NCBI GenBank assembly: GCA_905478225.1
Contig: CAJQHR010000006.1
Coordinates: forward strand, 62,001 to 126,000
Source: an uncultured Crocinitomix sp.
Lineage (GTDB): Bacteria > Bacteroidota > Bacteroidia > Flavobacteriales_D > Crocinitomicaceae
Reading direction: 5' to 3'
Length of the DNA: 64,000 nt
Shown: piece by piece, positions 1 to 64,000 of the stretch
Numbering within the stretch: position 1 is the stretch's first letter
How the letters are laid out: each line of letters starts with the position of its first letter
The notes under the pieces: generated by a model
Told to the model about the DNA's origin: nothing
Database searches by the model: none
What the model saw: only the letters and a program-made list of their open reading frames with translations
Position numbers and translations under genes: made by a program

Positions 1-563
1 TCAATTCCTGTTCGGCCAATATAGTCACCCGGTTTATAATAAGGGTCCTTTTCAATATCAGCTGGACTTGCTTCATTCATATAACCCAAAACATGGGCAG
101 CAATTTTTTTTGGATAAACTCTTAAAGTACGCGCTACTTCAAAAAATCCGGGATACTTATAGAGTTCTGGCGCAATTTGAGCAAACTCATTTGGTGGAAT
201 TTGGCGAACTATTTCTGAAGGTTTTTTAGAGGAATAATCTATGGCCTTTGCCATTTTTGCGGAATAATTTTCCATGGTTATTCCAAGCAGTTCAACGAGC
301 GCAACACTGTCGGTGTTTTTTGCTTGGCGCGGAATGATATGAATGTCATAATAAACTTCGTTCGAAATAATTTTTTCGCCATTTCGATCATATACAATGC
401 CTCGAGCAGGATAAGTTAAAATTTTGTTTTCAGAAATAGTTGCTGCCCTTTCTTTCCATTGATCATCTACAACCTGCATATAAAAAAGACGTACAATAAA
501 AATGAGCGGAATTATCGCAAAAATCAGCGCAATGACATATTTTCGGCTGTCTGTGTTTCTCAT
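1..563 (-). CDS. mrdA: Penicillin-binding protein 2, N-terminal part (runs off the window)
   Basis: Peptidoglycan transpeptidase of the elongation machinery, anchored in the inner membrane. Translating the minus strand from the ATG at 563 gives about 187 residues: a short basic start (MRNTDSRKY), one hydrophobic membrane segment at about residues 9-26, then the PBP dimerisation region with the typical YPARGIVYDRNGE motif and a later YIGRTGIE. The transpeptidase domain lies beyond position 1. It follows mreD on the same strand after a 160-bp gap, the usual mreBCD-mrdA order. The gap between 564 and 723 shows no coding sequence. Confident from motif plus neighbours. Confidence 0.93.
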   Translation of the reverse strand, partial: MRNTDSRKYVIALIFAIIPLIFIVRLFYMQVVDDQWKERAATISENKILTYPARGIVYDRNGEKIISNEVYYDIHIIPRQAKNTDSVALVELLGITMENYSAKMAKAIDYSSKKPSEIVRQIPPNEFAQIAPELYKYPGFFEVARTLRVYPKKIAAHVLGYMNEASPADIEKDPYYKPGDYIGRTGI

Positions 564-723
564 TTAAGTTATTTAAAGTTGAAATTTAACAATGAAAATG
601 ACAGATTTAGTTGCAGAATAAGGCATTTTATAACAGCAAAGCCATAGCTAAGGTCTGAGAAAATAACGATATTAAGCGAATAGAGATTCATTTTTTAATT
701 TAAAGAGTCGACTGTAAATAACT

Positions 724-1239
724 TCATTTCTTCGAGGGCTTATAGAATATATATTGGAATAACATAATAAGGAATAAGGAGAAGGTTAGGCTAAAGAGCG
801 TCTTCAATAAAATTTGTCCAATTTGATCAAAACGCAATACCTCAATAATGAAAAACCAAAGGTGATGGATAAATATCAAAACGGTAGCATAGGCTAAAAA
901 CCACAATTTACCCATGTCATGGATGGAAGGCAATAAAACAGGATCATAACCATCTCTGGGCTTTATAATGTTTAAAACCGTTGGACGCAAATAACCTATA
1001 ACCATAGCTGCTGATGCGTTTAAGCCAAAGGTATTACTGAAAGCATCCACAGAAATACCTAAAACAAAAGCCACCAGCATGGTTAATAAAATATTGAACT
1101 CAAAAGGCAGCATTATAATCATGACCGGATAGATCATTGGATTAACGTATATGCTCATTTCAATATTATTAACCACCAACCCCTGAATGAGTACAATTAA
1201 GACAAAATAAGAACCATATTTAACCCATGCATTATTCAT
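724..1239 (-). CDS. mreD: Rod shape-determining protein MreD
   Basis: Small integral membrane protein of the elongasome, 171 residues. It has four to five hydrophobic segments and the conserved pattern of a glycine/aspartate-rich turn (LGISVDAFSNTFGLNASA) followed by a RP motif (YLRPTVL). The start overlaps the mreC stop by 8 bp, which indicates translational coupling. MreD is poorly conserved, so the call rests on length, topology and position between mreC and mrdA. Confidence 0.88.
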   Translation of the reverse strand: MNNAWVKYGSYFVLIVLIQGLVVNNIEMSIYVNPMIYPVMIIMLPFEFNILLTMLVAFVLGISVDAFSNTFGLNASAAMVIGYLRPTVLNIIKPRDGYDPVLLPSIHDMGKLWFLAYATVLIFIHHLWFFIIEVLRFDQIGQILLKTLFSLTFSLFLIMLFQYIFYKPSKK

Positions 1240-2065
1240 CTTCTAGGTAAGGACTTTCAAGGTTTAACTGTTCATCTTTCATCATATTCTTAATGACGTA
1301 AACATGGTAAACCGCATTATAATTTACATTCAATTTGATATTTAATCCCATGGTTTGTTCACCATCTTTTGAAATAATTTCGTCAATCGTTCCAACAGGA
1401 ATTCCTTCTGGAAATTGTGTTCCGCCTCCTCGAGTAACAACATCATCTCCAATTTCAATTGGAATGTCCCGCTTTACATCATCAATTTGGGCAAAGTCGC
1501 TATCCAATCCGTCCCATGTCAAAAACCAATATTCATTATTCTTGAGTAGTTTAACGTTCGTGCTCGATTTCTCTGTTAGCACTGTCATAACAATTGAGTA
1601 ATGATGAGACACATCCGCAATGATTCCTATTACACCGTCATCAGAAATGACCCCCATTCCAACTTCAACGCCTTGCGCACTGCCTTTATTTAGGGTGAAA
1701 TAATTATTTCGTTTATTGCTTGAAGAATTAATAACAGTTGCTGGAATGTATTGAAATTGTTCTTTTTTTAGTGTGTCGTTGACATAATAAATATCGCCTT
1801 GCAAAAGATAAAAGCTCTCGGGTTGTTGCGCTTTGAGTTTTGCATTAGCGTCTAACAATTTTTCATTCGCATCAGATAAACTAAAGTGCTTATCAATATT
1901 ATACTTTTTTTCAACGAACCATCCAATAATGCTGGAGGAGGTATTGGTCATCTTGGAGCGGTGATAATCTTTACTGTTAAAAAATAGCGTCAACACGAAA
2001 ACTTGCAGAATGAAGAAGATCAAAAAATCTCTAAATTTCTTTAAGAATTGAATTAAGTTTCGCAT
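1232..2065 (-). CDS. mreC: Rod shape-determining protein MreC
   Basis: Periplasmic scaffold linking MreB filaments to PBP2, 277 residues. An N-terminal membrane anchor (about residues 13-30) is followed by a helical stretch rich in N/K/L (about 60-80) and the beta-barrel domain. The barrel shows the family features NYFTLNKGSAQGVEVGMGV, a DGVIGII strand and RGGGTQFPEGIPVG. It is separated from mreB by 133 bp that contain paired inverted repeats (see 2155-2195), so expression relative to mreB may be tuned there. Confidence 0.93.
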   Translation of the reverse strand: MRNLIQFLKKFRDFLIFFILQVFVLTLFFNSKDYHRSKMTNTSSSIIGWFVEKKYNIDKHFSLSDANEKLLDANAKLKAQQPESFYLLQGDIYYVNDTLKKEQFQYIPATVINSSSNKRNNYFTLNKGSAQGVEVGMGVISDDGVIGIIADVSHHYSIVMTVLTEKSSTNVKLLKNNEYWFLTWDGLDSDFAQIDDVKRDIPIEIGDDVVTRGGGTQFPEGIPVGTIDEIISKDGEQTMGLNIKLNVNYNAVYHVYVIKNMMKDEQLNLESPYLEDE

Positions 2066-2154
2066 TTGGTTTTAACATTCGGCCTTATGGGCGCTTCTAG
2101 AGCCTCAGCTTCCTTGAGGTGTTCAAGTTACGTCTTTTATTGTTTTAATCGAAA

Positions 2155-2195
2155 GCATTTCATAAGGTCATTGAGGTTCTCGAAATGCCCTTATG
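2155..2195. other. Interleaved inverted repeats in the mreB-mreC spacer
   Basis: Directly after the mreB stop, four 7-mers are arranged in the order GCATTTC, CATAAGG, GAAATGC, CCTTATG (plus strand 2155-2161, 2161-2167, 2182-2188, 2189-2195). The first pairs perfectly with the third and the second with the fourth, so the RNA could form a pseudoknot or two mutually exclusive stems. No T-run follows, so it is not a plain terminator. The role is unknown; it could protect the mreB 3' end or modulate read-through into mreC. Confidence 0.4.
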
Positions 2196-2198
2196 TTT

Positions 2199-3224
2199 TT
2201 ATCGCATTAAGAATTGGAAACGACCAATATTCTTTAGAGCAATGCTTGTTCCCCTTGCAACAGCTCTAAGCGGATCTTCTGCAATATGGATTGGTAATTT
2301 CGTTTTTTCTGAAATACGAATATCTAATCCCCTTAGCATGGATCCGCCACCGGCTAAATAAATTCCAGTTTTATAAATATCTGCCGAAAGCTCAGGCGGA
2401 GTCATTTCCAAGGCGGTTAATATGGCCTCTTCAATCTTTGAAATACTTTTGTCTAAAGCATGTGCTACTTCTGAATAAGTAATTGATATTTCTTTTGGAA
2501 TACCTGTCATTAAATCTCGACCACGCACTGCAAATAGCGGTGGTGCCTTATCTCCTAAATCAGTTAGTGCAGAACCAACTTCAATTTTAATTTGTTCAGC
2601 TGTGCGTTCGCCTACCAAAATATTGTGTTGACGTCGCATATATTCTTCAATATCTGTAGTGAAATCATCACCAGCCACACGAATTGATTTATCACATACA
2701 ATTCCACCTAACGCAATTACTGCAATTTCAGATGTGCCTCCGCCTATGTCAATAATCATATTTCCCATTGGCTCTTCCACGTCAATTCCTATTCCAATTG
2801 CAGCAGCCATTGGTTCGTGAATCAAAAACACCTCTTTTGCTCCTGCGTGTTCAGCACTATCTCTTACCGCACGTTTTTCAACTTCTGTAATACCTGAAGG
2901 AATACAAATTACCATTCGTAAAGAGGGTGTGATCAGACGATTTCCTGTATGAATCATTTTGATCATTCCACGAATCATTTGCTCTGCCGATTCAAAATCT
3001 GCAATCACTCCATCCTTCAGGGGCCTAATAGTTTCAATTAATTTATGCGTTTTACCGTGCATTTGCTGCGCGGTTTTTCCAATGGCAACAATTGCCCCTG
3101 TTTGAATATCTTTTGCAACGATTGAAGGTTCATCAACCACTACCTTATCATTCATAATGATGAGTGTGTTGGCCGTGCCTAAATCGATCGCAATTTCGCG
3201 CGTAAAAAAATCAAATAGTCCCAT
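2199..3224 (-). CDS. mreB: Rod shape-determining protein MreB (bacterial actin)
   Basis: Actin-like ATPase that organises lateral wall synthesis at the inner membrane; 341 residues, normal family length. Visible motifs are the N-terminal phosphate loop (AIDLGTANTLI), the second phosphate region MIIDIGGGTSEIAVI, PSGITEVEKRAV in the middle and the C-terminal adenosine motif YLAGGGSMLRGLD. A short amphipathic start MGLFDFF fits membrane attachment. It lies 101 bp downstream of purH on the same strand. In that gap a 9-bp inverted repeat (AATCCTTTG at 3255, CAAAGGATT at 3309) is present with a long loop. Confidence 0.97.
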   Translation of the reverse strand: MGLFDFFTREIAIDLGTANTLIIMNDKVVVDEPSIVAKDIQTGAIVAIGKTAQQMHGKTHKLIETIRPLKDGVIADFESAEQMIRGMIKMIHTGNRLITPSLRMVICIPSGITEVEKRAVRDSAEHAGAKEVFLIHEPMAAAIGIGIDVEEPMGNMIIDIGGGTSEIAVIALGGIVCDKSIRVAGDDFTTDIEEYMRRQHNILVGERTAEQIKIEVGSALTDLGDKAPPLFAVRGRDLMTGIPKEISITYSEVAHALDKSISKIEEAILTALEMTPPELSADIYKTGIYLAGGGSMLRGLDIRISEKTKLPIHIAEDPLRAVARGTSIALKNIGRFQFLMR

Positions 3225-3325
3225 TCGACAATATTATTTCTGTTATTCGTGGTTTAATCCTTTGTTTTACTGTGTTTTCGATAAAAAGTTACTGAATTGT
3301 CTGTTAATCAAAGGATTTTAGTTTA

Positions 3326-4855
3326 TTAATGTTTAAAATGTCTGTTTCCAGTAAATACCATGCTTATTCCAACTCCGTCGCAATATTCAATAGAAAGCTT
3401 GTCTTTTATTGATCCGCCAGGTTGGACAACTGCGGTAATTCCTGCATTGTGAGCAATTTCTACACAATCAGGAAATGGGAAAAACGCATCTGACGCCATT
3501 ACTGCTCCGCTTAAATCAAAATTAAATGATTCTGCTTTGTGAATGGCTTGACGCAAAGCATCTACTCGAGATGTTTGTCCTGTTCCGCTTGCGAATAACT
3601 GTCCGTTTTTAGCAAGTACAATAGTGTTTGATTTGGTATGTTTAACCAATTTATTTGCAAATTCTAAATCCACTAATTCTTGAGCCGTTGGGGCTGCAGT
3701 AGTTCGTGTCTCAAAATTTTCTTTTTTATCTGTAATCGTGTCCTTATCTTGTTCTAAAACACCGTTCAAAATTGTTCTGAATTGTTTTGTTGGCAATTCA
3801 ACTTCTTTTTTAATGAGGAGTACTCGGTTTTTCTTTCCTTTTAAAATTTCAAGGGCATCAGGATTATAACCCGGAGCGATAACAACTTCACAAAATAATT
3901 CATGAATTTGATTGGCCGTAGCCACATCAATAACTGTATTTGAAATTAAGACGCCTCCAAATGCAGAAACAGGGTCGCCCGCTAGTGAGGCTGCATAAGC
4001 TTCAGAAAGCGTATTTCTTGTTGCCAATCCGCAAGCATTGTTGTGCTTTAGAATTGCAAATGTCGGAGCACTATTTTTGAAATCCGCCATCAGTTGCACG
4101 GCTGCATCAACATCTAACAAGTTGTTGTAAGAAAGTTCTTTACCGTGAAGTTTGTCAAACATGGCATCCATGTCGCCATAAAAAACACCTTTTTGGTGCG
4201 GATTTTCTCCGTAACGTAGAACAGCAGCTTCTGAAATACTTGCTTTGAAAATATCTTTTTCTCCCTGGTTAAAGTAATTGAAGATGTGGGTGTCGTAATG
4301 AGAAGAAACTTCAAATGCCGCAGCTGCAAAATCTTTCCGTTCCTCCATTGTAGAACCCTCGCTAGAATTTGTAATAATTTCTAAAAAGGCATCATATTGG
4401 TTTTTAGATGGAATGATGACAACATCTTTATAATTTTTAGCAGCAGCTCTAATTAAAGAAACACCACCAATATCTATTTTTTCAATAATGTCTGCATGAC
4501 TGGCTCCTGAAGCAACTGTTGCTTCGAATGGATAGAGGTCTACAATAACCACATCCAAATCTGGAATCGCATATTCGGCAGTTTGAAGTTGATCTTGTTC
4601 ATGATCTCTTCGTGACAAAATTCCACCAAAAATTTTCGGGTGCAAGGTTTTAACTCGCCCTCCTAAAATTGAGGGGTATGAAGTAAGGTCTTCAACACGT
4701 TCTACCTTAATTCCTAAATCTTCTATAAATTTTTGAGTTCCCCCTGTAGAGAAGATTGTTACTCCCTGAGCATCTATAGCTTTGGCAATGTCATCTAACC
4801 CGGTTTTATCAAATACCGAAATCAATGCATTTTTGATCCTTTTTCTATCAGCCAT
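3326..4855 (-). CDS. purH: Bifunctional AICAR transformylase / IMP cyclohydrolase
   Basis: Catalyses the last two steps of IMP synthesis (formylation of AICAR, then ring closure) in the cytoplasm; 509 residues, standard length. The N-terminal MGS-like cyclohydrolase domain shows ALISVFDKTGL, FSTGGTQKFIEDLG and GGRVKTLHPKIFGGIL. The C-terminal transformylase shows LRYGENPHQKG, the catalytic KHNNACGLA and ASDAFFPFPD with GGSIKD near the end. It is the first gene before mreB; the pairing is common in Bacteroidota as far as I recall. A -7 promoter element lies 35 bp upstream. Confidence 0.98.
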   Translation of the reverse strand: MADRKRIKNALISVFDKTGLDDIAKAIDAQGVTIFSTGGTQKFIEDLGIKVERVEDLTSYPSILGGRVKTLHPKIFGGILSRRDHEQDQLQTAEYAIPDLDVVIVDLYPFEATVASGASHADIIEKIDIGGVSLIRAAAKNYKDVVIIPSKNQYDAFLEIITNSSEGSTMEERKDFAAAAFEVSSHYDTHIFNYFNQGEKDIFKASISEAAVLRYGENPHQKGVFYGDMDAMFDKLHGKELSYNNLLDVDAAVQLMADFKNSAPTFAILKHNNACGLATRNTLSEAYAASLAGDPVSAFGGVLISNTVIDVATANQIHELFCEVVIAPGYNPDALEILKGKKNRVLLIKKEVELPTKQFRTILNGVLEQDKDTITDKKENFETRTTAAPTAQELVDLEFANKLVKHTKSNTIVLAKNGQLFASGTGQTSRVDALRQAIHKAESFNFDLSGAVMASDAFFPFPDCVEIAHNAGITAVVQPGGSIKDKLSIEYCDGVGISMVFTGNRHFKH

Positions 4856-4890
4856 TATGTGTTTAAAATCAGTTCTTTTACTAGAAGATG

Positions 4891-4898
4891 CAAAGGTA
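4891..4898 (-). promoter_or_regulatory. -7 promoter element for purH
   Basis: On the minus strand this reads TACCTTTG, an exact match to the Bacteroidota -7 consensus TAnnTTTG. It would give a leader of roughly 30 nt before the purH ATG at 4855. No convincing -33 TTTG is visible at the right spacing. Confidence 0.55.
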
Positions 4899-5090
4899 TT
4901 ATTTTACCATTGAATAAAAGGTGAAAGTAGAAGAAAAAAAGGACGTTTTTTAATAAATGTGACGATTTGTTGATTATTCGCTACGAATGGCGGTTTATTG
5001 AACATAAAAGGCTGTTTTTATTTCTGTTAAAAATGATGAATGGGAGGTTAATAGTGTGATTTTGGTCATGATAAACGAAATCTATTTTTC

Positions 5091-5098
5091 TACCTTTG
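5091..5098 (+). promoter_or_regulatory. -7 promoter element for the lipoprotein gene at 5117
   Basis: TACCTTTG matches TAnnTTTG exactly and ends 18 bp before the ATG at 5117. A TTTG occurs upstream, but about 26 bp away, longer than the usual 19-21 spacing, so the -33 box is uncertain. Confidence 0.5.
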
Positions 5099-5116
5099 CT
5101 TGTTTAACCTAAACCA

Positions 5117-5749
5117 ATGCGTTTAAAACTACTTTTGATTGGAATATTTGCAGCTTTTATTTCGAGCTGTGGCATGAATGTTCATTCTGTGGACAGGGCA
5201 GTGATGTTGGGAAAAAAAGAGACTGAAACTGTCGTCTATGCAGGGGTCAACGCAATAGGCGGTATAGCTGCTGAATATAATATCGGACTAGGGCTTGGAG
5301 GACGAATTGGAATTACTGATAATTTTACTTTTGGTACGTCAGTAGACTTTAGTTATAATTCAAGACAAAAGCAATGGGTTGATCACATATTCTATGGTCA
5401 AGTCTCTATTGAACAAAAGCTTGCACTTGTTCAGGATATTTTCTCCATTAAATTCAAAGAGGGAATATTTCTTTATAATTACTTCGGAACCATAAAAAAA
5501 AGTGAAGTAACTGGACAGTATGAATTTGTCAGGAAGGAAGTCGTCATACCCTATTTGTCACCATCCATCTATATTTCACCTGAAGGCAGAAAGGAAAATA
5601 AAAAGGGGCAATTGACCATTGGGTTTAATAGCATATTTGGACTCAGAGGTGGACTGGAACCATGGACCGTTGGCACCTCATTATTGTTCGATTATTCGGG
5701 CAATAAGGCGAAATACTTAACCGGGTTTGAATTAGGAGGAGGCGTTTAA
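5117..5749 (+). CDS. Probable outer-membrane lipoprotein, function unknown
   Basis: 210 residues with a clear lipoprotein signal: a basic start, a hydrophobic core and a lipobox-like ISSC with Cys18. The mature part alternates polar and hydrophobic residues and is rich in G/Y/F strands (for example GLGLGGRIGITDNFTFGTSVDFSY), with an aromatic, glycine-rich end. This suggests a small beta-barrel or beta-sandwich at the outer membrane. I do not recognise a family. It is a single transcription unit divergent from purH. Confidence 0.75.
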   Translation: MRLKLLLIGIFAAFISSCGMNVHSVDRAVMLGKKETETVVYAGVNAIGGIAAEYNIGLGLGGRIGITDNFTFGTSVDFSYNSRQKQWVDHIFYGQVSIEQKLALVQDIFSIKFKEGIFLYNYFGTIKKSEVTGQYEFVRKEVVIPYLSPSIYISPEGRKENKKGQLTIGFNSIFGLRGGLEPWTVGTSLLFDYSGNKAKYLTGFELGGGV

Positions 5750-5800
5750 AGATTAGTCTCTGAAGGAGAAATAATATATTTATCGGTTGGACTTTTTTTC

Positions 5801-6370
5801 TCAAGGTTCAAAAAAAGTAAACAACTGCGGCCACCATCCGCTCGAGTAGACTTTGGTGCCACAACCACAATCATGCTTTTTGCAATAAGTGGCACCAGCG
5901 TTTAAGCAAATTTGTTTTTCATCAATTCCAGCACCCAATCGTCAACAATTTGTTCTAAAACATAGGCGCCTGGGTAAAGCAAACTGTTTGAACGAACTAG
6001 CGGATAACCGCCCGCCAACATAAATTCCTCTTGCAAATACCCTTATGAAACACAGGCGTTCATTACAATATCAGTTCTTTTGTCGCTTTTGTTCACCCAC
6101 GATTTAATGTCGATATAATCCATAACCCCGTTATGCCCATTAAACATAATCAGGTCTGCCGCATCTGAAATTTCCAAAACGGATTGATCGTCAAATTGGA
6201 TGGTTTGTGGCCGATTACCAGAAATTGCCGCTAAGTAATCATTCACCGTTTCTTCCATTCGGTCACCACGATAAGCATCTGCAACTATGTACACCTTTGT
6301 GCTGTCATAATTTTTTTCAAGATCCGACCGCGTTCAAATAAACTAAATGCGTCAAGAAATCACGATCATT
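5801..6370 (-). pseudogene. Decayed gene with caspase/CHAT-like His and Cys motifs
   Basis: Reading the minus strand with repairs gives one continuous protein remnant: NDRDFLTHLVYLNA from 6370, a frameshift near 6325, then DLEKNYDSTKVYIVADAYRGD and the open stretch 6294-6043 that ends ...DIVMNACVS at an in-frame stop. It continues GYLQEEFMLAGGYPLV to 5904, shifts frame again, and ends NAGATYCKKHDC...SSGW near 5815. The segment ADLIMFNGHNG followed about 25 residues later by DIVMNAC resembles the His-Gly and Ala-Cys dyad of clan CD (caspase/CHAT) peptidases. That assignment is inference. The N-terminus is missing; the remnant abuts the stop codon of the M23 gene. Confidence 0.7.
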
Positions 6371-7671
6371 TATTGAATAGAATCCACAACTTCACTCTCC
6401 ACAATGTATGGCGAAATAGGCATAGAGTCAATTCGTGCGCGAATAGGGCCTATATACTCCATATAAGAAGGCAATAAAGAGTCCACCATAGGAATAGAAG
6501 ACGGAAATTTCTCGCCTCTATGATCAACCTGCTTCCCATTCTTCCAGAATCGATAACACACATGCGGACCAGTTGCTAGACCCGTACTTCCAACATAACC
6601 AATCGTCTGTCCTTGCTCCACATAAACACCCTTACGAATTCCTTCTGCAAAACCAGTCATGTGCAAATACTGCGTTGTATATGTTTCGTCATGTTTCACT
6701 TTCACATAATTTCCATTTCCACCCGTATATGAAGCTGCAATCACAGTTCCATTCGCTGTAGACATAATCGGAGTTCCTTTTGGTGCCGCATAATCTGTTC
6801 CTAAATGCGCTTTCCATCTTTTTTGAACAGGATGAAAACGACGCCCACTATACCCCGAGCTAATGCGGGAATATTTTACCGGTGCCATTAAAAAAGGACG
6901 TCTCATTTCTTTTCCTTCCTCATTGAAAAAACCTACTTGTGTTCCGGCAGAATCCAAGGCATATTGGAAGGCATAAAATTCGTGGCCCTGATGTTTGAAC
7001 CATGCCGAACTAATTCCGCCTACGGCATAAGGTGTTCCTTCAACCGATTTTTCATTGTAAATCACTTTAAATTCATCTCCAGGATGCAAGCGGAAGAAGT
7101 CAATTGTCCAAGCAAATACGCCCGCGACATACTCTGCCATTTCACCTGTCATATTGATGTCCTCTAATTGTTGATCTAAGGCGAAGGTGAGGTTGGAATT
7201 TTGAATGATTTCTCCGGATAATATTCGTTCGGTAATCTCATTCGGCTTCGATCGTTTTTCAACAACAACTGAATCTCTAAAATCAAAAATGACATAGTCA
7301 ACAATGTTTTTAGGGTAAATAAAATATTGTGCGGTTTCAGAAGTGTCGCCAAGTTCTGATAAAATGATGAAGGGCACACCCTCTTTCACATAGCGCAATC
7401 CAACTAATGAATCTGCTGCGCGTTCTGCTGCTACATTAATATTCCATTGCGAAACGCCGTAAGGTGCAAACATATGACTCATGGTCCAATTTTCCTCAAC
7501 CGTATCTCTTTTGACTTGAAACGAATCTAGAACAAAGCCATATTCAATAACAGGTGGTGGAATCACGATAGAATCTTTTTCAATGACTTCGACAATTGGT
7601 TCTTCGGTTCCTCCGCATGCTATAAATAAAAAGGAAAGAAGAAAAAGTCCGAAATTGCGCATCTTGTTCAT
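6370..7671 (-). CDS. M23 family metallopeptidase lipoprotein
   Basis: Predicted envelope peptidoglycan hydrolase, 433 residues. The N-terminus is a lipoprotein signal with lipobox FIACG (Cys19). A long N-terminal region is followed by the M23 (LytM-type) domain from about residue 265. Metal and catalytic residues seen: H289 and D293 in AHLGTDYAAPKGTP, H337 in TQYLHM, and H370 in TGPHVCYRFWKNGKQVDH. The usual H-x-H is H-V-C here, so Cys372 stands where the zinc-binding His normally is. The stop codon touches the pseudogene downstream. Either Met1 or Met4 could be the start. Confidence 0.9.
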   Translation of the reverse strand: MNKMRNFGLFLLSFLFIACGGTEEPIVEVIEKDSIVIPPPVIEYGFVLDSFQVKRDTVEENWTMSHMFAPYGVSQWNINVAAERAADSLVGLRYVKEGVPFIILSELGDTSETAQYFIYPKNIVDYVIFDFRDSVVVEKRSKPNEITERILSGEIIQNSNLTFALDQQLEDINMTGEMAEYVAGVFAWTIDFFRLHPGDEFKVIYNEKSVEGTPYAVGGISSAWFKHQGHEFYAFQYALDSAGTQVGFFNEEGKEMRRPFLMAPVKYSRISSGYSGRRFHPVQKRWKAHLGTDYAAPKGTPIMSTANGTVIAASYTGGNGNYVKVKHDETYTTQYLHMTGFAEGIRKGVYVEQGQTIGYVGSTGLATGPHVCYRFWKNGKQVDHRGEKFPSSIPMVDSLLPSYMEYIGPIRARIDSMPISPYIVESEVVDSIQ

Positions 7672-7932
7672 TGAGAGAGTGTTTACAGTCGTGTTTTACC
7701 TACACAAAAATAATTTTAATTAAATGGCATTTTGAGCAACGCAAAACTCTTTATTAATATAAAAATGTTAGTTGGTTTAATTTTCTTCGTCTCATAATAC
7801 TGTTTAAATTTATGAATTATTATTCTACTTTTAAACAGTCCTGTTTTTGGGGAAGCTTACACATGGATGTAAATAGCAACTAGAAGACAACCGGTAATTT
7901 TAGTAAAAAACCAAAATAAAGAGTATTTTTAT

Positions 7933-7963
7933 CAAAATCCAATTCAAAATCCAATTCAAAATC
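7933..7963. repeat. 12-bp tandem repeat just before the ABC ATPase start
   Basis: Two and a half copies of caaaatccaatt (7933-7944, 7945-7956, partial 7957-7963) end one base before the ATG at 7965. A change in copy number would alter the leader or ribosome-binding region of the downstream gene. Confidence 0.8.
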
Positions 7964-7964
7964 T

Positions 7965-8741
7965 ATGATAATAGTCGATAACTTATACAAATCCTTTAAA
8001 CTTAGTAAAAAGCAACGAAAGGAATTTAATACTGCAGATAGCGAAGCTGTGCCGGTAGACAAAATCTCGTTCAAATGCGAGCCGGGTAGAATATTTTCTT
8101 TACTCGGTCCAAATGGAGCAGGGAAAACCACCACACTTCGAATGATCTCAACGATCATTACACCCACAAGTGGAAAAATTGAAGTGGCCGGGTATGATGT
8201 GGCAACTCAGCCCAACGAGGTCAGAAAAAGTATTGGGTTTTTAACAGGGTCAACGGGTTTATACGAGCGACTCACGGCGGATGAGGTTTTAAAATATTAT
8301 GCCGATTTAAATTATGTTCCAAAAGCCGAGTTTGAAACACGGAAAAAACATTATTACGACCTCCTTGATATGCATGATTTTGCTGGAAAACGGATTGGTC
8401 AACTGTCCACCGGGATGAAACAAAAAGTATCTATAACTCGGACAATGATTCACCACCCTGATGTGGTGGTATTTGATGAACCCACTTCTGGATTAGATGT
8501 CATTACCGCAGAAAATATCATCAAACTTATTCGGGATTGTAAGATCGAAGGAAAAACAGTGATCTTCTCCTCTCACATTATGTCTGAGGTTGATTTACTA
8601 TGTGATGACTTGGCCATTATCGATAAAGGAAAAATTCTCTATAATGACACAATGGCAAATTTCCGAGCCAATATGAAAGCGGATTCACTTACAAGAGAAT
8701 TCATCAGAATCGTCAACGAAAATAAAAAAGTAAACGCCTAA
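7965..8741 (+). CDS. natA: ABC transporter ATP-binding protein (NatA-like)
   Basis: ATPase subunit of an ABC-2 type exporter, 258 residues. Walker A is GPNGAGKTT, the Q-loop region is GFLTGSTGLYERLTA, the signature is LSTGMKQKV, Walker B is VVVFDEPTSGLD and the switch His is in SSHIMSEV. The early insertion before Walker A (KLSKKQRKEFNTADSEAVP) and the GLYERLTA motif fit the NatA sodium-exporter group. It is followed after 8 bp by the permease, forming an operon. Substrate (Na+ or another cation or drug) cannot be told from sequence alone. Confidence 0.9.
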   Translation: MIIVDNLYKSFKLSKKQRKEFNTADSEAVPVDKISFKCEPGRIFSLLGPNGAGKTTTLRMISTIITPTSGKIEVAGYDVATQPNEVRKSIGFLTGSTGLYERLTADEVLKYYADLNYVPKAEFETRKKHYYDLLDMHDFAGKRIGQLSTGMKQKVSITRTMIHHPDVVVFDEPTSGLDVITAENIIKLIRDCKIEGKTVIFSSHIMSEVDLLCDDLAIIDKGKILYNDTMANFRANMKADSLTREFIRIVNENKKVNA

Positions 8742-8749
8742 AAACCCTT

Positions 8750-9931
8750 ATGAAAAAGATCATTTTAATAGCAAAAAAGGAATTTTTAGACATGTTTCGT
8801 GACAAACGTACGCTCATGCGTATGATTATGATTCCACTACTCGTTTTTCCACTAATTATTTACTTGATAACAACAGTTCAAGAGTCCCAATCTGAAAAAG
8901 AAGCGCTTAAAGAACTGACGATAGGATATTACTTGAATGGACAATCTTCAGATATGATTGACCGGATGGATACAGCGGCACCTTTTAATTTCCTTGCTTA
9001 TGAAGATACGGCTGCAATAACTGCAGACATTAAAGCACAAAATATCAATTTAGGGATTTGGTTTGGTCAAGATTTTGATCAAAAATATTCGGCAGGGGAA
9101 CAAGCAACATGTGGTATATTTTATCGAGCTGCAAACAGCGAAGAATATGAACGATTTGATAACCTAATTGATTTACAAAAAGAATATTTAGTCCAAGAAC
9201 GTTTGGCATTAAATGAACTTCCAGCTGATTATGTTCAGCCTGTCTCCTTTATTATGAATGACAAAAGTACTGTTGAAGAAGTGATAGGCAAATATGCGGG
9301 CGGTATTCTACCTTACATTTTTATGGCCTTCTGTTTTATGGGCTGTATGTTACCTGCAATCGACCTTTTTGCAGGAGAAAAAGAACGTGGAACAATTGAA
9401 ACATTATTGGTAACACCCGTAAATCGCGTCCATGTTTTAGTAGGAAAAATGATTGTTGTTACCTCCTTTGGATTACTGAGTGCCACCATTGCCTTGGTTG
9501 GCCTAGTAGGCAGTCTATACTTAATGGGAGACGGCGGTGCATTGACCGACGCCATTGCAAAAATTGTAACACCACAATTAGTAATTACACTGTATTTATT
9601 GCTCATACCTGTGGCTATTTTCTTTGCAGGCATAATGATTCCTGTATCCGTTTATGCGCGCTCGTTTAAAGAAGCACAAAGTATCTTAACCCCCCTAAAC
9701 ATCGCAGTTATTGTGCCCGCCACATTGGGATTTTTACCAGGGTTAGAGTTGACATATACTACCGCATGGATCCCAATTGTAAATGTAGTTATGGCTACAA
9801 AAGCTATTATTGCTGGCAATGCAGAAATGGGACCAATGATTATTACCTTTGTATCCCTTTTGGTGCTATCAGCCTTGGCGGTGTTTGTTTCGTTCAAGCA
9901 GTTTGGTAAAGAGTCTAATGTGCTGAGGTAA
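8750..9931 (+). CDS. natB: ABC transporter permease (NatB-like)
   Basis: Membrane partner of the ATPase just upstream; 393 residues. One N-terminal membrane segment (about residues 26-43) is followed by a long extracytoplasmic domain (about 45-180) and five to six C-terminal membrane segments. LFAGEKERGTIETLLVTPV, a hallmark of the ABC-2/NatB family, sits at about residue 205-225. A 220-bp stretch without genes follows. Confidence 0.9.
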   Translation: MKKIILIAKKEFLDMFRDKRTLMRMIMIPLLVFPLIIYLITTVQESQSEKEALKELTIGYYLNGQSSDMIDRMDTAAPFNFLAYEDTAAITADIKAQNINLGIWFGQDFDQKYSAGEQATCGIFYRAANSEEYERFDNLIDLQKEYLVQERLALNELPADYVQPVSFIMNDKSTVEEVIGKYAGGILPYIFMAFCFMGCMLPAIDLFAGEKERGTIETLLVTPVNRVHVLVGKMIVVTSFGLLSATIALVGLVGSLYLMGDGGALTDAIAKIVTPQLVITLYLLLIPVAIFFAGIMIPVSVYARSFKEAQSILTPLNIAVIVPATLGFLPGLELTYTTAWIPIVNVVMATKAIIAGNAEMGPMIITFVSLLVLSALAVFVSFKQFGKESNVLR

Positions 9932-10150
9932 GGATGGTTGAATGGATTATGCACTAGGGTTTTGGTCAATGCTGTGCGAACGCTGTCACCGAAAAAATAT
10001 TATTGAGGAACTTTATAATACAATGAAACCAAAAACAATTAACCCACTATTTACACTTATTACCTTGATAAAATAGAATGCAGTCATAATTAAATTAAAG
10101 AAGTCCCCAATTAAAAACCACGAATAGCATAAGTCAAAAAACAAAAAATT

Positions 10151-10957
10151 ATGAAACGAATTATACTTATAACATTAACACTTCTTGCAGGAATTGTAGG
10201 GGTGGCACAAGAAGAAGGTGATACGACTCGGTTCCGAATTGGACAAATGGAGTTTATCATTGTTGGAAACGACACTTTAGAGGTGGATGAAGATGATCCA
10301 GACTTTGAAACGAAATATTCTTCAGCAGATTTAACCTATTGGGCTGGATTTGAGATTGGGATTAACTTACCTGTAAACGGGGACTTTAAAAATTCATTTG
10401 ATTCAAAACATTTGGAAATTGATCCTTCTCAGTCATTCGTGTATAGTTTTAATCTTTTTGAAAAAAGAATTCGAATTATCAATGATTACTTTGGTATTGT
10501 AACCGGCTTAGGTTTTACAAATAGCCGCTATGGATTTAAGGACGATAAAATGCGTTTGGCTTCTAATAGTGATTCAACTTATGGAATGATTGATACCACT
10601 TTGTTCAATGGGTTTTCTAAAAACCAATTACGTGTGAACACGGTTACGGTGCCATTATTATTCCAAATAAACACCTCCAAAAATGAGGATAAAAATTTCC
10701 ACCTTGCCTTTGGTGCAATTGGCGGAGTTCGAATAGGGTCAAACGTTAAATACAAATATGATTTAGTAGGTGGTGGAGACACTAAAAACAAAGAAAAAGG
10801 CCGTTACAACCTAAATGATTTTCAAGTTATGGGTACGGTGAGAATGGGTTATAACGACTTTGGTTTATTTGCGAATTATGATATTCTTTCCCTTTACGAA
10901 AAGGATAAATCTGAGCTGGCATACCCGTTATCATTCGGATTAAGCTTCAATTTCTAA
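10151..10957 (+). CDS. Outer-membrane beta-barrel protein, PorT-like fold
   Basis: 268 residues with a Sec signal (MKRIILITLTLLAGIVGVAQ), an acidic linker (VDEDDPDFE) and then repeated amphipathic strands with aromatic ends: WAGFEIGINLPVNG, FFGIVTGLGFTNSRYGF-like, LAFGAIGGVRIGSN and a final LSFGLSFNF. This is typical of the 8- to 10-strand outer-membrane beta-barrel proteins of Bacteroidota. No specific function is recognisable. It stands alone; the gap before it (9932-10150) shows no clear promoter. Confidence 0.8.
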   Translation: MKRIILITLTLLAGIVGVAQEEGDTTRFRIGQMEFIIVGNDTLEVDEDDPDFETKYSSADLTYWAGFEIGINLPVNGDFKNSFDSKHLEIDPSQSFVYSFNLFEKRIRIINDYFGIVTGLGFTNSRYGFKDDKMRLASNSDSTYGMIDTTLFNGFSKNQLRVNTVTVPLLFQINTSKNEDKNFHLAFGAIGGVRIGSNVKYKYDLVGGGDTKNKEKGRYNLNDFQVMGTVRMGYNDFGLFANYDILSLYEKDKSELAYPLSFGLSFNF

Positions 10958-11047
10958 CAATTCGATTTAACAAGTTTTAACTTAATTTAGGCATTGTTTA
11001 ACTTTTAGTTAACACAATTATCAACGAAAAGGAACGATCTTTGATAC

Positions 11048-11180
11048 AGTATTAGTCAAGTCGCAGATTAACGAATCGGACTTATTAATAAAGAAACTAT
11101 TTCATTAAGTAAGCGTAATTAAATAGTAGATTTTTCCATGGGATCCCGATCATTCGCCAAAATGATCGGGATTATTTTTT
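11048..11180 (+). ncRNA. Candidate structured small RNA with its own terminator
   Basis: No open frame is seen here, but the order promoter, folded RNA, terminator is. GATCTTTG at 11036-11043 is one mismatch from the TAnnTTTG -7 box. A nested hairpin follows: AAGTC (11058) pairs with GACTT (11079) and GATT (11066) with AATC (11074). A perfect 10-bp terminator closes it. It lies in a 620-bp gap between convergent genes. This is inference from structure only. Confidence 0.45.
11145..11176 (+). terminator. Intrinsic terminator of the candidate small RNA
   Basis: CCCGATCATT (11145-11154) pairs perfectly with AATGATCGGG (11161-11170) across a 6-nt loop and is followed by attattttttg. Confidence 0.85.
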
Positions 11181-11297
11181 GCTCTAAAGTAAATGTAAGT
11201 CCTCAGAGGAATGCACATAAACCTTGTTAGTCTAATCACATAAAAATACATGTTTCACCCTATTTTTTAATATGTGGTTTTGTCGTAGATTCATGAA

Positions 11298-11462
11298 ATG
11301 AAAACGCTTATAAAAATCCTACTCCTATCAGTAATTGCAATTCAGGCCAATGCACAAAGAAATACCAAGGTCAAAAACATTAGAACGACCCTGAATCAAA
11401 TTGCCCTAGATTACTCACCCGCAGCCCAAACTGTATTCACTAATGTTGGAAAATTCAGTTAG
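11298..11462 (+). CDS. 54-residue secreted peptide or truncated gene
   Basis: An ATG opens a short frame with a convincing Sec signal (MKTLIKILLLSVIAIQANAQ) and only 34 further residues, ending VFTNVGKFS. The signal peptide argues that this was or is coding. The body has no recognisable domain, so it may be the N-terminal stub of a larger lost protein. A hairpin formed by CACCTAA and TTAGGTG lies downstream (about 11518-11562). Confidence 0.4.
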   Translation: MKTLIKILLLSVIAIQANAQRNTKVKNIRTTLNQIALDYSPAAQTVFTNVGKFS

Positions 11463-11577
11463 CAAAAATATATTAACCATAAAACACTCGGCTTTAAGCA
11501 AAGACTAAAAATGGACTACACCTAAAGTAACGTTAAAAAAGCTATACTTATTGCTTAGGTGTGATAAATTATTAACA

Positions 11578-12207
11578 TTAGTCAGTTTGAATGGCTTGAA
11601 AACTGAACCCGGCTTCTGTCCATTTGTCCAGCAGTAAGGGGAGTTCGTGCTCTAATTGAGGGAATGCTTTTGTGGAGTCATGAAACACGACAATTGCATT
11701 GTTTTTTACTCTTTTAAGGATCATTTCCATCCTTTTAGCGGAAGAGAGACTCGGATCAAAATCATAAGAAATATGACTCCAAAAAACAGATTTAAAACCT
11801 TTTTCTGTCAATAATTTATGCTGTTTCGGTTTCATTCTTCCATAGGGAGGGCGAAATAACTTTGAAGGAATTAGCGCCTGTGCCTTTTCAACATCTTTAA
11901 TATAGGCTGTTGAATTGGTGTGCAAACCATTCATGTGATGGTAGGTGTGATTTCCTATTTGATGGTTGGCATTCACTAATTTTTGAAACAAAAGGGGATG
12001 CGCTTCGACACTTTTACCAATGCAGAAAAACGTAGCTTTTGCCTGATGCTTAGCTAGTAAGTCCAGAATCCAATTTGTGGTCTGCGGATTAGGCCCATCA
12101 TCAAAAGTGAGATAAATGGTTTTTTGGGAGTCTTCAGGAGAAAAAAATTCCCAAATGGCTCCAGGATAAAACCTTCTCAGCCATTTGGGAAATTTATAAT
12201 ACCTCAC
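11578..12207 (-). CDS. Polysaccharide deacetylase (NodB domain)
   Basis: 209 residues, a nearly bare NodB homology domain (carbohydrate esterase 4). Motif 1 TFDDGP with the catalytic and metal Asp residues, motif 2 HTYHH (metal His), motif 3 RPPYG, and a late VVFHDS for motif 5 are all intact, so it should be active on N-acetylated glycans. No signal peptide is evident. It starts 7 bp after the 1327-aa DUF2723 gene on the same strand, so the two are probably co-transcribed; a joint role in surface glycan or glycoprotein processing is inference. Confidence 0.92.
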   Translation of the reverse strand: MRYYKFPKWLRRFYPGAIWEFFSPEDSQKTIYLTFDDGPNPQTTNWILDLLAKHQAKATFFCIGKSVEAHPLLFQKLVNANHQIGNHTYHHMNGLHTNSTAYIKDVEKAQALIPSKLFRPPYGRMKPKQHKLLTEKGFKSVFWSHISYDFDPSLSSAKRMEMILKRVKNNAIVVFHDSTKAFPQLEHELPLLLDKWTEAGFSFQAIQTD

Positions 12208-12214
12208 GTGTGTT

Positions 12215-15200
12215 TTATTGTGCGTCGTTTATTCTTTTAAAGAACGCTTCAAACGTTGTTTCAATGCGTTGCAGAGCGGCGTAGTTTTTCGAGTCTCTAT
12301 TGTACTTCTTGATGTAAACTAGGCCCTCCTGCACTTCTTGTGTAATTCGGAAGAAATCAGCGCTTACTTTTTCCTGATGATCTACATCTGTTCCCAAAAC
12401 AGCTGAAGCTTGATACAAGCTAAAGATGCTTCTGTAGGCAGAATACATATCCTCAATCATATTTGAACTAAATTTCGGATCGACATCTAAATAATAATCC
12501 ATTTCTTCTTCAAATAAAACAAACATAGTATCCGAGTATTCTTGCGCTTTTTCCTCATTTTCACCTACGTAGTAAGCAGACACATAAGACGGGAATACTT
12601 TGCCAAATGGCACATTGTGATGTGGCATCACTTCAATACTCTTATTGATTACCTCCGTAATCTTCGCTTTTGCATCTTCAATATCAGCTTCAGCTTGTTT
12701 CATGTCCGCCGCAATTTGACTTGGAATGAAATCACCGAGTGGTGTATTGATTGGTGCATCTAAAGCAAGGATCTCAGGATCTTGTGCTTGAATTTGTTTC
12801 ATGAAGTCAATTCGCTGCTGGCTTGTTTCGACACTTGTTCCATAAGCATCTGCCAATACGCTAAATTGTACACGGTAGTTGTTCGTTAATCTTCTGGTAT
12901 AATAATCAACTAAAGTGCCGTCCTCATTCATGTTGCCCCAGGTAAATGTTTCCATAAGGTTTTCATACATCCTAGTTTTGTTCACTTCACCCAAAGAGTT
13001 CGGGTTTCTGCTTCCGTCCACTTGAATGGGCACCAATTTGTAAACTAATCCTTCAGCAAAGAAGTATTTATCAAGTCCTAAATAGGTTGCTCTATCTGCA
13101 GAACTTGCAAAGTAAATTGGGCGGTCCCAATTAAAGTGTGCCACCATATCTAAAATCATTAAATCAGCTTTGAAAATGGTTGATTTTGGAATCTTCCATT
13201 CAATCGTTTCAACAATTCGGTCAGCATGCTCGGCACTAACTGTACCATTGGCGAGCACTTTTTCCTTGTCAACGGGTACTCTTAAACCAGTTGTTGGAAG
13301 GATCAGTAATTTTTGACCATTTTCTCTGATCTCAATATTCGCGTCATTCCCTAAGAAATCCATTGCATAATCAGCAGGTAAATAATCAAAGGCATCATTA
13401 AATTCAACCAAGGTGTTTTGAATTGCTTGCTGTACTTGCTCGCTCAAGCTATACTCTGGTGCTTGTTTCAAAATGTTGAATACAACCGTTCTAAAATCAA
13501 AGTAGGTAGATGCTGAATCCATTGTAGGAATAAAGGCCAAAAAGTCTGGTTTTAGCTCAGCAAATTTTGTGTTTGATAAGATGGAATAAAGGTTATTCGT
13601 AGCCAACTCAAATGCAGGTTGGAATAAATCCGGATTCGATTCAATCTTCTTTTGTAAAACACGTTCCCATCTTGGATCCAACGGTTGTCTTCCCATTGTC
13701 AATTGGTTTGTTCCTAACACATACATGTAGTCACGGTTTCCATTTTGACGGTATTGCTCTTCCGTAAATGAAATTGGCAATGGTTCTGAGTCGTATGCCT
13801 TACGTGTCATTTGCTCTGTATACCAATCTGTATTTAAGAGACTGAGGTTACAAACTCTTACACTTGTTTTAGTTCCTTCAACTTCTTGTAAATACCAAAG
13901 CGGGAAAGTATCGTTATCTCCATTTGTGAAAATAATCGCATTATCATCACAACTGTTTAAATAGTTTTGCGCTAATGCTTGCGCTGTATAACGGTTACTT
14001 CTATCATGGTCATCCCAAGCTTGGGCACCCATTAAAATAGGAACCGGTAAGGTAATTAAGATAACGATTATGGCCGTTTGTGCTTCTTTCTTAATCACTT
14101 CTCGTAGCAAGATCATGGAGGCAAATGCAACTGCAATAACAGCTGTCATATAGAAGACACTAATGGCTGCTGTCGTATCGCCAACTGCTAGTGCAAGTCC
14201 TAATACTGCCATACCTCCAACTATGTAAGCCAATTCTTTCCAAATCATTGACTTGAAGGCCTCATACAATGCCAGTACTGACATTCCTATGAAGATGGAG
14301 AAGGCGTAGAAGGAGGCCGCGTAAGCATAATCTCGCTCTCGCGGCTCTATTGGTTTTTGATTCAGGTAAATAATAATCGCAAATCCTGTTAATAAGAATA
14401 GGAGCATGACGAGCCACCAACTACGGGTTGATTTTGTCAGCATAAATATGAAACCAATTAGGCCTAAAATTAATGGCAACATATAGTATTTATTATGCGC
14501 CGGATTCTCCGTTATGATGGATGGCGCATTGGTTTGATCTCCAATGTGATGTTTGTCAATAAAGTTTAAACCTGAAATCCAGTTACCGTCTCGGGCATTT
14601 CCATGACCCTGTTCATCACTTTGTCGTCCAGAAAAATTCCACATAAAGTAACGCCAATACATCCAGTCCACCTGGTAAGTTGCAAAATAGGCTAAGTTTT
14701 CTCCCATTGTTGGAATACGATCACCCGTGTGACCTGACCAACTTTTATACCCACTTACGTGTCGCCCTTCTGAACTATACATTCTTGGAAAGAAAGTGCT
14801 TTCAGAAGATTTATAAGTGTATTTTTTATTTTTACCGTCAAAGGTTTTAAAGTACTTTTCTTCTATTCTATATCCCTTACCTTTTTCGCCTTTACTTTTA
14901 ATAAATATTGCTGCTTCAGCCTCCGTTTTGTATCCTTTCAACTCGTTGTCCATTTTGTCAATTACAACAAAACGTCTGAGATAAACATCACTTCTGTCTG
15001 CCCAGTCTTTACTGTCTTCATTGATCTCAGAGTTAAAGTATTGTCCGTATAAAATGGGCCAATCTCCATATTGTTCACGCTTTAAGTAGGACTCTAAACT
15101 TACTAAGTTCTCCGGGTCATTTTCATCTAAAGGAGTGTTTGCGTTTGAACGAATAACGATCATTGCGAAACATGAATAACCCAAAAAGATCATTGTAGCA

Positions 15201-16198
15201 CTCCAAGTAATGGTATTCACGATAGACTTTCCGTTTCGTTTGGACCACATGAGCACCGCTACAATTATGGCGAGCATCAACATAAAGAAGAATACTGTAC
15301 CAGCATTAAAACTCATGCCCAAATCGTTTACAAAGAAACGCTCAAACCAACCTGCAATTTGTACCGTTTTTGGTATCAATACGGATTGAATAAGCCCTAA
15401 AGCAACTACCCCAATTACACCTGTTAAGATGAAACCTATCGGTGTTACTTCTTTGTGTTTTCTGAAATAGATGACGTAGGCAATAACCGGCACGCACAAT
15501 AGGTTCAAAAGGTGAACACCAATTGATAAACCAATCATAAAAAAGATTAGAATGATCCAACGGTCAGCATTAGTTGATTGTATTTCTTCATCATCAGGAA
15601 ATGCATCTTGATCAGCCAATTCATGGTCCCATTTAAAAATAGCCCAAACCACAATAGCAGTAAAGAAAGAGGACATGGCGTAAACCTCACCCTCAACAGC
15701 CGAGAACCAGAATGAATCTGTAAACGTATAAACCATTGCACCAATTAAACCACTTCCTAAAATGGCCCATTGTTGTCCTTGAGTTAAAGATCTTGATTTT
15801 TTAGTTGTTGTAATCGCTGCAGATACTTCTTCTTCATCAAAATCACCAGTAGGTGTTGAAGCAGCGAATAAAGACATCCCTGGATTTAAGATTGTTTTCT
15901 TTCCCAACATAGTGATGGTCCAAAACAAAAACAATATGGTAAAGGAACTCGATAAGGCCGACATAATGTTGACCATCATGGCTGCGCTTTCAGGTCCAGA
16001 GAACATAGTAAACAAACGACCCAACATCATAAAGAGCGGTGCTCCCGGTGGGTGACCAACTTCTAGTTTATACGCTGTAGTAATGTACTCTCCACAATCC
16101 CACAAACTTGTAGTGGGTTCAACTGTCATGAAATACACGGTAGTGGCGAAGATGAACACCATCCACCCGACAATTGTATTGATTCTTTTATAATCCAT
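12215..16198 (-). CDS. DUF2723 membrane protein (GT117-like glycosyltransferase)
   Basis: 1327 residues. The N-terminus holds the DUF2723 signature: a membrane segment, then TTSLWDCGEYITTAYKL and VGHPPGAPLFMMLGR, with the acidic/His residues used in GT-C-type glycosyltransferases. About 12 or more membrane segments follow to roughly residue 700 (including EPRERDYAYAASFY). A large soluble C-terminal region begins with NNAIIFTNGDNDTFPLWYLQ-like sequence (about residue 745). The family is known in Bacteroidota and is thought to glycosylate surface proteins; that role is from family knowledge. A polysaccharide deacetylase follows in the same operon. Confidence 0.9.
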   Translation of the reverse strand: MDYKRINTIVGWMVFIFATTVYFMTVEPTTSLWDCGEYITTAYKLEVGHPPGAPLFMMLGRLFTMFSGPESAAMMVNIMSALSSSFTILFLFWTITMLGKKTILNPGMSLFAASTPTGDFDEEEVSAAITTTKKSRSLTQGQQWAILGSGLIGAMVYTFTDSFWFSAVEGEVYAMSSFFTAIVVWAIFKWDHELADQDAFPDDEEIQSTNADRWIILIFFMIGLSIGVHLLNLLCVPVIAYVIYFRKHKEVTPIGFILTGVIGVVALGLIQSVLIPKTVQIAGWFERFFVNDLGMSFNAGTVFFFMLMLAIIVAVLMWSKRNGKSIVNTITWSATMIFLGYSCFAMIVIRSNANTPLDENDPENLVSLESYLKREQYGDWPILYGQYFNSEINEDSKDWADRSDVYLRRFVVIDKMDNELKGYKTEAEAAIFIKSKGEKGKGYRIEEKYFKTFDGKNKKYTYKSSESTFFPRMYSSEGRHVSGYKSWSGHTGDRIPTMGENLAYFATYQVDWMYWRYFMWNFSGRQSDEQGHGNARDGNWISGLNFIDKHHIGDQTNAPSIITENPAHNKYYMLPLILGLIGFIFMLTKSTRSWWLVMLLFLLTGFAIIIYLNQKPIEPRERDYAYAASFYAFSIFIGMSVLALYEAFKSMIWKELAYIVGGMAVLGLALAVGDTTAAISVFYMTAVIAVAFASMILLREVIKKEAQTAIIVILITLPVPILMGAQAWDDHDRSNRYTAQALAQNYLNSCDDNAIIFTNGDNDTFPLWYLQEVEGTKTSVRVCNLSLLNTDWYTEQMTRKAYDSEPLPISFTEEQYRQNGNRDYMYVLGTNQLTMGRQPLDPRWERVLQKKIESNPDLFQPAFELATNNLYSILSNTKFAELKPDFLAFIPTMDSASTYFDFRTVVFNILKQAPEYSLSEQVQQAIQNTLVEFNDAFDYLPADYAMDFLGNDANIEIRENGQKLLILPTTGLRVPVDKEKVLANGTVSAEHADRIVETIEWKIPKSTIFKADLMILDMVAHFNWDRPIYFASSADRATYLGLDKYFFAEGLVYKLVPIQVDGSRNPNSLGEVNKTRMYENLMETFTWGNMNEDGTLVDYYTRRLTNNYRVQFSVLADAYGTSVETSQQRIDFMKQIQAQDPEILALDAPINTPLGDFIPSQIAADMKQAEADIEDAKAKITEVINKSIEVMPHHNVPFGKVFPSYVSAYYVGENEEKAQEYSDTMFVLFEEEMDYYLDVDPKFSSNMIEDMYSAYRSIFSLYQASAVLGTDVDHQEKVSADFFRITQEVQEGLVYIKKYNRDSKNYAALQRIETTFEAFFKRINDAQ

Positions 16199-16426
16199 AG
16201 GTAATAATTATAGCAGTTCGCAATCGCAGTAGCTTTTTTGCGAAGGCACTGCGAATTTAAAAATATATTTTGAGGAATTTTCTTAAAAAACTGTAATTCC
16301 TTTAAGTTGGTTGCTTTGGAAGAGAAATATTAAGGGTTTTTATGATAATGAGTTCAGCAAAAAAAGCGCGACACCTTAGTAAAGGCGGTAATTTTACCGT
16401 TTTTTAGATATTATCCAACAGAAATA

Positions 16427-16457
16427 TTTGTTGTATCAAAAAAAGTACTTAGATTTG
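16427..16457 (+). promoter_or_regulatory. Consensus Bacteroidota promoter of tRNA-Gln
   Basis: TTTG (16427-16430) and TAGATTTG (16450-16457) are separated by exactly 19 bp, a textbook -33/-7 pair. It ends 23 bp before the first base of the tRNA. Confidence 0.85.
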
Positions 16458-16480
16458 CCCTCGCATTAAATAAATGCTAC

Positions 16481-16553
16481 TGTCCCATGGTGTAACTGGC
16501 AACACGTTTGTTTTTGGTACAAAAGAGTCTAGGTTCGAGCCCTAGTGGGACAA
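16481..16553 (+). tRNA. tRNA-Gln (anticodon TTG)
   Basis: A full cloverleaf can be drawn over 73 nt. The acceptor stem is TGTCCCA/TGGGACA, the D-stem GTGT/ACAC, the anticodon stem TTTGT/ACAAA with loop TTTTGGT (anticodon TTG), and the T-stem CTAGG/CCTAG with loop TTCGAGC. CCA is not encoded. It has its own promoter and terminator. Confidence 0.96.
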
Positions 16554-16556
16554 CAA

Positions 16557-16584
16557 AGCTCTCCGTTTTACGGGGGGCTTTTTA
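16557..16584 (+). terminator. Intrinsic terminator after tRNA-Gln
   Basis: AGCTCTCCG (16557-16565) pairs with CGGGGGGCT (16571-16579, with G-T pairs) around a 5-nt loop, followed by ttttt. Confidence 0.8.
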
Positions 16585-16644
16585 GTTTCTACCCCGTATT
16601 TGCCCCGAAAGATTTGATTCACTTATCCCTAAATTTCACAATCA

Positions 16645-16761
16645 GAATTGATTAATGCGACAGAACAACAATCGGACCTTGGGGTAATCAGAACACTTCG
16701 GGAGCTTAAAGGGAATAAAACGACCTTCTACAATTGGTATCAATTAATTATCTATTGGTAA
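16645..16761 (+). pseudogene. Transposase remnant (IS3/integrase-type) beside tRNA-Gln
   Basis: A 38-codon open stretch reads ...INATEQQSDLGVIRTLREL then KGNKTTFYNWYQ and stops. The pattern TLREL-x-x-NKTTFYNWY matches the helix-turn-helix linker found in transposases of the IS3-like type. There is no start codon, no catalytic domain and no terminal repeats, so only a scar is left. The position just downstream of a tRNA is a common integration site. Confidence 0.55.
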
Positions 16762-16774
16762 AACTGTATAAAAA

Positions 16775-16800
16775 AGCCCTGATGACAATCATCAAGGCTT
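16775..16800 (-). terminator. Terminator of the glycine-rich T9SS gene
   Basis: AGCC.TGATGA and TCATCA.GGCT form the stem around a short loop; on the minus strand a run of T follows. It lies 22 bp after the stop at 16822. Confidence 0.8.
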
Positions 16801-16821
16801 CTTAATTCTAAATCCTTATTC

Positions 16822-18783
16822 TTACTCTTTCACCAACTTGATTAGGGTTGACTCATCACCAGCGTGAATATTGATCATATACATTCCGCTTTCTAATTCA
16901 TCTAGTGAAATCTCTTCAGTATTGAATCCATTTCCTTTTAATACAACATCACCGTTAATTGTAGTTAGTTCGTAGTTAAAAGTACCATCTAAAGTAATTG
17001 TTACTAAATCAGATGCTGGGTTAGGATATACGGCTACAGTTAAACCGTTTAATTCGTCGATTACTACTTGGCTTCCTAATGTAATTGTTTCTGATACTGA
17101 ACAACCTGCATCACACATTACAACTACAACATATGTTCCACCTGTTAATCCGGTTAAATCTTCATCATCATCAAAATCACCAGTTCCGTCGTTATCCCAA
17201 TCAAATGTATAAGCTGGGTTACCTCCAGTTACTGTAATGTTGATTTCTCCATCACTACCCATAATTTCATCTGTTGTAGTGTAAGTAATTTCTAACGCTT
17301 CATAAACCGTAACATCAATTGACGCTTCATTTACACAACCGTTATCATCAGTTCCTTCAACTGTATAAGTTGTTGTTCCTGTTTCTGCTGGTGTAAATTC
17401 AACACCATCTTCTTCTGCATCCCAAACGTAAGATGTTGCACCTTCACCATTTAATGTTACGCTTTCTCCTAAACAAATTTCTTCGTCTGTAGCGGTTGCA
17501 ACAACCTCTGGTAAGTCATAAACCATTACTTCAACCTCTGCGGTGTTTTCACAACCTGCTGCATCAGTACCTGTTACTGTATATGTGTATTCACCAGCTT
17601 CTGGAGTAAATTCTTCTCCATCAGTCACATCCATATCCCATGCATAAGTATCAGCTCCACCACCTGTTAATGTGATAGCTCCTCCAACACAAATTTCTTC
17701 TGCTGTAGTACTTGCTGTAACTTCTGGTAATTCAAGTACAGTAATGTCAATAGAAAAACCACAATCACCATCAGCATCACTTGATGCAGTATAAGTAGTT
17801 GTTCCAACTGGTGGAGCAAAAGCCTCACCATCAATAACGTCTCCGTCCCATGTAATTGATCCGTCTAATTCAGAAGTGGCATCTAAAATGATTTCATCAC
17901 CCAAACATAGTTCAGTATCAACTTCGGCAAGTTCTAATGGTGAACATAAAACTGTAATAACAATTTGACCATTCCCTAATCGAACACCAGTTTCGTTGGT
18001 TTGTGAAGCACCTTGATTAAAGGAGCCTCCTCCTCCCCCGCCTGCGCGACAAGAAGAACCATTCCCTCCTGCTCCGCCGGAGTATCCTCCTCCACCTCCG
18101 CATCCGCAAACAGCGCCTCCGCCACCACCAAATCCACCTTCGCCTCCAGGGCCAAACCCACTAGCTCCATCACCATGAGCAAAGGTTGGTAAGGTTGTGC
18201 CTCCAGTACATCCGTCACCCCAAATTGAGTTTTGTCCAGCTGACAACCAACCGCCGCCGCCAGAACCTGTTCCAGACGGAGCATCTCCATCACCTCCATG
18301 TCCACCAACTCCTCCGTCAGCCATTCCTTCGGCCCCAGCTGTTCCATCTTCTCCAGCCTGACCAGGCAAACCGTCACGACAATCTAATCCTCCCCAGTTC
18401 TCATTTCCTCCGCCTCCTGCGCCTGCAGCAATTAACGGTAAGGCATCATCATCCGGATCCCAGACAAATGTACCTCCGCCTCCACCACCTGAAGCATCTG
18501 CCCCTCCACAGTTATTTACGATTCCCTGCTGTCCAACAACAATGTTAAGAACGTCTCCAGGTGTAACTGTAAATTCTCCATACATCCCAGCTCCTAAGCC
18601 TCCATTATCATTTCCTCCTTGAGCGCCATATGCCTGAATAGAAATAGATGTTACTCCTAAGGGAACGGGGTAGGTATCAATTGTTCCACTATAATCAAAA
18701 GTAGTGACTTGCGACCACACTCCTGTTGTTCCTAGAAATAACCCTACCAATAGGACTGATTTTTTTATGTAATTGTGTTTCAT
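16822..18783 (-). CDS. T9SS cargo with a glycine-rich (ALK-like) domain
   Basis: 653-residue secreted surface protein. A Sec signal (to about residue 25, ...GVWSQ) precedes a domain of about residues 28-275 that is very rich in glycine, with repeated GGGGGG runs and regularly placed Cys. This resembles the Gly_rich domain (PF12810) also found in ALK/LTK receptors. Ig-like repeats follow, each with a CLGD/CVGG-type start (about 285-510), then a SprB-like repeat (ITVTGGNPAYTFDW). It ends with a type A sorting domain: VYPNPASDLVTI ... GMYMINI ... LIKLVKE. Function is probably adhesion or matrix; the exact role is unknown. Confidence 0.87.
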   Translation of the reverse strand: MKHNYIKKSVLLVGLFLGTTGVWSQVTTFDYSGTIDTYPVPLGVTSISIQAYGAQGGNDNGGLGAGMYGEFTVTPGDVLNIVVGQQGIVNNCGGADASGGGGGGTFVWDPDDDALPLIAAGAGGGGNENWGGLDCRDGLPGQAGEDGTAGAEGMADGGVGGHGGDGDAPSGTGSGGGGWLSAGQNSIWGDGCTGGTTLPTFAHGDGASGFGPGGEGGFGGGGGAVCGCGGGGGYSGGAGGNGSSCRAGGGGGGSFNQGASQTNETGVRLGNGQIVITVLCSPLELAEVDTELCLGDEIILDATSELDGSITWDGDVIDGEAFAPPVGTTTYTASSDADGDCGFSIDITVLELPEVTASTTAEEICVGGAITLTGGGADTYAWDMDVTDGEEFTPEAGEYTYTVTGTDAAGCENTAEVEVMVYDLPEVVATATDEEICLGESVTLNGEGATSYVWDAEEDGVEFTPAETGTTTYTVEGTDDNGCVNEASIDVTVYEALEITYTTTDEIMGSDGEINITVTGGNPAYTFDWDNDGTGDFDDDEDLTGLTGGTYVVVVMCDAGCSVSETITLGSQVVIDELNGLTVAVYPNPASDLVTITLDGTFNYELTTINGDVVLKGNGFNTEEISLDELESGMYMINIHAGDESTLIKLVKE

Positions 18784-18831
18784 GGTTTAAAATTATTGTT
18801 TTACTAAATATATGGGTTCTGTCACATCTAC

Positions 18832-18839
18832 CAAATTTA
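18832..18839 (-). promoter_or_regulatory. -7 element upstream of the glycine-rich T9SS gene
   Basis: The minus strand reads TAAATTTG, matching TAnnTTTG, about 49 bp upstream of the ATG at 18783. A TTTG sits 22 bp further upstream, slightly long for a -33 box. Confidence 0.5.
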
Positions 18840-19015
18840 ACCGATTTAAATTGATAAAATTCAAATGTCATAAAATAAATTCAATTGAAAATCAGCACTT
18901 TAGTTATTTATCTGATTCCATTTTTCATAAAGAAAAGCAAAAAAATAGACAGATGCGACAGAACCTGAATCAAGCCTTCTTTAATGGCTTTCAAAATTAA
19001 TCCAGCAGTAATTTT

Positions 19016-19149
19016 TCATCCTATTTTTAGCAATAAGTTTTTGCGATATCCTTCAATGGTTCGATCACTTAAAAAAAGTTTATTCGGAATTTCGTGTTGG
19101 TAAACTCCTGAGAAATTAAATTAAACACCTCTATTTCTCGTGCAGTTAA
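19016..19149 (-). pseudogene. LuxR-type HTH fragment of a response regulator, frameshifted
   Basis: In the 613-bp gap before the flavin reductase, the minus strand reads DLTAREIEVFNLISQEFTN, shifts frame, and continues EIPNKLFLSDRTIEGYRKNL and LLKIG before a stop. This is the full DNA-binding domain of a NarL/LuxR regulator (LTxREiEVL..., V/T-E-x-Y/H-x-x-N-x-x-x-K-I/L-G). One frameshift near 19090 and a stop just upstream of the domain show decay. The receiver domain and partner kinase are absent. The remainder of the gap (18784-19015 and 19150-19384) shows no other convincing gene. Confidence 0.8.
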
Positions 19150-19384
19150 ATCCGGCTATAATCAATTAACCAGGTGCCAGCTTCTGAAAAAAATATTCCT
19201 GAAAAAATTTGGGATGAGCAATTTCAATAACTTGGACATCAAGATGCTTCAAGAGGAGATAAATAACGAACTGCAGAATAGCGATTGTATTTGAAAATTA
19301 ACGTACGACTGAGTCGTTTTATGCTTTTTTTCATTTTAACCAACAATTGAAATCGGTTTGAACAGAATATCAAGCAATATTTCT

Positions 19385-19392
19385 TAATTTTG
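19385..19392 (+). promoter_or_regulatory. -7 element placed for a leaderless transcript
   Basis: TAATTTTG ends only 4 bp before the ATG at 19397. Transcription would start at or next to the start codon. Confidence 0.55.
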
Positions 19393-19396
19393 TAGC

Positions 19397-20293
19397 ATGT
19401 TAAGTATCGATCCTAAAGAACTACCAATTCCTCAACTGCACGGCTATTTGCTGGGAGCTGTTGGGCCACGTCCTATTGCTTTTGCAAGTACGATTGATGC
19501 GGATGGAAATGCAAACCTAGCTCCATTTAGTTTCTTTAATGTGTTTAGCGCAAACCCTCCAATTATGGTTTTTTCTCCTGCAAGATCGGGAAGAACAAAT
19601 ACTACAAAAGACACCTATAACAATGTAAAAAACATTGCAGAGGTGGTAATAAATGTAGTCAGTCATGAAATGGTGCATCAAATGTCATTGGCCAGTTCGC
19701 CTTTTGCAGCTGAAGTAGATGAATTTGCTAAAGCCGGGTTCACTAAAATTGCCTCTGATACGATTAAACCTTTTCGGGTAGCAGAATCCCCTGTTCAATT
19801 TGAATGTGTGGTGAATGAAGTGGTTGAATTAGGACAAAACGGCGGTGCAGGAAACTTGGTGATTTGTGAGGTGAAAAAAATTCACATCAACGAAGCCGTG
19901 CTAAACGAAGATGGCAAAATCGATCAACATAAAATTGACTTGGTTTCAAGAATGGGCGGTAATTGGTATTGCCGTGCAGATGAGCACTCCATGTTTGAAA
20001 TTAAAAAACCTATAACAACCGTTGGAATTGGGTTTGATGCTATACCTGAAGACATAAGAAACAGTTCACTTTTAACGAATAACGATTTTGGGCAACTGGG
20101 CGGAATTGAAGAATTACCAAATGAAACTGATGTAAATGAATATAAATTACTTGAATTAAGCGATTTATTTGTTTCTTTGGAAGACGAACAAGCAAAATTG
20201 GAATTAGAACTCCATAAAAGAGCAAAGGAATTATTAACTGAAAATAAATTGGATGAAGCTTGGATGACGCTTCTATCCTTCAACAACAACTAA
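19397..20293 (+). CDS. Flavin reductase family protein (FMN-binding)
   Basis: 298 residues. The N-terminal two thirds match the DIM6/NTAB flavin reductase-like fold: VGPRPIAFASTIDADGNANLAPFSFFNVFSA-type start, PPIMVFSPARSG, then KNIAEVVINVV and a substrate-side region. It would use NAD(P)H to reduce FMN or act as a flavin-dependent oxidoreductase; the substrate is unknown. The C-terminal 80 residues (about 215-298) are an extra helical tail. It is followed after 13 bp by the DUF3127 gene. Confidence 0.88.
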   Translation: MLSIDPKELPIPQLHGYLLGAVGPRPIAFASTIDADGNANLAPFSFFNVFSANPPIMVFSPARSGRTNTTKDTYNNVKNIAEVVINVVSHEMVHQMSLASSPFAAEVDEFAKAGFTKIASDTIKPFRVAESPVQFECVVNEVVELGQNGGAGNLVICEVKKIHINEAVLNEDGKIDQHKIDLVSRMGGNWYCRADEHSMFEIKKPITTVGIGFDAIPEDIRNSSLLTNNDFGQLGGIEELPNETDVNEYKLLELSDLFVSLEDEQAKLELELHKRAKELLTENKLDEAWMTLLSFNNN

Positions 20294-20306
20294 ACAAACC
20301 AAGATT

Positions 20307-20660
20307 ATGTACACATTAAAAGGAGAGCTAAAAGTGATCGGAGATGTTCAACAAATTTCTGACTCTTTTAAGAAGAGAGAATTTGTGGTAGTGGACGCTT
20401 CCGGACAATACGCGCAAACAATTATGTTTCAAGCCGTGCAAGACAGAACGGATCTTTTGAACAATTTTAAATTAGGTGACAATGTAGAAGTAACGTTCTT
20501 TTTGAGAGGGCGTGAGTGGACAAACCCGAAAGATGGTGCTGTGCGTTACTTTAACTCGTTAGATTGCTGGAAAATCGAACCAATTGGTGGTGGATCTGCA
20601 GCAACTGCTGACAACGCTGAGACTTTCGTCGCTGAAGGAGATGATGACTTACCATTCTAA
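20307..20660 (+). CDS. DUF3127 protein with an SSB-like C-terminal tip
   Basis: 117 residues. The first 90 form a compact beta-rich domain (MYTLKGELKVIGD, QQISDSFKKREFVV, NVEVTFFLRGREW, YFNSLDCWKIE) typical of the OB-fold-like DUF3127 family. A flexible acidic tail ends GDDDLPF, almost the same as the DDDIPF tip that single-stranded DNA-binding protein uses to recruit repair and replication partners. A DNA or SSB-network role is inference. It appears co-transcribed with the flavin reductase. A partial copy of its 3' end lies just downstream. Confidence 0.85.
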   Translation: MYTLKGELKVIGDVQQISDSFKKREFVVVDASGQYAQTIMFQAVQDRTDLLNNFKLGDNVEVTFFLRGREWTNPKDGAVRYFNSLDCWKIEPIGGGSAATADNAETFVAEGDDDLPF

Positions 20661-20710
20661 TTAAAACAGATAATTAACTAGGCTGATAAATCAAACGATA
20701 GAAGTTTATG

Positions 20711-20725
20711 CTGAGCCTGTCGAAG
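20711..20725. repeat. Dispersed CTTCGACAGGCTCAG-type repeat
   Basis: CTGAGCCTGTCGAAG is the reverse complement of CTTCGACAGGCTCAG, a short element seen scattered between genes in many bacterial genomes (general knowledge). It is the only copy I see in this window and sits between the gene end and its partial duplicate. Confidence 0.6.
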
Positions 20726-20729
20726 TATA

Positions 20730-20770
20730 GCTGAAGGAAAGGATGACCTTCCAGTCTAGTTAAAAAAACA
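20730..20770 (+). repeat. Partial duplicate of the DUF3127 gene 3' end
   Basis: gctgaaggaaaggatgacct and the bases up to ...ttaaaaaaaca resemble 20631-20668 (gctgaaggagatgatgactt ...), including the last codons (AEG-DDLP) and the stop region, with several substitutions. The unit was copied once and has diverged. Confidence 0.7.
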
Positions 20771-20781
20771 CATTAAACTTA

Positions 20782-20814
20782 AAAGGTGTTTGTCAGCGAC
20801 AAATGCCTTTTTTT
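20782..20814 (+). terminator. Terminator of the flavin reductase-DUF3127 operon
   Basis: AAGGTGTTTGTC and GACAAATGCCTT pair around AGC with two mismatches, followed by ttttttt. Confidence 0.75.
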
Positions 20815-20818
20815 GCAT

Positions 20819-21310
20819 ATGAAAAAAATCTATTTGATAGGGTTGCTTTTATGCTCACGTCCTAATTACGCCCAAATTTCAGAAAAATGAGAAGGAAATT
20901 ATGCAGGTGATTTAGTAATTAATTCCAAAAGCAACACGAGCTATTATCATATGGAAATCAACTTTATGCAGCTTAATGATTCTACCTATAACTGGACAAT
21001 TATTTATGGAGAGGATAGTTTAAGACAGGAGCGCAAGTGCCTCTTTCGACAAGCGAAAGAGAATGAATTTGTCATTGATGAAAAAAACGGGATTGTCTTA
21101 TCCACCAATCTTATTGGAGCAACTTTTTTTAGTGTTTTTGAAGTCCAAAGCAATCTGATTCAAGCCACCTACACGTTTAAGAAAAATAAAATTTACTTTG
21201 AATTAACTTCTTCGTCAACTAAATCTGAAACAGGTAATGTCAAGCCTTTGGCAGCTGATGAAGAAACAATTCCGCGGGTTTATTCATACGAAACCACAAC
21301 GGAACAATAG
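20819..21310 (+). pseudogene. Small secreted protein gene interrupted by one TGA
   Basis: An ATG at 20819 opens a Sec signal (MKKIYLIGLLLCSRPNYAQ) and after ISEK meets TGA at 20888-20890. The same frame then stays open for 140 codons (EGNYAGDLVINSKSN ... SYETTTEQ). A TGG-to-TGA change would explain it (SEKWEGNY is a natural reading). The body is a beta-rich small protein of unknown function. An internal ATG at 20951 would give 119 residues without signal and is unlikely to be the real start. Confidence 0.8.
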
Positions 21311-21340
21311 GCGGTTTTAAAAAGAATTAAAACGAAATAG

Positions 21341-21371
21341 TTGTAAAGTTATATGTTGAAACATATATTTG
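21341..21371 (+). promoter_or_regulatory. Promoter of the YceI gene
   Basis: TTG (21341-21343) and TATATTTG (21364-21371) are 20 bp apart, ending 19 bp before the ATG. Confidence 0.75.
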
Positions 21372-21390
21372 CAGTTAAATACAAGAAGAA

Positions 21391-22062
21391 ATGAAAAAAA
21401 AGTTGTTAATTGGTGCTTTAATCATAGTCGTGATAGGGGCTGGATTCATTTGGGACGCCATGTCTGGCGAATATGAAAGCACCTTAGAAAAATCTGAAGT
21501 TGAATCTGAAGTGACGGTTGATTCTACTGGAATAGAAATTCCAACACTGTCATTAATCCAAGGAAAATATCATGTAAATATTGCAGATGGTGATCATGCC
21601 GAGCTACTTTTTTACGCAGACGGTATGAAAAAAGCAAAAGGTGCATTTGAAAAATTCACCGTTGATTTCGACATTGCTGCCGACTATCATACATCTTCAT
21701 TAAACGTAACAATAGAATCCGCCTCAATAAATACCGGAAATGGAATGCGAGATGAACATTTAACCGAAGAAGCCTTTTTTAATGTCACTAAGTTTCCAAC
21801 TATTACCTTTCAATCAACCAGCATTGAAGACGCCGACACGAGCTATGTAGCCAAAGGTGATCTAACACTCTTGAGCAATACCAAACCCATTGATGTTCCT
21901 TTCAAACACCTAGGGAACGGAACGGATTCGGAAGGACTAGCTTTTGAGGCATTTGAGGGCAGCTTTGTTTTTGACCGTGTGGAGTATGGAATGGAAGAAA
22001 TCTCTGGCGCAGGCAATATCGTTACTGTTACCTTTTATTGTGAGCTAATTTTGAGCGAATAG
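21391..22062 (+). CDS. YceI family protein
   Basis: 223 residues. A signal or anchor segment (about residues 4-24) and a short acidic spacer are followed by the YceI lipocalin-like domain. Features include the typical SLNVTIESASINTGNGMRDEHL, EEAFFNVTKFPTITF and a later F-V-F-DRVEYGM. The family binds isoprenoid or fatty-acyl ligands in the periplasm; the ligand here is unknown. It has its own promoter and terminator, so it is a single-gene unit. Confidence 0.92.
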   Translation: MKKKLLIGALIIVVIGAGFIWDAMSGEYESTLEKSEVESEVTVDSTGIEIPTLSLIQGKYHVNIADGDHAELLFYADGMKKAKGAFEKFTVDFDIAADYHTSSLNVTIESASINTGNGMRDEHLTEEAFFNVTKFPTITFQSTSIEDADTSYVAKGDLTLLSNTKPIDVPFKHLGNGTDSEGLAFEAFEGSFVFDRVEYGMEEISGAGNIVTVTFYCELILSE

Positions 22063-22085
22063 TATATTGCGTTAAGCCCTATACG

Positions 22086-22114
22086 AAGCGTTTTCAAAGG
22101 AAAACCGCTTTTCA
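22086..22114 (+). terminator. Terminator after the YceI gene
   Basis: AAGCGTTTTC and GAAAACCGCTT form a near-perfect stem with a 4-nt loop and a following T-rich stretch. Confidence 0.65.
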
Positions 22115-22231
22115 TTTATTGATTTTACCTCTATTTAAAAAGAGGTTGAAGTAATAAACACCTTCAATAGTCGTTTACAGAAACAAAAAACGTTATTGAC
22201 CAAAACTTACTTCATTATAAATCAAATCAAC

Positions 22232-22427
22232 ATGAAAAAGTCATTAGCACTTTATCGTACTCATCACTTTTGCAGGAAGGACTTTATCGGTGAGTTCAAG
22301 CTTTAGAATTGATAATATTGTGGATCCTGACAGTCAAATTGGCTTTTTAGCTGATCAACCCCGGATAACGTCACTCGATTTTAACCTCGTTGCAGGAATT
22401 GGTTTGAAGTATGCTTTAGGCAAATAA
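22232..22427 (+). pseudogene. Remnant of an outer-membrane protein gene
   Basis: ATG at 22232 begins a signal-like MKKSLALY. After a frameshift the text reads IVLITFAGRTLSVSSSFRID and later LDFNLVAGIGLKYALGK before the stop at 22425-22427. Signal and C-terminal beta-strand survive, but the middle is missing, so it is an internally deleted, frameshifted beta-barrel gene. No intact copy is present in this window. Confidence 0.65.
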
Positions 22428-22440
22428 GTCAATTTGGTGG

Positions 22441-22471
22441 TTGCCAAACAAGCATAATTCGGTTAAATTTG
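22441..22471 (+). promoter_or_regulatory. Promoter for a probably leaderless rluE-like mRNA
   Basis: TTG (22441-22443) and TAAATTTG (22464-22471) are 20 bp apart. The -7 box ends 4 bp before the ATG at 22476, so the mRNA would begin at the start codon. Confidence 0.7.
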
Positions 22472-22475
22472 TGCT

Positions 22476-23042
22476 ATGAAACACCACCATTATATCCTTT
22501 TTAAACCGTATGGTTATTTAAGTCAATTCATTTATAATGGAAAACGCGCAAGTCGTAAAAAATTGTTGGGTTCATTACACGAGTTTGTAGATGGCACCAT
22601 GGCGGTAGGCCGATTGGATGAAGATTCAGAAGGTTTACTATTTCTCACCACTGATGGTAAAGTAAGCTATTCCATTTTAAGTCAAAAATTCGAAAAAGAA
22701 TACTATGTCCAAGTGGATGGAATCATTACGGATGAGGCGGTTCAACTCATGCGAAATGGAATTGAAATTGGGATAGAAGGGATAAAATACCTGACTAAAC
22801 CGTGTGAATCGAATATCATAGCTCCACCTACTTTTCCAGAACGTGCAAAACTCATTCGTGATCAGAGACACGGACCAACAAGTTGGGCATCCATCATTCT
22901 TAGAGAAGGAAAATTTAGACAGGTTAGAAAAATGACCGCAGCAGCCGGGTTTCCAACACTCCGATTGGTTCGAGTCAGAATTGGAGAAAGATGGTTAGGT
23001 GATATGCAACCTGGTGATGTTAAAAAAGTGGAGGCGCTTTAA
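22476..23042 (+). CDS. 23S rRNA pseudouridine synthase, RluE/RluB-like
   Basis: 188 residues, the short form lacking an S4 domain. The catalytic motif GRLDEDSEGLLFLT (Asp in RLD) is present, with the opening YILFKPYGYLSQF, FEKEYYVQVDG and the C-terminal REGKFRQVRKMTAAAGFPTLRLVR. RluE isomerises U2457 of 23S rRNA in E. coli; the target here is by analogy. Confidence 0.93.
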   Translation: MKHHHYILFKPYGYLSQFIYNGKRASRKKLLGSLHEFVDGTMAVGRLDEDSEGLLFLTTDGKVSYSILSQKFEKEYYVQVDGIITDEAVQLMRNGIEIGIEGIKYLTKPCESNIIAPPTFPERAKLIRDQRHGPTSWASIILREGKFRQVRKMTAAAGFPTLRLVRVRIGERWLGDMQPGDVKKVEAL

Positions 23043-23210
23043 ATTTTCTCTATTTAATAATCGCTAGTAAGTTGACTAGAAATAAAAAAAATATCCCCCT
23101 TTTATAATATTTCCTCAATAACTTTTGTAAAAACAGATAGGTACGCACAAAAACTATATGATTTACATCAAAAATTGGAGTTCGCTAAAATTTTCTATTT
23201 TTAAACAATT

Positions 23211-23819
23211 ATGGAAATACTTGCACTCGTCGGATTTTTTGCTTTACTAATTGGCATTATAGTTCTTTCTGTTCGTTTTGTTAAAAAACAGAATAAGAAA
23301 AAGATAGAATTATTTCAACAGTGGGGTTTGCGTCTCAACCTGCACCATGAAAACAAAAAACAATTATTAGCAAAACTCAACACACTATCTGGGGAATTAG
23401 ACGGAAAGCCGGTAGTCATTTATGAACACATAGTAGGTTCTGGTAAGAATCAAGTGCTTTATACTACGGTTACCTTTGCCCCTAACCCCTTTGACTTTGA
23501 TTTTAAAATTGGTAAGGAAGGGTTTTTTACTAAAGTTGGAAAATCATTCGGGGCAAAAGATATTGAATTTGGTGATGAAGAATTTGATAAAAAGTTCTTG
23601 CTAAAATGTAAAGATCAGGAAGACCGATTTAGAAGTTTAATGGATTTTAGAATGCAAGGCGCCTTAACAAATATTGAAAAACAACTCAAGGGAAATATTT
23701 CAAGCACAAACGCGGGATTCACCTATAGTTTAGTGGGCGGATTCAATAAACAAACGAAACTTGAAGAATTTGAAAAAGTGATGACTTTTATGCGCGATCT
23801 TATCAAAAATCAGCGTTAA
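23211..23819 (+). CDS. Single-pass membrane protein of unknown function
   Basis: 202 residues. An N-terminal membrane segment (MEILALVGFFALLIGIIVLS) is followed by a basic KKQNKKK stretch and a cytoplasmic domain with LSGELDGKPVVIYEHIVGSG and APNPFDFDFKIG. I do not recognise a family. A second, decayed copy of the same gene follows directly, so it was duplicated in tandem. Confidence 0.75.
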   Translation: MEILALVGFFALLIGIIVLSVRFVKKQNKKKIELFQQWGLRLNLHHENKKQLLAKLNTLSGELDGKPVVIYEHIVGSGKNQVLYTTVTFAPNPFDFDFKIGKEGFFTKVGKSFGAKDIEFGDEEFDKKFLLKCKDQEDRFRSLMDFRMQGALTNIEKQLKGNISSTNAGFTYSLVGGFNKQTKLEEFEKVMTFMRDLIKNQR

Positions 23820-23833
23820 ATTATCAGTAATCA

Positions 23834-24385
23834 ATGACTCCACTCTACATCACAATTGCAATTATCATTGCGTTGGGACTGCTCTATTTACTCTTTCAAA
23901 ATGGAAAAAAGCCAGTTTAATAAAAGTGGAGTGGTATAGAGATTGGGGAGCCAGAATTCATTTTTCTCATAGCGCCGAGAAATATTAATGGCGCAATTAA
24001 ATACTTTAATAGACGCTGTTGACGGATGTGAAATCAAGATTTATGAACTGATTACTGGCTCCACTAATCAGAGTCAATACCTACATACTTTCATTTATAT
24101 TACCCCAAATCCGTTCAATTTTCAATTTGACATCTCAAGAAAAAGTTTAGGTGGCAAAAGTAATTTTGTATTCGGCAACTCATCAATTGATGATCATTTT
24201 ACTTTTTCAACTTCAAATTAGCCACTACCAATTTCGGAAATGGAATTACTTGTGACAGCGAAAAATTAGAGCATTATTTTATGGGCGGATTAACCATAGA
24301 GGAACAAACCGCCGAGTTAGAAATTATATTAAATATTATGCAATTACTCGTGAAAAACAACACGTTAAAAGGAGGAAGCGAATAA
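23834..24385 (+). pseudogene. Decayed tandem copy of the 23211 gene
   Basis: It starts MTPLYITIAIIIALGLLYLL (membrane segment), hits a stop, then VEWYRDWGARIHFSHSAEKY, a second stop, then MAQLNTLIDAVDGCEIKIYE with TNPFNF-like APNPF equivalent (TPNPFNFQFDI). It ends in a further shift with MGGLTIEEQTAELEIILNIM and KGGSE. Segment by segment it parallels the intact neighbour (KLNTLSGELDGKPVVIYEHI, APNPFDFDF, VGGFNKQTKLEEFEKVM). At least three disruptions are present. The end overlaps a hairpin (AAAGGAGGA/TCCTCCTTT). Confidence 0.85.
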
Positions 24386-24742
24386 ACCTCCTCCTTTCTT
24401 GATGTCGCCTAATAAAACACAAATATTTAAACATGAAAACAGCTTTCGCCACTTTCATAAAGGCGACAATCTTTTCAATGTCCAATACAAAAGACCACAT
24501 ATTTGCTCCAAATTAGCACCGTTTTAAGGCGAGCCATAAGACGACTTGAAAAAATTAAACTTTAAAGCTCTGCATGTGTGATCATACAAATCCATCTTAA
24601 AAATAAGGTATAATAGGCTTTTCTTCCTCAGAAGTTTAGCACCTGTTCAAATTAGTTTAGTAACGGTCAATTATTTGAATTTATAAACTTTGTAGCCGCC
24701 CTTTTTTTGACTAATTTAGAACACCGAACTCAGGTTTATAAC
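24386..24742. other. Intergenic stretch without a recognisable gene
   Basis: 357 bp before the fatty acid transporter. There is a very short open frame at 24434 (27 codons) and a weak hairpin built on GTCGCC/GGCGAC around 24400-24475. The -7-like TTTG at 24687-24690 lacks a TA at the right place. I see no gene or firm promoter. Confidence 0.5.
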
Positions 24743-26137
24743 ATGTCATTTACAGAGAAATTCGCAGCGACGTATAAAAAATTACTGCCCACGCCATTTA
24801 CAATAGCGATCCTTCTCACCTTATTGACATTTATTCTCGCATTAATTTTTACCAAACCCAACGATACTGCAACTGGTGCCTATATTCTAGATTTGGCAGG
24901 ATTCTGGGAAAATGGCTTATGGAATGACGGTAAAGGCGGTCTCTATTTTGCCTTTCAAATGATGTTAATGCTGGTTTTAGGGCACATCATTGCCCTATCC
25001 AAGCCCATTTCGCTCGTTATTGACAGCTTACTGCGCCCATGCACGAATACAGCCAACACCGCATTTATTGTAACGTTTGCAACTATTCTGGTGAGTTTAT
25101 TTAACTGGGGCTTAGGATTGATATTTGGCGCTATACTAGCCCGAAAAGTAGGTGAAAAATTCTCCCGCGAAAATAAGCCCTTGAACTATCCTTTAATTGG
25201 TGCAGCAGCCTATGTGGGTTTAATGGTTTGGCACGGCGGAATATCCGGCTCAGCTCCCATCAAGGCCGCCGAAGAGGGAAATCTTAAAAACTTAGTTGAA
25301 AATGTTCCTAGAATCGATTTAGCCGCACTTCCTAATCAAGTGGGCATGAATGAAACCATCTTTTCAACCATGAACATTACGGTAACCATATTACTGCTAA
25401 TTTGTGTGCCGCTTTTTATGTTTTGGATTGGAAAACGAAGCTTTAAATTCGACAAGCTCCCTGAGCCAATTGTGGCAGTGGAGGTAGAAGAACAAAACCA
25501 TGAAGGAGCCGAGAAACTGGATCATTCGTCTATTTTTAGTTGGATTATTGGCGGAGTCATATTGCTGTATGCGTTTTATAAAGCCGCCATTTTGCCTGAA
25601 GAGTTGAGTTTGAAATTTCTAAATCCCAACTTCATCAATTTTACCCTACTCGGCGCCGCCATTTTGGTGCACAGAAACATAAGTAAATTTTTAGAAGCAG
25701 CCGGCGCCGCTATTTCGGGTGCAACCGGCATTCTACTACAATTCCCTCTTTATTTTGGGATACTTGGCCTAATGGTAGGCTCCGGGCTCATAGGACAACT
25801 TTCAGATGCTTTTGTCGCCTTTTCCTCCCCCGATAGTTTTCCAATTTTCAGCTTTTTTTCCGCTGGTTTAGTCAATGTTTTTGTGCCAAGTGGTGGCGGG
25901 CAATGGGCCGTTCAAGGACCAATAATCATTGCCTCAGCGCAAGAATTAGGGGTCTCTTATCCCAAAGCAATTATGGCACTTTCCTATGGGGATCAACTCA
26001 CCAATATGATTCAACCTTTTTGGGCTTTGCCTTTATTGGGAATTACAGGTTTAAAAGCCAAAGATATTCTTCCCTATACGCTTCTACTTTTCTTGGCAGG
26101 TGGTGCTATTTTCTTGTTGGGGCTTGCACTGTTTTAA
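24743..26137 (+). CDS. atoE: Short-chain fatty acid transporter (AtoE family)
   Basis: 464 residues from the ATG chosen at 24743 (MSFTEKFAATYKK); an upstream TTG would add 12 residues without gain. About 10-12 membrane segments run through the protein. Family marks are an early PTPFTIAILLT, NWGLGLIFGAILARKVG, VWHGGISGSAPIKAAE, a conserved FVPSGGGQWAVQGPI and YGDQLTNMIQPFWALPLLGI near the end. It imports short-chain fatty acids such as butyrate or acetoacetate at the inner membrane; the substrate is inferred from family. Single gene. Confidence 0.9.
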   Translation: MSFTEKFAATYKKLLPTPFTIAILLTLLTFILALIFTKPNDTATGAYILDLAGFWENGLWNDGKGGLYFAFQMMLMLVLGHIIALSKPISLVIDSLLRPCTNTANTAFIVTFATILVSLFNWGLGLIFGAILARKVGEKFSRENKPLNYPLIGAAAYVGLMVWHGGISGSAPIKAAEEGNLKNLVENVPRIDLAALPNQVGMNETIFSTMNITVTILLLICVPLFMFWIGKRSFKFDKLPEPIVAVEVEEQNHEGAEKLDHSSIFSWIIGGVILLYAFYKAAILPEELSLKFLNPNFINFTLLGAAILVHRNISKFLEAAGAAISGATGILLQFPLYFGILGLMVGSGLIGQLSDAFVAFSSPDSFPIFSFFSAGLVNVFVPSGGGQWAVQGPIIIASAQELGVSYPKAIMALSYGDQLTNMIQPFWALPLLGITGLKAKDILPYTLLLFLAGGAIFLLGLALF

Positions 26138-26241
26138 GATGAGTTGAAGAGCGTGCACATATTGAATATTAAACAATATTCGCAGCTTATGGGAAGCTTG
26201 GCGTTAATAAATCATTATTTTAGTCAGTCAAAACAATAATA

Positions 26242-26255
26242 AACCCCTTGGGGTT
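26242..26255. terminator. Short palindrome after the transporter gene
   Basis: AACCCCTTGGGGTT is a perfect 14-bp palindrome about 100 bp after the stop. It lacks a following T-run, so termination here is uncertain. Confidence 0.35.
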
Positions 26256-26291
26256 CACCTAACAAAACCTAATATTTAGCTAAACGTAAAA

Positions 26292-26630
26292 TTATGTGTG
26301 TAACGTCAGCGAAAAGTGAACTACTTTTTGAAAAGTGCCTTTATCAGGATCAAATTTTAATAGCCCTTGACTGCTCCTTCCAATCCACAACATTCCACCT
26401 GGTCCTTCAACAATTAAGCGTTTCTTATGCCTTGGTTGGCAGGGGGCAATGATATTTGTATATTCGAATTTGCCATAATTCCATTTTTGATGTTGAACTT
26501 CAAAACCGTAATTTTCGAACTACCTATCAATATAATCTGATGCGACTTTTAAAGATTCGGGGTTTCCAAAATTCCGAAATGGACAAATTCCTGTTAAGTA
26601 TTCTAAATGACGTAATAATTCTTTTTCCAT
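26292..26630 (-). pseudogene. Chimeric remnant: M28 peptidase start joined to a propeller repeat
   Basis: Minus strand from ATG at 26630: MEKELLRHLEYLTGICPFRN, then ESLKVASDYIDR, an in-frame TAG, and FENYGFEVQHQKWNYGKFEY, ITNIIAP...KKRLIVEG. This matches the start of M28-type aminopeptidases up to where the catalytic HYD motif should begin. Instead it continues in the same frame GPGGMLWIGRSSQGLLKFDP, which is a Reg_prop beta-propeller repeat from two-component hybrid sensors, and stops at 26292. So two unrelated genes were fused by deletion and then decayed. The remaining parts of the 820-bp gap (26138-26291, 26631-26904) show only an inverted repeat AAAGTCTTT/AAAGACTTT. Confidence 0.75.
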
Positions 26631-26904
26631 ATTGAGTTTTTAACAGCTTGCAACCTACGAAAAATATTATTTTTAAATAAAGGGTTACCTTTTTTTTATT
26701 CTGACATAAAGAGATGATATAAGCAAAAAGATTGGGTAAAATCTCAAAGTGGGAGGAGCTTGATCTCAATTCAAAAGTCTTTGATAACGATTAAAGACTT
26801 TGAATGACAATCGATACGGAAGAATAAAGTTTAAACAAATTTAAGTCTAACAATTTACCATTTAACGACCAAACAGCTCAAACAAAAAATATTCTTCCAC
26901 AAGA

Positions 26905-26940
26905 AAAAAGGCGTCTAGGTTTAATCTAGGCGCCTTTTTT
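26905..26940 (-). terminator. Terminator of the 611-aa T9SS gene
   Basis: AAAAAGGCG and CGCCTTTTT flank an inner CTAG/CTAG pairing, giving a long hairpin with T-runs on both strands. It lies 17 bp beyond the stop at 26958. Confidence 0.85.
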
Positions 26941-26957
26941 ACAATTATTATTTTTCG

Positions 26958-28793
26958 TTATTTCTTAACGAATTTTTTCACTTGTTTTCCTTTAGAATTT
27001 ACCAATTCAATAAAGTAAACTCCAGCAGTTAAATCGTCTATTGAAACAACAACTTGAGTTGTTCCGTTTACAGCACCAAGTTGAATTGTTTGCACAATTT
27101 TACCTGAAATATCAAGTAAATTGATAAGTGTATTTTCAGAATTATTTAAAGCTAAACTTACTTTTAATAAATCAGTAGCGGGGTTCGGATAAAGCGCAAA
27201 GAATTCCGCTTGCGTATCTTCATCAATACTTACCTCACCTTCGTTTAATCTAATGCGAACGATTGGTGCTAAACGGTTAAAGAATCCACGCGCTAAAAAC
27301 TCATCATCAAATCCTTGTACATTGTTGAATCCAATATCACCTTGGCGCTCAAAAATTGGCATTGGTCCATTTGAATATTGATAAGAACAGAACGTGTAAG
27401 TTGAAGTTGGTACAACGTCAAACTCTTCCATATCTAGTGTTACAACATTTCCGATATCTTCTGGCGTTAATGAATAATCATCTGTTTGATAAACTAATCC
27501 CCATTCGGCTCCACCTTCTGGGAATTCCCAAATCGCTCCTAAGATTACTTCTCCTTCATTCTCTGAATGATTTGCGATTTTAATTTCCATAGCAGTTACA
27601 ATATCCTCCGTCATAAACGTCATTAAGTTTCCGAAATAACCTTCACCTGTTTTTAGAGGCCAGTTTACTGTTTCCACAACAGGACCTTCGTCGTAATCCA
27701 ATGCCATGGTAAATTCTGTTAACCAGAAATGATCATCTTCAGCATCATTATCCGCCTCAGCGTCATCTTCATCATCTGCATATGCAGACCATGAAACGGT
27801 ATAGTTTCCAACTACGTCAGGAGTATAGCCAGTTGCTTGCAATAATGTGTCTTGTTCTCCATTAAATAAAGATGCAATTGCGTCATCTGAAGTTCCAGAC
27901 GCTACTTCTGTCCCGCCAGGTCCAGTAATTGAATAGCTAAAACGCACGTTTGTTTGCTCTATATGTCCAATGTTTTTGATAATACCTCCAACAACAAATT
28001 CTCTTGCATGTAATTCAGGCACTTGCGAAAATACAAGTCCACCATCATAATTTCTGTATGTGGTTAACATCATAATATCCGATTCGTTGATGTCTTCAAC
28101 TTGAACATTATCGATTTGCCATCCATAATTCCAAGCGCCGTCCCAACGGAAACGAATCCAGACCGTTCCTTCATCTCCAGCAATGAAATCAGTGATGTCC
28201 CATGATACTATTTCAGGATTTTCCCGAGCCTCACGCCCAACACCTTCGTTAATCTCAATCTCCGTCCAAGAATCACCGCCATCAGTTGAGACACCAATAT
28301 AGCAATGATCTGAAGTTTCAGCAGGTTGCCATTCTGCAAAAAACTGCTCAAATGTTAAAGCAACAAATTCTCCAGCAGCATCACTTAAATCAAGCATTGG
28401 AGATGTTAAAGTTGCTTCTTCAGCAACATCATAACTTGTTCCATCACCGTCAGAATCAATAATTACCCATTGTGTAGGAGTAGACGAAGCTAATACAGGA
28501 ATTTGAAATGTGTTTTCAGGATCATTTTCGTGCCCGGTGTCTGTTAATTTGAAGCCTGCAGGGCCGGTTGCAATTGCATCTTCCCATCCGCCGAATCCAG
28601 CATCAAAGTCTTCAGAATAATAGATTGCTCTATCTGCGTCTGCATCAGCCGCTCTATTATCAATAGTAGTAATAGCATTGGGTGCATACTTTTCGTTTGG
28701 CGCATAAGTATAATTGTTGCTCATAAAAGGAGCTTGTGCAAATGTACATCCCGCCAAAAGGAGAGCCCCCGCTAAAGTGTATAATTTTTCCAT
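26958..28793 (-). CDS. Secreted T9SS protein with a jelly-roll domain
   Basis: 611 residues. Signal peptide to about residue 20 (GCTFAQ). A region at about 60-235 shows EDFDAGFGGWEDA, LTSPMLDLS and WQIDNVQVEDI, typical of a MAM/jelly-roll adhesion domain that binds glycans or proteins. A beta-sandwich middle (about 240-500) follows, with an acidic DDEDDAEADNDAEDDH stretch. The C-terminus is a type A sorting domain: LYPNPATDLLKVSL ... LDISGKIVQTI ... AGVYFIEL ... KKFVKK. Exported across the outer membrane and probably anchored there. Confidence 0.87.
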   Translation of the reverse strand: MEKLYTLAGALLLAGCTFAQAPFMSNNYTYAPNEKYAPNAITTIDNRAADADADRAIYYSEDFDAGFGGWEDAIATGPAGFKLTDTGHENDPENTFQIPVLASSTPTQWVIIDSDGDGTSYDVAEEATLTSPMLDLSDAAGEFVALTFEQFFAEWQPAETSDHCYIGVSTDGGDSWTEIEINEGVGREARENPEIVSWDITDFIAGDEGTVWIRFRWDGAWNYGWQIDNVQVEDINESDIMMLTTYRNYDGGLVFSQVPELHAREFVVGGIIKNIGHIEQTNVRFSYSITGPGGTEVASGTSDDAIASLFNGEQDTLLQATGYTPDVVGNYTVSWSAYADDEDDAEADNDAEDDHFWLTEFTMALDYDEGPVVETVNWPLKTGEGYFGNLMTFMTEDIVTAMEIKIANHSENEGEVILGAIWEFPEGGAEWGLVYQTDDYSLTPEDIGNVVTLDMEEFDVVPTSTYTFCSYQYSNGPMPIFERQGDIGFNNVQGFDDEFLARGFFNRLAPIVRIRLNEGEVSIDEDTQAEFFALYPNPATDLLKVSLALNNSENTLINLLDISGKIVQTIQLGAVNGTTQVVVSIDDLTAGVYFIELVNSKGKQVKKFVKK

Positions 28794-28814
28794 GAAATTT
28801 ATTTAAAATTCGGT

Positions 28815-28846
28815 TAAAGGTATAAAAATTGAATCAGTCAAGCAAA
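28815..28846 (-). promoter_or_regulatory. Probable promoter of the 611-aa T9SS gene
   Basis: The minus strand reads TTTG (28846-28843), 20 bp, then TACCTTTA (28822-28815), one mismatch from TAnnTTTG, about 22 bp upstream of the ATG. Confidence 0.6.
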
Positions 28847-28921
28847 ATAAAGGGCATAACAAAATAGCGGCAATTATTTAAGTGCTAAGGAATTCGATTA
28901 AACGGCAATAAAGGTTAGAAA

Positions 28922-31801
28922 CTAAACTGTAGTTTCTAAGTAGGCTTCAATTGGCAAACAGCTACAAACTAAATTTCTATCTCCATAGGCGTTATCCACT
29001 CTTCTTACGGGGGAGAAGTATTTAGAAGATCCTAAATAATTCGCTGGGTATGCCGCCTCTTTTCTAGAGTAAGGGAATTCCCAATTATCAGCAATTAAGC
29101 ATGCTGCCGTGTGTGGCGCATTGTGCAACAAATTGTTTTCATGATCCAAGCCAAGTGTTCTAATGTTTTCAATTTCTTTACGAATTGAAATCATTGCTTC
29201 AATGAAACGGTCTAGTTCCGCTTGATCTTCACTTTCAGTTGGTTCAATCATCAATGTATTGGCAACTGGAAAAGAAACAGTAGGTGCATGGAATCCATAA
29301 TCAATTAAACGCTTGGCGATATCGCCAGCTTCAACCCCTGTATCTCTTTTGAAATCGCGGCAATCCGCAATCATTTCATGAGCAATAGTCCCGTTTGCTC
29401 CAGTATATAAAATTGGATAATGTGGCGCAAGTTTTACTCTTAGATAGTTTGCGTTTAGTATCGCAATTTCTGTTGAATCTTTTAATCCATCTGCACCTAA
29501 CATTTTAATGTAGCCGTATGAAATAAGAGAAACTAAAGCGCTACCATATTTTGCGCCAGATATAGATCTGATTTCTTTGTCTGCGTCTGCTGGGTTTGCG
29601 TTTGGATTACCTGGAATAAACGGAACTAAGTGTTTTGCAACACCAATTGGCCCCATTCCAGGTCCACCACCACCATGCGGTATAGCGAATGTTTTGTGTA
29701 AGTTTAAGTGACAAACATCTGCTCCAATATTCCCTGGATTTGTTAATCCAACTTGGGCGTTCATATTGGCGCCGTCCATATACACTTGTCCACCATTCTC
29801 ATGAATGATAGAGGTAATTTCAATAATTGACTCTTCATAAACACCGTGAGTTGACGGGTATGTCACCATTAATGCTGATAATTGCTCTTTGTGTAATTCT
29901 GCTTTTTCACGTAAATCCGCAACATCAATATTTCCGTTTTCATCACACTTAGTCACAACTACTTTCATGCCCGCCATAACAGCAGAAGCAGGATTGGTTC
30001 CATGTGCAGATGAAGGAATTAAACAAATATTCCGATCATGATCACCGTTGGCTTGATGATATGCACGAATCACCATAAGTCCAGCATACTCACCTTGAGC
30101 GCCTGAGTTAGGTTGCATTGACATTCCAGCAAAGCCTGTAATTTCACAAAGGGCAGTAGCCAATTCTGCTAAAATACCTTCGTATCCTGCAACTTGATTT
30201 GCAGGTGTGTGCGGATGAACATTTGCAAATTCAGGCCAGGATAATGGAATCAATTCTGAAGCCGCGTTCAGCTTCATAGTGCAAGAACCTAGGGCAATCA
30301 TTGAATGAACCAATGAAATATCCTTGTTTTCTAGACTCTTGATATAACGCATCATCTTCGTTTCAGAGTGATGTGAGGCGAAAACTGGAAAGTCTAAAAT
30401 CTGATCGGAGCGAAGTAAACCAGCATCCAATGGACATTTTTCTGATTTCCATTCTTTACCTACTGTAATGGCGTCTTTACCATTTGCAGCGGCAAATACG
30501 TTGATTAATGTTTCTAAATCAGCTTCAGTAATAGACTCGTCAATTGAAATAGTCACCTCCATATCATTTACATAACGCAAATTAATAGAAGCCATTTCAG
30601 CCGCGTTTTTTAATTCCGAAGTTGTGAGTCCTCCTGGCATTTGAATATGTATTGTGTCAAAATAACTGCCATTTAACGAGGTGTAACCTAGTGCCGTTAA
30701 TTTATTTTCGGCGTATACTGCTTTTAAATGCATTTCAACCGCAATGTTTGTTAAATGCGCAGGTCCATGATATACAGCATACATACTTGCCATAATTGCT
30801 AATAAGGCTTGCGCTGTGCAAATATTTGAAGTTGCTTTGTCCCTTTTTATATGTTGCTCTCTCGTTTGCAAGGCCATTCTTAAGGCTTGGTTTCCTTCAA
30901 CATCAACAGAAATTCCGATAATTCTTCCAGGAATCTGTCTTTTATAATCTTCTCTAGTAGCAAAATAAGCTGCGTGAGGCCCACCCATTCCCATAGGTAC
31001 GCCAAAGCGCTGCGTGTTTCCATATACCGCATCCGCTCCACAATCGCCTGGAGGTGTTAGAACCACCAATGCCATAATATCTGCTGCAACTCCTACTTTA
31101 ATGTCGAAGGCATGTGCGTTTTCAATAAACTCAGAAAGGTAGGCTACTTTACCAAACGTATCAGGGTATTGAAGTGAAATACCAAAGTATTCATCAGTTG
31201 GCTTAAAATTTTCAGGACTATCTAAAACGATTTCGATTCCCATTCCATCAGCTCGTCCCATTACTACATCAATGGTTTGTGCGTAGCTGTTACTAGATAG
31301 GAAGAATTTATTTACACCAGATTTCTTTTGATCGCGACTTCTAAGATTGAAGAACATGATCATAGCTTCCGCGGCGGCAGTTGCTTCATCTAATAAGGAG
31401 GCATTTGCCAAATCCATTTTAGTTAAATCAGCACACATGGTTTGAAAGTTCAACAGTGCTTCTAATCTTCCTTGTGCAATTTCAGCTTGGTATGGCGTAT
31501 AGGCTGTATACCATCCTGGATTTTCAAAAATGTTTCTCAAGTTAACACTTGGCACATTTGTTCCGTAATATCCTTGACCTAAAAAGTTGGTGTACAATTG
31601 GTTTTTTGCTCCCATCTCCTTCATGTGCGATAAGTACTCGCATTCGGTCATTGCCGGTTTCATGTTCAATGGGTTTGCCAAACGAATTTGACTAGGAACT
31701 GTTTTATCAATTAATTCATCAATTGAATTAACTCCTACTGCCGCAAGCATATCCGTTCTTTCGGAAGCGTTTGGACCAACATGTCTATCTTGAAATTTCA
31801 T
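28922..31801 (-). CDS. gcvP: Glycine dehydrogenase (decarboxylating), P-protein
   Basis: PLP enzyme of the glycine cleavage system, which decarboxylates glycine and passes the aminomethyl group to the H-protein. 959 residues, the long fused (alpha-beta) form. The start has FQDRHVGPNASERTDML and QIRLANPLNM. The middle has GSCTMKLNAASELIPLSWPE, and the PLP lysine motif is NLHKTFAIPHGGGGPGMGP. It ends RRVDNAYGDRNLVCSCLP. It is transcribed alone, with a -7 box upstream; gcvT and gcvH are not in this window. Confidence 0.98.
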   Translation of the reverse strand: MKFQDRHVGPNASERTDMLAAVGVNSIDELIDKTVPSQIRLANPLNMKPAMTECEYLSHMKEMGAKNQLYTNFLGQGYYGTNVPSVNLRNIFENPGWYTAYTPYQAEIAQGRLEALLNFQTMCADLTKMDLANASLLDEATAAAEAMIMFFNLRSRDQKKSGVNKFFLSSNSYAQTIDVVMGRADGMGIEIVLDSPENFKPTDEYFGISLQYPDTFGKVAYLSEFIENAHAFDIKVGVAADIMALVVLTPPGDCGADAVYGNTQRFGVPMGMGGPHAAYFATREDYKRQIPGRIIGISVDVEGNQALRMALQTREQHIKRDKATSNICTAQALLAIMASMYAVYHGPAHLTNIAVEMHLKAVYAENKLTALGYTSLNGSYFDTIHIQMPGGLTTSELKNAAEMASINLRYVNDMEVTISIDESITEADLETLINVFAAANGKDAITVGKEWKSEKCPLDAGLLRSDQILDFPVFASHHSETKMMRYIKSLENKDISLVHSMIALGSCTMKLNAASELIPLSWPEFANVHPHTPANQVAGYEGILAELATALCEITGFAGMSMQPNSGAQGEYAGLMVIRAYHQANGDHDRNICLIPSSAHGTNPASAVMAGMKVVVTKCDENGNIDVADLREKAELHKEQLSALMVTYPSTHGVYEESIIEITSIIHENGGQVYMDGANMNAQVGLTNPGNIGADVCHLNLHKTFAIPHGGGGPGMGPIGVAKHLVPFIPGNPNANPADADKEIRSISGAKYGSALVSLISYGYIKMLGADGLKDSTEIAILNANYLRVKLAPHYPILYTGANGTIAHEMIADCRDFKRDTGVEAGDIAKRLIDYGFHAPTVSFPVANTLMIEPTESEDQAELDRFIEAMISIRKEIENIRTLGLDHENNLLHNAPHTAACLIADNWEFPYSRKEAAYPANYLGSSKYFSPVRRVDNAYGDRNLVCSCLPIEAYLETTV

Positions 31802-31840
31802 CTAATCTAAATTTTTTAAAGTAGTGTGCGTAAAGCCTCA

Positions 31841-31848
31841 CAAATATA
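31841..31848 (-). promoter_or_regulatory. -7 element of gcvP
   Basis: The minus strand reads TATATTTG, an exact TAnnTTTG match, giving a leader of about 35 nt. Confidence 0.6.
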
Positions 31849-31987
31849 AATAGATTGAATTGAAAAATGTTCAAATTTGTAGTGATATTAACTGAATACT
31901 CTTGGAATGTTATAAAAAGATGTTTTCTGTCAGTAAATTAGTTTTCAATTGAAAGGTTCATTCTGAGTCAAATATGAATCAGTGCAA

Positions 31988-32590
31988 CTAGTTTCCCGTT
32001 TTTATATCGCAGAGATTTACTGTCCATATGATTTTTTCGGTCGTTCCAAAAGCCTTCGTTTTTCGACTTAATGTAACGCCAACTAGTTTATTTTCTACAA
32101 TAGTATTTGTTACATTGCCTGCTTGGTCATAACACGTTAAAGTTTGCGTGTAAGAAATTGTACCTGAATAGTCTCCTGATTCCAAAACGGTTAATTCGTC
32201 TTGTAAAATAATATCGCTTGCCACACCTTCAATTTCGTGGAATTTTGTTTCGTAAACGGCTTTAAAAAAATCACTAATCATAAGTAAACTATCCGAGCCT
32301 GAAATAATACTATCATTAACCAGACAGTTACTAGAATTAAACAAAGTCATAGCCGATTTTTGAGAGTGAAGGCGCAATTTTTCATCTAAGTCTTTATTGG
32401 AAATTAACTGGATATAATTACAATAATCGACCACTTTTTGTTTGGCGCGTGCTTCAAAAGCAGCCACATTTCCTTCGCCCAAAGTAGATTTGCTAAAATC
32501 ATTTTCTAAGTTGGCATTGTTATTCATACTGGCCTGTCCAAAACAGAGTGCCTTACTAAATATGAATGTTATTATTACTACTGTTTTCAT
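31988..32590 (-). CDS. Secreted protein of unknown function
   Basis: 200 residues with a Sec signal (MKTVVIITFIFSKALCFGQ). The mature part has a helical front (VAAFEARAKQKVVDYCNYIQ), a loop, then beta strands ending LSRKTKAFGTTEKIIWTVNL. The strand pattern and length resemble a cystatin/NTF2-like fold, but I do not recognise it. It lies 10 bp after a 43-codon frame on the same strand. Confidence 0.65.
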   Translation of the reverse strand: MKTVVIITFIFSKALCFGQASMNNNANLENDFSKSTLGEGNVAAFEARAKQKVVDYCNYIQLISNKDLDEKLRLHSQKSAMTLFNSSNCLVNDSIISGSDSLLMISDFFKAVYETKFHEIEGVASDIILQDELTVLESGDYSGTISYTQTLTCYDQAGNVTNTIVENKLVGVTLSRKTKAFGTTEKIIWTVNLCDIKTGN

Positions 32591-32600
32591 AATTAATGTT

Positions 32601-32732
32601 TTATTTTTGAATGAATCGTAGGCTTATAATTTCGTCGTCTTTATAAATCGTTTCAATAATTTCAATATCCCCTAAACTTTTAAGCGGCGTAGAGAGTTTG
32701 TCTATAAATTCAGTTTTATTATACATTTCCAT
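32601..32732 (-). pseudogene. Small frame, probably the 3' remnant of a larger gene
   Basis: From the ATG at 32732 the frame encodes 43 residues (MEMYNKTEFIDKLSTPLKSL ... IISLRFIQK) and stops 10 bp before the next gene. The frame is open further upstream (FQITNTNTG precedes the Met) until about 32762, where it runs into the oppositely oriented gene. It therefore looks like the C-terminal end of a gene whose front was lost. It could instead be a genuine 43-residue protein. Confidence 0.45.
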
Positions 32733-32763
32733 TCCTGTATTTGTATTCGTTATTTGAAAAATA

Positions 32764-33510
32764 ATGGCGGGTATTGTTCTATCGCAGGCATCCGGAAACC
32801 AAGTGTGTGGAAATAATAACAACAACACCTATTACGCGCAACTGCCACAAATTCAAAAACGCGGCATAGTAACAACCGATTCAACGCTACTGATTAGTGT
32901 AAATTTGCTATTGAATAAGGAGGCAGATGGATATCTCATAACAGTAGGAACCAATCAGGAAGCAGAAACAGTACTTGAATGTAATAAACTTATAAATGCG
33001 AGAATCAACAATTTAATTGGTCAACTTGAGCCTTTCGGGGTAGAAGAAAAGGGTATTTATGTCGACTTTATCTCACAAACAAAAGTATTTGATTATGAGG
33101 TAGGAGAGAAACAAGCAACCGAGTTTCAAAACGGTTATGAAATTAAAAAGAACATCAATATTAAAATTAATGAGATTGAATATATTGATCAATTAATTGA
33201 ATTGGCTTCCGTTCAAGAGATTTATGATGAGATGAATGCAGTTGAAACAATCGGAAGATCGCGAATATTAGGAGATAATTTTTATGCTGTATCTCCTAAA
33301 ACTCAATATAAAAAGTATCAAGCCTTCGAGGCTTCACAGTTGGATGTATACAGAGGGTATAATAATTCTGAGAGTTGTGCGCGCACTGAAAAGCGAAAAA
33401 ACACCACGTTTTATTACGAGGGAGTGCCAACCGGAGGTTTTGAAAAAATCATCAACCCCAATCAACCAAAAATTGGACTGCAATATGTTTTTAGTTTAAA
33501 TATGATCTAG
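32764..33510 (+). CDS. SIMPL-like (DUF541) protein with a truncated signal
   Basis: 248 residues. The body (DSTLLISVNLLLNKEADGYL, AETVLECNKLINARINNLIG, VDFISQTKVFDYEV, QNGYEIKKNINIKI, LIELASVQEIYDE) has the layout of SIMPL-domain periplasmic proteins, though this assignment is tentative. The N-terminus MAGIVLSQASGNQ looks like only the last third of a signal peptide, and a stop (TGA) lies just upstream. The 5' end seems to have been lost at about 32762 where the minus-strand remnant meets it. The product may be mislocalised or the gene unexpressed. Confidence 0.6.
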   Translation: MAGIVLSQASGNQVCGNNNNNTYYAQLPQIQKRGIVTTDSTLLISVNLLLNKEADGYLITVGTNQEAETVLECNKLINARINNLIGQLEPFGVEEKGIYVDFISQTKVFDYEVGEKQATEFQNGYEIKKNINIKINEIEYIDQLIELASVQEIYDEMNAVETIGRSRILGDNFYAVSPKTQYKKYQAFEASQLDVYRGYNNSESCARTEKRKNTTFYYEGVPTGGFEKIINPNQPKIGLQYVFSLNMI

Positions 33511-33636
33511 AATAAATGATTGTTGCTTATTTAATGAACAATCAACATTTGGTTTTCGATAAAAAGCAGCACAATAAGAATTACTATCAAAATAAATCGC
33601 CAACTTTATAAGCACAAAGAAATAAAATTGGCTAGA

Positions 33637-34335
33637 ATGAGCATTAAAGCAAAACTTGCAAGTATTTTAATGGTAATGGTATCCTTTGCGTCCATGGGGC
33701 AAGGTGAACAGGATTCTATTATTTTGTTAAATGGGCGGGTATTTCATGGTCCAGTTACAGCTGTAAGTGATGGGTTTTTGAAATATAAAGAAACGCCAAA
33801 AAAGGGCGCCCCTTTTACCGGTTCATTCGAGACTTATCGTGTATTCTCGTATACTCAAAACGGGAATGAAACCATACTTTATAAACAAGATGATCAAAGC
33901 GATAATTATTTAACGGTTGATGAAGCGCGCAATGCGACTTTAGGAAGTTATGATGCCCGGCAAACATTTAAACCAAGATTTGTATTTTGGTCGAGTTTTG
34001 CTTTAGGATATGGCATGTCTTTATTTGACACTTATTTATTACAAAAAACAGTTGATCATCCCGATTATTTTGGGGAACATACATCTCCAGGGTTTTTAAA
34101 ATCTCAACCAACATTTCTGCCCATTGTTGCGCCTCTAGTTTTGTCCGCAGCTTGGACCTTTCCGAGTTTCAAAATTAGAGAAAAGCAAATCATCCAAACC
34201 CATTTGTTAAATGACGAAAGTTACTATAGAGGATACCACAGAGTAGCCCGCCAAAAACGGATCTTTGCCGCTTTAAAAGGCAGTTTAATTGGAATTGGTG
34301 CAGGCCTAGTAACCTATGCTGTGTTTAAACCTTAA
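33637..34335 (+). CDS. Membrane-associated protein of unknown function
   Basis: 232 residues from the ATG at 33637 (an upstream TTG would add three). A Sec signal or anchor (MSIKAKLASILMVMVSFASMGQ) is followed by a small beta domain (IILLNGRVFHGPV, GSFETYRVFSYT). The C-terminal half has two or three weak membrane segments (FVFWSSFALGYGMS, LPIVAPLVLSAAW, GSLIGIGAGLVTYAVF). No family is recognised. It precedes the UbiA-like gene by 5 bp, so the two are likely co-transcribed. Confidence 0.7.
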   Translation: MSIKAKLASILMVMVSFASMGQGEQDSIILLNGRVFHGPVTAVSDGFLKYKETPKKGAPFTGSFETYRVFSYTQNGNETILYKQDDQSDNYLTVDEARNATLGSYDARQTFKPRFVFWSSFALGYGMSLFDTYLLQKTVDHPDYFGEHTSPGFLKSQPTFLPIVAPLVLSAAWTFPSFKIREKQIIQTHLLNDESYYRGYHRVARQKRIFAALKGSLIGIGAGLVTYAVFKP

Positions 34336-34340
34336 TCACC

Positions 34341-35189
34341 TTGAACCTATTGTACCGCCTTATATCATTCCTCGCTTATTCAAATAGCTGGATTGGACTT
34401 GGAGCGGCCGCTTTTCTATGGCAATATTATCTCATTTATGACTTGGAATGCAATTGGCAATTGATTGGCTTTGCGTTTTTTGCTACAGTTTTAACCTATA
34501 CTTTTCAGCGCTATTACAAAATTATTAGTGACGGTAAAACGGCTGGTCCGCGCATGCTTTGGATGAAGGAAAACCCGAATTTGATCAAGGGTATTATGAT
34601 CACATCAGGGCTAGGTTGTTTGCCACTACTTTGGGGTATGTCATGGTCGTCCTATCTTTTACTTTTCGGTTGTGGACTACTTTCGTTGTTTTATGTGATT
34701 AAAATTCCAGGTAAAATCAGCCGAAATTTAAGAGACATTCCTTCTTTAAAAATATTTTTAATCGGTTTGGTTTGGGCAGCAACGAGCACCCTATTGCCTT
34801 ACCTTAATCAGCCGGCAGAAACCGTTGAGGTTCCTTGGCTCTTGTTTATAGCAGATTTCATTTTTGTGGAGGCAATTACAATTCCGTTTGATATCAGAGA
34901 CATTATTTTGGATGAAACAGAAAAGAAAACCATTCCGCAATTGTTAGGCGAACGCAATTCACTTTGGGTAGCCAGTTTTATGTTAGTTTTAAACTACGCC
35001 CTGCTATTATTAACCGCCGATCAATTTCTGGCGTTTACGCTGACCGCCTTATCGCTTTCAATTATATTTGTACGCGCCAGCACTAGTGATACGGATGACA
35101 TTTACTTTTCGTTTTTCATTGACGGACTTTTAATTCTTCAGCCAACTGTGGTATTTATGGACCTGATTTTACTCAAAAACCCGATCTAA
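34341..35189 (+). CDS. UbiA-like membrane protein, probably degenerate prenyltransferase fold
   Basis: 282 residues, starting at TTG (no ATG is available near the hydrophobic start). About eight to nine membrane segments. The stretch FDIRDIILDETEKKTIPQLL resembles the second Asp-rich motif of UbiA prenyltransferases (DxRDxxxDxxxxxxTxP). The first motif (NxxxDxxxD) has no clear match; the equivalent loop reads FQRYYKIISDG. The fold is thus likely UbiA, the activity uncertain. The 3' end overlaps the convergent hemL by 21 bp. Confidence 0.65.
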   Translation: MNLLYRLISFLAYSNSWIGLGAAAFLWQYYLIYDLECNWQLIGFAFFATVLTYTFQRYYKIISDGKTAGPRMLWMKENPNLIKGIMITSGLGCLPLLWGMSWSSYLLLFGCGLLSLFYVIKIPGKISRNLRDIPSLKIFLIGLVWAATSTLLPYLNQPAETVEVPWLLFIADFIFVEAITIPFDIRDIILDETEKKTIPQLLGERNSLWVASFMLVLNYALLLLTADQFLAFTLTALSLSIIFVRASTSDTDDIYFSFFIDGLLILQPTVVFMDLILLKNPI

Positions 35190-36464
35190 TACCGCGCAAA
35201 AACGATCAGATACATCCGCTAAAACTTCCATGGTATGTGCTTTCGAAATAAAACCAACCTCATAGCCACTTGGACCAATGTAAATACCGCTTTCTAGTAA
35301 TTCAGCATACATACGTTTGAAATCAACCATACTATGCGCATCAACTTCATCCGCTTTGCGAATGGCAGCATGTGCGCCAAATGTGAGCCAGAAAATAGAC
35401 CCAATTGTCACCATTTCAAAAGCGTAGCCTTTTTCGTTGGCGTAAGTATTAATTTTATCAACAAAAAACTCTGTTCGTGCTTCTTGGTCGGCATAAAAAC
35501 CATCTTCTAAACAAGCTGTGATTTGCGCAATTCCGGCAGACATGGCAACTGGATTTCCACTTAATGTTCCGGCTTGATAAACATCTCCTAAAGGAGAAAT
35601 ACAGGCCATTAATTCATCTGAAGCGCCATAGGCACCAACAGGCAAACCGCCGCCAATTATTTTACCGTATGTTACAATGTCGGGTTGGATTCCGTAAAGT
35701 GCAGCAGCTCCTGCAAAGGCAACTCTAAATCCTGAAAGAACCTCGTCAAAAAAGAGCAGTATATTATTTTCTGTACATACTTTACGCAAAAACTCTAGGT
35801 ATGATTTTGTCTGCAATAACAACCCGTTATTTGCAGGAATTGGTTCAATTATGATACAAGCAATGTCGTGTCCATGTTCTTTAATACACTCTAAAACAGT
35901 AGTTTCATCATTTAAAGGCAGCACAATTGTTTCTTTGGAAAAACTTTCGGGTACACCGGCAGATGATGAAGTGCCAAGCGTAACTAATCCTGAGCCTGCT
36001 TTCACTAACATGGAATCAACATGTCCGTGGTAACATCCTTCAAACTTAATGACTTTGTTTTTTTTGGTATAACCTCTAGCTAATCGCAAACCAGACATGA
36101 CTGCTTCAGTTCCTGAACTCACAAATCTGATTTTATCAATGAACGGATTATTGTCAATAATTAATTGACCCAATTCATTTTCTAAAATGGTAGGTGCACC
36201 AAATGAGGTGCCGTTTTGCAAGGCCGCCGTTATTCCTTCTCTCACTGCTGGTGCGTTATGACCTAAAATAAGTGGTCCCCAACTGCAACAAAAATCGACA
36301 AATTTATTTCCGTCTTCATCCCAAATATGGCATCCGTCTCCTTTATGAATAAATAGTGGAGCGCCGTCCACAGAGTTAAATGCGCGAACAGGTGAATTTA
36401 CTCCGCCTGGAAAAAGGTTTTTAGCTTTTTCAAATAGTTGTTCAGATTTGTCCCGTGATATCAT
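35169..36464 (-). CDS. hemL: Glutamate-1-semialdehyde 2,1-aminomutase
   Basis: PLP enzyme that makes 5-aminolevulinate for haem synthesis by the C5 pathway; 431 residues. The marks are FPGGVNSPVRAF at the start, VSSGTEAVMSGLRLARGYT, KFEGCYHGHVDSML, LLFFDEVLSGFRVA and the PLP-lysine loop TYGKIIGGGLPVGAYG. Normal length. It is transcribed toward the UbiA-like gene and shares an upstream region with kynU. Confidence 0.97.
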   Translation of the reverse strand: MISRDKSEQLFEKAKNLFPGGVNSPVRAFNSVDGAPLFIHKGDGCHIWDEDGNKFVDFCCSWGPLILGHNAPAVREGITAALQNGTSFGAPTILENELGQLIIDNNPFIDKIRFVSSGTEAVMSGLRLARGYTKKNKVIKFEGCYHGHVDSMLVKAGSGLVTLGTSSSAGVPESFSKETIVLPLNDETTVLECIKEHGHDIACIIIEPIPANNGLLLQTKSYLEFLRKVCTENNILLFFDEVLSGFRVAFAGAAALYGIQPDIVTYGKIIGGGLPVGAYGASDELMACISPLGDVYQAGTLSGNPVAMSAGIAQITACLEDGFYADQEARTEFFVDKINTYANEKGYAFEMVTIGSIFWLTFGAHAAIRKADEVDAHSMVDFKRMYAELLESGIYIGPSGYEVGFISKAHTMEVLADVSDRFCAVLDRVFE

Positions 36465-36484
36465 CCCTTTTTTATCAATGTTAG

Positions 36485-36492
36485 TATCTTTG
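36485..36492 (+). promoter_or_regulatory. -7 element of the kynU operon
   Basis: TATCTTTG matches TAnnTTTG and lies 32 bp before the kynU ATG. On the opposite strand, TAATTTTG at about 36505-36515 may serve hemL. Confidence 0.5.
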
Positions 36493-36524
36493 AATAAATT
36501 GCGTTTGCAAAATTAAAACAAACA

Positions 36525-37808
36525 ATGGAAGCATACAATAATTCACTCGAATTTGCAAAAGAAAAAGATTTACAAGACCCTTTGAAATCTTATCGAGAGA
36601 AGTTTCACATTCCAGTAATAAATGGTATTGAAACAATCTATTTTACTGGAAATTCACTTGGACTTCAGCCAATCACTGCCAAGTCATACATTGACGCTGA
36701 ATTGGAGGCATGGAAAAACTGGGGAGTTGAGGGACATTTTGAAGCGAAGAAACCATGGTTTGCATATCATGAATTTTTAACGAAGAAAGCAGCAAAAATC
36801 GTTGGAGCTAAACCTTTAGAGGTTGTAGTCACACATAGTTTAACAACAAATCTACATTTGTTAATGGTTTCGTTTTACCGTCCAACGGAAAAGCGCTACA
36901 AAATTATTTGTGAGAAAAAGGCATTTCCTTCAGATCAATATGCGCTTGAAACGCAGGCAAGATTTCACGGATATGAGCCAAGCGACGCAATAGTTGAGGT
37001 AGGGCCAAGAGAAGGCGAATATTTAATTCGAGAAGAAGATGTTTTAGCAACGATTGCTGAAGTAGGAGATGAGTTGGCAATGATAATGATTGGCGGAGTT
37101 AATTACTATTCGGGTCAATTGTTTGACATGAAAACGATTACTGATGCGGGACATGCCGTTGGGGCAATCGTTGGTTTTGACTTGGCACATGCTGCAGGAA
37201 ATGTGAAATTGGAGTTGAACAAATGGGGAGTTGATTTTGCAGCTTGGTGTTCATATAAATATTTAAATTCTAGTCCTGGCGGTGTTGCAGGTTTGTTCGT
37301 TCACGAACGCCATGCAAACGATAAAACGCTTCCACGTTTTGCTGGATGGTGGGGACATGACAAAGAAACGCGATTTTTAATGGAGCCGGGTTTTAATCCA
37401 ATGCCAGGAGCTGAAGGTTGGCAATTGAGTAATGCACCCGTTTTGGGAATGGCTGCTCATTTGGCCTCGTTAGACATATTTGATGCAGTAGGAATGGACG
37501 CGCTTATTGAGAAAAGAATAGGTTTGACCAATTATTTAGAGTATCTTATTAACGATTTGTCTGACAGAAAAGGGGACCAATGTTCTTTTGAAATTATTAC
37601 ACCAAAAGATCCGGCAAAAAGAGGAGCGCAACTCTCAATTTTGGCGCATGGAATGGGGAAACCACTGTTTGATGCGCTCACTAAATTAGGAATTATTGCA
37701 GATTGGCGTGAACCAAATGTGATTCGCATAGCGCCCGTGCCGCTTTACAATTCTTATGAAGACTGTTATCGTTTTTGTGAGTCTTTAGAAAATGTGATTA
37801 ATCAATGA
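36525..37808 (+). CDS. kynU: Kynureninase
   Basis: PLP hydrolase that splits kynurenine or 3-hydroxykynurenine to anthranilate or 3-hydroxyanthranilate plus alanine. 427 residues. Motifs: [11 protein letters not shown] near the start, [31 protein letters not shown], the PLP lysine in [13 protein letters not shown] and [10 protein letters not shown]. Its stop overlaps the start of a 72-codon frame (ATGA), and kmo follows, so the three form an operon. Confidence 0.97.
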
Positions 37809-38023
37809 TAGAAACATACAACCCTGAAATAATAAGCCAGTATTTAAACGGTGCGGCAAGCGAAGGCGCGCCCATGATGAAACTAATGATGCAGGTAATT
37901 GTTATTTTAATAGTTGGTATTGTTTTATGGCGAATTAGCGCCGTTTTTGGACGAAAGAAAAAGAATCGCCATCAAAACATGTTTAGCGAATCGCGCTACC
38001 AAAAACATTGGAGAAGAAAATAA
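37805..38023 (+). CDS. Small membrane protein between kynU and kmo
   Basis: 72 residues, translationally coupled to kynU (start overlaps the stop by 4 bp). One clear membrane segment ([20 protein letters not shown]) is followed by a very basic tail (GRKKKNRHQ ... YQKHWRRK). No family is recognised. Its conserved-looking position between two pathway enzymes suggests it may anchor or assist the membrane-associated monooxygenase; that is inference. Confidence 0.7.
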
Positions 38024-38034
38024 AAAATTACAGA

Positions 38035-39381
38035 ATGGAAAAAAGTGCAATTATAATAGGAGCGGGGTTAGTAGGTTCACTATGGGCTGTATACCTCTCT
38101 AATGCAGGTTATAAAGTAACGATATTTGAACGCCGTTCAGATATTCGAAAAGCAGAAATTTCTGCAGGTAAATCAATAAACCTGGCATTGTCGGTTAGAG
38201 GTTGGACTGCTTTAAAAGGAGCAGGAGTAGATCAAGATGTAAATTCAATTGCCATTCCAATGACCGGCAGAATTATGCATAGTGAGTCGGGTGAAAAAAC
38301 TTATCAAGCTTATGGTAAAGAAGGGGAAGCAATTTTTTCAATCTCACGAGGTGGGTTAAATGCCAAAATGATGGACATTGCTGAAGAGAAAGGCGGCGCA
38401 ACAATTCATTATAATAAACAATGTGTTGGCGCAGATTTGGACGAGGGTATTGTTTACCTGAAGGATGGGGATACGGGAGAAGCGATTGAGGCAAAAGCAG
38501 ACGTTGTTTTTGCTTGTGATGGTGCATTCTCAGCAGTGCGCTATGAAGCTATGCAAAAAACAGATCGTTTTGACTTTAGTCAAGATTATATAGATGATGG
38601 CTACCGTGAATTATTATTGCCTGCAAATGCAGATGGATCATATAAACTGGATAAAAACGCCTTGCATATTTGGCCACGAGGGCGATTTATGTTAATTGCA
38701 TTGGCAAATGAAGATGGTTCGTTTACATGTACATTGTTCATGCCGTTTGAAGGAGAAAACTCTTTCGAAACACTAACGAATGATGCTGCTGTAGCGTCTT
38801 TCTTTAAAAGTATTTTCCCTGATTTTTACGACATGTGTCCAAACCTTTTAGACAGCTGGCACGAGAATCCTTTATCGTCATTGGCGATTGTAAGGTGTTA
38901 TCCATGGACCAGTGGAAAATTTGCATTAATGGGAGATTCGGCACATGCCACTGTTCCATTTTATGGTCAGGGGATGAATGGAGGTTTTGAGGATTGTACC
39001 GTTATGGCGGCACTCATGAAAAAACACAATGAGGATTGGCCAAAAGTATTTGAAGAATATCAAATTCTTCGCAAGCCTGATGGTGATGCCTTGCAAGATT
39101 TATCCGTACATAATTATCATGTGATGCGGGATTTTGTGGCAGATCCTATGTTCTTATTGCAGAAAAAAATCGAAGGCCGTTTTAGTAGTTTGTACCCAGA
39201 CAAGTGGATGCCGTTATACAGTCAGGTATCATTTTCAAATATTCGCTATTCTGAAGCTTGGAATGCGGGTGTGAAGCAAGATGCGATAATGAAAAAAGTA
39301 ATGGATCGACCAGATATTGAAACTGTTTGGGATTCAAAAGAAATTGAAGACAATATATTGCGTTTGATAGAAGCCGAATAA
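38035..39381 (+). CDS. kmo: Kynurenine 3-monooxygenase
   Basis: FAD-dependent hydroxylase converting kynurenine to 3-hydroxykynurenine. 448 residues from the ATG at 38035. The FAD-binding GxGxxG is AIIIGAGLVGSLWAVYLSNA, followed by ERRSDIRK, SVRGWTALKGAGV, the ADVVFACDGAFSAVRYE (DG motif) and ALMGDSAHATVPFYGQGMNG (GD motif). The C-terminal third contains the usual FSNIRYSEAW. An upstream TTG start was rejected because the glycine motif should be near the N-terminus. Confidence 0.97.
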   Translation: MEKSAIIIGAGLVGSLWAVYLSNAGYKVTIFERRSDIRKAEISAGKSINLALSVRGWTALKGAGVDQDVNSIAIPMTGRIMHSESGEKTYQAYGKEGEAIFSISRGGLNAKMMDIAEEKGGATIHYNKQCVGADLDEGIVYLKDGDTGEAIEAKADVVFACDGAFSAVRYEAMQKTDRFDFSQDYIDDGYRELLLPANADGSYKLDKNALHIWPRGRFMLIALANEDGSFTCTLFMPFEGENSFETLTNDAAVASFFKSIFPDFYDMCPNLLDSWHENPLSSLAIVRCYPWTSGKFALMGDSAHATVPFYGQGMNGGFEDCTVMAALMKKHNEDWPKVFEEYQILRKPDGDALQDLSVHNYHVMRDFVADPMFLLQKKIEGRFSSLYPDKWMPLYSQVSFSNIRYSEAWNAGVKQDAIMKKVMDRPDIETVWDSKEIEDNILRLIEAE

Positions 39382-39414
39382 GCTTTTAATGGCGTCAAAC
39401 TAATTTCACCAGAT

Positions 39415-40254
39415 ATGAAGTATTTAGTATTTATTTTTTGTTCGTTTATCACCTTTCAAGCAGAAGCTCAAATTGGGACTGATTTTGAAAAAAGAAATTC
39501 AAAACGGCAAAAAAATCCAATGTCCGAGGAGAAAAGTTGGGGCTATTTACTTTGGAGTGAAAACGCGAGTCATTATCGGCCAATTGGTTGGCATGTGAGT
39601 TTAGGCGCTACGTATATGGCGGGCAATAATGCCAATGACGAAGGGCAAGAATTAACACCTACTGGTTTACCCGGTTATTATTTGGAGGGTGGAATGGAGC
39701 ATCTTTTTAAGAAAAGGCAACCTTTTGTACATTATTTTGATTGGGGTGTAGGAATTAAACATTTTGGTGGACAAGAAAAATATAAGCTTGATACTTTACA
39801 AGATCGAGGGAGTTTTAATTTCGGCTCTGCATTTTTGCGTGCAGCAATTCACAATGTATGGCAAACGGCAAAATTCAATTTTATAGATCAGTCAATCGGG
39901 TTTAATTTAGATTACCGCATTTACGGCGGAAAGGATAAGCAAATGGATCAAGATGGGGACTATCAATCTCCCTTGCCGTCAGACAATCAAAGTAAGTTAG
40001 TCGCTCAATTACACTATTCTTTAGGTTGGGGTATTAAAATTAGGGATGGTTTGTTTTTGGTTCCAACTGTTCAAACGCCTGTATTAACCTTATTTCAATT
40101 TAACAACTTTAATCCGTCGCATAAGTGGTTTAATAGCCGTTATCAACCCGTAATTTTCACGCTGAAGTTGGCGTGGTTATGGCCGAAATCTGGATGTCCA
40201 AAAGTGTTTAGCGTGGATGGGCAAACGCAGAGTGATCAATATCAGAGGCAGTAA
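39415..40254 (+). CDS. Probable outer-membrane beta-barrel protein
   Basis: 279 residues with a Sec signal (MKYLVFIFCSFITFQAEAQ). A charged linker is followed by repeated aromatic-ended strands (WHVSLGATYMAGNN, VHYFDWGVGIKHF, LHYSLGWGIKIRDGLFLVPT, FTLKLAWLWP). The end is a Cys-containing polar tail rather than a terminal F, so the barrel may not be closed at the C-terminus. It starts 34 bp after kmo and could be co-transcribed, but nothing links it to that pathway. Confidence 0.7.
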   Translation: MKYLVFIFCSFITFQAEAQIGTDFEKRNSKRQKNPMSEEKSWGYLLWSENASHYRPIGWHVSLGATYMAGNNANDEGQELTPTGLPGYYLEGGMEHLFKKRQPFVHYFDWGVGIKHFGGQEKYKLDTLQDRGSFNFGSAFLRAAIHNVWQTAKFNFIDQSIGFNLDYRIYGGKDKQMDQDGDYQSPLPSDNQSKLVAQLHYSLGWGIKIRDGLFLVPTVQTPVLTLFQFNNFNPSHKWFNSRYQPVIFTLKLAWLWPKSGCPKVFSVDGQTQSDQYQRQ

Positions 40255-40366
40255 TTTATTAGCTAGTCTCTGGTAATTAGTCAATAGACAATAAGATATA
40301 GTTGTTAGTTGATAGAGAATGTTTGAAAGGCATTTGTTGAGGCTTGTGAAATGTTTAACTCTGCAA

Positions 40367-40983
40367 ATGCGAATAGTTCTACTTTTTATTTCAGGGAATT
40401 TATTGTTTAATTGTGCTTCAAATGATGAAGGAGATTCTTTCAATTGGGAAGAAGCCGAGATTTCTGAATGGAGTCCGCAGGAAATAAATCAAACTCAATT
40501 TAAAACTGACTTACTATTACATGCCCAAGGCGAAGACTTTTATAGCCCAAAGGGTGAATTTTTTATTCAATTGGCGCTAATCGTATAGCAATGGTCGAGG
40601 CTGACACGTCTTTTTTAAGTCTTTCAAATTGGAATTTATTACTGATAGAAGACACAATTGTTTTTCAAAAAAGAACTTCGAATAATTCAAAAACGGTGGT
40701 CTATCCTAAGGCTTCAATTAATGACAGAAATCCGGGAAAGTATGATGTGAATTGTCACTTCGAATCTGAAAAATTTGGCAGTGTTAAGCTTTGTGCGAAT
40801 TTGGAAAGTGAATTCGAGGATCATCCCAGATTTGTTGAGATCATTTCTAGCACAAACGATATGTTAAGAATGACCGGACTGGACAATGTGGGTGTTTTTG
40901 AATCAAAAGGCGGTAAAGCCTTATATGTTTTTTCTTATCGAAGTGATTTGTTGCCAAATTTGCGGATCTATCGCATTCAATAG
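40367..40983 (+). pseudogene. Lipoprotein gene with a single frameshift at a T run
   Basis: From ATG at 40367 a lipoprotein signal (MRIVLLFISGNLLFNCAS) leads into a mature domain that stops after KGEFFIQLALIV at 40588. If one T is added to the T6 run near 40558, the frame becomes KGEFFYSIGANRIAMVEADT and stays open to the stop at 40983 (ending LLPNLRIYRIQ). The downstream open frame fits as the C-terminal half. It may be a true frameshift, a phase-variable tract, or a sequencing error. Confidence 0.75.
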
Positions 40984-41095
40984 TTATTAATTAAGTTCTC
41001 GCGATTAATGTTTGAGTCCTTGCAGCTATTCCACTACCATTAATTAATGGATTTTAAACATTGCTAACTAGAACATGAATGGATAGGTGTAAATA

Positions 41096-41127
41096 AAAAG
41101 AGGCCACTCATATGAGCAGCCTCTTTA
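41096..41127 (-). terminator. Terminator of the 1125-aa T9SS gene
   Basis: AAAAGAGGC and GCCTCTTTA flank an inner CTCATATGAG palindrome, followed on the minus strand by T-rich sequence. It lies 22 bp past the stop at 41150. Confidence 0.8.
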
Positions 41128-41149
41128 ATTTTATCTTGTGTTTTACTCC

Positions 41150-44100
41150 TTAGTTTCCTTTGGACTTAATAATTTGTAGTGATCCTTGACCTTCTAGCTT
41201 TTCGCCATTGTCAGCCTCGGCAGAGTATACATAGAAGTATACACCATCATTACAAGGAGTTCCATTCATGTCAGTTCCATCCCATTCGCCATCAGGCTCT
41301 GTTATTTCACCAACTTTGATTCCCCATCTGTTAACAATCACACATTCTAGTGTTGCGATTGAAGCAGATTTAAATACGAATGTGAAGTTATCATTGATTC
41401 CATCACCATCAGGAGAGAAGATGTTTACACCGTCAAATGCGATTGGTTCGAAAATCGTAATGATCTTACAGGCAGTATCTGTACAGCCATTCTTGTTTTG
41501 TGCCACTAAGCACACTTCCATTTCATAACTGACTCCTTTTGCTTCATAAACTGTGTCCAATTTCTCATCATAATCATCAGTAATGTACCAATCACCTTGT
41601 GGGCTGTCTAAGTTCCAGAAGAATCTAGGGTCAGCTAACGGGTTGCCAGGATTAGAGAAATACAATGAAGTGTTCGTGAACTCAACATCTACATCAGCAG
41701 TACCTTTACAATCTTCATTCAACTGATCTGAATCAACCGTGAAGGCAGCAATCGGGTTCAATGAATCAACAGTAATAGTTTCAGAAATTATACATCCGTT
41801 TGCATCTGTTGCAGTGATAATATAATCTCCAGGGTTTCTTCCTCCCCATGTGGTGTTGTCCGTTGTGTTACCTGTTGAAACTTCTAACCAGATGTAATCA
41901 TAATCAGGTGTTCCACCAGAAGCTGATGCGTATACTTGCCCATTCCCATTTTGGTATCCATATAGTCTACAGTATGCAGGATCATATCCTGTGTCTTCAT
42001 TAAAGTATAATGAATCTGGTTGAGTCATTGTAATGTCAATCACTACTGAACAACCGTAAGAATCATTAATTGTTAATGAATAATCACCAGCTGGAATGTT
42101 TACTGAATCAGCATCAAATCCGTTAGGAACGTCTGCTTCTGGAGCCCAGAAATAAGCCATTGGATTGTTAATATCTTCACCAGTTACTGAGTGAATTACA
42201 ACATAACCAGGATCACCGTAACAAAGTGGCGGCGTAATTGTGTAATCAGCTTCCAATGCAATTGGATCAGTAATAATGATTGTTACAGTTGCAGAACAAC
42301 CAGAACCATCAATTACATTTACAGTATACGTTCCAGCAGGAAGTGTATTTGCAGTGTTTGATCCATCTTCATTTTCTTGTTCTCCATCACTGTTTAAGAT
42401 TTCAATATCAAATGTTCCACTACCACCTGCAACAAATGCTGTGATTGATCCATCTGTAAATCCGAAACAAGTAGGGTCGTTAAAGATTACATCTAAGATT
42501 GGCGCAGTGTAGATAATGATTTCTTTTGTGTAAGTATGGTTACAACCATCATCAGTAGATACTGTTAATGTTATAACATAAGTTCCAATTGAACTAAATG
42601 TATGTGAAGGATTCTCTGAAACAGAAGTTCCGTCTCCACCAAAATCCCAATCCCAAGATGTGATTACAGCCGGTGCAGGTATTGTAGAAAAATCAAAGAA
42701 ATCAACTTCATTAATAATACACGTACTTCCTAATCCATCAGCAGAGGATACTCCGTCAACTTCATATTCAAAGTCAGCATCTGGTTGACCATAAACTATT
42801 ACAGTAAATATCGCTTCGTCATCAGGACAAGGTGCAATTCCTTCAACGGTATATGAGAAGGTATATGTTCCGGCTAAGCCGTCCACATCAAGTTCTCCAG
42901 TACCTTCGTTAAATTGACCCGAGAAAGTGATTTCGTCAAAATCTCCAAGTGGGTTAGCCCCCTCTTCAATTAAGTCATGTAAATCAACAATTGTTTCAGG
43001 CGTTCCACACAAGGCAATTGTACTATCAATTCCAGCAGCACCAAGTCCACCAAAATCGATTTCAATTAACCAAGAATCAAAACATCCACCAGACGTATCT
43101 CCAATTAAGATCCACACTTCATCATCAGGCCCCATTAATGGTCCAACGAATTCAGGCTCTGTTTGATCGGCACTAGTTGGCATTTCAGTTAAGAAAATAA
43201 TCCATGGATCTTCTGTGTCATTTAAATCTTCAAATACAAGGTCATTGATATCAAAGTCCTCACAATATGGTCCAGGATCAACGACTGATATTTCAGGTCC
43301 TTCTGTAAATACAACGACGATTGTTTTCGTAATGGTACTTGTTAAACAATCTGAGATAGGTGTTCCTTCAACCGTATATGATGTTGTTTCAGTTGGCGAA
43401 ACAATAATTATAGGTCCATCAACAGGAGCGCCTGGATCAAATGGATCAGATGTCCATACCCAATCATAATCTCCAGCGTTTGGTCCATCAACTGTAAGTG
43501 TTACAGGATTACCCTGGCAGCTTATTGCAGAATCAACTTCAGGAGCACATTGGTTAATGATTCCACCACCAATTCCTCCAGCAGACTCATAATCGATATA
43601 ATATAAACTTGAGAATGCGCCTTCAACAGCTTCTTCACTCAATACAACAGCATAAGTGTAGTTGATTGAGTCTCCATCATCCAAATCTGTTTTGTGCGCT
43701 AATGAAATTGCTTGATCAGCAACAGCCACTGCACCAATAGTTCCAGTTAACCCACCAGTTCCATTCCAAATATCAGAAGCACTTCTGTTTGAGAATCCAC
43801 CGTGTGAAACACGGAAATCCGCGCCCAATGCACCAAATCCTAAATAACAATCTTGCGGTGAAAATTGCTCAGCCGATACTAATGATTTTTGACAATCATC
43901 ACCAGGTTGAGATACAATAGTATTTGTAGTTGTAAATGTTCCACCAATAGATTGGTTGTTGTCTGGATCTACATTACGGTAGTAATATAAATCAGTTTGG
44001 TCGATACCAGAGTTATTGTATAAAGTAATCTCAGTTGTATAGTATAACTGATCAGAAATCAGGTGATATTTAACGTTAATGCTAATTCCATCAACTTCAC

Positions 44101-44527
44101 CTTCCCATTCAACGGTAATACAATCTCCTTCAACAGAGTGAATAGGGTAACCTGGTTTAGGAGCAATGTCAAAATCGGCACCACTTGCGTTGTTGGCGTA
44201 GTCTACGCCAGCAATTTGCAATCCGAATCCATTTTCAGGTGAACCAGGAGTAAAGTAATCGCCTTGGTGTCCTGCAGGACTTGGGTCCCAACCAGTATCA
44301 TCTTGATCAGATACGAATCCGCAAGGTACTGTTCCGGCTCCACCCCTATAATGGAACCCTGCACCTTCTGCAGTTCCTTCTTTTCCTTTTGGCCCATCAA
44401 TGGCAATATTTACTAAGTCACCAATAATATAAGCGTTTCCGCCTTCTAATTGCCCAAAAGAATTAGCACCGAAAAATAACCCGAGGGTTAGAAGTAAAAT
44501 GGGCTTTAAATTTTTAATTAAAAACAT
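41150..44527 (-). CDS. Large T9SS surface protein with PKD and SprB-like repeats
   Basis: 1125 residues. Signal peptide (to GANSFGQ). The front third (about 30-330) is a beta-rich domain of unknown type. Ig-like repeats follow (CQGNPVTLTV...), and a PKD domain at about 615-690 (SWDWDFGGDGTS ... FSSIGTYVITLTVS). Two to three SprB-type repeats come next (GFTDGSITAFVAGGSGTFDI, YQNGNGQVYASASGGTPDYD). The C-terminus is a CHU_C/type B sorting domain: NIFSPDGDGINDNFTF, IVNRWGIKV, WDGTDMNGTPCNDGVYFY. Likely a cell-surface adhesin or gliding-related cargo. The preceding 114-aa gene is on the same strand 26 bp upstream. Confidence 0.87.
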   Translation of the reverse strand: MFLIKNLKPILLLTLGLFFGANSFGQLEGGNAYIIGDLVNIAIDGPKGKEGTAEGAGFHYRGGAGTVPCGFVSDQDDTGWDPSPAGHQGDYFTPGSPENGFGLQIAGVDYANNASGADFDIAPKPGYPIHSVEGDCITVEWEGEVDGISINVKYHLISDQLYYTTEITLYNNSGIDQTDLYYYRNVDPDNNQSIGGTFTTTNTIVSQPGDDCQKSLVSAEQFSPQDCYLGFGALGADFRVSHGGFSNRSASDIWNGTGGLTGTIGAVAVADQAISLAHKTDLDDGDSINYTYAVVLSEEAVEGAFSSLYYIDYESAGGIGGGIINQCAPEVDSAISCQGNPVTLTVDGPNAGDYDWVWTSDPFDPGAPVDGPIIIVSPTETTSYTVEGTPISDCLTSTITKTIVVVFTEGPEISVVDPGPYCEDFDINDLVFEDLNDTEDPWIIFLTEMPTSADQTEPEFVGPLMGPDDEVWILIGDTSGGCFDSWLIEIDFGGLGAAGIDSTIALCGTPETIVDLHDLIEEGANPLGDFDEITFSGQFNEGTGELDVDGLAGTYTFSYTVEGIAPCPDDEAIFTVIVYGQPDADFEYEVDGVSSADGLGSTCIINEVDFFDFSTIPAPAVITSWDWDFGGDGTSVSENPSHTFSSIGTYVITLTVSTDDGCNHTYTKEIIIYTAPILDVIFNDPTCFGFTDGSITAFVAGGSGTFDIEILNSDGEQENEDGSNTANTLPAGTYTVNVIDGSGCSATVTIIITDPIALEADYTITPPLCYGDPGYVVIHSVTGEDINNPMAYFWAPEADVPNGFDADSVNIPAGDYSLTINDSYGCSVVIDITMTQPDSLYFNEDTGYDPAYCRLYGYQNGNGQVYASASGGTPDYDYIWLEVSTGNTTDNTTWGGRNPGDYIITATDANGCIISETITVDSLNPIAAFTVDSDQLNEDCKGTADVDVEFTNTSLYFSNPGNPLADPRFFWNLDSPQGDWYITDDYDEKLDTVYEAKGVSYEMEVCLVAQNKNGCTDTACKIITIFEPIAFDGVNIFSPDGDGINDNFTFVFKSASIATLECVIVNRWGIKVGEITEPDGEWDGTDMNGTPCNDGVYFYVYSAEADNGEKLEGQGSLQIIKSKGN

Positions 44528-44553
44528 ATAGTTATTATTTCTATCGATTAATA

Positions 44554-44898
44554 TTATTTACAGATACTTAGTAAGTACTGATTCCACCACGCGATATCTT
44601 TTGACTCATACGTTCTATCCGTATGAATGTGAATCAACAATTGATTATTTTCATAATCAGCTGTATAAGTTGCCAAGTTGTTGGTATGGAAACCGCACAT
44701 TTTAACTGCCGCTGCAGCCGAGGTCCAATTTAAACCTGTTGCATTAGCAACATAATGTTCTTGTATTTCGGAGTCAGCATCTAGCACTAAACAGAAGTTC
44801 TCGCCAATTGTTGCTATACCAGCATCAGTGGATTGAGAAAACGAAAAGGAAGCTACAGATAGCATTACCAAAAGGAAGATTTTTTTCAAACTATTCAT
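44554..44898 (-). CDS. Small secreted protein of unknown function
   Basis: 114 residues with a Sec signal (MNSLKKIFLLVMLSVASFSFSQ). The mature part has TSAAAAVKMCGFHTNNLATY and ends with Cys-Lys; two Cys could pair. It precedes the large T9SS gene by 26 bp and is probably co-transcribed, which suggests a helper role in export or surface assembly. No family is recognised. Confidence 0.65.
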   Translation of the reverse strand: MNSLKKIFLLVMLSVASFSFSQSTDAGIATIGENFCLVLDADSEIQEHYVANATGLNWTSAAAAVKMCGFHTNNLATYTADYENNQLLIHIHTDRTYESKDIAWWNQYLLSICK

Positions 44899-45205
44899 CT
44901 TTTTGTTTTTTAAATATTATTGACAGCTATTCGATCAAAGTGTGATTTTCAGAGTTGTCGGTTGTGTTGTTCTTATTGTAGACTGATAAGTAATGATAAA
45001 AGTTGCTCCGCTTTGAAAAAAAAATTCAATAGGGAAGTCACATGCTTTTCAGGCTATGGCAAAAATAAGCTTAAATACTTAAAAAACATACTGTAAAGGC
45101 CAATAAATAGTGGGGTTTTGAAGAATGATGTTTGAAATTAAACAAAAATCTGCATATAAGTGGTAAAATCACACAGGTTTGGAATAACAGAATTTTGGAC
45201 AAAAA
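44899..45205. other. Intergenic stretch without a recognisable gene
   Basis: About 300 bp upstream of the 114-aa gene. I see no open frame with coding character and no exact TAnnTTTG element; the promoter for the two genes presumably lies here. Confidence 0.4.
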
Positions 45206-45238
45206 AATTCCTTCTACACTTTACATGTAGAAGGAATT
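45206..45238 (-). terminator. Strong terminator of the TonB gene
   Basis: AATTCCTTCTACA (45206-45218) pairs perfectly over 13 bp with TGTAGAAGGAATT (45226-45238); on the minus strand a T7 run follows. Confidence 0.9.
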
Positions 45239-45267
45239 TCCTTAAAAAGATTCAAGGTCTTGGGTGT

Positions 45268-45933
45268 TTATCTTAATTGAATATTAATTGGAATCGTTAA
45301 TCGAGATCGAACTGATTTTCCATCTTGTTCACCTGGAGTCCATTTTGGCATTCGAGCGATAACGTCTAACGCGGCTTTATCTAATGCGTCAGAAACACTT
45401 CCGATTACCTTCGATTGTTCGATCGATCCATCTTTGTTTACGACAAATGAAATATAAACCGTTCCGCCTGCGTCATCCATCATATAATTAGCAATAACAA
45501 TGTATTTATTAATGAATTCTGCCATTCCTGCCTGCCCGCCTGGGAATGATGGGTCGATTTCTGGCACTTCATAAATAATTGGAGGTGCGATAATTGTCCC
45601 TATGGTAGTTCCGCCACCAATAACTGGATCGATAATTGGCTCTGGCTCTGGCGTAGGCACAGGATCAGCCACAATCTTTTCAGTTACAATAACATCCTCA
45701 GTCATAACACGCTGCTTTTTTTCTTGCGGTTCGGATGGTTCTTGTAAAATCTCATCAAAAGGTAAGATGGTGTTTGTGTTCGGATCAATATTAAATTGAG
45801 CCATTGGTGCTTCTTGGACAGTTGAGTACTCAAATGCTGCGAGACATAGAGAGCCTGCTACAATCAGTCCGATTTGAAAGAAAGCGAACCGGTTTTTCTC
45901 CAGGTCGGCCTTCGGGTTTTTTTTTGCGATCAT
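45268..45933 (-). CDS. Energy transducer TonB family protein
   Basis: 221 residues. One N-terminal membrane anchor (FAFFQIGLIVAGSLCLAAFEY), a Pro/Glu-rich spacer with VPTPEPEPI, and a C-terminal TonB domain (PSFPGGQAGMAEFINKYI, GGTVYISFVVNKDGSIEQSK, KAALDVIARMPKWTPGEQDGK, LTIPINIQL). It transmits proton-motive-force energy from ExbBD to outer-membrane receptors. The ExbB/ExbD genes are not in this window. Single-gene unit with a strong terminator. Confidence 0.93.
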   Translation of the reverse strand: MIAKKNPKADLEKNRFAFFQIGLIVAGSLCLAAFEYSTVQEAPMAQFNIDPNTNTILPFDEILQEPSEPQEKKQRVMTEDVIVTEKIVADPVPTPEPEPIIDPVIGGGTTIGTIIAPPIIYEVPEIDPSFPGGQAGMAEFINKYIVIANYMMDDAGGTVYISFVVNKDGSIEQSKVIGSVSDALDKAALDVIARMPKWTPGEQDGKSVRSRLTIPINIQLR

Positions 45934-46079
45934 AATAGTTAAAATTTTAATTAAACATATTGCGATTATTGCAATGGTTGTGCCAAAAATTCAAACCACT
46001 ATATATCAGCTAGTTGAAAACTAATTTTAGTTAAATATTTGTTAACGTTGGGTTTTGAATTAAACCTTTTTGAAAAAAT

Positions 46080-46514
46080 TCAGGCATTCCCTTTTATAAA
46101 AACAGAGACTAAATTTGCTGTAAAGATGATGGCGCTCATGGTAATCCAAACATATCCCCAAAGACTTACATCATATGCGTATGGGTTTATTAGCGTTAAA
46201 ATATCAATAACTAAAATAGCTAACACTGCTATAGTAGCGCCGTATGCCAAGTTTTTTGCTTGACGAATTTTAGATTTAAAGCCAATATAGAGTTCAAAAA
46301 ACAAAATAGCGAGTAAAAAGGGGAGTGTTAATAGGGCGGCAAGGTGACTTAATTTCGGAACCAACTCAACATCATAATACTCGATATGCTCGAATTCATT
46401 TAAATGTGATATGAGGCCGTTTGCTTTTGAATTATGAACAGTTGCGCCAAAATACGCCGCTATGAGTATGACTAGAAAAGCAAAAGCTGCAATCATTAAA
46501 TTTTTAGATCTCAT
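46080..46514 (-). CDS. Four-helix membrane protein of unknown function
   Basis: 144 residues from the ATG at 46514 (MRSKNLMIAAFAF); an upstream ATG would add 7 residues that do not improve the start. Four membrane segments (about residues 6-25, 55-75, 85-105, 115-137) with an extracytoplasmic loop containing HLNEFEHIEYYD. No family is recognised. Confidence 0.65.
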   Translation of the reverse strand: MRSKNLMIAAFAFLVILIAAYFGATVHNSKANGLISHLNEFEHIEYYDVELVPKLSHLAALLTLPFLLAILFFELYIGFKSKIRQAKNLAYGATIAVLAILVIDILTLINPYAYDVSLWGYVWITMSAIIFTANLVSVFIKGNA

Positions 46515-46713
46515 TTCAAAATAATTAATTATCAATCACAATTTTCACTAATCCATACCCGCAATTCAAAAGTATACAATATAAGTCTATCAATAATAGC
46601 AAAGTTTAAAAAAACGGCATGTGCTAAATACCCTTCCTTTTAAATAAGGGAAAGTTCTCCTGAAAAATGGGAAATAATCAGTTCTAATCATCCAATATCC
46701 TAAATGGATCGTG

Positions 46714-46721
46714 TATATTTG
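46714..46721 (+). promoter_or_regulatory. -7 element of the RidA gene
   Basis: TATATTTG, an exact TAnnTTTG match, ends 15 bp before the ATG. Confidence 0.55.
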
Positions 46722-46736
46722 TAGGAAATTTCCGCT

Positions 46737-47165
46737 ATGTCTGAAAAAATAAGCGCATCAAATGCTCCAAAACCTGTGGGCTCATATCCACATGCACGAC
46801 ATGTTGGCAACCTTTTGTTTTTGTCTGGAGTTGGACCAAGAGTTCCAGGCTCAGATGCAAATGACTCGGCTGTTCCAGGATTAGTTTTGGATCACAATGG
46901 TAATTTCAAAGAATTTGATTTTGAAGCACAGTGTCGTTCAGTTTTTGATAATGTTCGATTAATATTGGAAGCCTCAGGTTCATCTTGGGATCATTTGGTT
47001 GATGTTACTGTTTTTTTAGTGCATATGAAAAGAGACTTTCATGTCTATAATAAAGTATATGCAGAATATTTTAAGGATAATCAGCCTTGCCGCACAACTG
47101 TTGAAATAAGTAGTTTGCCAACGCCAATAGCCATTGAATTAAAATGTATTGCCACTATTGATTAA
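46737..47165 (+). CDS. RidA family protein, 2-aminomuconate deaminase-like
   Basis: 142 residues (YjgF/RidA fold). The sequence SNAPKPVGSYPHARHVGNLL, LFLSGVGPRVPG, FEAQCRSVFDNVRLILEASG, VTVFLVHMKRDF, YFKDNQPCRTTVEI and PIAIELKC fits the aminomuconate-deaminase branch (AmnD/NbaF) better than housekeeping RidA: it has the longer GPR loop and the MKRDF motif. That branch acts in 3-hydroxyanthranilate degradation downstream of KynU/Kmo. With those genes 8 kb away a shared pathway is plausible but not proven. A TPR membrane protein gene follows 14 bp later. Confidence 0.85.
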   Translation: MSEKISASNAPKPVGSYPHARHVGNLLFLSGVGPRVPGSDANDSAVPGLVLDHNGNFKEFDFEAQCRSVFDNVRLILEASGSSWDHLVDVTVFLVHMKRDFHVYNKVYAEYFKDNQPCRTTVEISSLPTPIAIELKCIATID

Positions 47166-47178
47166 ATAAAATTTTAAA

Positions 47179-47754
47179 ATGATTGGATTAATAATAAAAT
47201 CTCTTCTTACGCTATCGTCACTATTTTTCACGATCTATTTATTTTATAGTGGTTCATGGGGATGGGCAATTGTGTTTATTTTTATAACGGCTTTTATCGG
47301 AATATTTTTATTCAGAAATGAGAACCTAATTTTGGCTGCTTTGCAAATGAGACAGCAAAATATGGAAAAGGCTCAAAAATATTTAAACCGTATTAAGCAG
47401 CCTCAATTTTTAATGAAAGGACAACAAGCTTATTTTTATTATCTCAAAGCAATTGCTTCTTCCCAGATTTTAAAAACAGGTCAAGTAGAATCCTTATTTA
47501 GAAAAGCATTGAGCATTGGACTTAAAAAGGATCATGATCAAGCCATGGCAAAAATGAATATTGGCGCCATCTGTTTGTCTACTGGACGAAGAAGAGAAGC
47601 TGAAACCATGTTGAGTGATGCTAAAAAGTTAGATTCGAAAGGCATGCTAACCGAACATATTAAAGGCTTGAAAAAGCAAATGGGTCGTGCTACTTCTCAA
47701 AATCAAATGCGAATGGCGCAAATGAGTAAAGGGAAGCGTGGGAAAATGAGATAG
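47179..47754 (+). CDS. Membrane-anchored TPR protein
   Basis: 191 residues. Two membrane segments at the start (about residues 5-22 and 28-48) precede a helical repeat region with TPR character (LAALQMRQQNMEKAQKYLNR, FYYLKAIASSQILKTGQVES, MNIGAICLSTGRRREAETML). A basic Gln/Met-rich tail ends the protein. Probably a protein-interaction scaffold at the inner membrane. It shares an operon with the RidA gene. Confidence 0.7.
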   Translation: MIGLIIKSLLTLSSLFFTIYLFYSGSWGWAIVFIFITAFIGIFLFRNENLILAALQMRQQNMEKAQKYLNRIKQPQFLMKGQQAYFYYLKAIASSQILKTGQVESLFRKALSIGLKKDHDQAMAKMNIGAICLSTGRRREAETMLSDAKKLDSKGMLTEHIKGLKKQMGRATSQNQMRMAQMSKGKRGKMR

Positions 47755-47833
47755 CCTGTTCAACAACGATTTTCTTTTGATCTATGGTGCAACCCTTTTA
47801 TTTAGAGGAACATCATGCATCTAAAAATACAAT

Positions 47834-48172
47834 ATGAAATTCTTAGGTAGCACGTTTGTCGCAATGTTCATTATTGCTTGCAATAATAAACAACCACAAA
47901 TAGTTGAGCCACCTTGCATTGCTGATCAAGTCATCTATTTTTCGGAAAACGAAGCATGTGATTCGGGCGCCTCTGTTCTTGAATATGAATTCCAAAAAGA
48001 GGTCGTTTATGTATTTAATCATGGAGAATGTATTGCCGACCATGCGAGTGTCGTTGTGAATTATGATTGCGATACCCTAGGATTTTTAGAAGGTTTAGCG
48101 GGAGTCACAGAGATTAACGGAAAAGATTTTTACAATCACGCCGAGTCCGTTCGTACCCTTTTCGAAAATTAA
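47834..48172 (+). CDS. Small lipoprotein of unknown function
   Basis: 112 residues with a lipoprotein signal (MKFLGSTFVAMFIIACNN, Cys16). The mature part contains paired cysteines (PPCIADQ ... EACDSG ... GECIAD ... YDCDTLG) and ends FLEGLAGVTEINGKDFY. The Cys/Asp pattern resembles small DUF6970-type lipoproteins, a tentative link. Its last codons and stop are inside a 25-bp perfect hairpin. Confidence 0.7.
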   Translation: MKFLGSTFVAMFIIACNNKQPQIVEPPCIADQVIYFSENEACDSGASVLEYEFQKEVVYVFNHGECIADHASVVVNYDCDTLGFLEGLAGVTEINGKDFYNHAESVRTLFEN

Positions 48173-48215
48173 TAAACGTCGTATTCCCTAGAATACGACG
48201 TTTATTAATTTTCGA
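48162..48215 (+). terminator. Very long perfect hairpin over the gene end
   Basis: Positions 48162-48186 pair without mismatch with 48191-48215 around a 4-nt loop (ccta), a 25-bp stem. It includes the stop codon of the lipoprotein gene (48170-48172). No run of T follows directly, so it is more unusual than a standard terminator. It may also act against transcription from the opposite strand. Confidence 0.7.
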
Positions 48216-48230
48216 TACGTAATTATTTCT

Positions 48231-48368
48231 TCATGCTTTTAGAGGCATATGTTTCTTGATGAACAATCCCACCGAAAAGACCATTCTTGGAATTGGGTCA
48301 GGCATAAAAGCAGCAGCACTTTCGCGAAGTTCCGACCGACCAGTCCTCGTTGAAAAATCAAAAGTGCT
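48231..48368 (-). pseudogene. Open stretch after the M1 peptidase stop, likely a gene fragment
   Basis: Directly after the TAA of the M1 gene, in the same frame, 45 codons remain open: STFDFSTRTGRSELRESAAA, FMPDPIPRMVFSVGL, FIKKHMPLKA, then TGA. The composition is protein-like but unlike the beta-barrel before it. It is probably the tail of a different, lost gene. I cannot name the family. Confidence 0.4.
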
Positions 48369-51300
48369 TTATAGAAACCGCGGTATTAATTTAGACAATG
48401 AGATTCCGCTTAAATTTAATGTAAAACGAATTTTCTCTCCATATTTAATACCATCAAGGAAAGACGCTTTCAGGTTGTCGGATTCGTAGAGTGGAAAATA
48501 GATGCCTAAGCGGTCTGAAAATCTCACACCAAGTCCAGCAGTTGAAACCGTCTGCATTGTTCCGGCTTGGTCAAACATACCAAAGTCTGCATAAGCACCA
48601 ATTATTGGGATATAAGGCAGTTCTGCGTAGATATTTGTTGTGAACATGGATCCATTTGTGACGAAATCGGACGTTGTTTTGAATCCTCCTTGATTTTCTA
48701 AACGTTGATTGTTCCATAACCCACTTGCTTGATTTCGCCCAAACATATATTGTTCGTAAGTGACGTCTTGTGTGCCTGTTTGTCCGCCTAATGCAAATCC
48801 ATATCGGTCTGCTTTAGTACCATTAGAGAATAAGTTTTGTCCCATAAATGCACGGATACTGATTGTTTTATTTTTTCGATCCCAATACTCTAGGGTATAT
48901 TCAAACTCAATTCCTAAGTTCATTAAATCAGACGACAGCGGACCTACAACGCCACCCGTATTAGAATTATTAATTGCGTCGTAATAATCCAAGCGTAAAC
49001 CAGCATTGATTGAATGCACCCGTTTGTTATACTTAAATCCATAATTTAGAGATGCTCCCGATAACGAGTTCTCGAGGGCGACCCCTTTTTCAAGAATATA
49101 ATGTCCTTTTAATTGTAAACGGTGTTTATAAAATTTATGCACATTGGGTTTACCTAGCTCAAAATTCAAATAAGGTTGAACGGTATAATAAGTTGCCGGA
49201 ACATTTCCTTCTGTCGAAAATTCCAATCCATTACCAAACGTTTTTCCTAAAACACCGAGTGTAATTGTCCGTATATTTTTAGCAGGAACCCACGAATAAT
49301 TAATATCTCCGAAACCGGCTAAATTTAATCTGCCAATTGAAAACATTGGAGCCAACGTATATTCTAGTTTGTTTTTAGGTAGGGTTTGGTTGTGGAAAAT
49401 AGCGCCGATCATGAATTTGTCATAAGTGTTAACTCCTATGGCAGGCATCCAGAAATTATTCCAATTATTTCCTTCATTATCACCGCCAATAAGTTCCATT
49501 TTAAACGGCTCAGTTCGGTGAAATAATCCCTTTTTAGTCCAGTAATTATTATTTCTATTTGCCTCAGGCATCTGTCTATTCGCATCAAGTACAAATTGAT
49601 CATAGCTTGTACCTTTAAAGGTTACTTCCGATACTTTTTCGCCTGGTTCTATCCAAATAGATTCACGCACCTGACCAAAACTCAAGGCGTCAACGCGCAC
49701 GGGAGAGTTTATTTGCCCAATATTTTTAACCTTAACAGTTGAGGTGGTTTCTCCAATTTTTGCGCTTTTTATTTTATAATCAATTTGTTTGGTTGTTTGG
49801 ATTAAATCCTCAAATAACCAGCCCAAATCTTTGCCTGTTTCTTTTTCAATTGTTTTGCGAATATCTGCCGGTTGCGGATGTTTATAATGCCATTCTTCAT
49901 AATAAGCTTGCATGGCTTTGTCAAATTCAGCATCTTCTAAATAATCTTTTAAATACATGAAAACTAATCCTGTTTTAGCATAAACAATAGCGCCATAGTT
50001 AACCGGTGTATAATCATTCGATCCCAATTCTATTGGCTGGTCAATGCCATAGCTTGACATCATTGAAAAGGTTAAATCTGACATGTGGTGATGGTTAAGA
50101 TCTTCAAAATGAAGTTTACCCACTATTCCACTAGCCATGTCTGACATGCGTTTATTGTTCGGGTATTTTGTTTGCATATAACGGATTTCATTTAGCGTAT
50201 TTAAGCCTTCATCAATCCAAGCGTGGTCGCGTTCGTTTGAACCTAATAAACCATAAAACCAGTTGTGTCCTACTTCGTGAACTATAACAACTTCAAGTTC
50301 TTCTTTTGAACCAGCATTGCCAATAACCGTAATGTTTGGATATTCCATGCCACCGCCAGCGCTAATGGTTCCGTCCACCGCCGTAACATGCTTGTAAGGA
50401 TAGTCCCCATTCCACAAAGAGTAATAATGTGTGGCATCATTTAAATATTCAATTGCATTTTCCCATAATTTGGAATGATGTGGAACAAACATAGCCCAAG
50501 AAGTTACTATTTCACCGCTGTTTGGCAATTCTACTTCACCTTTTAATACTTCAAACCTTTTGTCGGCAAACCAAGCAAAATCATGCACATCTTTTTGCGT
50601 AAAGCGGATTGTTTTTAAGGCCGTATCAGATTCAGGAAAGCTTCTTAAAGCTCTCCCAAATTTCGTTTCAGATGAAAACTTATCATCTTTAAAATTCGCG
50701 GTTGTGGTTTTAACACGTTCATTTAAAAATTCAATTTCAGATGCTGTTTGCAAATCACCGGTAGCACCAACAACGTAGTTTTTTGGTAGCGTAATTGAAA
50801 CATCAAAGGTGCCATATTCTGAATAAAATTCTCCCTGCGTTAAATAAGGCATTTGGTGCCATCCATCTAGATCAAAAACAGCTGGTTTAGGATACCACTG
50901 TGTGACTTGATAAGATTCTTCAACAAAACCTAATCGAGAAATATCTCCAGAAGGAATTTTAACTTTAAAGGGGGTAGAAACAGTGATTGATTCACCCGGT
51001 TTTAAAGGTTCTGCCAATTCAATTTTACAAATGTCGACATGATCGGCATCATACATCCAAGAAACATCCTTTCCGTCCACTTTAAAACCTAAAGAATCTA
51101 TATAACCACGATCACCTTCGGCAGCATACTCCAAACTCATATCGTCCATCAAATACAGCTGTTTAGCAAGTGCGGTTTCATTGTTCTTATAGCCATTTGG
51201 CCATAGGTGGACATAGATGAACGCTAGTGCGTCTTTTGAATTGTTTTTGTAGTCAAATTCTTCAAAACCGCGTAGAATATTTTCTTGATCATAGAGTTGA

Positions 51301-51401
51301 ACATCAATTCTATAATCCACTTCTTGTTGAAAGTATGTCTGTGAATTAGCGCTTAAAGAGAATGAGAATGGTGCAATAATGACAAATAATAAATGCTTCA
51401 T
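48369..51401 (-). CDS. M1 aminopeptidase fused to an outer-membrane beta-barrel
   Basis: 1010 residues with a signal peptide (to SLSANSQ). Residues about 25-610 form an M1 zinc metallopeptidase: GGGMEYPN (GAMEN equivalent) at about 350, HEVGH at 375-379 and the third zinc ligand E398 in WIDEGLN, exactly 18 residues later. From about 620 to 1010 the sequence changes to repeated aromatic-ended strands (YTLAPMFSIGRLNLAGFGDI, HSINAGLRLDYYD, IYAELPYIPIIGAYADFGMF, TAGLGVRFSDRLGIYFP, KIRFTLNLSG), typical of an outer-membrane barrel. So the peptidase is probably held at the outer membrane by its own barrel. Which side it faces is inference. Confidence 0.85.
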   Translation of the reverse strand: MKHLLFVIIAPFSFSLSANSQTYFQQEVDYRIDVQLYDQENILRGFEEFDYKNNSKDALAFIYVHLWPNGYKNNETALAKQLYLMDDMSLEYAAEGDRGYIDSLGFKVDGKDVSWMYDADHVDICKIELAEPLKPGESITVSTPFKVKIPSGDISRLGFVEESYQVTQWYPKPAVFDLDGWHQMPYLTQGEFYSEYGTFDVSITLPKNYVVGATGDLQTASEIEFLNERVKTTTANFKDDKFSSETKFGRALRSFPESDTALKTIRFTQKDVHDFAWFADKRFEVLKGEVELPNSGEIVTSWAMFVPHHSKLWENAIEYLNDATHYYSLWNGDYPYKHVTAVDGTISAGGGMEYPNITVIGNAGSKEELEVVIVHEVGHNWFYGLLGSNERDHAWIDEGLNTLNEIRYMQTKYPNNKRMSDMASGIVGKLHFEDLNHHHMSDLTFSMMSSYGIDQPIELGSNDYTPVNYGAIVYAKTGLVFMYLKDYLEDAEFDKAMQAYYEEWHYKHPQPADIRKTIEKETGKDLGWLFEDLIQTTKQIDYKIKSAKIGETTSTVKVKNIGQINSPVRVDALSFGQVRESIWIEPGEKVSEVTFKGTSYDQFVLDANRQMPEANRNNNYWTKKGLFHRTEPFKMELIGGDNEGNNWNNFWMPAIGVNTYDKFMIGAIFHNQTLPKNKLEYTLAPMFSIGRLNLAGFGDINYSWVPAKNIRTITLGVLGKTFGNGLEFSTEGNVPATYYTVQPYLNFELGKPNVHKFYKHRLQLKGHYILEKGVALENSLSGASLNYGFKYNKRVHSINAGLRLDYYDAINNSNTGGVVGPLSSDLMNLGIEFEYTLEYWDRKNKTISIRAFMGQNLFSNGTKADRYGFALGGQTGTQDVTYEQYMFGRNQASGLWNNQRLENQGGFKTTSDFVTNGSMFTTNIYAELPYIPIIGAYADFGMFDQAGTMQTVSTAGLGVRFSDRLGIYFPLYESDNLKASFLDGIKYGEKIRFTLNLSGISLSKLIPRFL

Positions 51402-51565
51402 TTTATTTTTTTATGATTGTATTGGTTAGTTGTTAATTAAAAAAATGGCCAAAAATGTTAAAAGCAAAGCATTTTAGGGCGTTTCGGATTTCTAACCGCT
51501 GCAAGTTAGCTATATTTACTAAAATTTAATGACCAATTTATATGATCGGCCAGAAAATCATTTCT

Positions 51566-53695
51566 ATGACAAAGCTTACATTGCTTTTTTTGACAATAAT
51601 CATAGTTATTGTCGCATCAAGTTGCAATTCACAAAAAGAAAATAACAACGTGGAAAATGAAGAACATGAGTATACGAATGATTTAATAAATGAGTCGAGT
51701 CCTTATTTATTGCAGCATGCCCATAATCCAGTTGATTGGATGCCATGGGGGGATGCTGCTTTTGAAAAAGCGAAGGCTGAAAATAAATTAGTACTGATTA
51801 GTATCGGCTATTCATCTTGTCATTGGTGCCATGTGATGGAGCATGAAAGCTTTGAAAACGAAGAGGTTGCTGCGTTAATGAATGAGAAATATGTTTGCAT
51901 CAAAGTGGATCGTGAAGAGCGTCCAGATGTGGATCAAGTTTATATGAGCGCTGTGCAATTGATGACAGGTGGTGGGGGTTGGCCTTTGAATTGTTTTACT
52001 TTACCTGACGGTCGCCCAATATACGGAGGAACCTATTTCCAGAAAGAACCCTGGATGGGATTATTAAACAACTTAGATTATAAATTTCAAAAATCACCTG
52101 CTGAAATTGAAGCTTTTGCCAGTAATTTGACGAATGGTATTCAGCAGTCTGAATTAATTGAAACCCCAGTGACTGGAATCCAATTTACCGCTGGGAAATT
52201 AGATACCCTAATGCTCAATTGGATTCCAGGCTTTGACACGCAAGACGGCGGGAATCTTCATGACATTAGAGATCAACAAAAGAATAAGTTCCCACTACCG
52301 AATAACTTAGAATTTATGATGCAATACGCGTATCATTATTCTGACACGGTAGTAATGGATCATGTTGATTTAACCTTGCGTAAAATGGCCTTAGGTGGAA
52401 TTTATGACCAAGCCGGTGGTGGTTTTGCACGTTATTCAACAGATGAAAAATGGAAAGTGCCCCATTTTGAAAAAATGCTTTATGATAATGCGCAATTGGT
52501 GTCCTTATATTCGCATGCCTACCAACGCACAAAAAATCCACTTTATAAACATGTTGTTTATCAAACATTAGAATGGGCTTATCGAGAAATGATGACCAAA
52601 GAGGGTTCGTTTTACTCAGCATTAGATGCAGATAGTGACGGAGAAGAAGGCAAGTTTTATGTTTGGAGCAAGGAAGAGTTAAAAGAAACATTGAGCGAGG
52701 ACGATTATAAGTTCGCAGCTTCATATTATAATATTGGTTTGAAAACCCTTTGGGAGGGCAATCACATTTTATTGCGCGAAAAAACAAAAGCGGAATATGC
52801 CGCGAAAGAAGGAATGACTGAAATGGCGGTGACTGAAAAAGCGGCGTCCATCAATAAACAACTTTTAGAAAAAAGGTCTGAACGGATTCGACCCGCTTTG
52901 GATGATAAATCGTTGACATCTTGGAATGCTTTAATGATGACTGGATTGATAGATGCATACCAGGCATTTGATGAGCAGTTGTTTTTAAATGGCGCAATTT
53001 TAAATGCAAAATGGATGCAGAAAAAGCAAATGAATGATGACGGTTCATTATTGCATTCATATAAAAATGGCGAAAGTAAGATTAACGGATTTTTAGAAGA
53101 TTACTGTTTCGCTATTGAGGCATTTACAAAGCTTTATGAAGTAACCTTTGATGAGAAGTATATAGAGAAAGCAGATAAAATGGCAACCTATGCCTTGGCA
53201 CATTTCTTTGATGAAAAAAGTGGCATGTTCTTCTTTTCTTCAGATGAAGAAGGCGCTTTAATTGCACGAAAAATGGAAGTTTCGGATAATGTGATTCCAG
53301 CTTCAAATTCGTCTATGGCAAATGCCCTTTATGATTTGGGAATCTTATTGTATAAACGCGATTATACCGATAAAGCGAAACAAATGTTAGCGAACGTTTA
53401 TGGTGATATGGCCGATTATGGAAGCAACTACACCAATTGGGGGATTTTATCTTTGAATGTGGTGAATCCATATTACGAATTAGCCATTACGGGTAAAGAG
53501 TGGAAGGCGCGCATGAAAGAGTTGAATCAATATTATATTCCAAATCGTTTATTCATGGGTGGAGAAAAGGAAAGTAGTTTAGAAGTTTTAGAAGGTAAGT
53601 TTATGGATGAAACCACCATTTTTGTTTGTATAGAAGGTGCCTGTAAAATGCCAACTAATGCGACTGTTGATGCGGTGGAGCAAATGAAGGAGTAG
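51566..53695 (+). CDS. DUF255 thioredoxin-domain protein (YyaL/SSP411-like), lipoprotein
   Basis: 709 residues from the ATG at 51566 ([20 protein letters not shown], a better lipoprotein signal than the upstream ATG at 51542). The N-terminal thioredoxin-like domain carries [19 protein letters not shown], the CHWC redox motif in [16 protein letters not shown], and [13 protein letters not shown]. An (alpha/alpha)6 barrel domain like N-acylglucosamine 2-epimerases follows ([50 protein letters not shown]). The family's role is unclear. Lipid attachment at Cys is inferred. Confidence 0.9.
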
Positions 53696-53712
53696 GTTTT
53701 GAACCCTGCTGT

Positions 53713-54501
53713 TTAATGCGGCGCGATATAATACTCCTCTAAATAGCGACTATAACTGGGTGTGGATAAATTATTTTCCCAGATCAAACCAATTTCATTG
53801 GCATAATAGAGGTGATAAAAAGCTCCAGGCGACTCTCCATCTTTACCATCTAAAAAGTTGGATTGGCCTATTTGTAGCACATCATAAAACCAAGTACCAT
53901 TTGGCAGTTCTATAGAATCGTGGTGCGCTAATACTTCTCTTCTTGGATAATAAGTATGCCAAGGATTTTCGTATGCATGCGTTTCGTCTATAAATTCATA
54001 CCATTGACTACCTACCTCAGCGCTTATTTGTTGTGCAATTACAGTTTCTCCTGCTATGTCCACTAAAATCGAATCAACATAGATGTATCCTTCACCACTA
54101 TTTCTGGTATAATTTCCAACAATGCGGGGAGCTGTAATTTCGGTATAATTATAATAGTCTTCACAGGTTTCAAAATTTCTTCCTGTCCGCTTAATTATAT
54201 TCGTATTTCCTAATTCACAAGTCAAATGATCATCATTAGAGAAAGTCCACCAACTGCCCGGGTATGCTGCCAAGTATGGTCCAGATTCATAAGTGCCTCC
54301 TTCAAAAGTTGTGATAATCGCTTCAAAAATTCCGCCGCAACCAGGGTCTTCTCCCTCTTCCACAATTACTTCATCCTCAGGCTCAGGAATTTCTTCAATA
54401 TCATCTTTTCTACATGCTGCAGAAAATAGTATTAAAGTCACAAACCCAATTGTTTGAATGACCCTATTTGTCGAAAAAAAATCAAACTTATCGCTTTTCA
54501 T
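53713..54501 (-). CDS. Lipoprotein of unknown function
   Basis: 262 residues from the ATG at 54501. The open frame extends 51 codons further, but the internal Met gives a proper signal (IQTIGFVTLILFSAACRKDD, lipobox Cys). An acidic spacer (PEPEDEVIVEEGEDPGCGG) is followed by a beta-rich domain with many aromatic residues (PGSWWTFSNDDHL, YPRREVLAHHD, WFYDVLQI). No family is recognised. It is convergent with the DUF255 gene. Confidence 0.7.
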   Translation of the reverse strand: MKSDKFDFFSTNRVIQTIGFVTLILFSAACRKDDIEEIPEPEDEVIVEEGEDPGCGGIFEAIITTFEGGTYESGPYLAAYPGSWWTFSNDDHLTCELGNTNIIKRTGRNFETCEDYYNYTEITAPRIVGNYTRNSGEGYIYVDSILVDIAGETVIAQQISAEVGSQWYEFIDETHAYENPWHTYYPRREVLAHHDSIELPNGTWFYDVLQIGQSNFLDGKDGESPGAFYHLYYANEIGLIWENNLSTPSYSRYLEEYYIAPH

Positions 54502-54688
54502 AGCATCTTGTTTATGCGAGGATATATTTAAATTACGCAGTAATCCTGCAACAGGTTGGGTGAATATCCAAATTTTAACGCTGTTCTGCTCTGTTAAGTC
54601 AACTAAATTTAGATTAATAGCTGGAATAATTAACAGTTTCTTATTCATATCCACTGCTTATACTCGTTATATTTCCTGCAAAAAATAG

Positions 54689-54696
54689 TACATTTG
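54689..54696 (+). promoter_or_regulatory. -7 element close to the DUF4290 start
   Basis: TACATTTG ends 6 bp before the ATG at 54703, giving a leader of only about 2 nt or none. Confidence 0.55.
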
Positions 54697-54702
54697 AAGT
54701 AT

Positions 54703-55374
54703 ATGTCAGAAATAGATTCATTAGAATATAATACGGCACGCTCTAAAATGCTTATTCCAGAGTATGGTCGTAATGTTCAAAAGATGGTAGACCATGCCGT
54801 TTCGCTGGAGGACCGTGAGAAAAGAAATAAGGTTGCGCAAGCAATTATCAAAGTGATGGGGGAGTTAAAACCAGAATTACGAGATGTCGAAGAATATAAG
54901 CCAAAACTATGGACGCATTTATTTATAATGTCCGATTTTGAATTAGACGTTGATTCACCTTACCCCATGCCAAACCGTGAGGTTTTAGCGGAAAAACCGA
55001 ATAAAGTAGCTTATCCTCAAACTAGAATTAAAATTGGTCATTACGGAAAAAACGTGGAGATTTTAATTGCAAAGGCAGTCGAAATGGAAGACGAGGAAGA
55101 AAGAGAAGCTTTGGTGAAAACCATAGCCTGCATGATGAAGCAATTTTATCTTACGTTTAACTCAACATCAATTGAGGATGACATGATTATTGATCACCTC
55201 GCAAAATTATCAGAGGGTAAAATTCAATTAACAGATGTTTCCTTTTTACCTTCAACAGGTTCAATTTTAAAAGCCAATGGTTTAACTAAAAATTCGAACA
55301 GCAGTAATAAAAATTCGAATAACAAGAGCCGTAATAACAAAAACAGAAACAAAAATAACCGAAAAAGATATTAA
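54703..55374 (+). CDS. DUF4290 domain protein
   Basis: 223 residues from the ATG at 54703. The domain has NTARSKMLIPEYGRNVQKMV, RNKVAQAIIKVMGELKPELR and a duplicate-like second half (TRIKIGHYGKNVEILIAKAV, EREALVKTIACMMKQFYLTF). A low-complexity Asn/Lys/Ser/Arg tail (about 195-223) could bind nucleic acid or the membrane. The family is found almost only in Bacteroidota, directly upstream of murA, as here (6-bp gap), which suggests a link to early peptidoglycan synthesis. Confidence 0.88.
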   Translation: MSEIDSLEYNTARSKMLIPEYGRNVQKMVDHAVSLEDREKRNKVAQAIIKVMGELKPELRDVEEYKPKLWTHLFIMSDFELDVDSPYPMPNREVLAEKPNKVAYPQTRIKIGHYGKNVEILIAKAVEMEDEEEREALVKTIACMMKQFYLTFNSTSIEDDMIIDHLAKLSEGKIQLTDVSFLPSTGSILKANGLTKNSNSSNKNSNNKSRNNKNRNKNNRKRY

Positions 55375-55380
55375 TCAACA

Positions 55381-56688
55381 ATGGGTGCATTTGAAATTCA
55401 TGGCGGTAAACCGCTAAAAGGAGAACTAATACCGCAAGGTGCAAAAAATGAAGCTTTGCAAGTTTTGTGTGCCGTGTTAATGACCAGTGAAAAAGTTACG
55501 ATTAGTAATATTCCTGACATCATTGACGTCAACAAGCTGATCAACCTGCTTCAAGCAATGGGTGTTCAAATTGAAAAGGTAGAAAAAGGAACTTATAATT
55601 TCAGAGCAAAAGACGTTGATTTAGAGTATTTGAAATCGGAAGATTTCACCAAACGTGCTTCAGGATTACGCGGATCAATTATGATTATTGGGCCGTTATT
55701 GGCGCGATTTGGAAAGGCGTATATGCCAAAACCGGGAGGCGATAAAATTGGAAGAAGAAGGTTAGACACCCACTTTGAAGGCTTTACACATTTGGGTGCC
55801 AAGTTTCATTTTGACGCTAAAACGTATTTTTATACTGTTGAGGCAGATAATTTAAAAGGAACATTTATCCACATGGATGAGGCTTCGGTTACTGGAACGG
55901 CGAACATTGTAATGGCAGCTGTTTTAGCAAAAGGAGAAACAACAATTTATAACGCGGCTTGCGAACCTTATTTGCAGCAGTTGTGTAAAATGTTGAATAG
56001 CATGGGAGCAAAAATCTCAGGAATTAGCTCAAACATGTTAAAAATTAAAGGGGTTAAGTCACTTGGCGGATGTTTTCACCGTGTTTTACCTGATATGATT
56101 GAGATTGGTTCGTTCATTGGCCTTGCAGCAATGACTCGCTCTGAAATTACAATTAAAGATGTCAGTTATCCTGATTTGGGAATCATGCCTAATATGTTCC
56201 GTAAATTGGGGATCCAAATAGAACTAAAAGGGGATGATTTATATATTCCTGCGCAAGATTCGTATACAATTGATACATTTATTGATGGTTCCATCATGAC
56301 CATCTCTGATGCGCCTTGGCCTGGATTTACGCCAGACCTTTTAAGTATTATGTTGGTAACTGCAACGCAAGCAAAAGGATCAGTTTTGATTCATCAAAAA
56401 ATGTTTGAATCCCGTTTGTTCTTTACAGATAAACTGATTGACATGGGCGCGCAAATTATTTTATGTGATCCGCACAGAGCAGCTGTTATTGGATTAAATC
56501 ATGAAAGCAGATTAAGAGGGATTAGCATGACATCACCTGATATAAGAGCAGGGGTTTCTTTGTTAATTGCAGCACTTTCAGCAGAAGGGAAGAGTACAAT
56601 TCACAATATCGAGCAAATTGATCGAGGTTATGAAAACATTGACTTCCGTTTAAATAATTTAGGTGCAGATATTCGAAGAATTGGATAA
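55381..56688 (+). CDS. murA: UDP-GlcNAc 1-carboxyvinyltransferase
   Basis: First committed enzyme of peptidoglycan synthesis (adds enolpyruvate from PEP to UDP-GlcNAc); 435 residues. Motifs: GGKPLKGELIPQGAKNEAL at the start, RASGLRGSIMIIGPLLARF, and the active-site loop MPKPGGDKIGRRRLDTHFEG. Normally a catalytic Cys occupies this place (PGGCxIG); here it is Asp121. Asp at this position makes MurA insensitive to fosfomycin in other bacteria. Co-transcribed with the DUF4290 gene. Confidence 0.96.
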   Translation: MGAFEIHGGKPLKGELIPQGAKNEALQVLCAVLMTSEKVTISNIPDIIDVNKLINLLQAMGVQIEKVEKGTYNFRAKDVDLEYLKSEDFTKRASGLRGSIMIIGPLLARFGKAYMPKPGGDKIGRRRLDTHFEGFTHLGAKFHFDAKTYFYTVEADNLKGTFIHMDEASVTGTANIVMAAVLAKGETTIYNAACEPYLQQLCKMLNSMGAKISGISSNMLKIKGVKSLGGCFHRVLPDMIEIGSFIGLAAMTRSEITIKDVSYPDLGIMPNMFRKLGIQIELKGDDLYIPAQDSYTIDTFIDGSIMTISDAPWPGFTPDLLSIMLVTATQAKGSVLIHQKMFESRLFFTDKLIDMGAQIILCDPHRAAVIGLNHESRLRGISMTSPDIRAGVSLLIAALSAEGKSTIHNIEQIDRGYENIDFRLNNLGADIRRIG

Positions 56689-56893
56689 ACTTAGCTTTTA
56701 TCTGACATTCGAATTTTTCAAGACCGATTGCAAAAAAAACGCATTCGTAATTTAACGTTGCGTCTAAAGATAGTTGGAAATTAGCTTTAGACAGTGTTAT
56801 AGCCTTCTCAATTTCTATTGACAAATTTTTGATTCCCAGATTAAAATATGAACAGTATCTGCTAAAGTATTAGAGGAAAGCAGAACATAATGC

Positions 56894-57295
56894 TTATTGA
56901 ATAATATCTTCATTAGTAATTGTGAAAGTACATAAATGCACGGTATTTCTTTTACCACTGATGGATTCATCCCATCTATATTCATCTCTAAAATCTCCAA
57001 TAAAAGAATAGGGGATAATTGAATTTACTGAAACAATAATCGTGTCGAAAATTGAAATTGAACAGGGAGAATTTGGAAGTTCATCTGGATGGTTACCAAG
57101 CTTTACAGACTGAACAATATAAACATGTTCATTAGGAGCCAAATGCAAAATGGAATCTGATGGACAACAGTAGTTATTATATGTTATAAATAAGTCAAAG
57201 TCTGAATTGTTTATAATTGACTTTCTGCCCGAGTGCGTTGTTTCACAGGAAATAAAAAATAAACCAAATATTAGAACAGGAAATAAAGTTTTCAT
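56894..57295 (-). CDS. Small lipoprotein of unknown function
   Basis: 133 residues. Signal with lipobox (MKTLFPVLIFGLFFISCETT, Cys17). The mature domain includes NNSDFDLFITYNNYCCPSDS, LAPNEHVYIVQSV and IGDFRDEYRWDES; CC and later CS/CT may form disulfides. No family is recognised. The gap between murA and this gene (56689-56893) shows nothing coding. Confidence 0.65.
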   Translation of the reverse strand: MKTLFPVLIFGLFFISCETTHSGRKSIINNSDFDLFITYNNYCCPSDSILHLAPNEHVYIVQSVKLGNHPDELPNSPCSISIFDTIIVSVNSIIPYSFIGDFRDEYRWDESISGKRNTVHLCTFTITNEDIIQ

Positions 57296-57422
57296 AATTA
57301 TGGTTTTAAGTTATTACAAATCTACGAGTATTAACGTTTTTTGTTAATTCTAGTTTGTAGGTGTGTTGCTATGATTACCTCTGTACATATTTAACGAATT
57401 TCTTATGCCGGTGTATCTAGCT

Positions 57423-59114
57423 CTAGTTCACTTCGAGCTTATTGAACCAAATATTCTCTCCTTTTTTATCGGCACCAAAGAATATAAAATTGCCATCAGA
57501 GGTTTGAACGAATGGATATTTATTATCTAAAAAATACGTTTTATTACCTGGAATAAATTCTTCCATCGTTGCTTTCTCAAGGTCTATTTTAATAATTCTA
57601 GGATATAGTAAGTACTTATATTTCCAAACGAATGAACCACTATAAGAGTAGCTTCCTGATGATTTAGTGCTGCTACCTTGCATTGTTAAGCTCGATTTTA
57701 TTCCCGCATTTTCTTCCAACATCCAGTACATGTACTTTCCAGACTGATCATTGATAATGGTGTTAGTCATTGGTACATTTTGGTAGTTATTCTCATAAGG
57801 TTTAATGGCATAAATCTTTTTAACTCCACCATCTTTATCAAAATGAATGGTAACGGCTTCATTGTAATTTGATTTTACGCCAAGCGAATCCTTTGATCCG
57901 TAGTTCGTTCCATAAAGCATGAAGTCTCCATTAGACATGTAATTCACTCCCATAGTCTCAAATTTTCTGGCTTTGTAAATTCGTTTTTTGGAGACTCCTT
58001 TTAGGCTATAGGTTTTATCAGCCATTTCGTCTAAAGATTCGTTTGTAACATAAGCAACATCGTTTTCTTTGACTTTCATTATTTGAAGCATTGAATATTT
58101 TTTCTCTCCACCAATGCTTGTTGTAGAAGTCGACTGCATTGTTAGATTTTTGTAATATTTCATTACACCTTTTTTGTTCACGCTTTTGTTAGCTGGGCCA
58201 TAAACATATAGTTCATCACTACTTTCATTATAAACTATATCGCTAATATCCCATTTACTTGAAGGTACTTTGAAGTCAACATTTTTAGAGATATTACCAT
58301 CAGTGTCAACAAACAAGAATACCCACTCATCAGCAGGTTTTGTAGTTACCTTCTTCAAGAAAACTGGAGCAAGTACTAGCGCCACACCTTTTAGTTTCGG
58401 CATCGATGCAATGTCGCTCTTCTCATAAATTGCTTTCTGGAAAACTACGTCATGCATTTGTTCTAAATCCAATTTAGATTCATTAGTAACAGTCATATTC
58501 TTGTCCATTTTTATGAAGCGAAGCTTTTTATACTGCATGTATCGATCAACGCCCTTACCAAACATTTTGTCTCTAAGAGCCGCAACAAAAAGCCCACCTC
58601 CATTGTGTAAATCTTCTACACCAAGGTAGCCTATGTATCCAGCTGCATCATCAGGGATAAGACCTTTACGGCTTACTTCTTCCGTAGTGATTTCATAATC
58701 GTTGATGGCCCAATTGTAGTTGAAGGTTGTTTTTGTAGAAATCACAGCCATCTCCATTTTGGCAGATATGTTATAGCCTAGTTTTACTCCATCTATAGAA
58801 TAACTCTCCCCCTTATAATTACTGTTTCCGCCCTCTTCTGAAAGATCGGTAATCTGACCTTTCTTCAGGGAATTGTCAATTTGCTCAAATTGAGCATCGT
58901 ATTTAAAAGTTTCGTAAACTGCTTCTCCATTAATAGTAGTGTTGTACATATAGTTCAACTCAATTTCACCAGTATCATGGTCGTAGACCATGTTGGTAAT
59001 GTTTCCCTTTTTTGATTTTGCAGATATTTCATGCGTTTTTTCCAGCCCCTGAGCATAAATTCCTGAGCAAGTTAGGAGTATTAAAACCCCAATTGAAAGT
59101 GTAAATTTTTTCAT
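57423..59114 (-). CDS. Secreted protein, probably beta-propeller-like
   Basis: 563 residues from the Met at 59114, which gives a clean Sec signal (MKKFTLSIGVLILLTCSGIY); the open frame extends 17 codons upstream. The mature protein consists of repeated blocks of the type phrase-Y-DHDTGEIEL, FVAALRDKMFGKG, WVFLFVDTDGNIS, DELYVYGPANKS, NGDFMLYGTNYG, GKYMYWML and DGNFIFFGADKKGEN. Such periodic YG/FG strands are typical of a propeller. It lacks a T9SS tail. Function unknown. Confidence 0.7.
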   Translation of the reverse strand: MKKFTLSIGVLILLTCSGIYAQGLEKTHEISAKSKKGNITNMVYDHDTGEIELNYMYNTTINGEAVYETFKYDAQFEQIDNSLKKGQITDLSEEGGNSNYKGESYSIDGVKLGYNISAKMEMAVISTKTTFNYNWAINDYEITTEEVSRKGLIPDDAAGYIGYLGVEDLHNGGGLFVAALRDKMFGKGVDRYMQYKKLRFIKMDKNMTVTNESKLDLEQMHDVVFQKAIYEKSDIASMPKLKGVALVLAPVFLKKVTTKPADEWVFLFVDTDGNISKNVDFKVPSSKWDISDIVYNESSDELYVYGPANKSVNKKGVMKYYKNLTMQSTSTTSIGGEKKYSMLQIMKVKENDVAYVTNESLDEMADKTYSLKGVSKKRIYKARKFETMGVNYMSNGDFMLYGTNYGSKDSLGVKSNYNEAVTIHFDKDGGVKKIYAIKPYENNYQNVPMTNTIINDQSGKYMYWMLEENAGIKSSLTMQGSSTKSSGSYSYSGSFVWKYKYLLYPRIIKIDLEKATMEEFIPGNKTYFLDNKYPFVQTSDGNFIFFGADKKGENIWFNKLEVN

Positions 59115-59214
59115 ATTTTTCTTTTTTGTATTTAAACGAATGTTCAATGACAAATTCCATGCCATATGACCAATGTATTGCTCTAATGAGATCTGTTATG
59201 TTTGCTAACGTGCG

Positions 59215-59238
59215 AATAAAACCCATATGGGCTTTATT
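59215..59238. terminator. Palindromic hairpin upstream of the 563-aa gene
   Basis: AATAAA, CCCATATGGG and TTTATT form a 24-bp near-perfect palindrome. It may end transcription from the remnant upstream. Confidence 0.4.
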
Positions 59239-59268
59239 CCTTTTCTAGTTATTATTTCTCTAATTTAA

Positions 59269-59411
59269 TCAATCCAATGGACTTTTTAGGTTTTGGATAT
59301 GCTGTAAGCTAACTCGAGTATAGATTTCGGTCGTTTTACTTGAACTATGACCTAATAAATTTGAAGATACCTTAAGCTAATGCCTTTTTTAAGTAAAGGT
59401 GTTGCAAAACT
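59269..59411 (-). pseudogene. C-terminal fragment of a tyrosine recombinase, frameshifted
   Basis: The minus strand reads SFATPLLKKGISLRYLQ, shifts frame, then NLLGHSSSKTTEIYTRVSLQ and HIQNLKSPLD before TGA (59269). This is the end of a XerC/phage-integrase catalytic domain: SFATHLLExG, the LGHSS with the catalytic His, and EIYTRVS with the nucleophile Tyr. The front of the gene is absent, replaced by the CHU_C gene that stops 6 bp away. It records a former integrase or inversion locus. Confidence 0.85.
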
Positions 59412-59416
59412 GCAGC

Positions 59417-59803
59417 CTAACGTAGCAATAAGGTCTGTCCTTTTCGTTCCACATATTTCATGTGATACATGTATCGAATTTTCCAATCATAGATTCCTGA
59501 CGCGCAAGGATTTCCTTCTTTGTCATCTCCATTCCAATATATGTGTGATGTTTTGGTAATATAGACTTCTTTACCAGTCATGTCAAACAGCTGAATTTCA
59601 CAAGACTCTGGTTGACAAGGAAAGTCAACAGTAAAGATGTCGTCTAAAGTATCACCATCTGGCGTAAACCGCTGTGGTATTTTCAAATTGTCTAAACAAT
59701 TATCTGGATCAGTGCCAGGCATGTTGTGAGTTGTTGATCTGGTTACAGAGGAAACTGTAAATCCTATTCCAAGAATAAATAAGGCTAATAGTACTTTTTT
59801 CAT
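59417..59803 (-). CDS. Minimal T9SS protein: signal peptide plus CHU_C domain
   Basis: 128 residues. A Sec signal (MKKVLLALFILGIGFTVSS) is followed by about 20 linker residues and then only a gliding-associated C-terminal (type B sorting) domain: KIPQRFTPDGDTLDDIF, CEIQLFDMTGKEVY, IYWNGDDKEGNPCASGIYDW, ERKGQTLLLR. Normal cargo proteins have large domains before this tail, so this is either a remnant of a bigger protein or a tail-only decoy or adaptor. It begins 13 bp after the split kinase fragment and ends against the recombinase remnant. Confidence 0.75.
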   Translation of the reverse strand: MKKVLLALFILGIGFTVSSVTRSTTHNMPGTDPDNCLDNLKIPQRFTPDGDTLDDIFTVDFPCQPESCEIQLFDMTGKEVYITKTSHIYWNGDDKEGNPCASGIYDWKIRYMYHMKYVERKGQTLLLR

Positions 59804-59815
59804 ATTCCTAAGATA

Positions 59816-60297
59816 CTAAAACTGTTTAATAATTGCATTGACCTGATTTAGATAATTGCGCCCAAATAGATTTAAATGTACCAATAATGGATAGAGCTGA
59901 TTGTATTTAATTCTGCATTCCCCCCCCCCTGCTCTAAAGGATAAAAATCATGGTAGATGTCAAATAGTTGAGCGTCAAAACCACCGAATAAATGCATCAT
60001 CCCCAAGTCCATTTCACGGCGACCTTAATATACCGCTGGGTCTATTAAAAACGGCTTATTCGCTTTTCCTTTTAAATAGTTCCCAGACCATAAATCGCCG
60101 TGCAACAGGGCAGGTTTTTCTTCCGGTCAAATATTATTTACTGCCGCATAAAACCGCTCAATTTGTTTTGCTTCCGCCAAGTTGATTTTGCCATTGTCGC
60201 GTGCTAATTTGACCTGTGGCATAAATCGTTCAATCACCGTAAAATCCGACCAACTGCTATGCGATTTGTTTGATTGCGGCAAAGATCCGATATAATT
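59816..60297 (-). pseudogene. C-terminal half of a split fructosamine kinase-like gene
   Basis: The minus strand reads NYIGSLPQSNKSHSSWSDF, IERFMPQVKLARDNGKIN, an in-frame TGA where F is expected (NNI*PEEKPALL), the catalytic loop HGDLWSGNYLKGKANKPF, IDPAVY then TAA (expected Y), REMDLGMMHLFGGFD, FYPLEQ, a G10 run, and YPLLVHLNLFGRNYLNQVNA ... KQF* at 59816. This is the end of the fructosamine/ketosamine-3-kinase fold. Two stops and the G tract show decay. The matching N-terminal half is 3.2 kb upstream at 63785-63541. Confidence 0.85.
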
Positions 60298-60450
60298 ACA
60301 GCAAACAAAAGTAATCTTCCTTCTTCCTTATCTGCATATAACACCCGCCCGCGATATACGTTTTTTTAAAATTTGCCATTTTGTTCGACTTGAGATTTTA
60401 CTAAAATGCATGTAAAGTTAATGAACTTCTCGCTGAGAATTGCAAATAAA

Positions 60451-60482
60451 AAAGCATCAATTTATTGAAAAATTGATGCTTT
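60451..60482 (-). terminator. Terminator of the 986-aa T9SS gene
   Basis: AAAGCATCAATTT (60451-60463) pairs perfectly with AAATTGATGCTTT (60470-60482), with T-runs on the minus strand. The stretch 60298-60450 beyond it shows no recognisable gene. Confidence 0.85.
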
Positions 60483-60530
60483 AAATCCGTATTAATGGAG
60501 ATGCAATGTTAGTAGATTTTCTACTCTACC

Positions 60531-63491
60531 TTATCGCAGTAGATTAATAGTACCTCTATCCGTTGCTTTCTCATCAGACATAGTTAAACCGAAGTCGATT
60601 TGCCAAACATACACTCCTGCTGGGCAAATATCTCCATTACCGTATGTTCCATCCCATCCATAAAATGAATCATAAGACTCAAATACAATTTCTCCCCATC
60701 TATTAAGAATAGTCAAGTGATAGTCATACACCTCATATCCTGAAGTAAATATTGGTCTGAATCTTTCATTAAATCCATCACTATCAGGCGTGAAGGTATT
60801 TGGAACATAATAGAGCAACACATCTTTAATAAGTATCGTTTTTTGCTCAATTGAAAAACAATCTGCAGCATTTGAAGCAGTAAGTGTCACAATATACTCT
60901 CCACCCGTTTCGATTGGGTATAAATGATCTGGATTAATGAGGTCTGACTCTGGCGAGTCATCTCCAAAATTCCATATAAACTCATCTGCAAAAACAGATT
61001 CATTATAAAAATCAACCTCCGTGTCTAACTCATCCAAATCAGTAGGTTGATAAGAGAAGGCAGCCACAGGGTTCGGCAATGTAATGATCGGTTCAGGGTA
61101 TGTTTTTAAAGTGACACACCCTTCAGTTGATTCAACCCGTAAGGTAACATCATACTCTCCGGGAGACGTATACGTGTATGATACAGGCGAACAAATATTA
61201 GACCCAGTTCCGTCACCAAAATCCCAACTACACTCGTACGCTTCGGTAGACGTATTGGTGAAATTTACAACGTGCATTGGGCAATCAAATAAATTATCAG
61301 GTTCAAAATTAACTAAGGGTAATGGATCAATTGTTATTGTTACAACATCCGTTGCAATACATTCGCCTCCACATTGTGAAGCCGTAACAGTATAATCTGT
61401 ACCTCCCAAAGGTGGAGAAAACGGTGTTCCATCTGTAATCATTGGCACCCAACTAATCACAGCGCCATCTGGATTAATCGCGCTCAAAGTAACAGGAACG
61501 CCGTTACATACTTTCTGATCTGGACCGGCCGATACAAATGGCATTGTAACTTCAATTAAAATCGTTTGCGTCACGTTTATTGAATTCCCACACTCATCAG
61601 TAACCGAATATGTTCGTGTGATGATTTCATTATTACAAACTTCTCCGTTTGAAATATCCGACACAAACGCTACTGTTGGTAACGTGCAGTTATCAGCTTC
61701 ATCAATTACCACCGTTGGATCAGGAGCAGGCACATCTGATGCACAACTTACTGATATAGGTGCAGGATTAGATGCCGTAGGGTTAGTAATGTCATTCACT
61801 GTAATTGTTTGTTCAACATTTATCGTATTCCCACAAGCATCTGCAACCGCATACGTTCGTGTAATCGTCTCTGGACATGTTCCATCTGAAATGTCAGATA
61901 CAAATGTAACGTTAGGCACAGTGCAGTTGTCTGCCTCATCAATGACCACTTCTATGTCTATTGCTGGAACATCTCCGATACATTCAACGACAACTGGAGC
62001 TGGATTTGATGCTGTTGGATTAGTAATGTCATTTACAGTGATGAAATGCGTAACATTCAATATATTTCCACAATCATCTGTTACCGCATAAGCCCGTATT
62101 ATTGTTTCTGGACACGTTAACCCATCTGAAACATCTGAAACGAAAGTAACCACTGGAATAGAACAATTATCTGCCTCATCTAAGATTAATTCAACATCAA
62201 CAACAGGAACATCTCCGATACATTCAACTGTCACATCCGCCGGTGCAGTTGCTGTTGGAAGAATGATATCACTTACCGTAATTTCATGCGTTACATTGAT
62301 TGAGTTCCCGCAATCATCACTAACAGAATAAGTTCTAGTGATTATTTCAGGGCAAGTACCGCCATCAGATACTTCTGAAACAAAGGCCACGAGCGGTATG
62401 GCGCAATTATCTGCGGCATCAGTCACCATTGCAATGTCAACTGGAGGCAAATCTCCTATACATTCTACAGAAATTGGCACTGGATTAGAAGCCGTAGGAT
62501 CCGTAATATCATTCACTGTTATGACATGCGTTAGATCAATAGAATTCCCGCAGTCATCCGTCACTGAATAGGTGCGTGTTAAAACTTCTGGACAAGTTGC
62601 TCCGTTGCTCACTTGAGAAACAAAGGCAACAGTTGGTACCGAACAATTATCAGCTTCATCGGTAATGACTGCCGTATTTACTGCGGGCACATCTCCAATA
62701 CATTCTACAGAAACTGGCACTGGATTAGAAGCCGTAGGATCCGTAACATCATTCACTGTTATGACATGCGTTAGATCAATAGAATTCCCGCAGACATCCG
62801 TCACCGAATAGGTACGTGTTAAAACTTCTGGACAAGTTGCTCCGTTGCTCACTTGAGAAACAAAGGCAACAGTTGGTACCGAACAATTATCAGCTTCATC
62901 GGTAATGACTGCCGTATTTACTGCGGGCACATCTCCAATACAGCTAACTGTTGTTGGAGCGGGATTGGATGCTGTCGGCAAAGCATTATCGTCTGACGTA
63001 ATGATCAAATTCTCTGCACACATATCACCACCACCATCAACACCTAACGAATTACTACGCATTATAAAATTAAAACCCGTTGATGTTCCTAAAGTAAACG
63101 TCAGGGTATGTAAAACATAGACATAAGTTAAATCAAATGTGGAGGTCGCTAAAACAGCTCCAAAATCATCTTCCGCTCTAATTGTCACATTCATTGGGGC
63201 ACCAATAGATCTTCTGAGATATATGGAGATCGAGATTTGATTATCAATGCAGTCTTCTAAATGACGGTCATAAACATCACCACTAAGACCATTCCTTACA
63301 TTAAACCAGCCAAAAAAAGTCCCGTCAAAAGCATAACCCCCACCATTCCAATTCCCACCCCCATAGATTTTTGTAGGGACAATCCCAACTATCGGACCGG
63401 TATTAAAATTCTCACTTAAAAGAGTGGTTGGGCATTGAGAAAAAGAGTTTGCTGAAATGGCCATGAAGCAGAAAGCTATTAAAAATTTCAT
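60531..63491 (-). CDS. T9SS repeat adhesin with six 80-residue HYR-like repeats
   Basis: 986 residues. Signal to about residue 19 (SANSFSQ). A lectin-like beta domain (about 25-168) precedes six tandem repeats of 80 residues (about 172-650), each with ECIGDVPAVD, DEADNCSVPTVAFVS, CPEVLTRTYSVTDDCGNSI and ITVNDITDPTA (HYR/Ig-like). An Ig-like domain and two PKD domains follow (CSWDFGDGTGS, FIWNFGDDSPESD). The tail is CHU_C type B: YVPNTFTPDSDGFNERF, ILNRWGEIVFE, WDGTYGNGDICPAGVYVW. It lies inside the split kinase gene, so it arrived there later. Likely a surface adhesin. Confidence 0.88.
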   Translation of the reverse strand: MKFLIAFCFMAISANSFSQCPTTLLSENFNTGPIVGIVPTKIYGGGNWNGGGYAFDGTFFGWFNVRNGLSGDVYDRHLEDCIDNQISISIYLRRSIGAPMNVTIRAEDDFGAVLATSTFDLTYVYVLHTLTFTLGTSTGFNFIMRSNSLGVDGGGDMCAENLIITSDDNALPTASNPAPTTVSCIGDVPAVNTAVITDEADNCSVPTVAFVSQVSNGATCPEVLTRTYSVTDVCGNSIDLTHVITVNDVTDPTASNPVPVSVECIGDVPAVNTAVITDEADNCSVPTVAFVSQVSNGATCPEVLTRTYSVTDDCGNSIDLTHVITVNDITDPTASNPVPISVECIGDLPPVDIAMVTDAADNCAIPLVAFVSEVSDGGTCPEIITRTYSVSDDCGNSINVTHEITVSDIILPTATAPADVTVECIGDVPVVDVELILDEADNCSIPVVTFVSDVSDGLTCPETIIRAYAVTDDCGNILNVTHFITVNDITNPTASNPAPVVVECIGDVPAIDIEVVIDEADNCTVPNVTFVSDISDGTCPETITRTYAVADACGNTINVEQTITVNDITNPTASNPAPISVSCASDVPAPDPTVVIDEADNCTLPTVAFVSDISNGEVCNNEIITRTYSVTDECGNSINVTQTILIEVTMPFVSAGPDQKVCNGVPVTLSAINPDGAVISWVPMITDGTPFSPPLGGTDYTVTASQCGGECIATDVVTITIDPLPLVNFEPDNLFDCPMHVVNFTNTSTEAYECSWDFGDGTGSNICSPVSYTYTSPGEYDVTLRVESTEGCVTLKTYPEPIITLPNPVAAFSYQPTDLDELDTEVDFYNESVFADEFIWNFGDDSPESDLINPDHLYPIETGGEYIVTLTASNAADCFSIEQKTILIKDVLLYYVPNTFTPDSDGFNERFRPIFTSGYEVYDYHLTILNRWGEIVFESYDSFYGWDGTYGNGDICPAGVYVWQIDFGLTMSDEKATDRGTINLLR
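61540..62978 (-). repeat. Six tandem 240-bp coding repeats
   Basis: Six units of about 240 bp. Units 62461-62700 and 62701-62940 differ at only 5 positions of 240; the other units are much more diverged. So one unit was duplicated very recently. Copy number is probably variable between strains. Confidence 0.9.
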
Positions 63492-63540
63492 ATTGGTGTT
63501 TTTGCGGCTTTTGTTGAATTAAAAATTTTTCTGCAATTTA

Positions 63541-63785
63541 GGCAATTTCGCCGAATGAATGCACCGCTGGAATGTGTAAAGCAGTGTTTTTTCGCAATTC
63601 ACTCAATCAAGGGCCTCTTTTTCTACCATTTGCGGGTAAGAGCGGGCGGAATTAACCTTAATTACTGATTGTTCGTTCCGTTCATTGATAATGCGGTAAA
63701 CGTCATTAATATCACCTCCGCTAATCGGGTGAAATTTAGCTTCAAAAGAAGGAAAAAGTTGCTTGATTAGTACTTGAGGGTTCAT
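63541..63785 (-). pseudogene. N-terminal part of the split fructosamine kinase-like gene
   Basis: From ATG at 63785: MNPQVLIKQLFPSFEAKFHP, ISGGDINDVYRIINER, VIKVNSARSYPQMVEKEAL, then a frameshift (stop at 63603) and LSELRKNTALHIPAVHSFGE, IA before a stop at 63538. It matches the first ~84 residues of the fructosamine kinase family (SGGDIN glycine loop, IKVN lysine). About 45 residues that should follow are missing, and the rest lies at 60297-59816. It starts 24 bp after pth. Confidence 0.85.
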
Positions 63786-63808
63786 TTTGGGTGGATTTCG
63801 GGTATAAG

Positions 63809-64000
63809 CTATTTATTGTTCCAAAAATTCATGGTACGTTCAATTCCAATGGATGCGAAGCTCTTGATAAACTCCGTAGCCAAATCAATTCGTTCTTGTA
63901 GAGTTTCTCGTTCTTTATCCGACCAGTCACCCAAGACATAGTCTACTTGACGGCCTTTACTAAACTCATTGCCAACCCCAAAGCGCAGGCGTGGAAATTT
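63809..64000 (-). CDS. pth: Peptidyl-tRNA hydrolase, C-terminal part (runs off the window)
   Basis: The last 63 residues are seen: FPRLRFGVGNEFSKGRQVDY, VLGDWSDKERETLQERIDLA, TEFIKSFASIGIERTMNFWN, NK. RLRFGVGN and KGRQVDYVL are typical of Pth near its C-terminus. The enzyme releases tRNA from stalled peptidyl-tRNA. The split kinase remnant lies directly downstream on the same strand and was probably co-transcribed. Confidence 0.93.
   Translation of the reverse strand, partial: KFPRLRFGVGNEFSKGRQVDYVLGDWSDKERETLQERIDLATEFIKSFASIGIERTMNFWNNK

Follow-up and report, generated by a model that had tools for sequence, protein, structure and literature searches.

Two features of one small gene raise the question addressed here: why its product ends like the partner-binding tip of a single-stranded DNA-binding protein (SSB), and why the last codons of the gene occur a second time just behind it, next to a hairpin repeat. 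The gene belongs to the DUF3127 family and lies in the window, the whole stretch of 64,000 nucleotides that was analysed (Table 1). The best joint explanation is probably that the gene encodes a second SSB-like protein and that its end bears the footprint of a tiny insert. The duplication looked minor but is the more interesting half of the finding.

Table 1. Features of the DUF3127 locus, in window coordinates
Feature	Position	Strand	Basis or remark
Flavin reductase-like gene (PF01613)	19397..20293	+	Pfam; 13 bp upstream of the DUF3127 gene, conserved neighbour
DUF3127 (PF11325) SSB-like gene	20307..20660	+	ORF, 117 aa; Pfam and PHROG profiles, predicted model
D1, intact gene end	20631..20666	+	Last 27 coding bp, stop, 6 bp
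Codons of the GDDDLPF tip	20637..20657	+	Translation; family conservation
Insert spacer	20667..20700	+	No other own-genome match better than E 0.5
Tag GAAGTTTAYN	20701..20710	+	5' side of hairpin
Hairpin core CTGAGCCTGTCGAAG	20711..20725	+	Family form: 4-bp stem (two outer pairs covary), 11-nt loop
D2, displaced decayed second gene end	20730..20765	+	30/36 identical to D1
Terminator-like hairpin with T run, after D2	20781..20814	+	Folding; missed by simple terminator scan

The DUF3127 protein and its predicted fold

The DUF3127 profile PF11325 matches the product with 86.6 bits against a curated cut-off of 27 and is the only Pfam profile to do so at E ≤ 0.001. The SSB profile PF00436 does not match the protein, and a scan of the window's own genome with this profile found four other places, the window protein not among them. 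A PDB sequence search with the protein gave nothing significant (best E 0.27, an SSB). Since PF00436 is silent and the PDB search is not significant, the protein is termed SSB-like and kept out of PF00436. Among phage families, PHROG 4932, "single strand DNA binding protein", aligns with residues 2–117 over profile positions 1–117, tail included, at E 4e-32, and a second SSB PHROG matches weakly.

An AlphaFold model (pLDDT 82.8), for which the window protein was aligned to 26 viral relatives, has the order b1-b2-b3-a-b4-b5. It predicts an OB-fold over residues ~1–95, followed by a linker (96–110) and the tip; the linker has very low model confidence and is probably disordered. The 50 Foldseek matches listed for the model are all SSBs (best E 3e-6), and VIA gives a Z of about 12, tied among mitochondrial Rim1, PriB and bacterial SSB. 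The predicted model and the fold searches agree on an SSB-type OB fold, to which PriB is an equally good fit.

The initial annotation had suggested that the tip mimics SSB or competes for its partners. The SSB-type tip is there, but a mimic is not the simplest reading because the whole protein is predicted to form an SSB/PriB-type OB barrel and matches a phage SSB family over its full length. The product looks like an SSB-like protein itself. The gene would then supply a second SSB-like protein whose OB domain is expected to bind single-stranded DNA, while its flexible linker and SSB-type tip would recruit SSB partners.

The acidic C-terminal tip

The product ends in ...VAEGDDDLPF, an acidic tip of the (I/L/V)PF kind behind a flexible linker. 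Its likeness to the partner-binding tip of SSB, noted at the outset, is borne out within the same genome, where the housekeeping SSB ends in NKEPEDDLPF. By reading, the housekeeping ssb gene adjoins a mutY-like gene. The genome has three more PF00436 places besides it (L002–L005 on contigs C20, C37 and C63), two of which adjoin on C37, one with an in-frame TAA.

A variable C-terminus in the family would have spoken against the proposed SSB-like role of the tip, and none was found. All 98 distinct DUF3127 proteins from genome contigs end in PF, 94 of them in (L/I/V/M)PF and 54 in DDDLPF. This is an uneven sample of 102 open frames, drawn mostly from the window's own taxonomic family and the best 30 places of a phylum search, with some genomes in twice and prophage copies possibly included. 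The 56 distinct viral relatives comprise 39 that end in PF, 12 with a DLPWD-type tail and five with neither; the DLPWD-type tails replace LPF in a viral group with loci such as L362, L363 and L364. Over 154 sequences, P116 is invariant where present and F117, L115 and D114 are kept in 92%, 88% and 85%, whereas at linker positions 95–111 the commonest residue reaches only 15–39%. The GDDDLPF tip is ordinary for the DUF3127 family.

OB topology, flexible linker and acidic LPF tip are common to the window protein and bacterial SSBs such as E. coli SSB, B. subtilis SsbA and Flavobacterium psychrophilum SSB. FpsSSB of F. psychrophilum and PtoSSB of P. torquis are given as ending in DLPF (PMC3991886). 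Unlike PF00436 SSBs, the window protein has no match to that profile, and its gene lies apart from the housekeeping ssb and is paired with a flavin reductase gene.

Distribution and neighbours of DUF3127

When 100 genomes were sampled within the window's taxonomic family, 94 had PF11325, including all 82 of high quality; it is also present in 143/247 genomes of a phylum sample and in 112 phage records. In one genome (G058), contig C21 carries four DUF3127 matches, including two that fall in 207-aa open frames near each other. At 70 of 79 DUF3127 loci the next gene upstream, in the same orientation, is the flavin reductase-like one; both these 79 loci and the 80 used below for gene ends count some genomes twice and possibly include prophage copies.

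In Nonlabens phage P12024L, gp21 is a DUF3127 protein annotated as SSB, encoded next after the genes for an Erf annealing protein and a YqaJ exonuclease. For Pantoea phage AAS23, gp25 is described as an SSB that contains a DUF3127 domain (PMC8004638). Phage annotation thus already implies an SSB-like nature of DUF3127, which that source states for one phage protein. The window protein has the family and the SSB annotation in common with the phage SSBs of PHROG 4932 and differs in being encoded in a bacterial genome.

This context bears on an unlikely reading of the gene, in which the product is a PriB-like partner or an RNA-binding OB protein with an SSB tip and does not bind single-stranded DNA. 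Although PriB chains match the model as well as SSB does in VIA (Z 12.3 vs. 12.2) and the conserved flavin reductase pairing has no obvious link to DNA, the full-length PHROG match, the uniform Foldseek result and the recombination-gene context of phage DUF3127 genes all point away from it, as does the tip. PriB is not known to have an SSB-type tip. With its family-typical tip, the DUF3127 protein is a good candidate for a second SSB.

A second gene end behind a tagged hairpin

The initial annotation described a 40-bp partial copy of the gene end, reaching to 20770. The copy is present, but it is nearer 36 bp long and ends slightly earlier. It starts 4 bp past the repeat, reads AEGKDDLPV, with the tip lost, and has no start codon; D2 is probably a scar without coding function. 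When the gene end was scored against the DNA downstream of it, 6 of 80 DUF3127 loci reached a score of at least 13, the window scoring 18, and shuffled controls had a maximum of 11 over the 80 loci.

The second copy stands behind a 69-bp insert, which ends in the tagged hairpin AGTTTAYN-CTGAGC..GTCGAAG. The minus strand carries an exact CTTCGACAGGCTCAG repeat at 20711–20725, the sole match in the window with up to 2 mismatches (0.06 expected). DNA folding of 20680–20760 is no more stable than shuffles (z -0.26), and in Rfam nothing reaches the gathering score, two matches with E 0.35 and 0.64 staying far below it. Behind D2, 20778–20818 folds at -14.8 kcal/mol (z -4.35). The close relative G047 has a terminator-like hairpin much like this one ~25 bp past the stop; by reading, the window has the insert first.

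Comparison across genomes bears out the hairpin as a genuine structure. In 117 distinct copies of one core form, pairing is kept at stem position 1 in 112 and at position 2 in 110, with 48% and 75% expected, and both positions covary. The 3' bases opposite the tag (positions 3–5) are mixed, and the tag looks unpaired, in a sample that was mostly gathered by tag and leaves little room for covariation there.

With a short stem, a conserved 11-nt loop and what looks like a tag at one end, the hairpin follows the layout given for tagged repetitive extragenic palindromes (REPs), which lie mostly downstream of coding regions (PMC3733652). The window hairpin thus appears to resemble the GTAG/CGTC REPs of Di Nocera 2013 (PMC3733652) as a short palindrome tagged at one end. 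It seems to be set apart by its tag, AGTTTAYN in place of GTAG or CGTC; in addition, a gene-end copy may abut the hairpin, and the word "duplication" is absent from the main text of that paper.

A RAYT (Y1 transposase), which in the GTAG class of REPs is flanked by its repeat, was rejected as the mover. Y1_Tnp has no match in the window's own genome, and among 11 Y1_Tnp loci in five relatives none is flanked by the hairpin on both sides and two have one nearby (L268, and L266 with another core). Carriage by phages or plasmids was likewise set aside: two viral contigs have the exact tagged hairpin, and window positions 20600–20830 have no match in the plasmid collection. Searches of open-access literature found no description of the insert or of the repeat letters.

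The insert at DUF3127 in relatives

Comparison of the locus among relatives found the insert at DUF3127 in six genomes and its absence in eight (G047, G011, G071, G089, G042, G004, G008, G020). A downstream gene-end copy accompanies the hairpin in the window, G031, G060, G097 and G026; G055 is a sixth hairpin case, with the core variant CTGAGCGAAGTCGAAG. The sixth locus with a gene-end copy, in G081 (L043), has a DUF3127 gene-end duplication without the hairpin. The six inserts are 69–73 bp long with a D1–D2 spacing of 99–103 bp, and at every one of them a spacer, which differs between loci, separates the intact gene end from the hairpin. An exact pattern search of 240 family genomes recovered four of the six insert loci; the decayed window copy and the G055 core variant fall outside the pattern.

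D2 is nearest to its own D1 in G031 (0/30 mismatches), G055 (1) and G026 (2), tied with D1 of other genomes in G060 (3) and in the window genome, G000 (6), and nearer to D1 of other genomes in G097 (2 mismatches vs. 3 to its own). Because this closeness differs among the six genomes, recent or converted copies and older copies both seem to be present at DUF3127.

The same anatomy at tRNA and SpoIIE genes

Hairpins came from two sources, at least 118 stretches of GTDB contigs and a set of 345 class-level genomes with matches in 19; for the class-level genomes the matches listed are the first places per genome (in G672, 11 of 32). Among the matches listed, a copy of upstream DNA begins no more than 4 nt away from 20 of 170 usable AGTTTA-type hairpins, and mispaired controls show this in 2 of 5,058; copies starting farther away number 3/170 among the matches listed vs. 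10/5,058 mispaired. Without L448, which was chosen with its copy known, the count among the matches listed is 19/169. Set B held both L448 and the window itself (L408); among the matches listed it gives 11/48 without L448 and 10/47 without the window too, four of these being tandem units of L406. A mirror control, with the copy abutting the 5' side, gave 9/162 vs. 19/162 on the 3' side and is not independent, since, by our reading, two copies with a short insert between them score on either side. The far-downstream control at a score of at least 24 gave 4/116 vs. 12/116 observed, and the first anchored test 7/104 vs. 1/104.

The 19 hairpins lie in 14 loci, 11 of which are gene ends among the matches listed: tRNA or tRNA-like genes (L187, L234, L257, L402, L406, L416, L426), SpoIIE genes (L153, which is one place with L419, L401 and L409) and the window. 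The remaining three are a composite Chryseobacterium repeat (L186, L206) and a hairpin tandem (L216). The tRNA and SpoIIE-phosphatase genes, all in Bacteroidota, share the order of intact gene end, spacer, hairpin, 0–4 nt and second gene-end copy.

At tRNA genes the boundary is fixed. Among the matches listed, 9 of 183 tagged hairpins lie at most 200 bp downstream of the 3' end of a same-strand tRNA, and a tRNA-end copy lies behind the hairpin in eight of the nine, at seven of eight tRNA genes; at the ninth (L437, tRNA-Asn) a decayed copy seems recognisable by eye. The eight genes are those for Arg, Leu, His, Gly, Trp (two loci, one with two hairpins), Lys and Asn. The copy starts in the T-loop, at nt 56–58 (66 in tRNA-Leu), 17–19 nt before the 3' end. 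From D1 start to D2 start, the clear tRNA cases measure 56 (L187) to 194 bp (L414). Further T-loop copies were found by reading at L234, L416, L242 and L124, the last with a variant-tag hairpin. L187 and L242 come from the named strains Marixanthomonas spongiae and Aequorivita lipolytica, so the pattern is not confined to metagenome bins.

Six SpoIIE genes show the anatomy, including L300, L308 and L235 (apparently all in G026), and all six match PF07228; by reading, their boundaries differ by about 9 bp between loci.

Adjacent copies also go with one form of the tag. Dividing the hairpins by the two bases before AGTTTA, a class drawn up after the data were seen, gives an adjacent copy in 18 of 28 GAAGTTTAYN hairpins and 8 of 151 others among the matches listed, with a score limit of 27 that admits L235 (score 27). 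The 18 include the hairpin tandem L216, and four of the ten apparent negatives (L242, L303, L414, L437) carry a tRNA-end copy, partly by eye. The corrected count among the matches listed is 21/28, or 15/22 without the six DUF3127 loci, which had been chosen for that gene; tandem units (L234, L406) are counted singly. The eight copy-bearing hairpins outside the class are six SpoIIE ends and two of the composite repeat. Altogether, 153 of 179 tagged hairpins among the matches listed have no adjacent copy. Untagged family hairpins have one in 5 of 45 cases, made up of one tRNA-Leu place counted twice, two tandem repeats and L116. At L116/L305 (G060), a hairpin lacking the AGTTTA tag sits between the two copies of a 24-bp perfect direct repeat, and no gene end was identified.

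How the insert may arise

A split, restored and displaced gene end is common to DUF3127, tRNA and SpoIIE loci. Simple local tandem duplication was rejected, because the hairpin insert recurs at the same site in other genomes and at unrelated genes. The gene end does occur twice, as first described, but this seems to be the result of an insertion, which would have displaced the gene end and restored it. The proposal that the repeat took part in the duplication gains support beyond the window from the hairpin inserts in other genomes and at unrelated genes.

In the mechanism considered here, a tiny insert would enter the gene roughly 17–30 bp before its 3' end and bring or generate a fresh gene end (D1), so that the gene stays intact, while the original gene end (D2) would be left displaced directly behind the tagged hairpin. 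The reaction may be performed in trans by a site-specific recombinase that recognises the tagged hairpin as its terminal site. Both this and the choice of the original copy are inferred chiefly from the T-loop boundary being fixed at tRNA genes; the fixed inner and variable outer boundary found here are what an integrase-like insertion with the recombinase in trans predicts.

When an integrase island enters a tRNA gene, the gene is split and then rebuilt from the element, with a displaced fragment left over; the T-loop is among the known crossover subsites (PMC4383910). By analogy, the insert resembles such a split and restored integrase target with almost no cargo. It shares with the tyrosine-integrase islands described for Islander (PMC4383910) the split target, the restoration from the element, the displaced fragment at the far end and the T-loop subsite, a likeness of anatomy only. 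Unlike them, it measures tens of bp and contains no integrase, and one hairpin serves different tRNAs and two protein-gene families. No integrase would fit inside the 69–73 bp at DUF3127, and no recombinase was tied to the unit.

Two other origins were weighed. Template switching during replication, where the polymerase leaves the gene end, copies a hairpin stretch, folds back and resumes 17–30 bp upstream to give a templated insert between direct repeats, is doubtful. It would account for the differing spacers and for the stretch left of the tag, which is often complementary to the D2 start (score of at least 16 in 32/176 among the matches listed vs. 5.8% mispaired), most clearly at the tRNA-Gly locus L402, where acceptor- and T-stem complements lie side by side. 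However, the window copy shows no inverted arm (score 8), and template switching predicts neither the fixed T-loop boundary at several different tRNAs nor the same target in six genomes with near-constant spacing. We tentatively place the recombinase route ahead of polymerase switching.

It is less probable still that the inserts are remnants of larger islands targeted to tRNA genes or gene ends, with the cargo deleted and the hairpin a chance survivor. The split-and-restored anatomy is that of integrase islands (PMC4383910), and in G031 a tRNA-His gene is followed by the hairpin, D2 and an ISL3 transposase fragment (PF01610) at the contig end (L302, 425–1015; chosen for a tag and hairpin resembling the window's). 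Another contig (L303, 1–420) starts with DNA without Pfam match and continues with a second tagged hairpin and D3. Yet unrelated loci keep tag and hairpin against D2, where independent deletions would hardly all have stopped, and the several tandem 72-bp hairpin units behind tRNA-Trp in G151 (L406, 1221–1508) look like repeated small insertions or amplification of a unit. The G031 tRNA-His place may itself be a unit with cargo, L302 and L303 being contigs that are not joined.

Returning to site-specific insertion, we tentatively suggest that Bacteroidota harbour unnamed minute mobile elements for which the GAAGTTTAYN-CTGAGC..GTCGAAG hairpin would be the terminal recognition site. Units of ~56–194 bp would enter the tRNA T-loop and the 3' ends of DUF3127 and SpoIIE genes, the tag at SpoIIE being slightly different. 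Each unit would restore the gene it enters by means of an end copy of its own; units could stack in tandem and might sometimes carry cargo such as an insertion sequence. At DUF3127 the target would be the SSB-tip codons.

Implications

For the protein, a family without assigned function that is near-universal in the window's relatives gains a testable role as a second SSB-like protein, a candidate that forms a conserved pair with a flavin reductase and belongs to a family common to phages. For the gene end, the proposed insertion would, if true, represent a minimal site-specific element with integrase-like target anatomy and almost no cargo. If confirmed, the insert could account in part for a hairpin repeat that occurs in many phyla.
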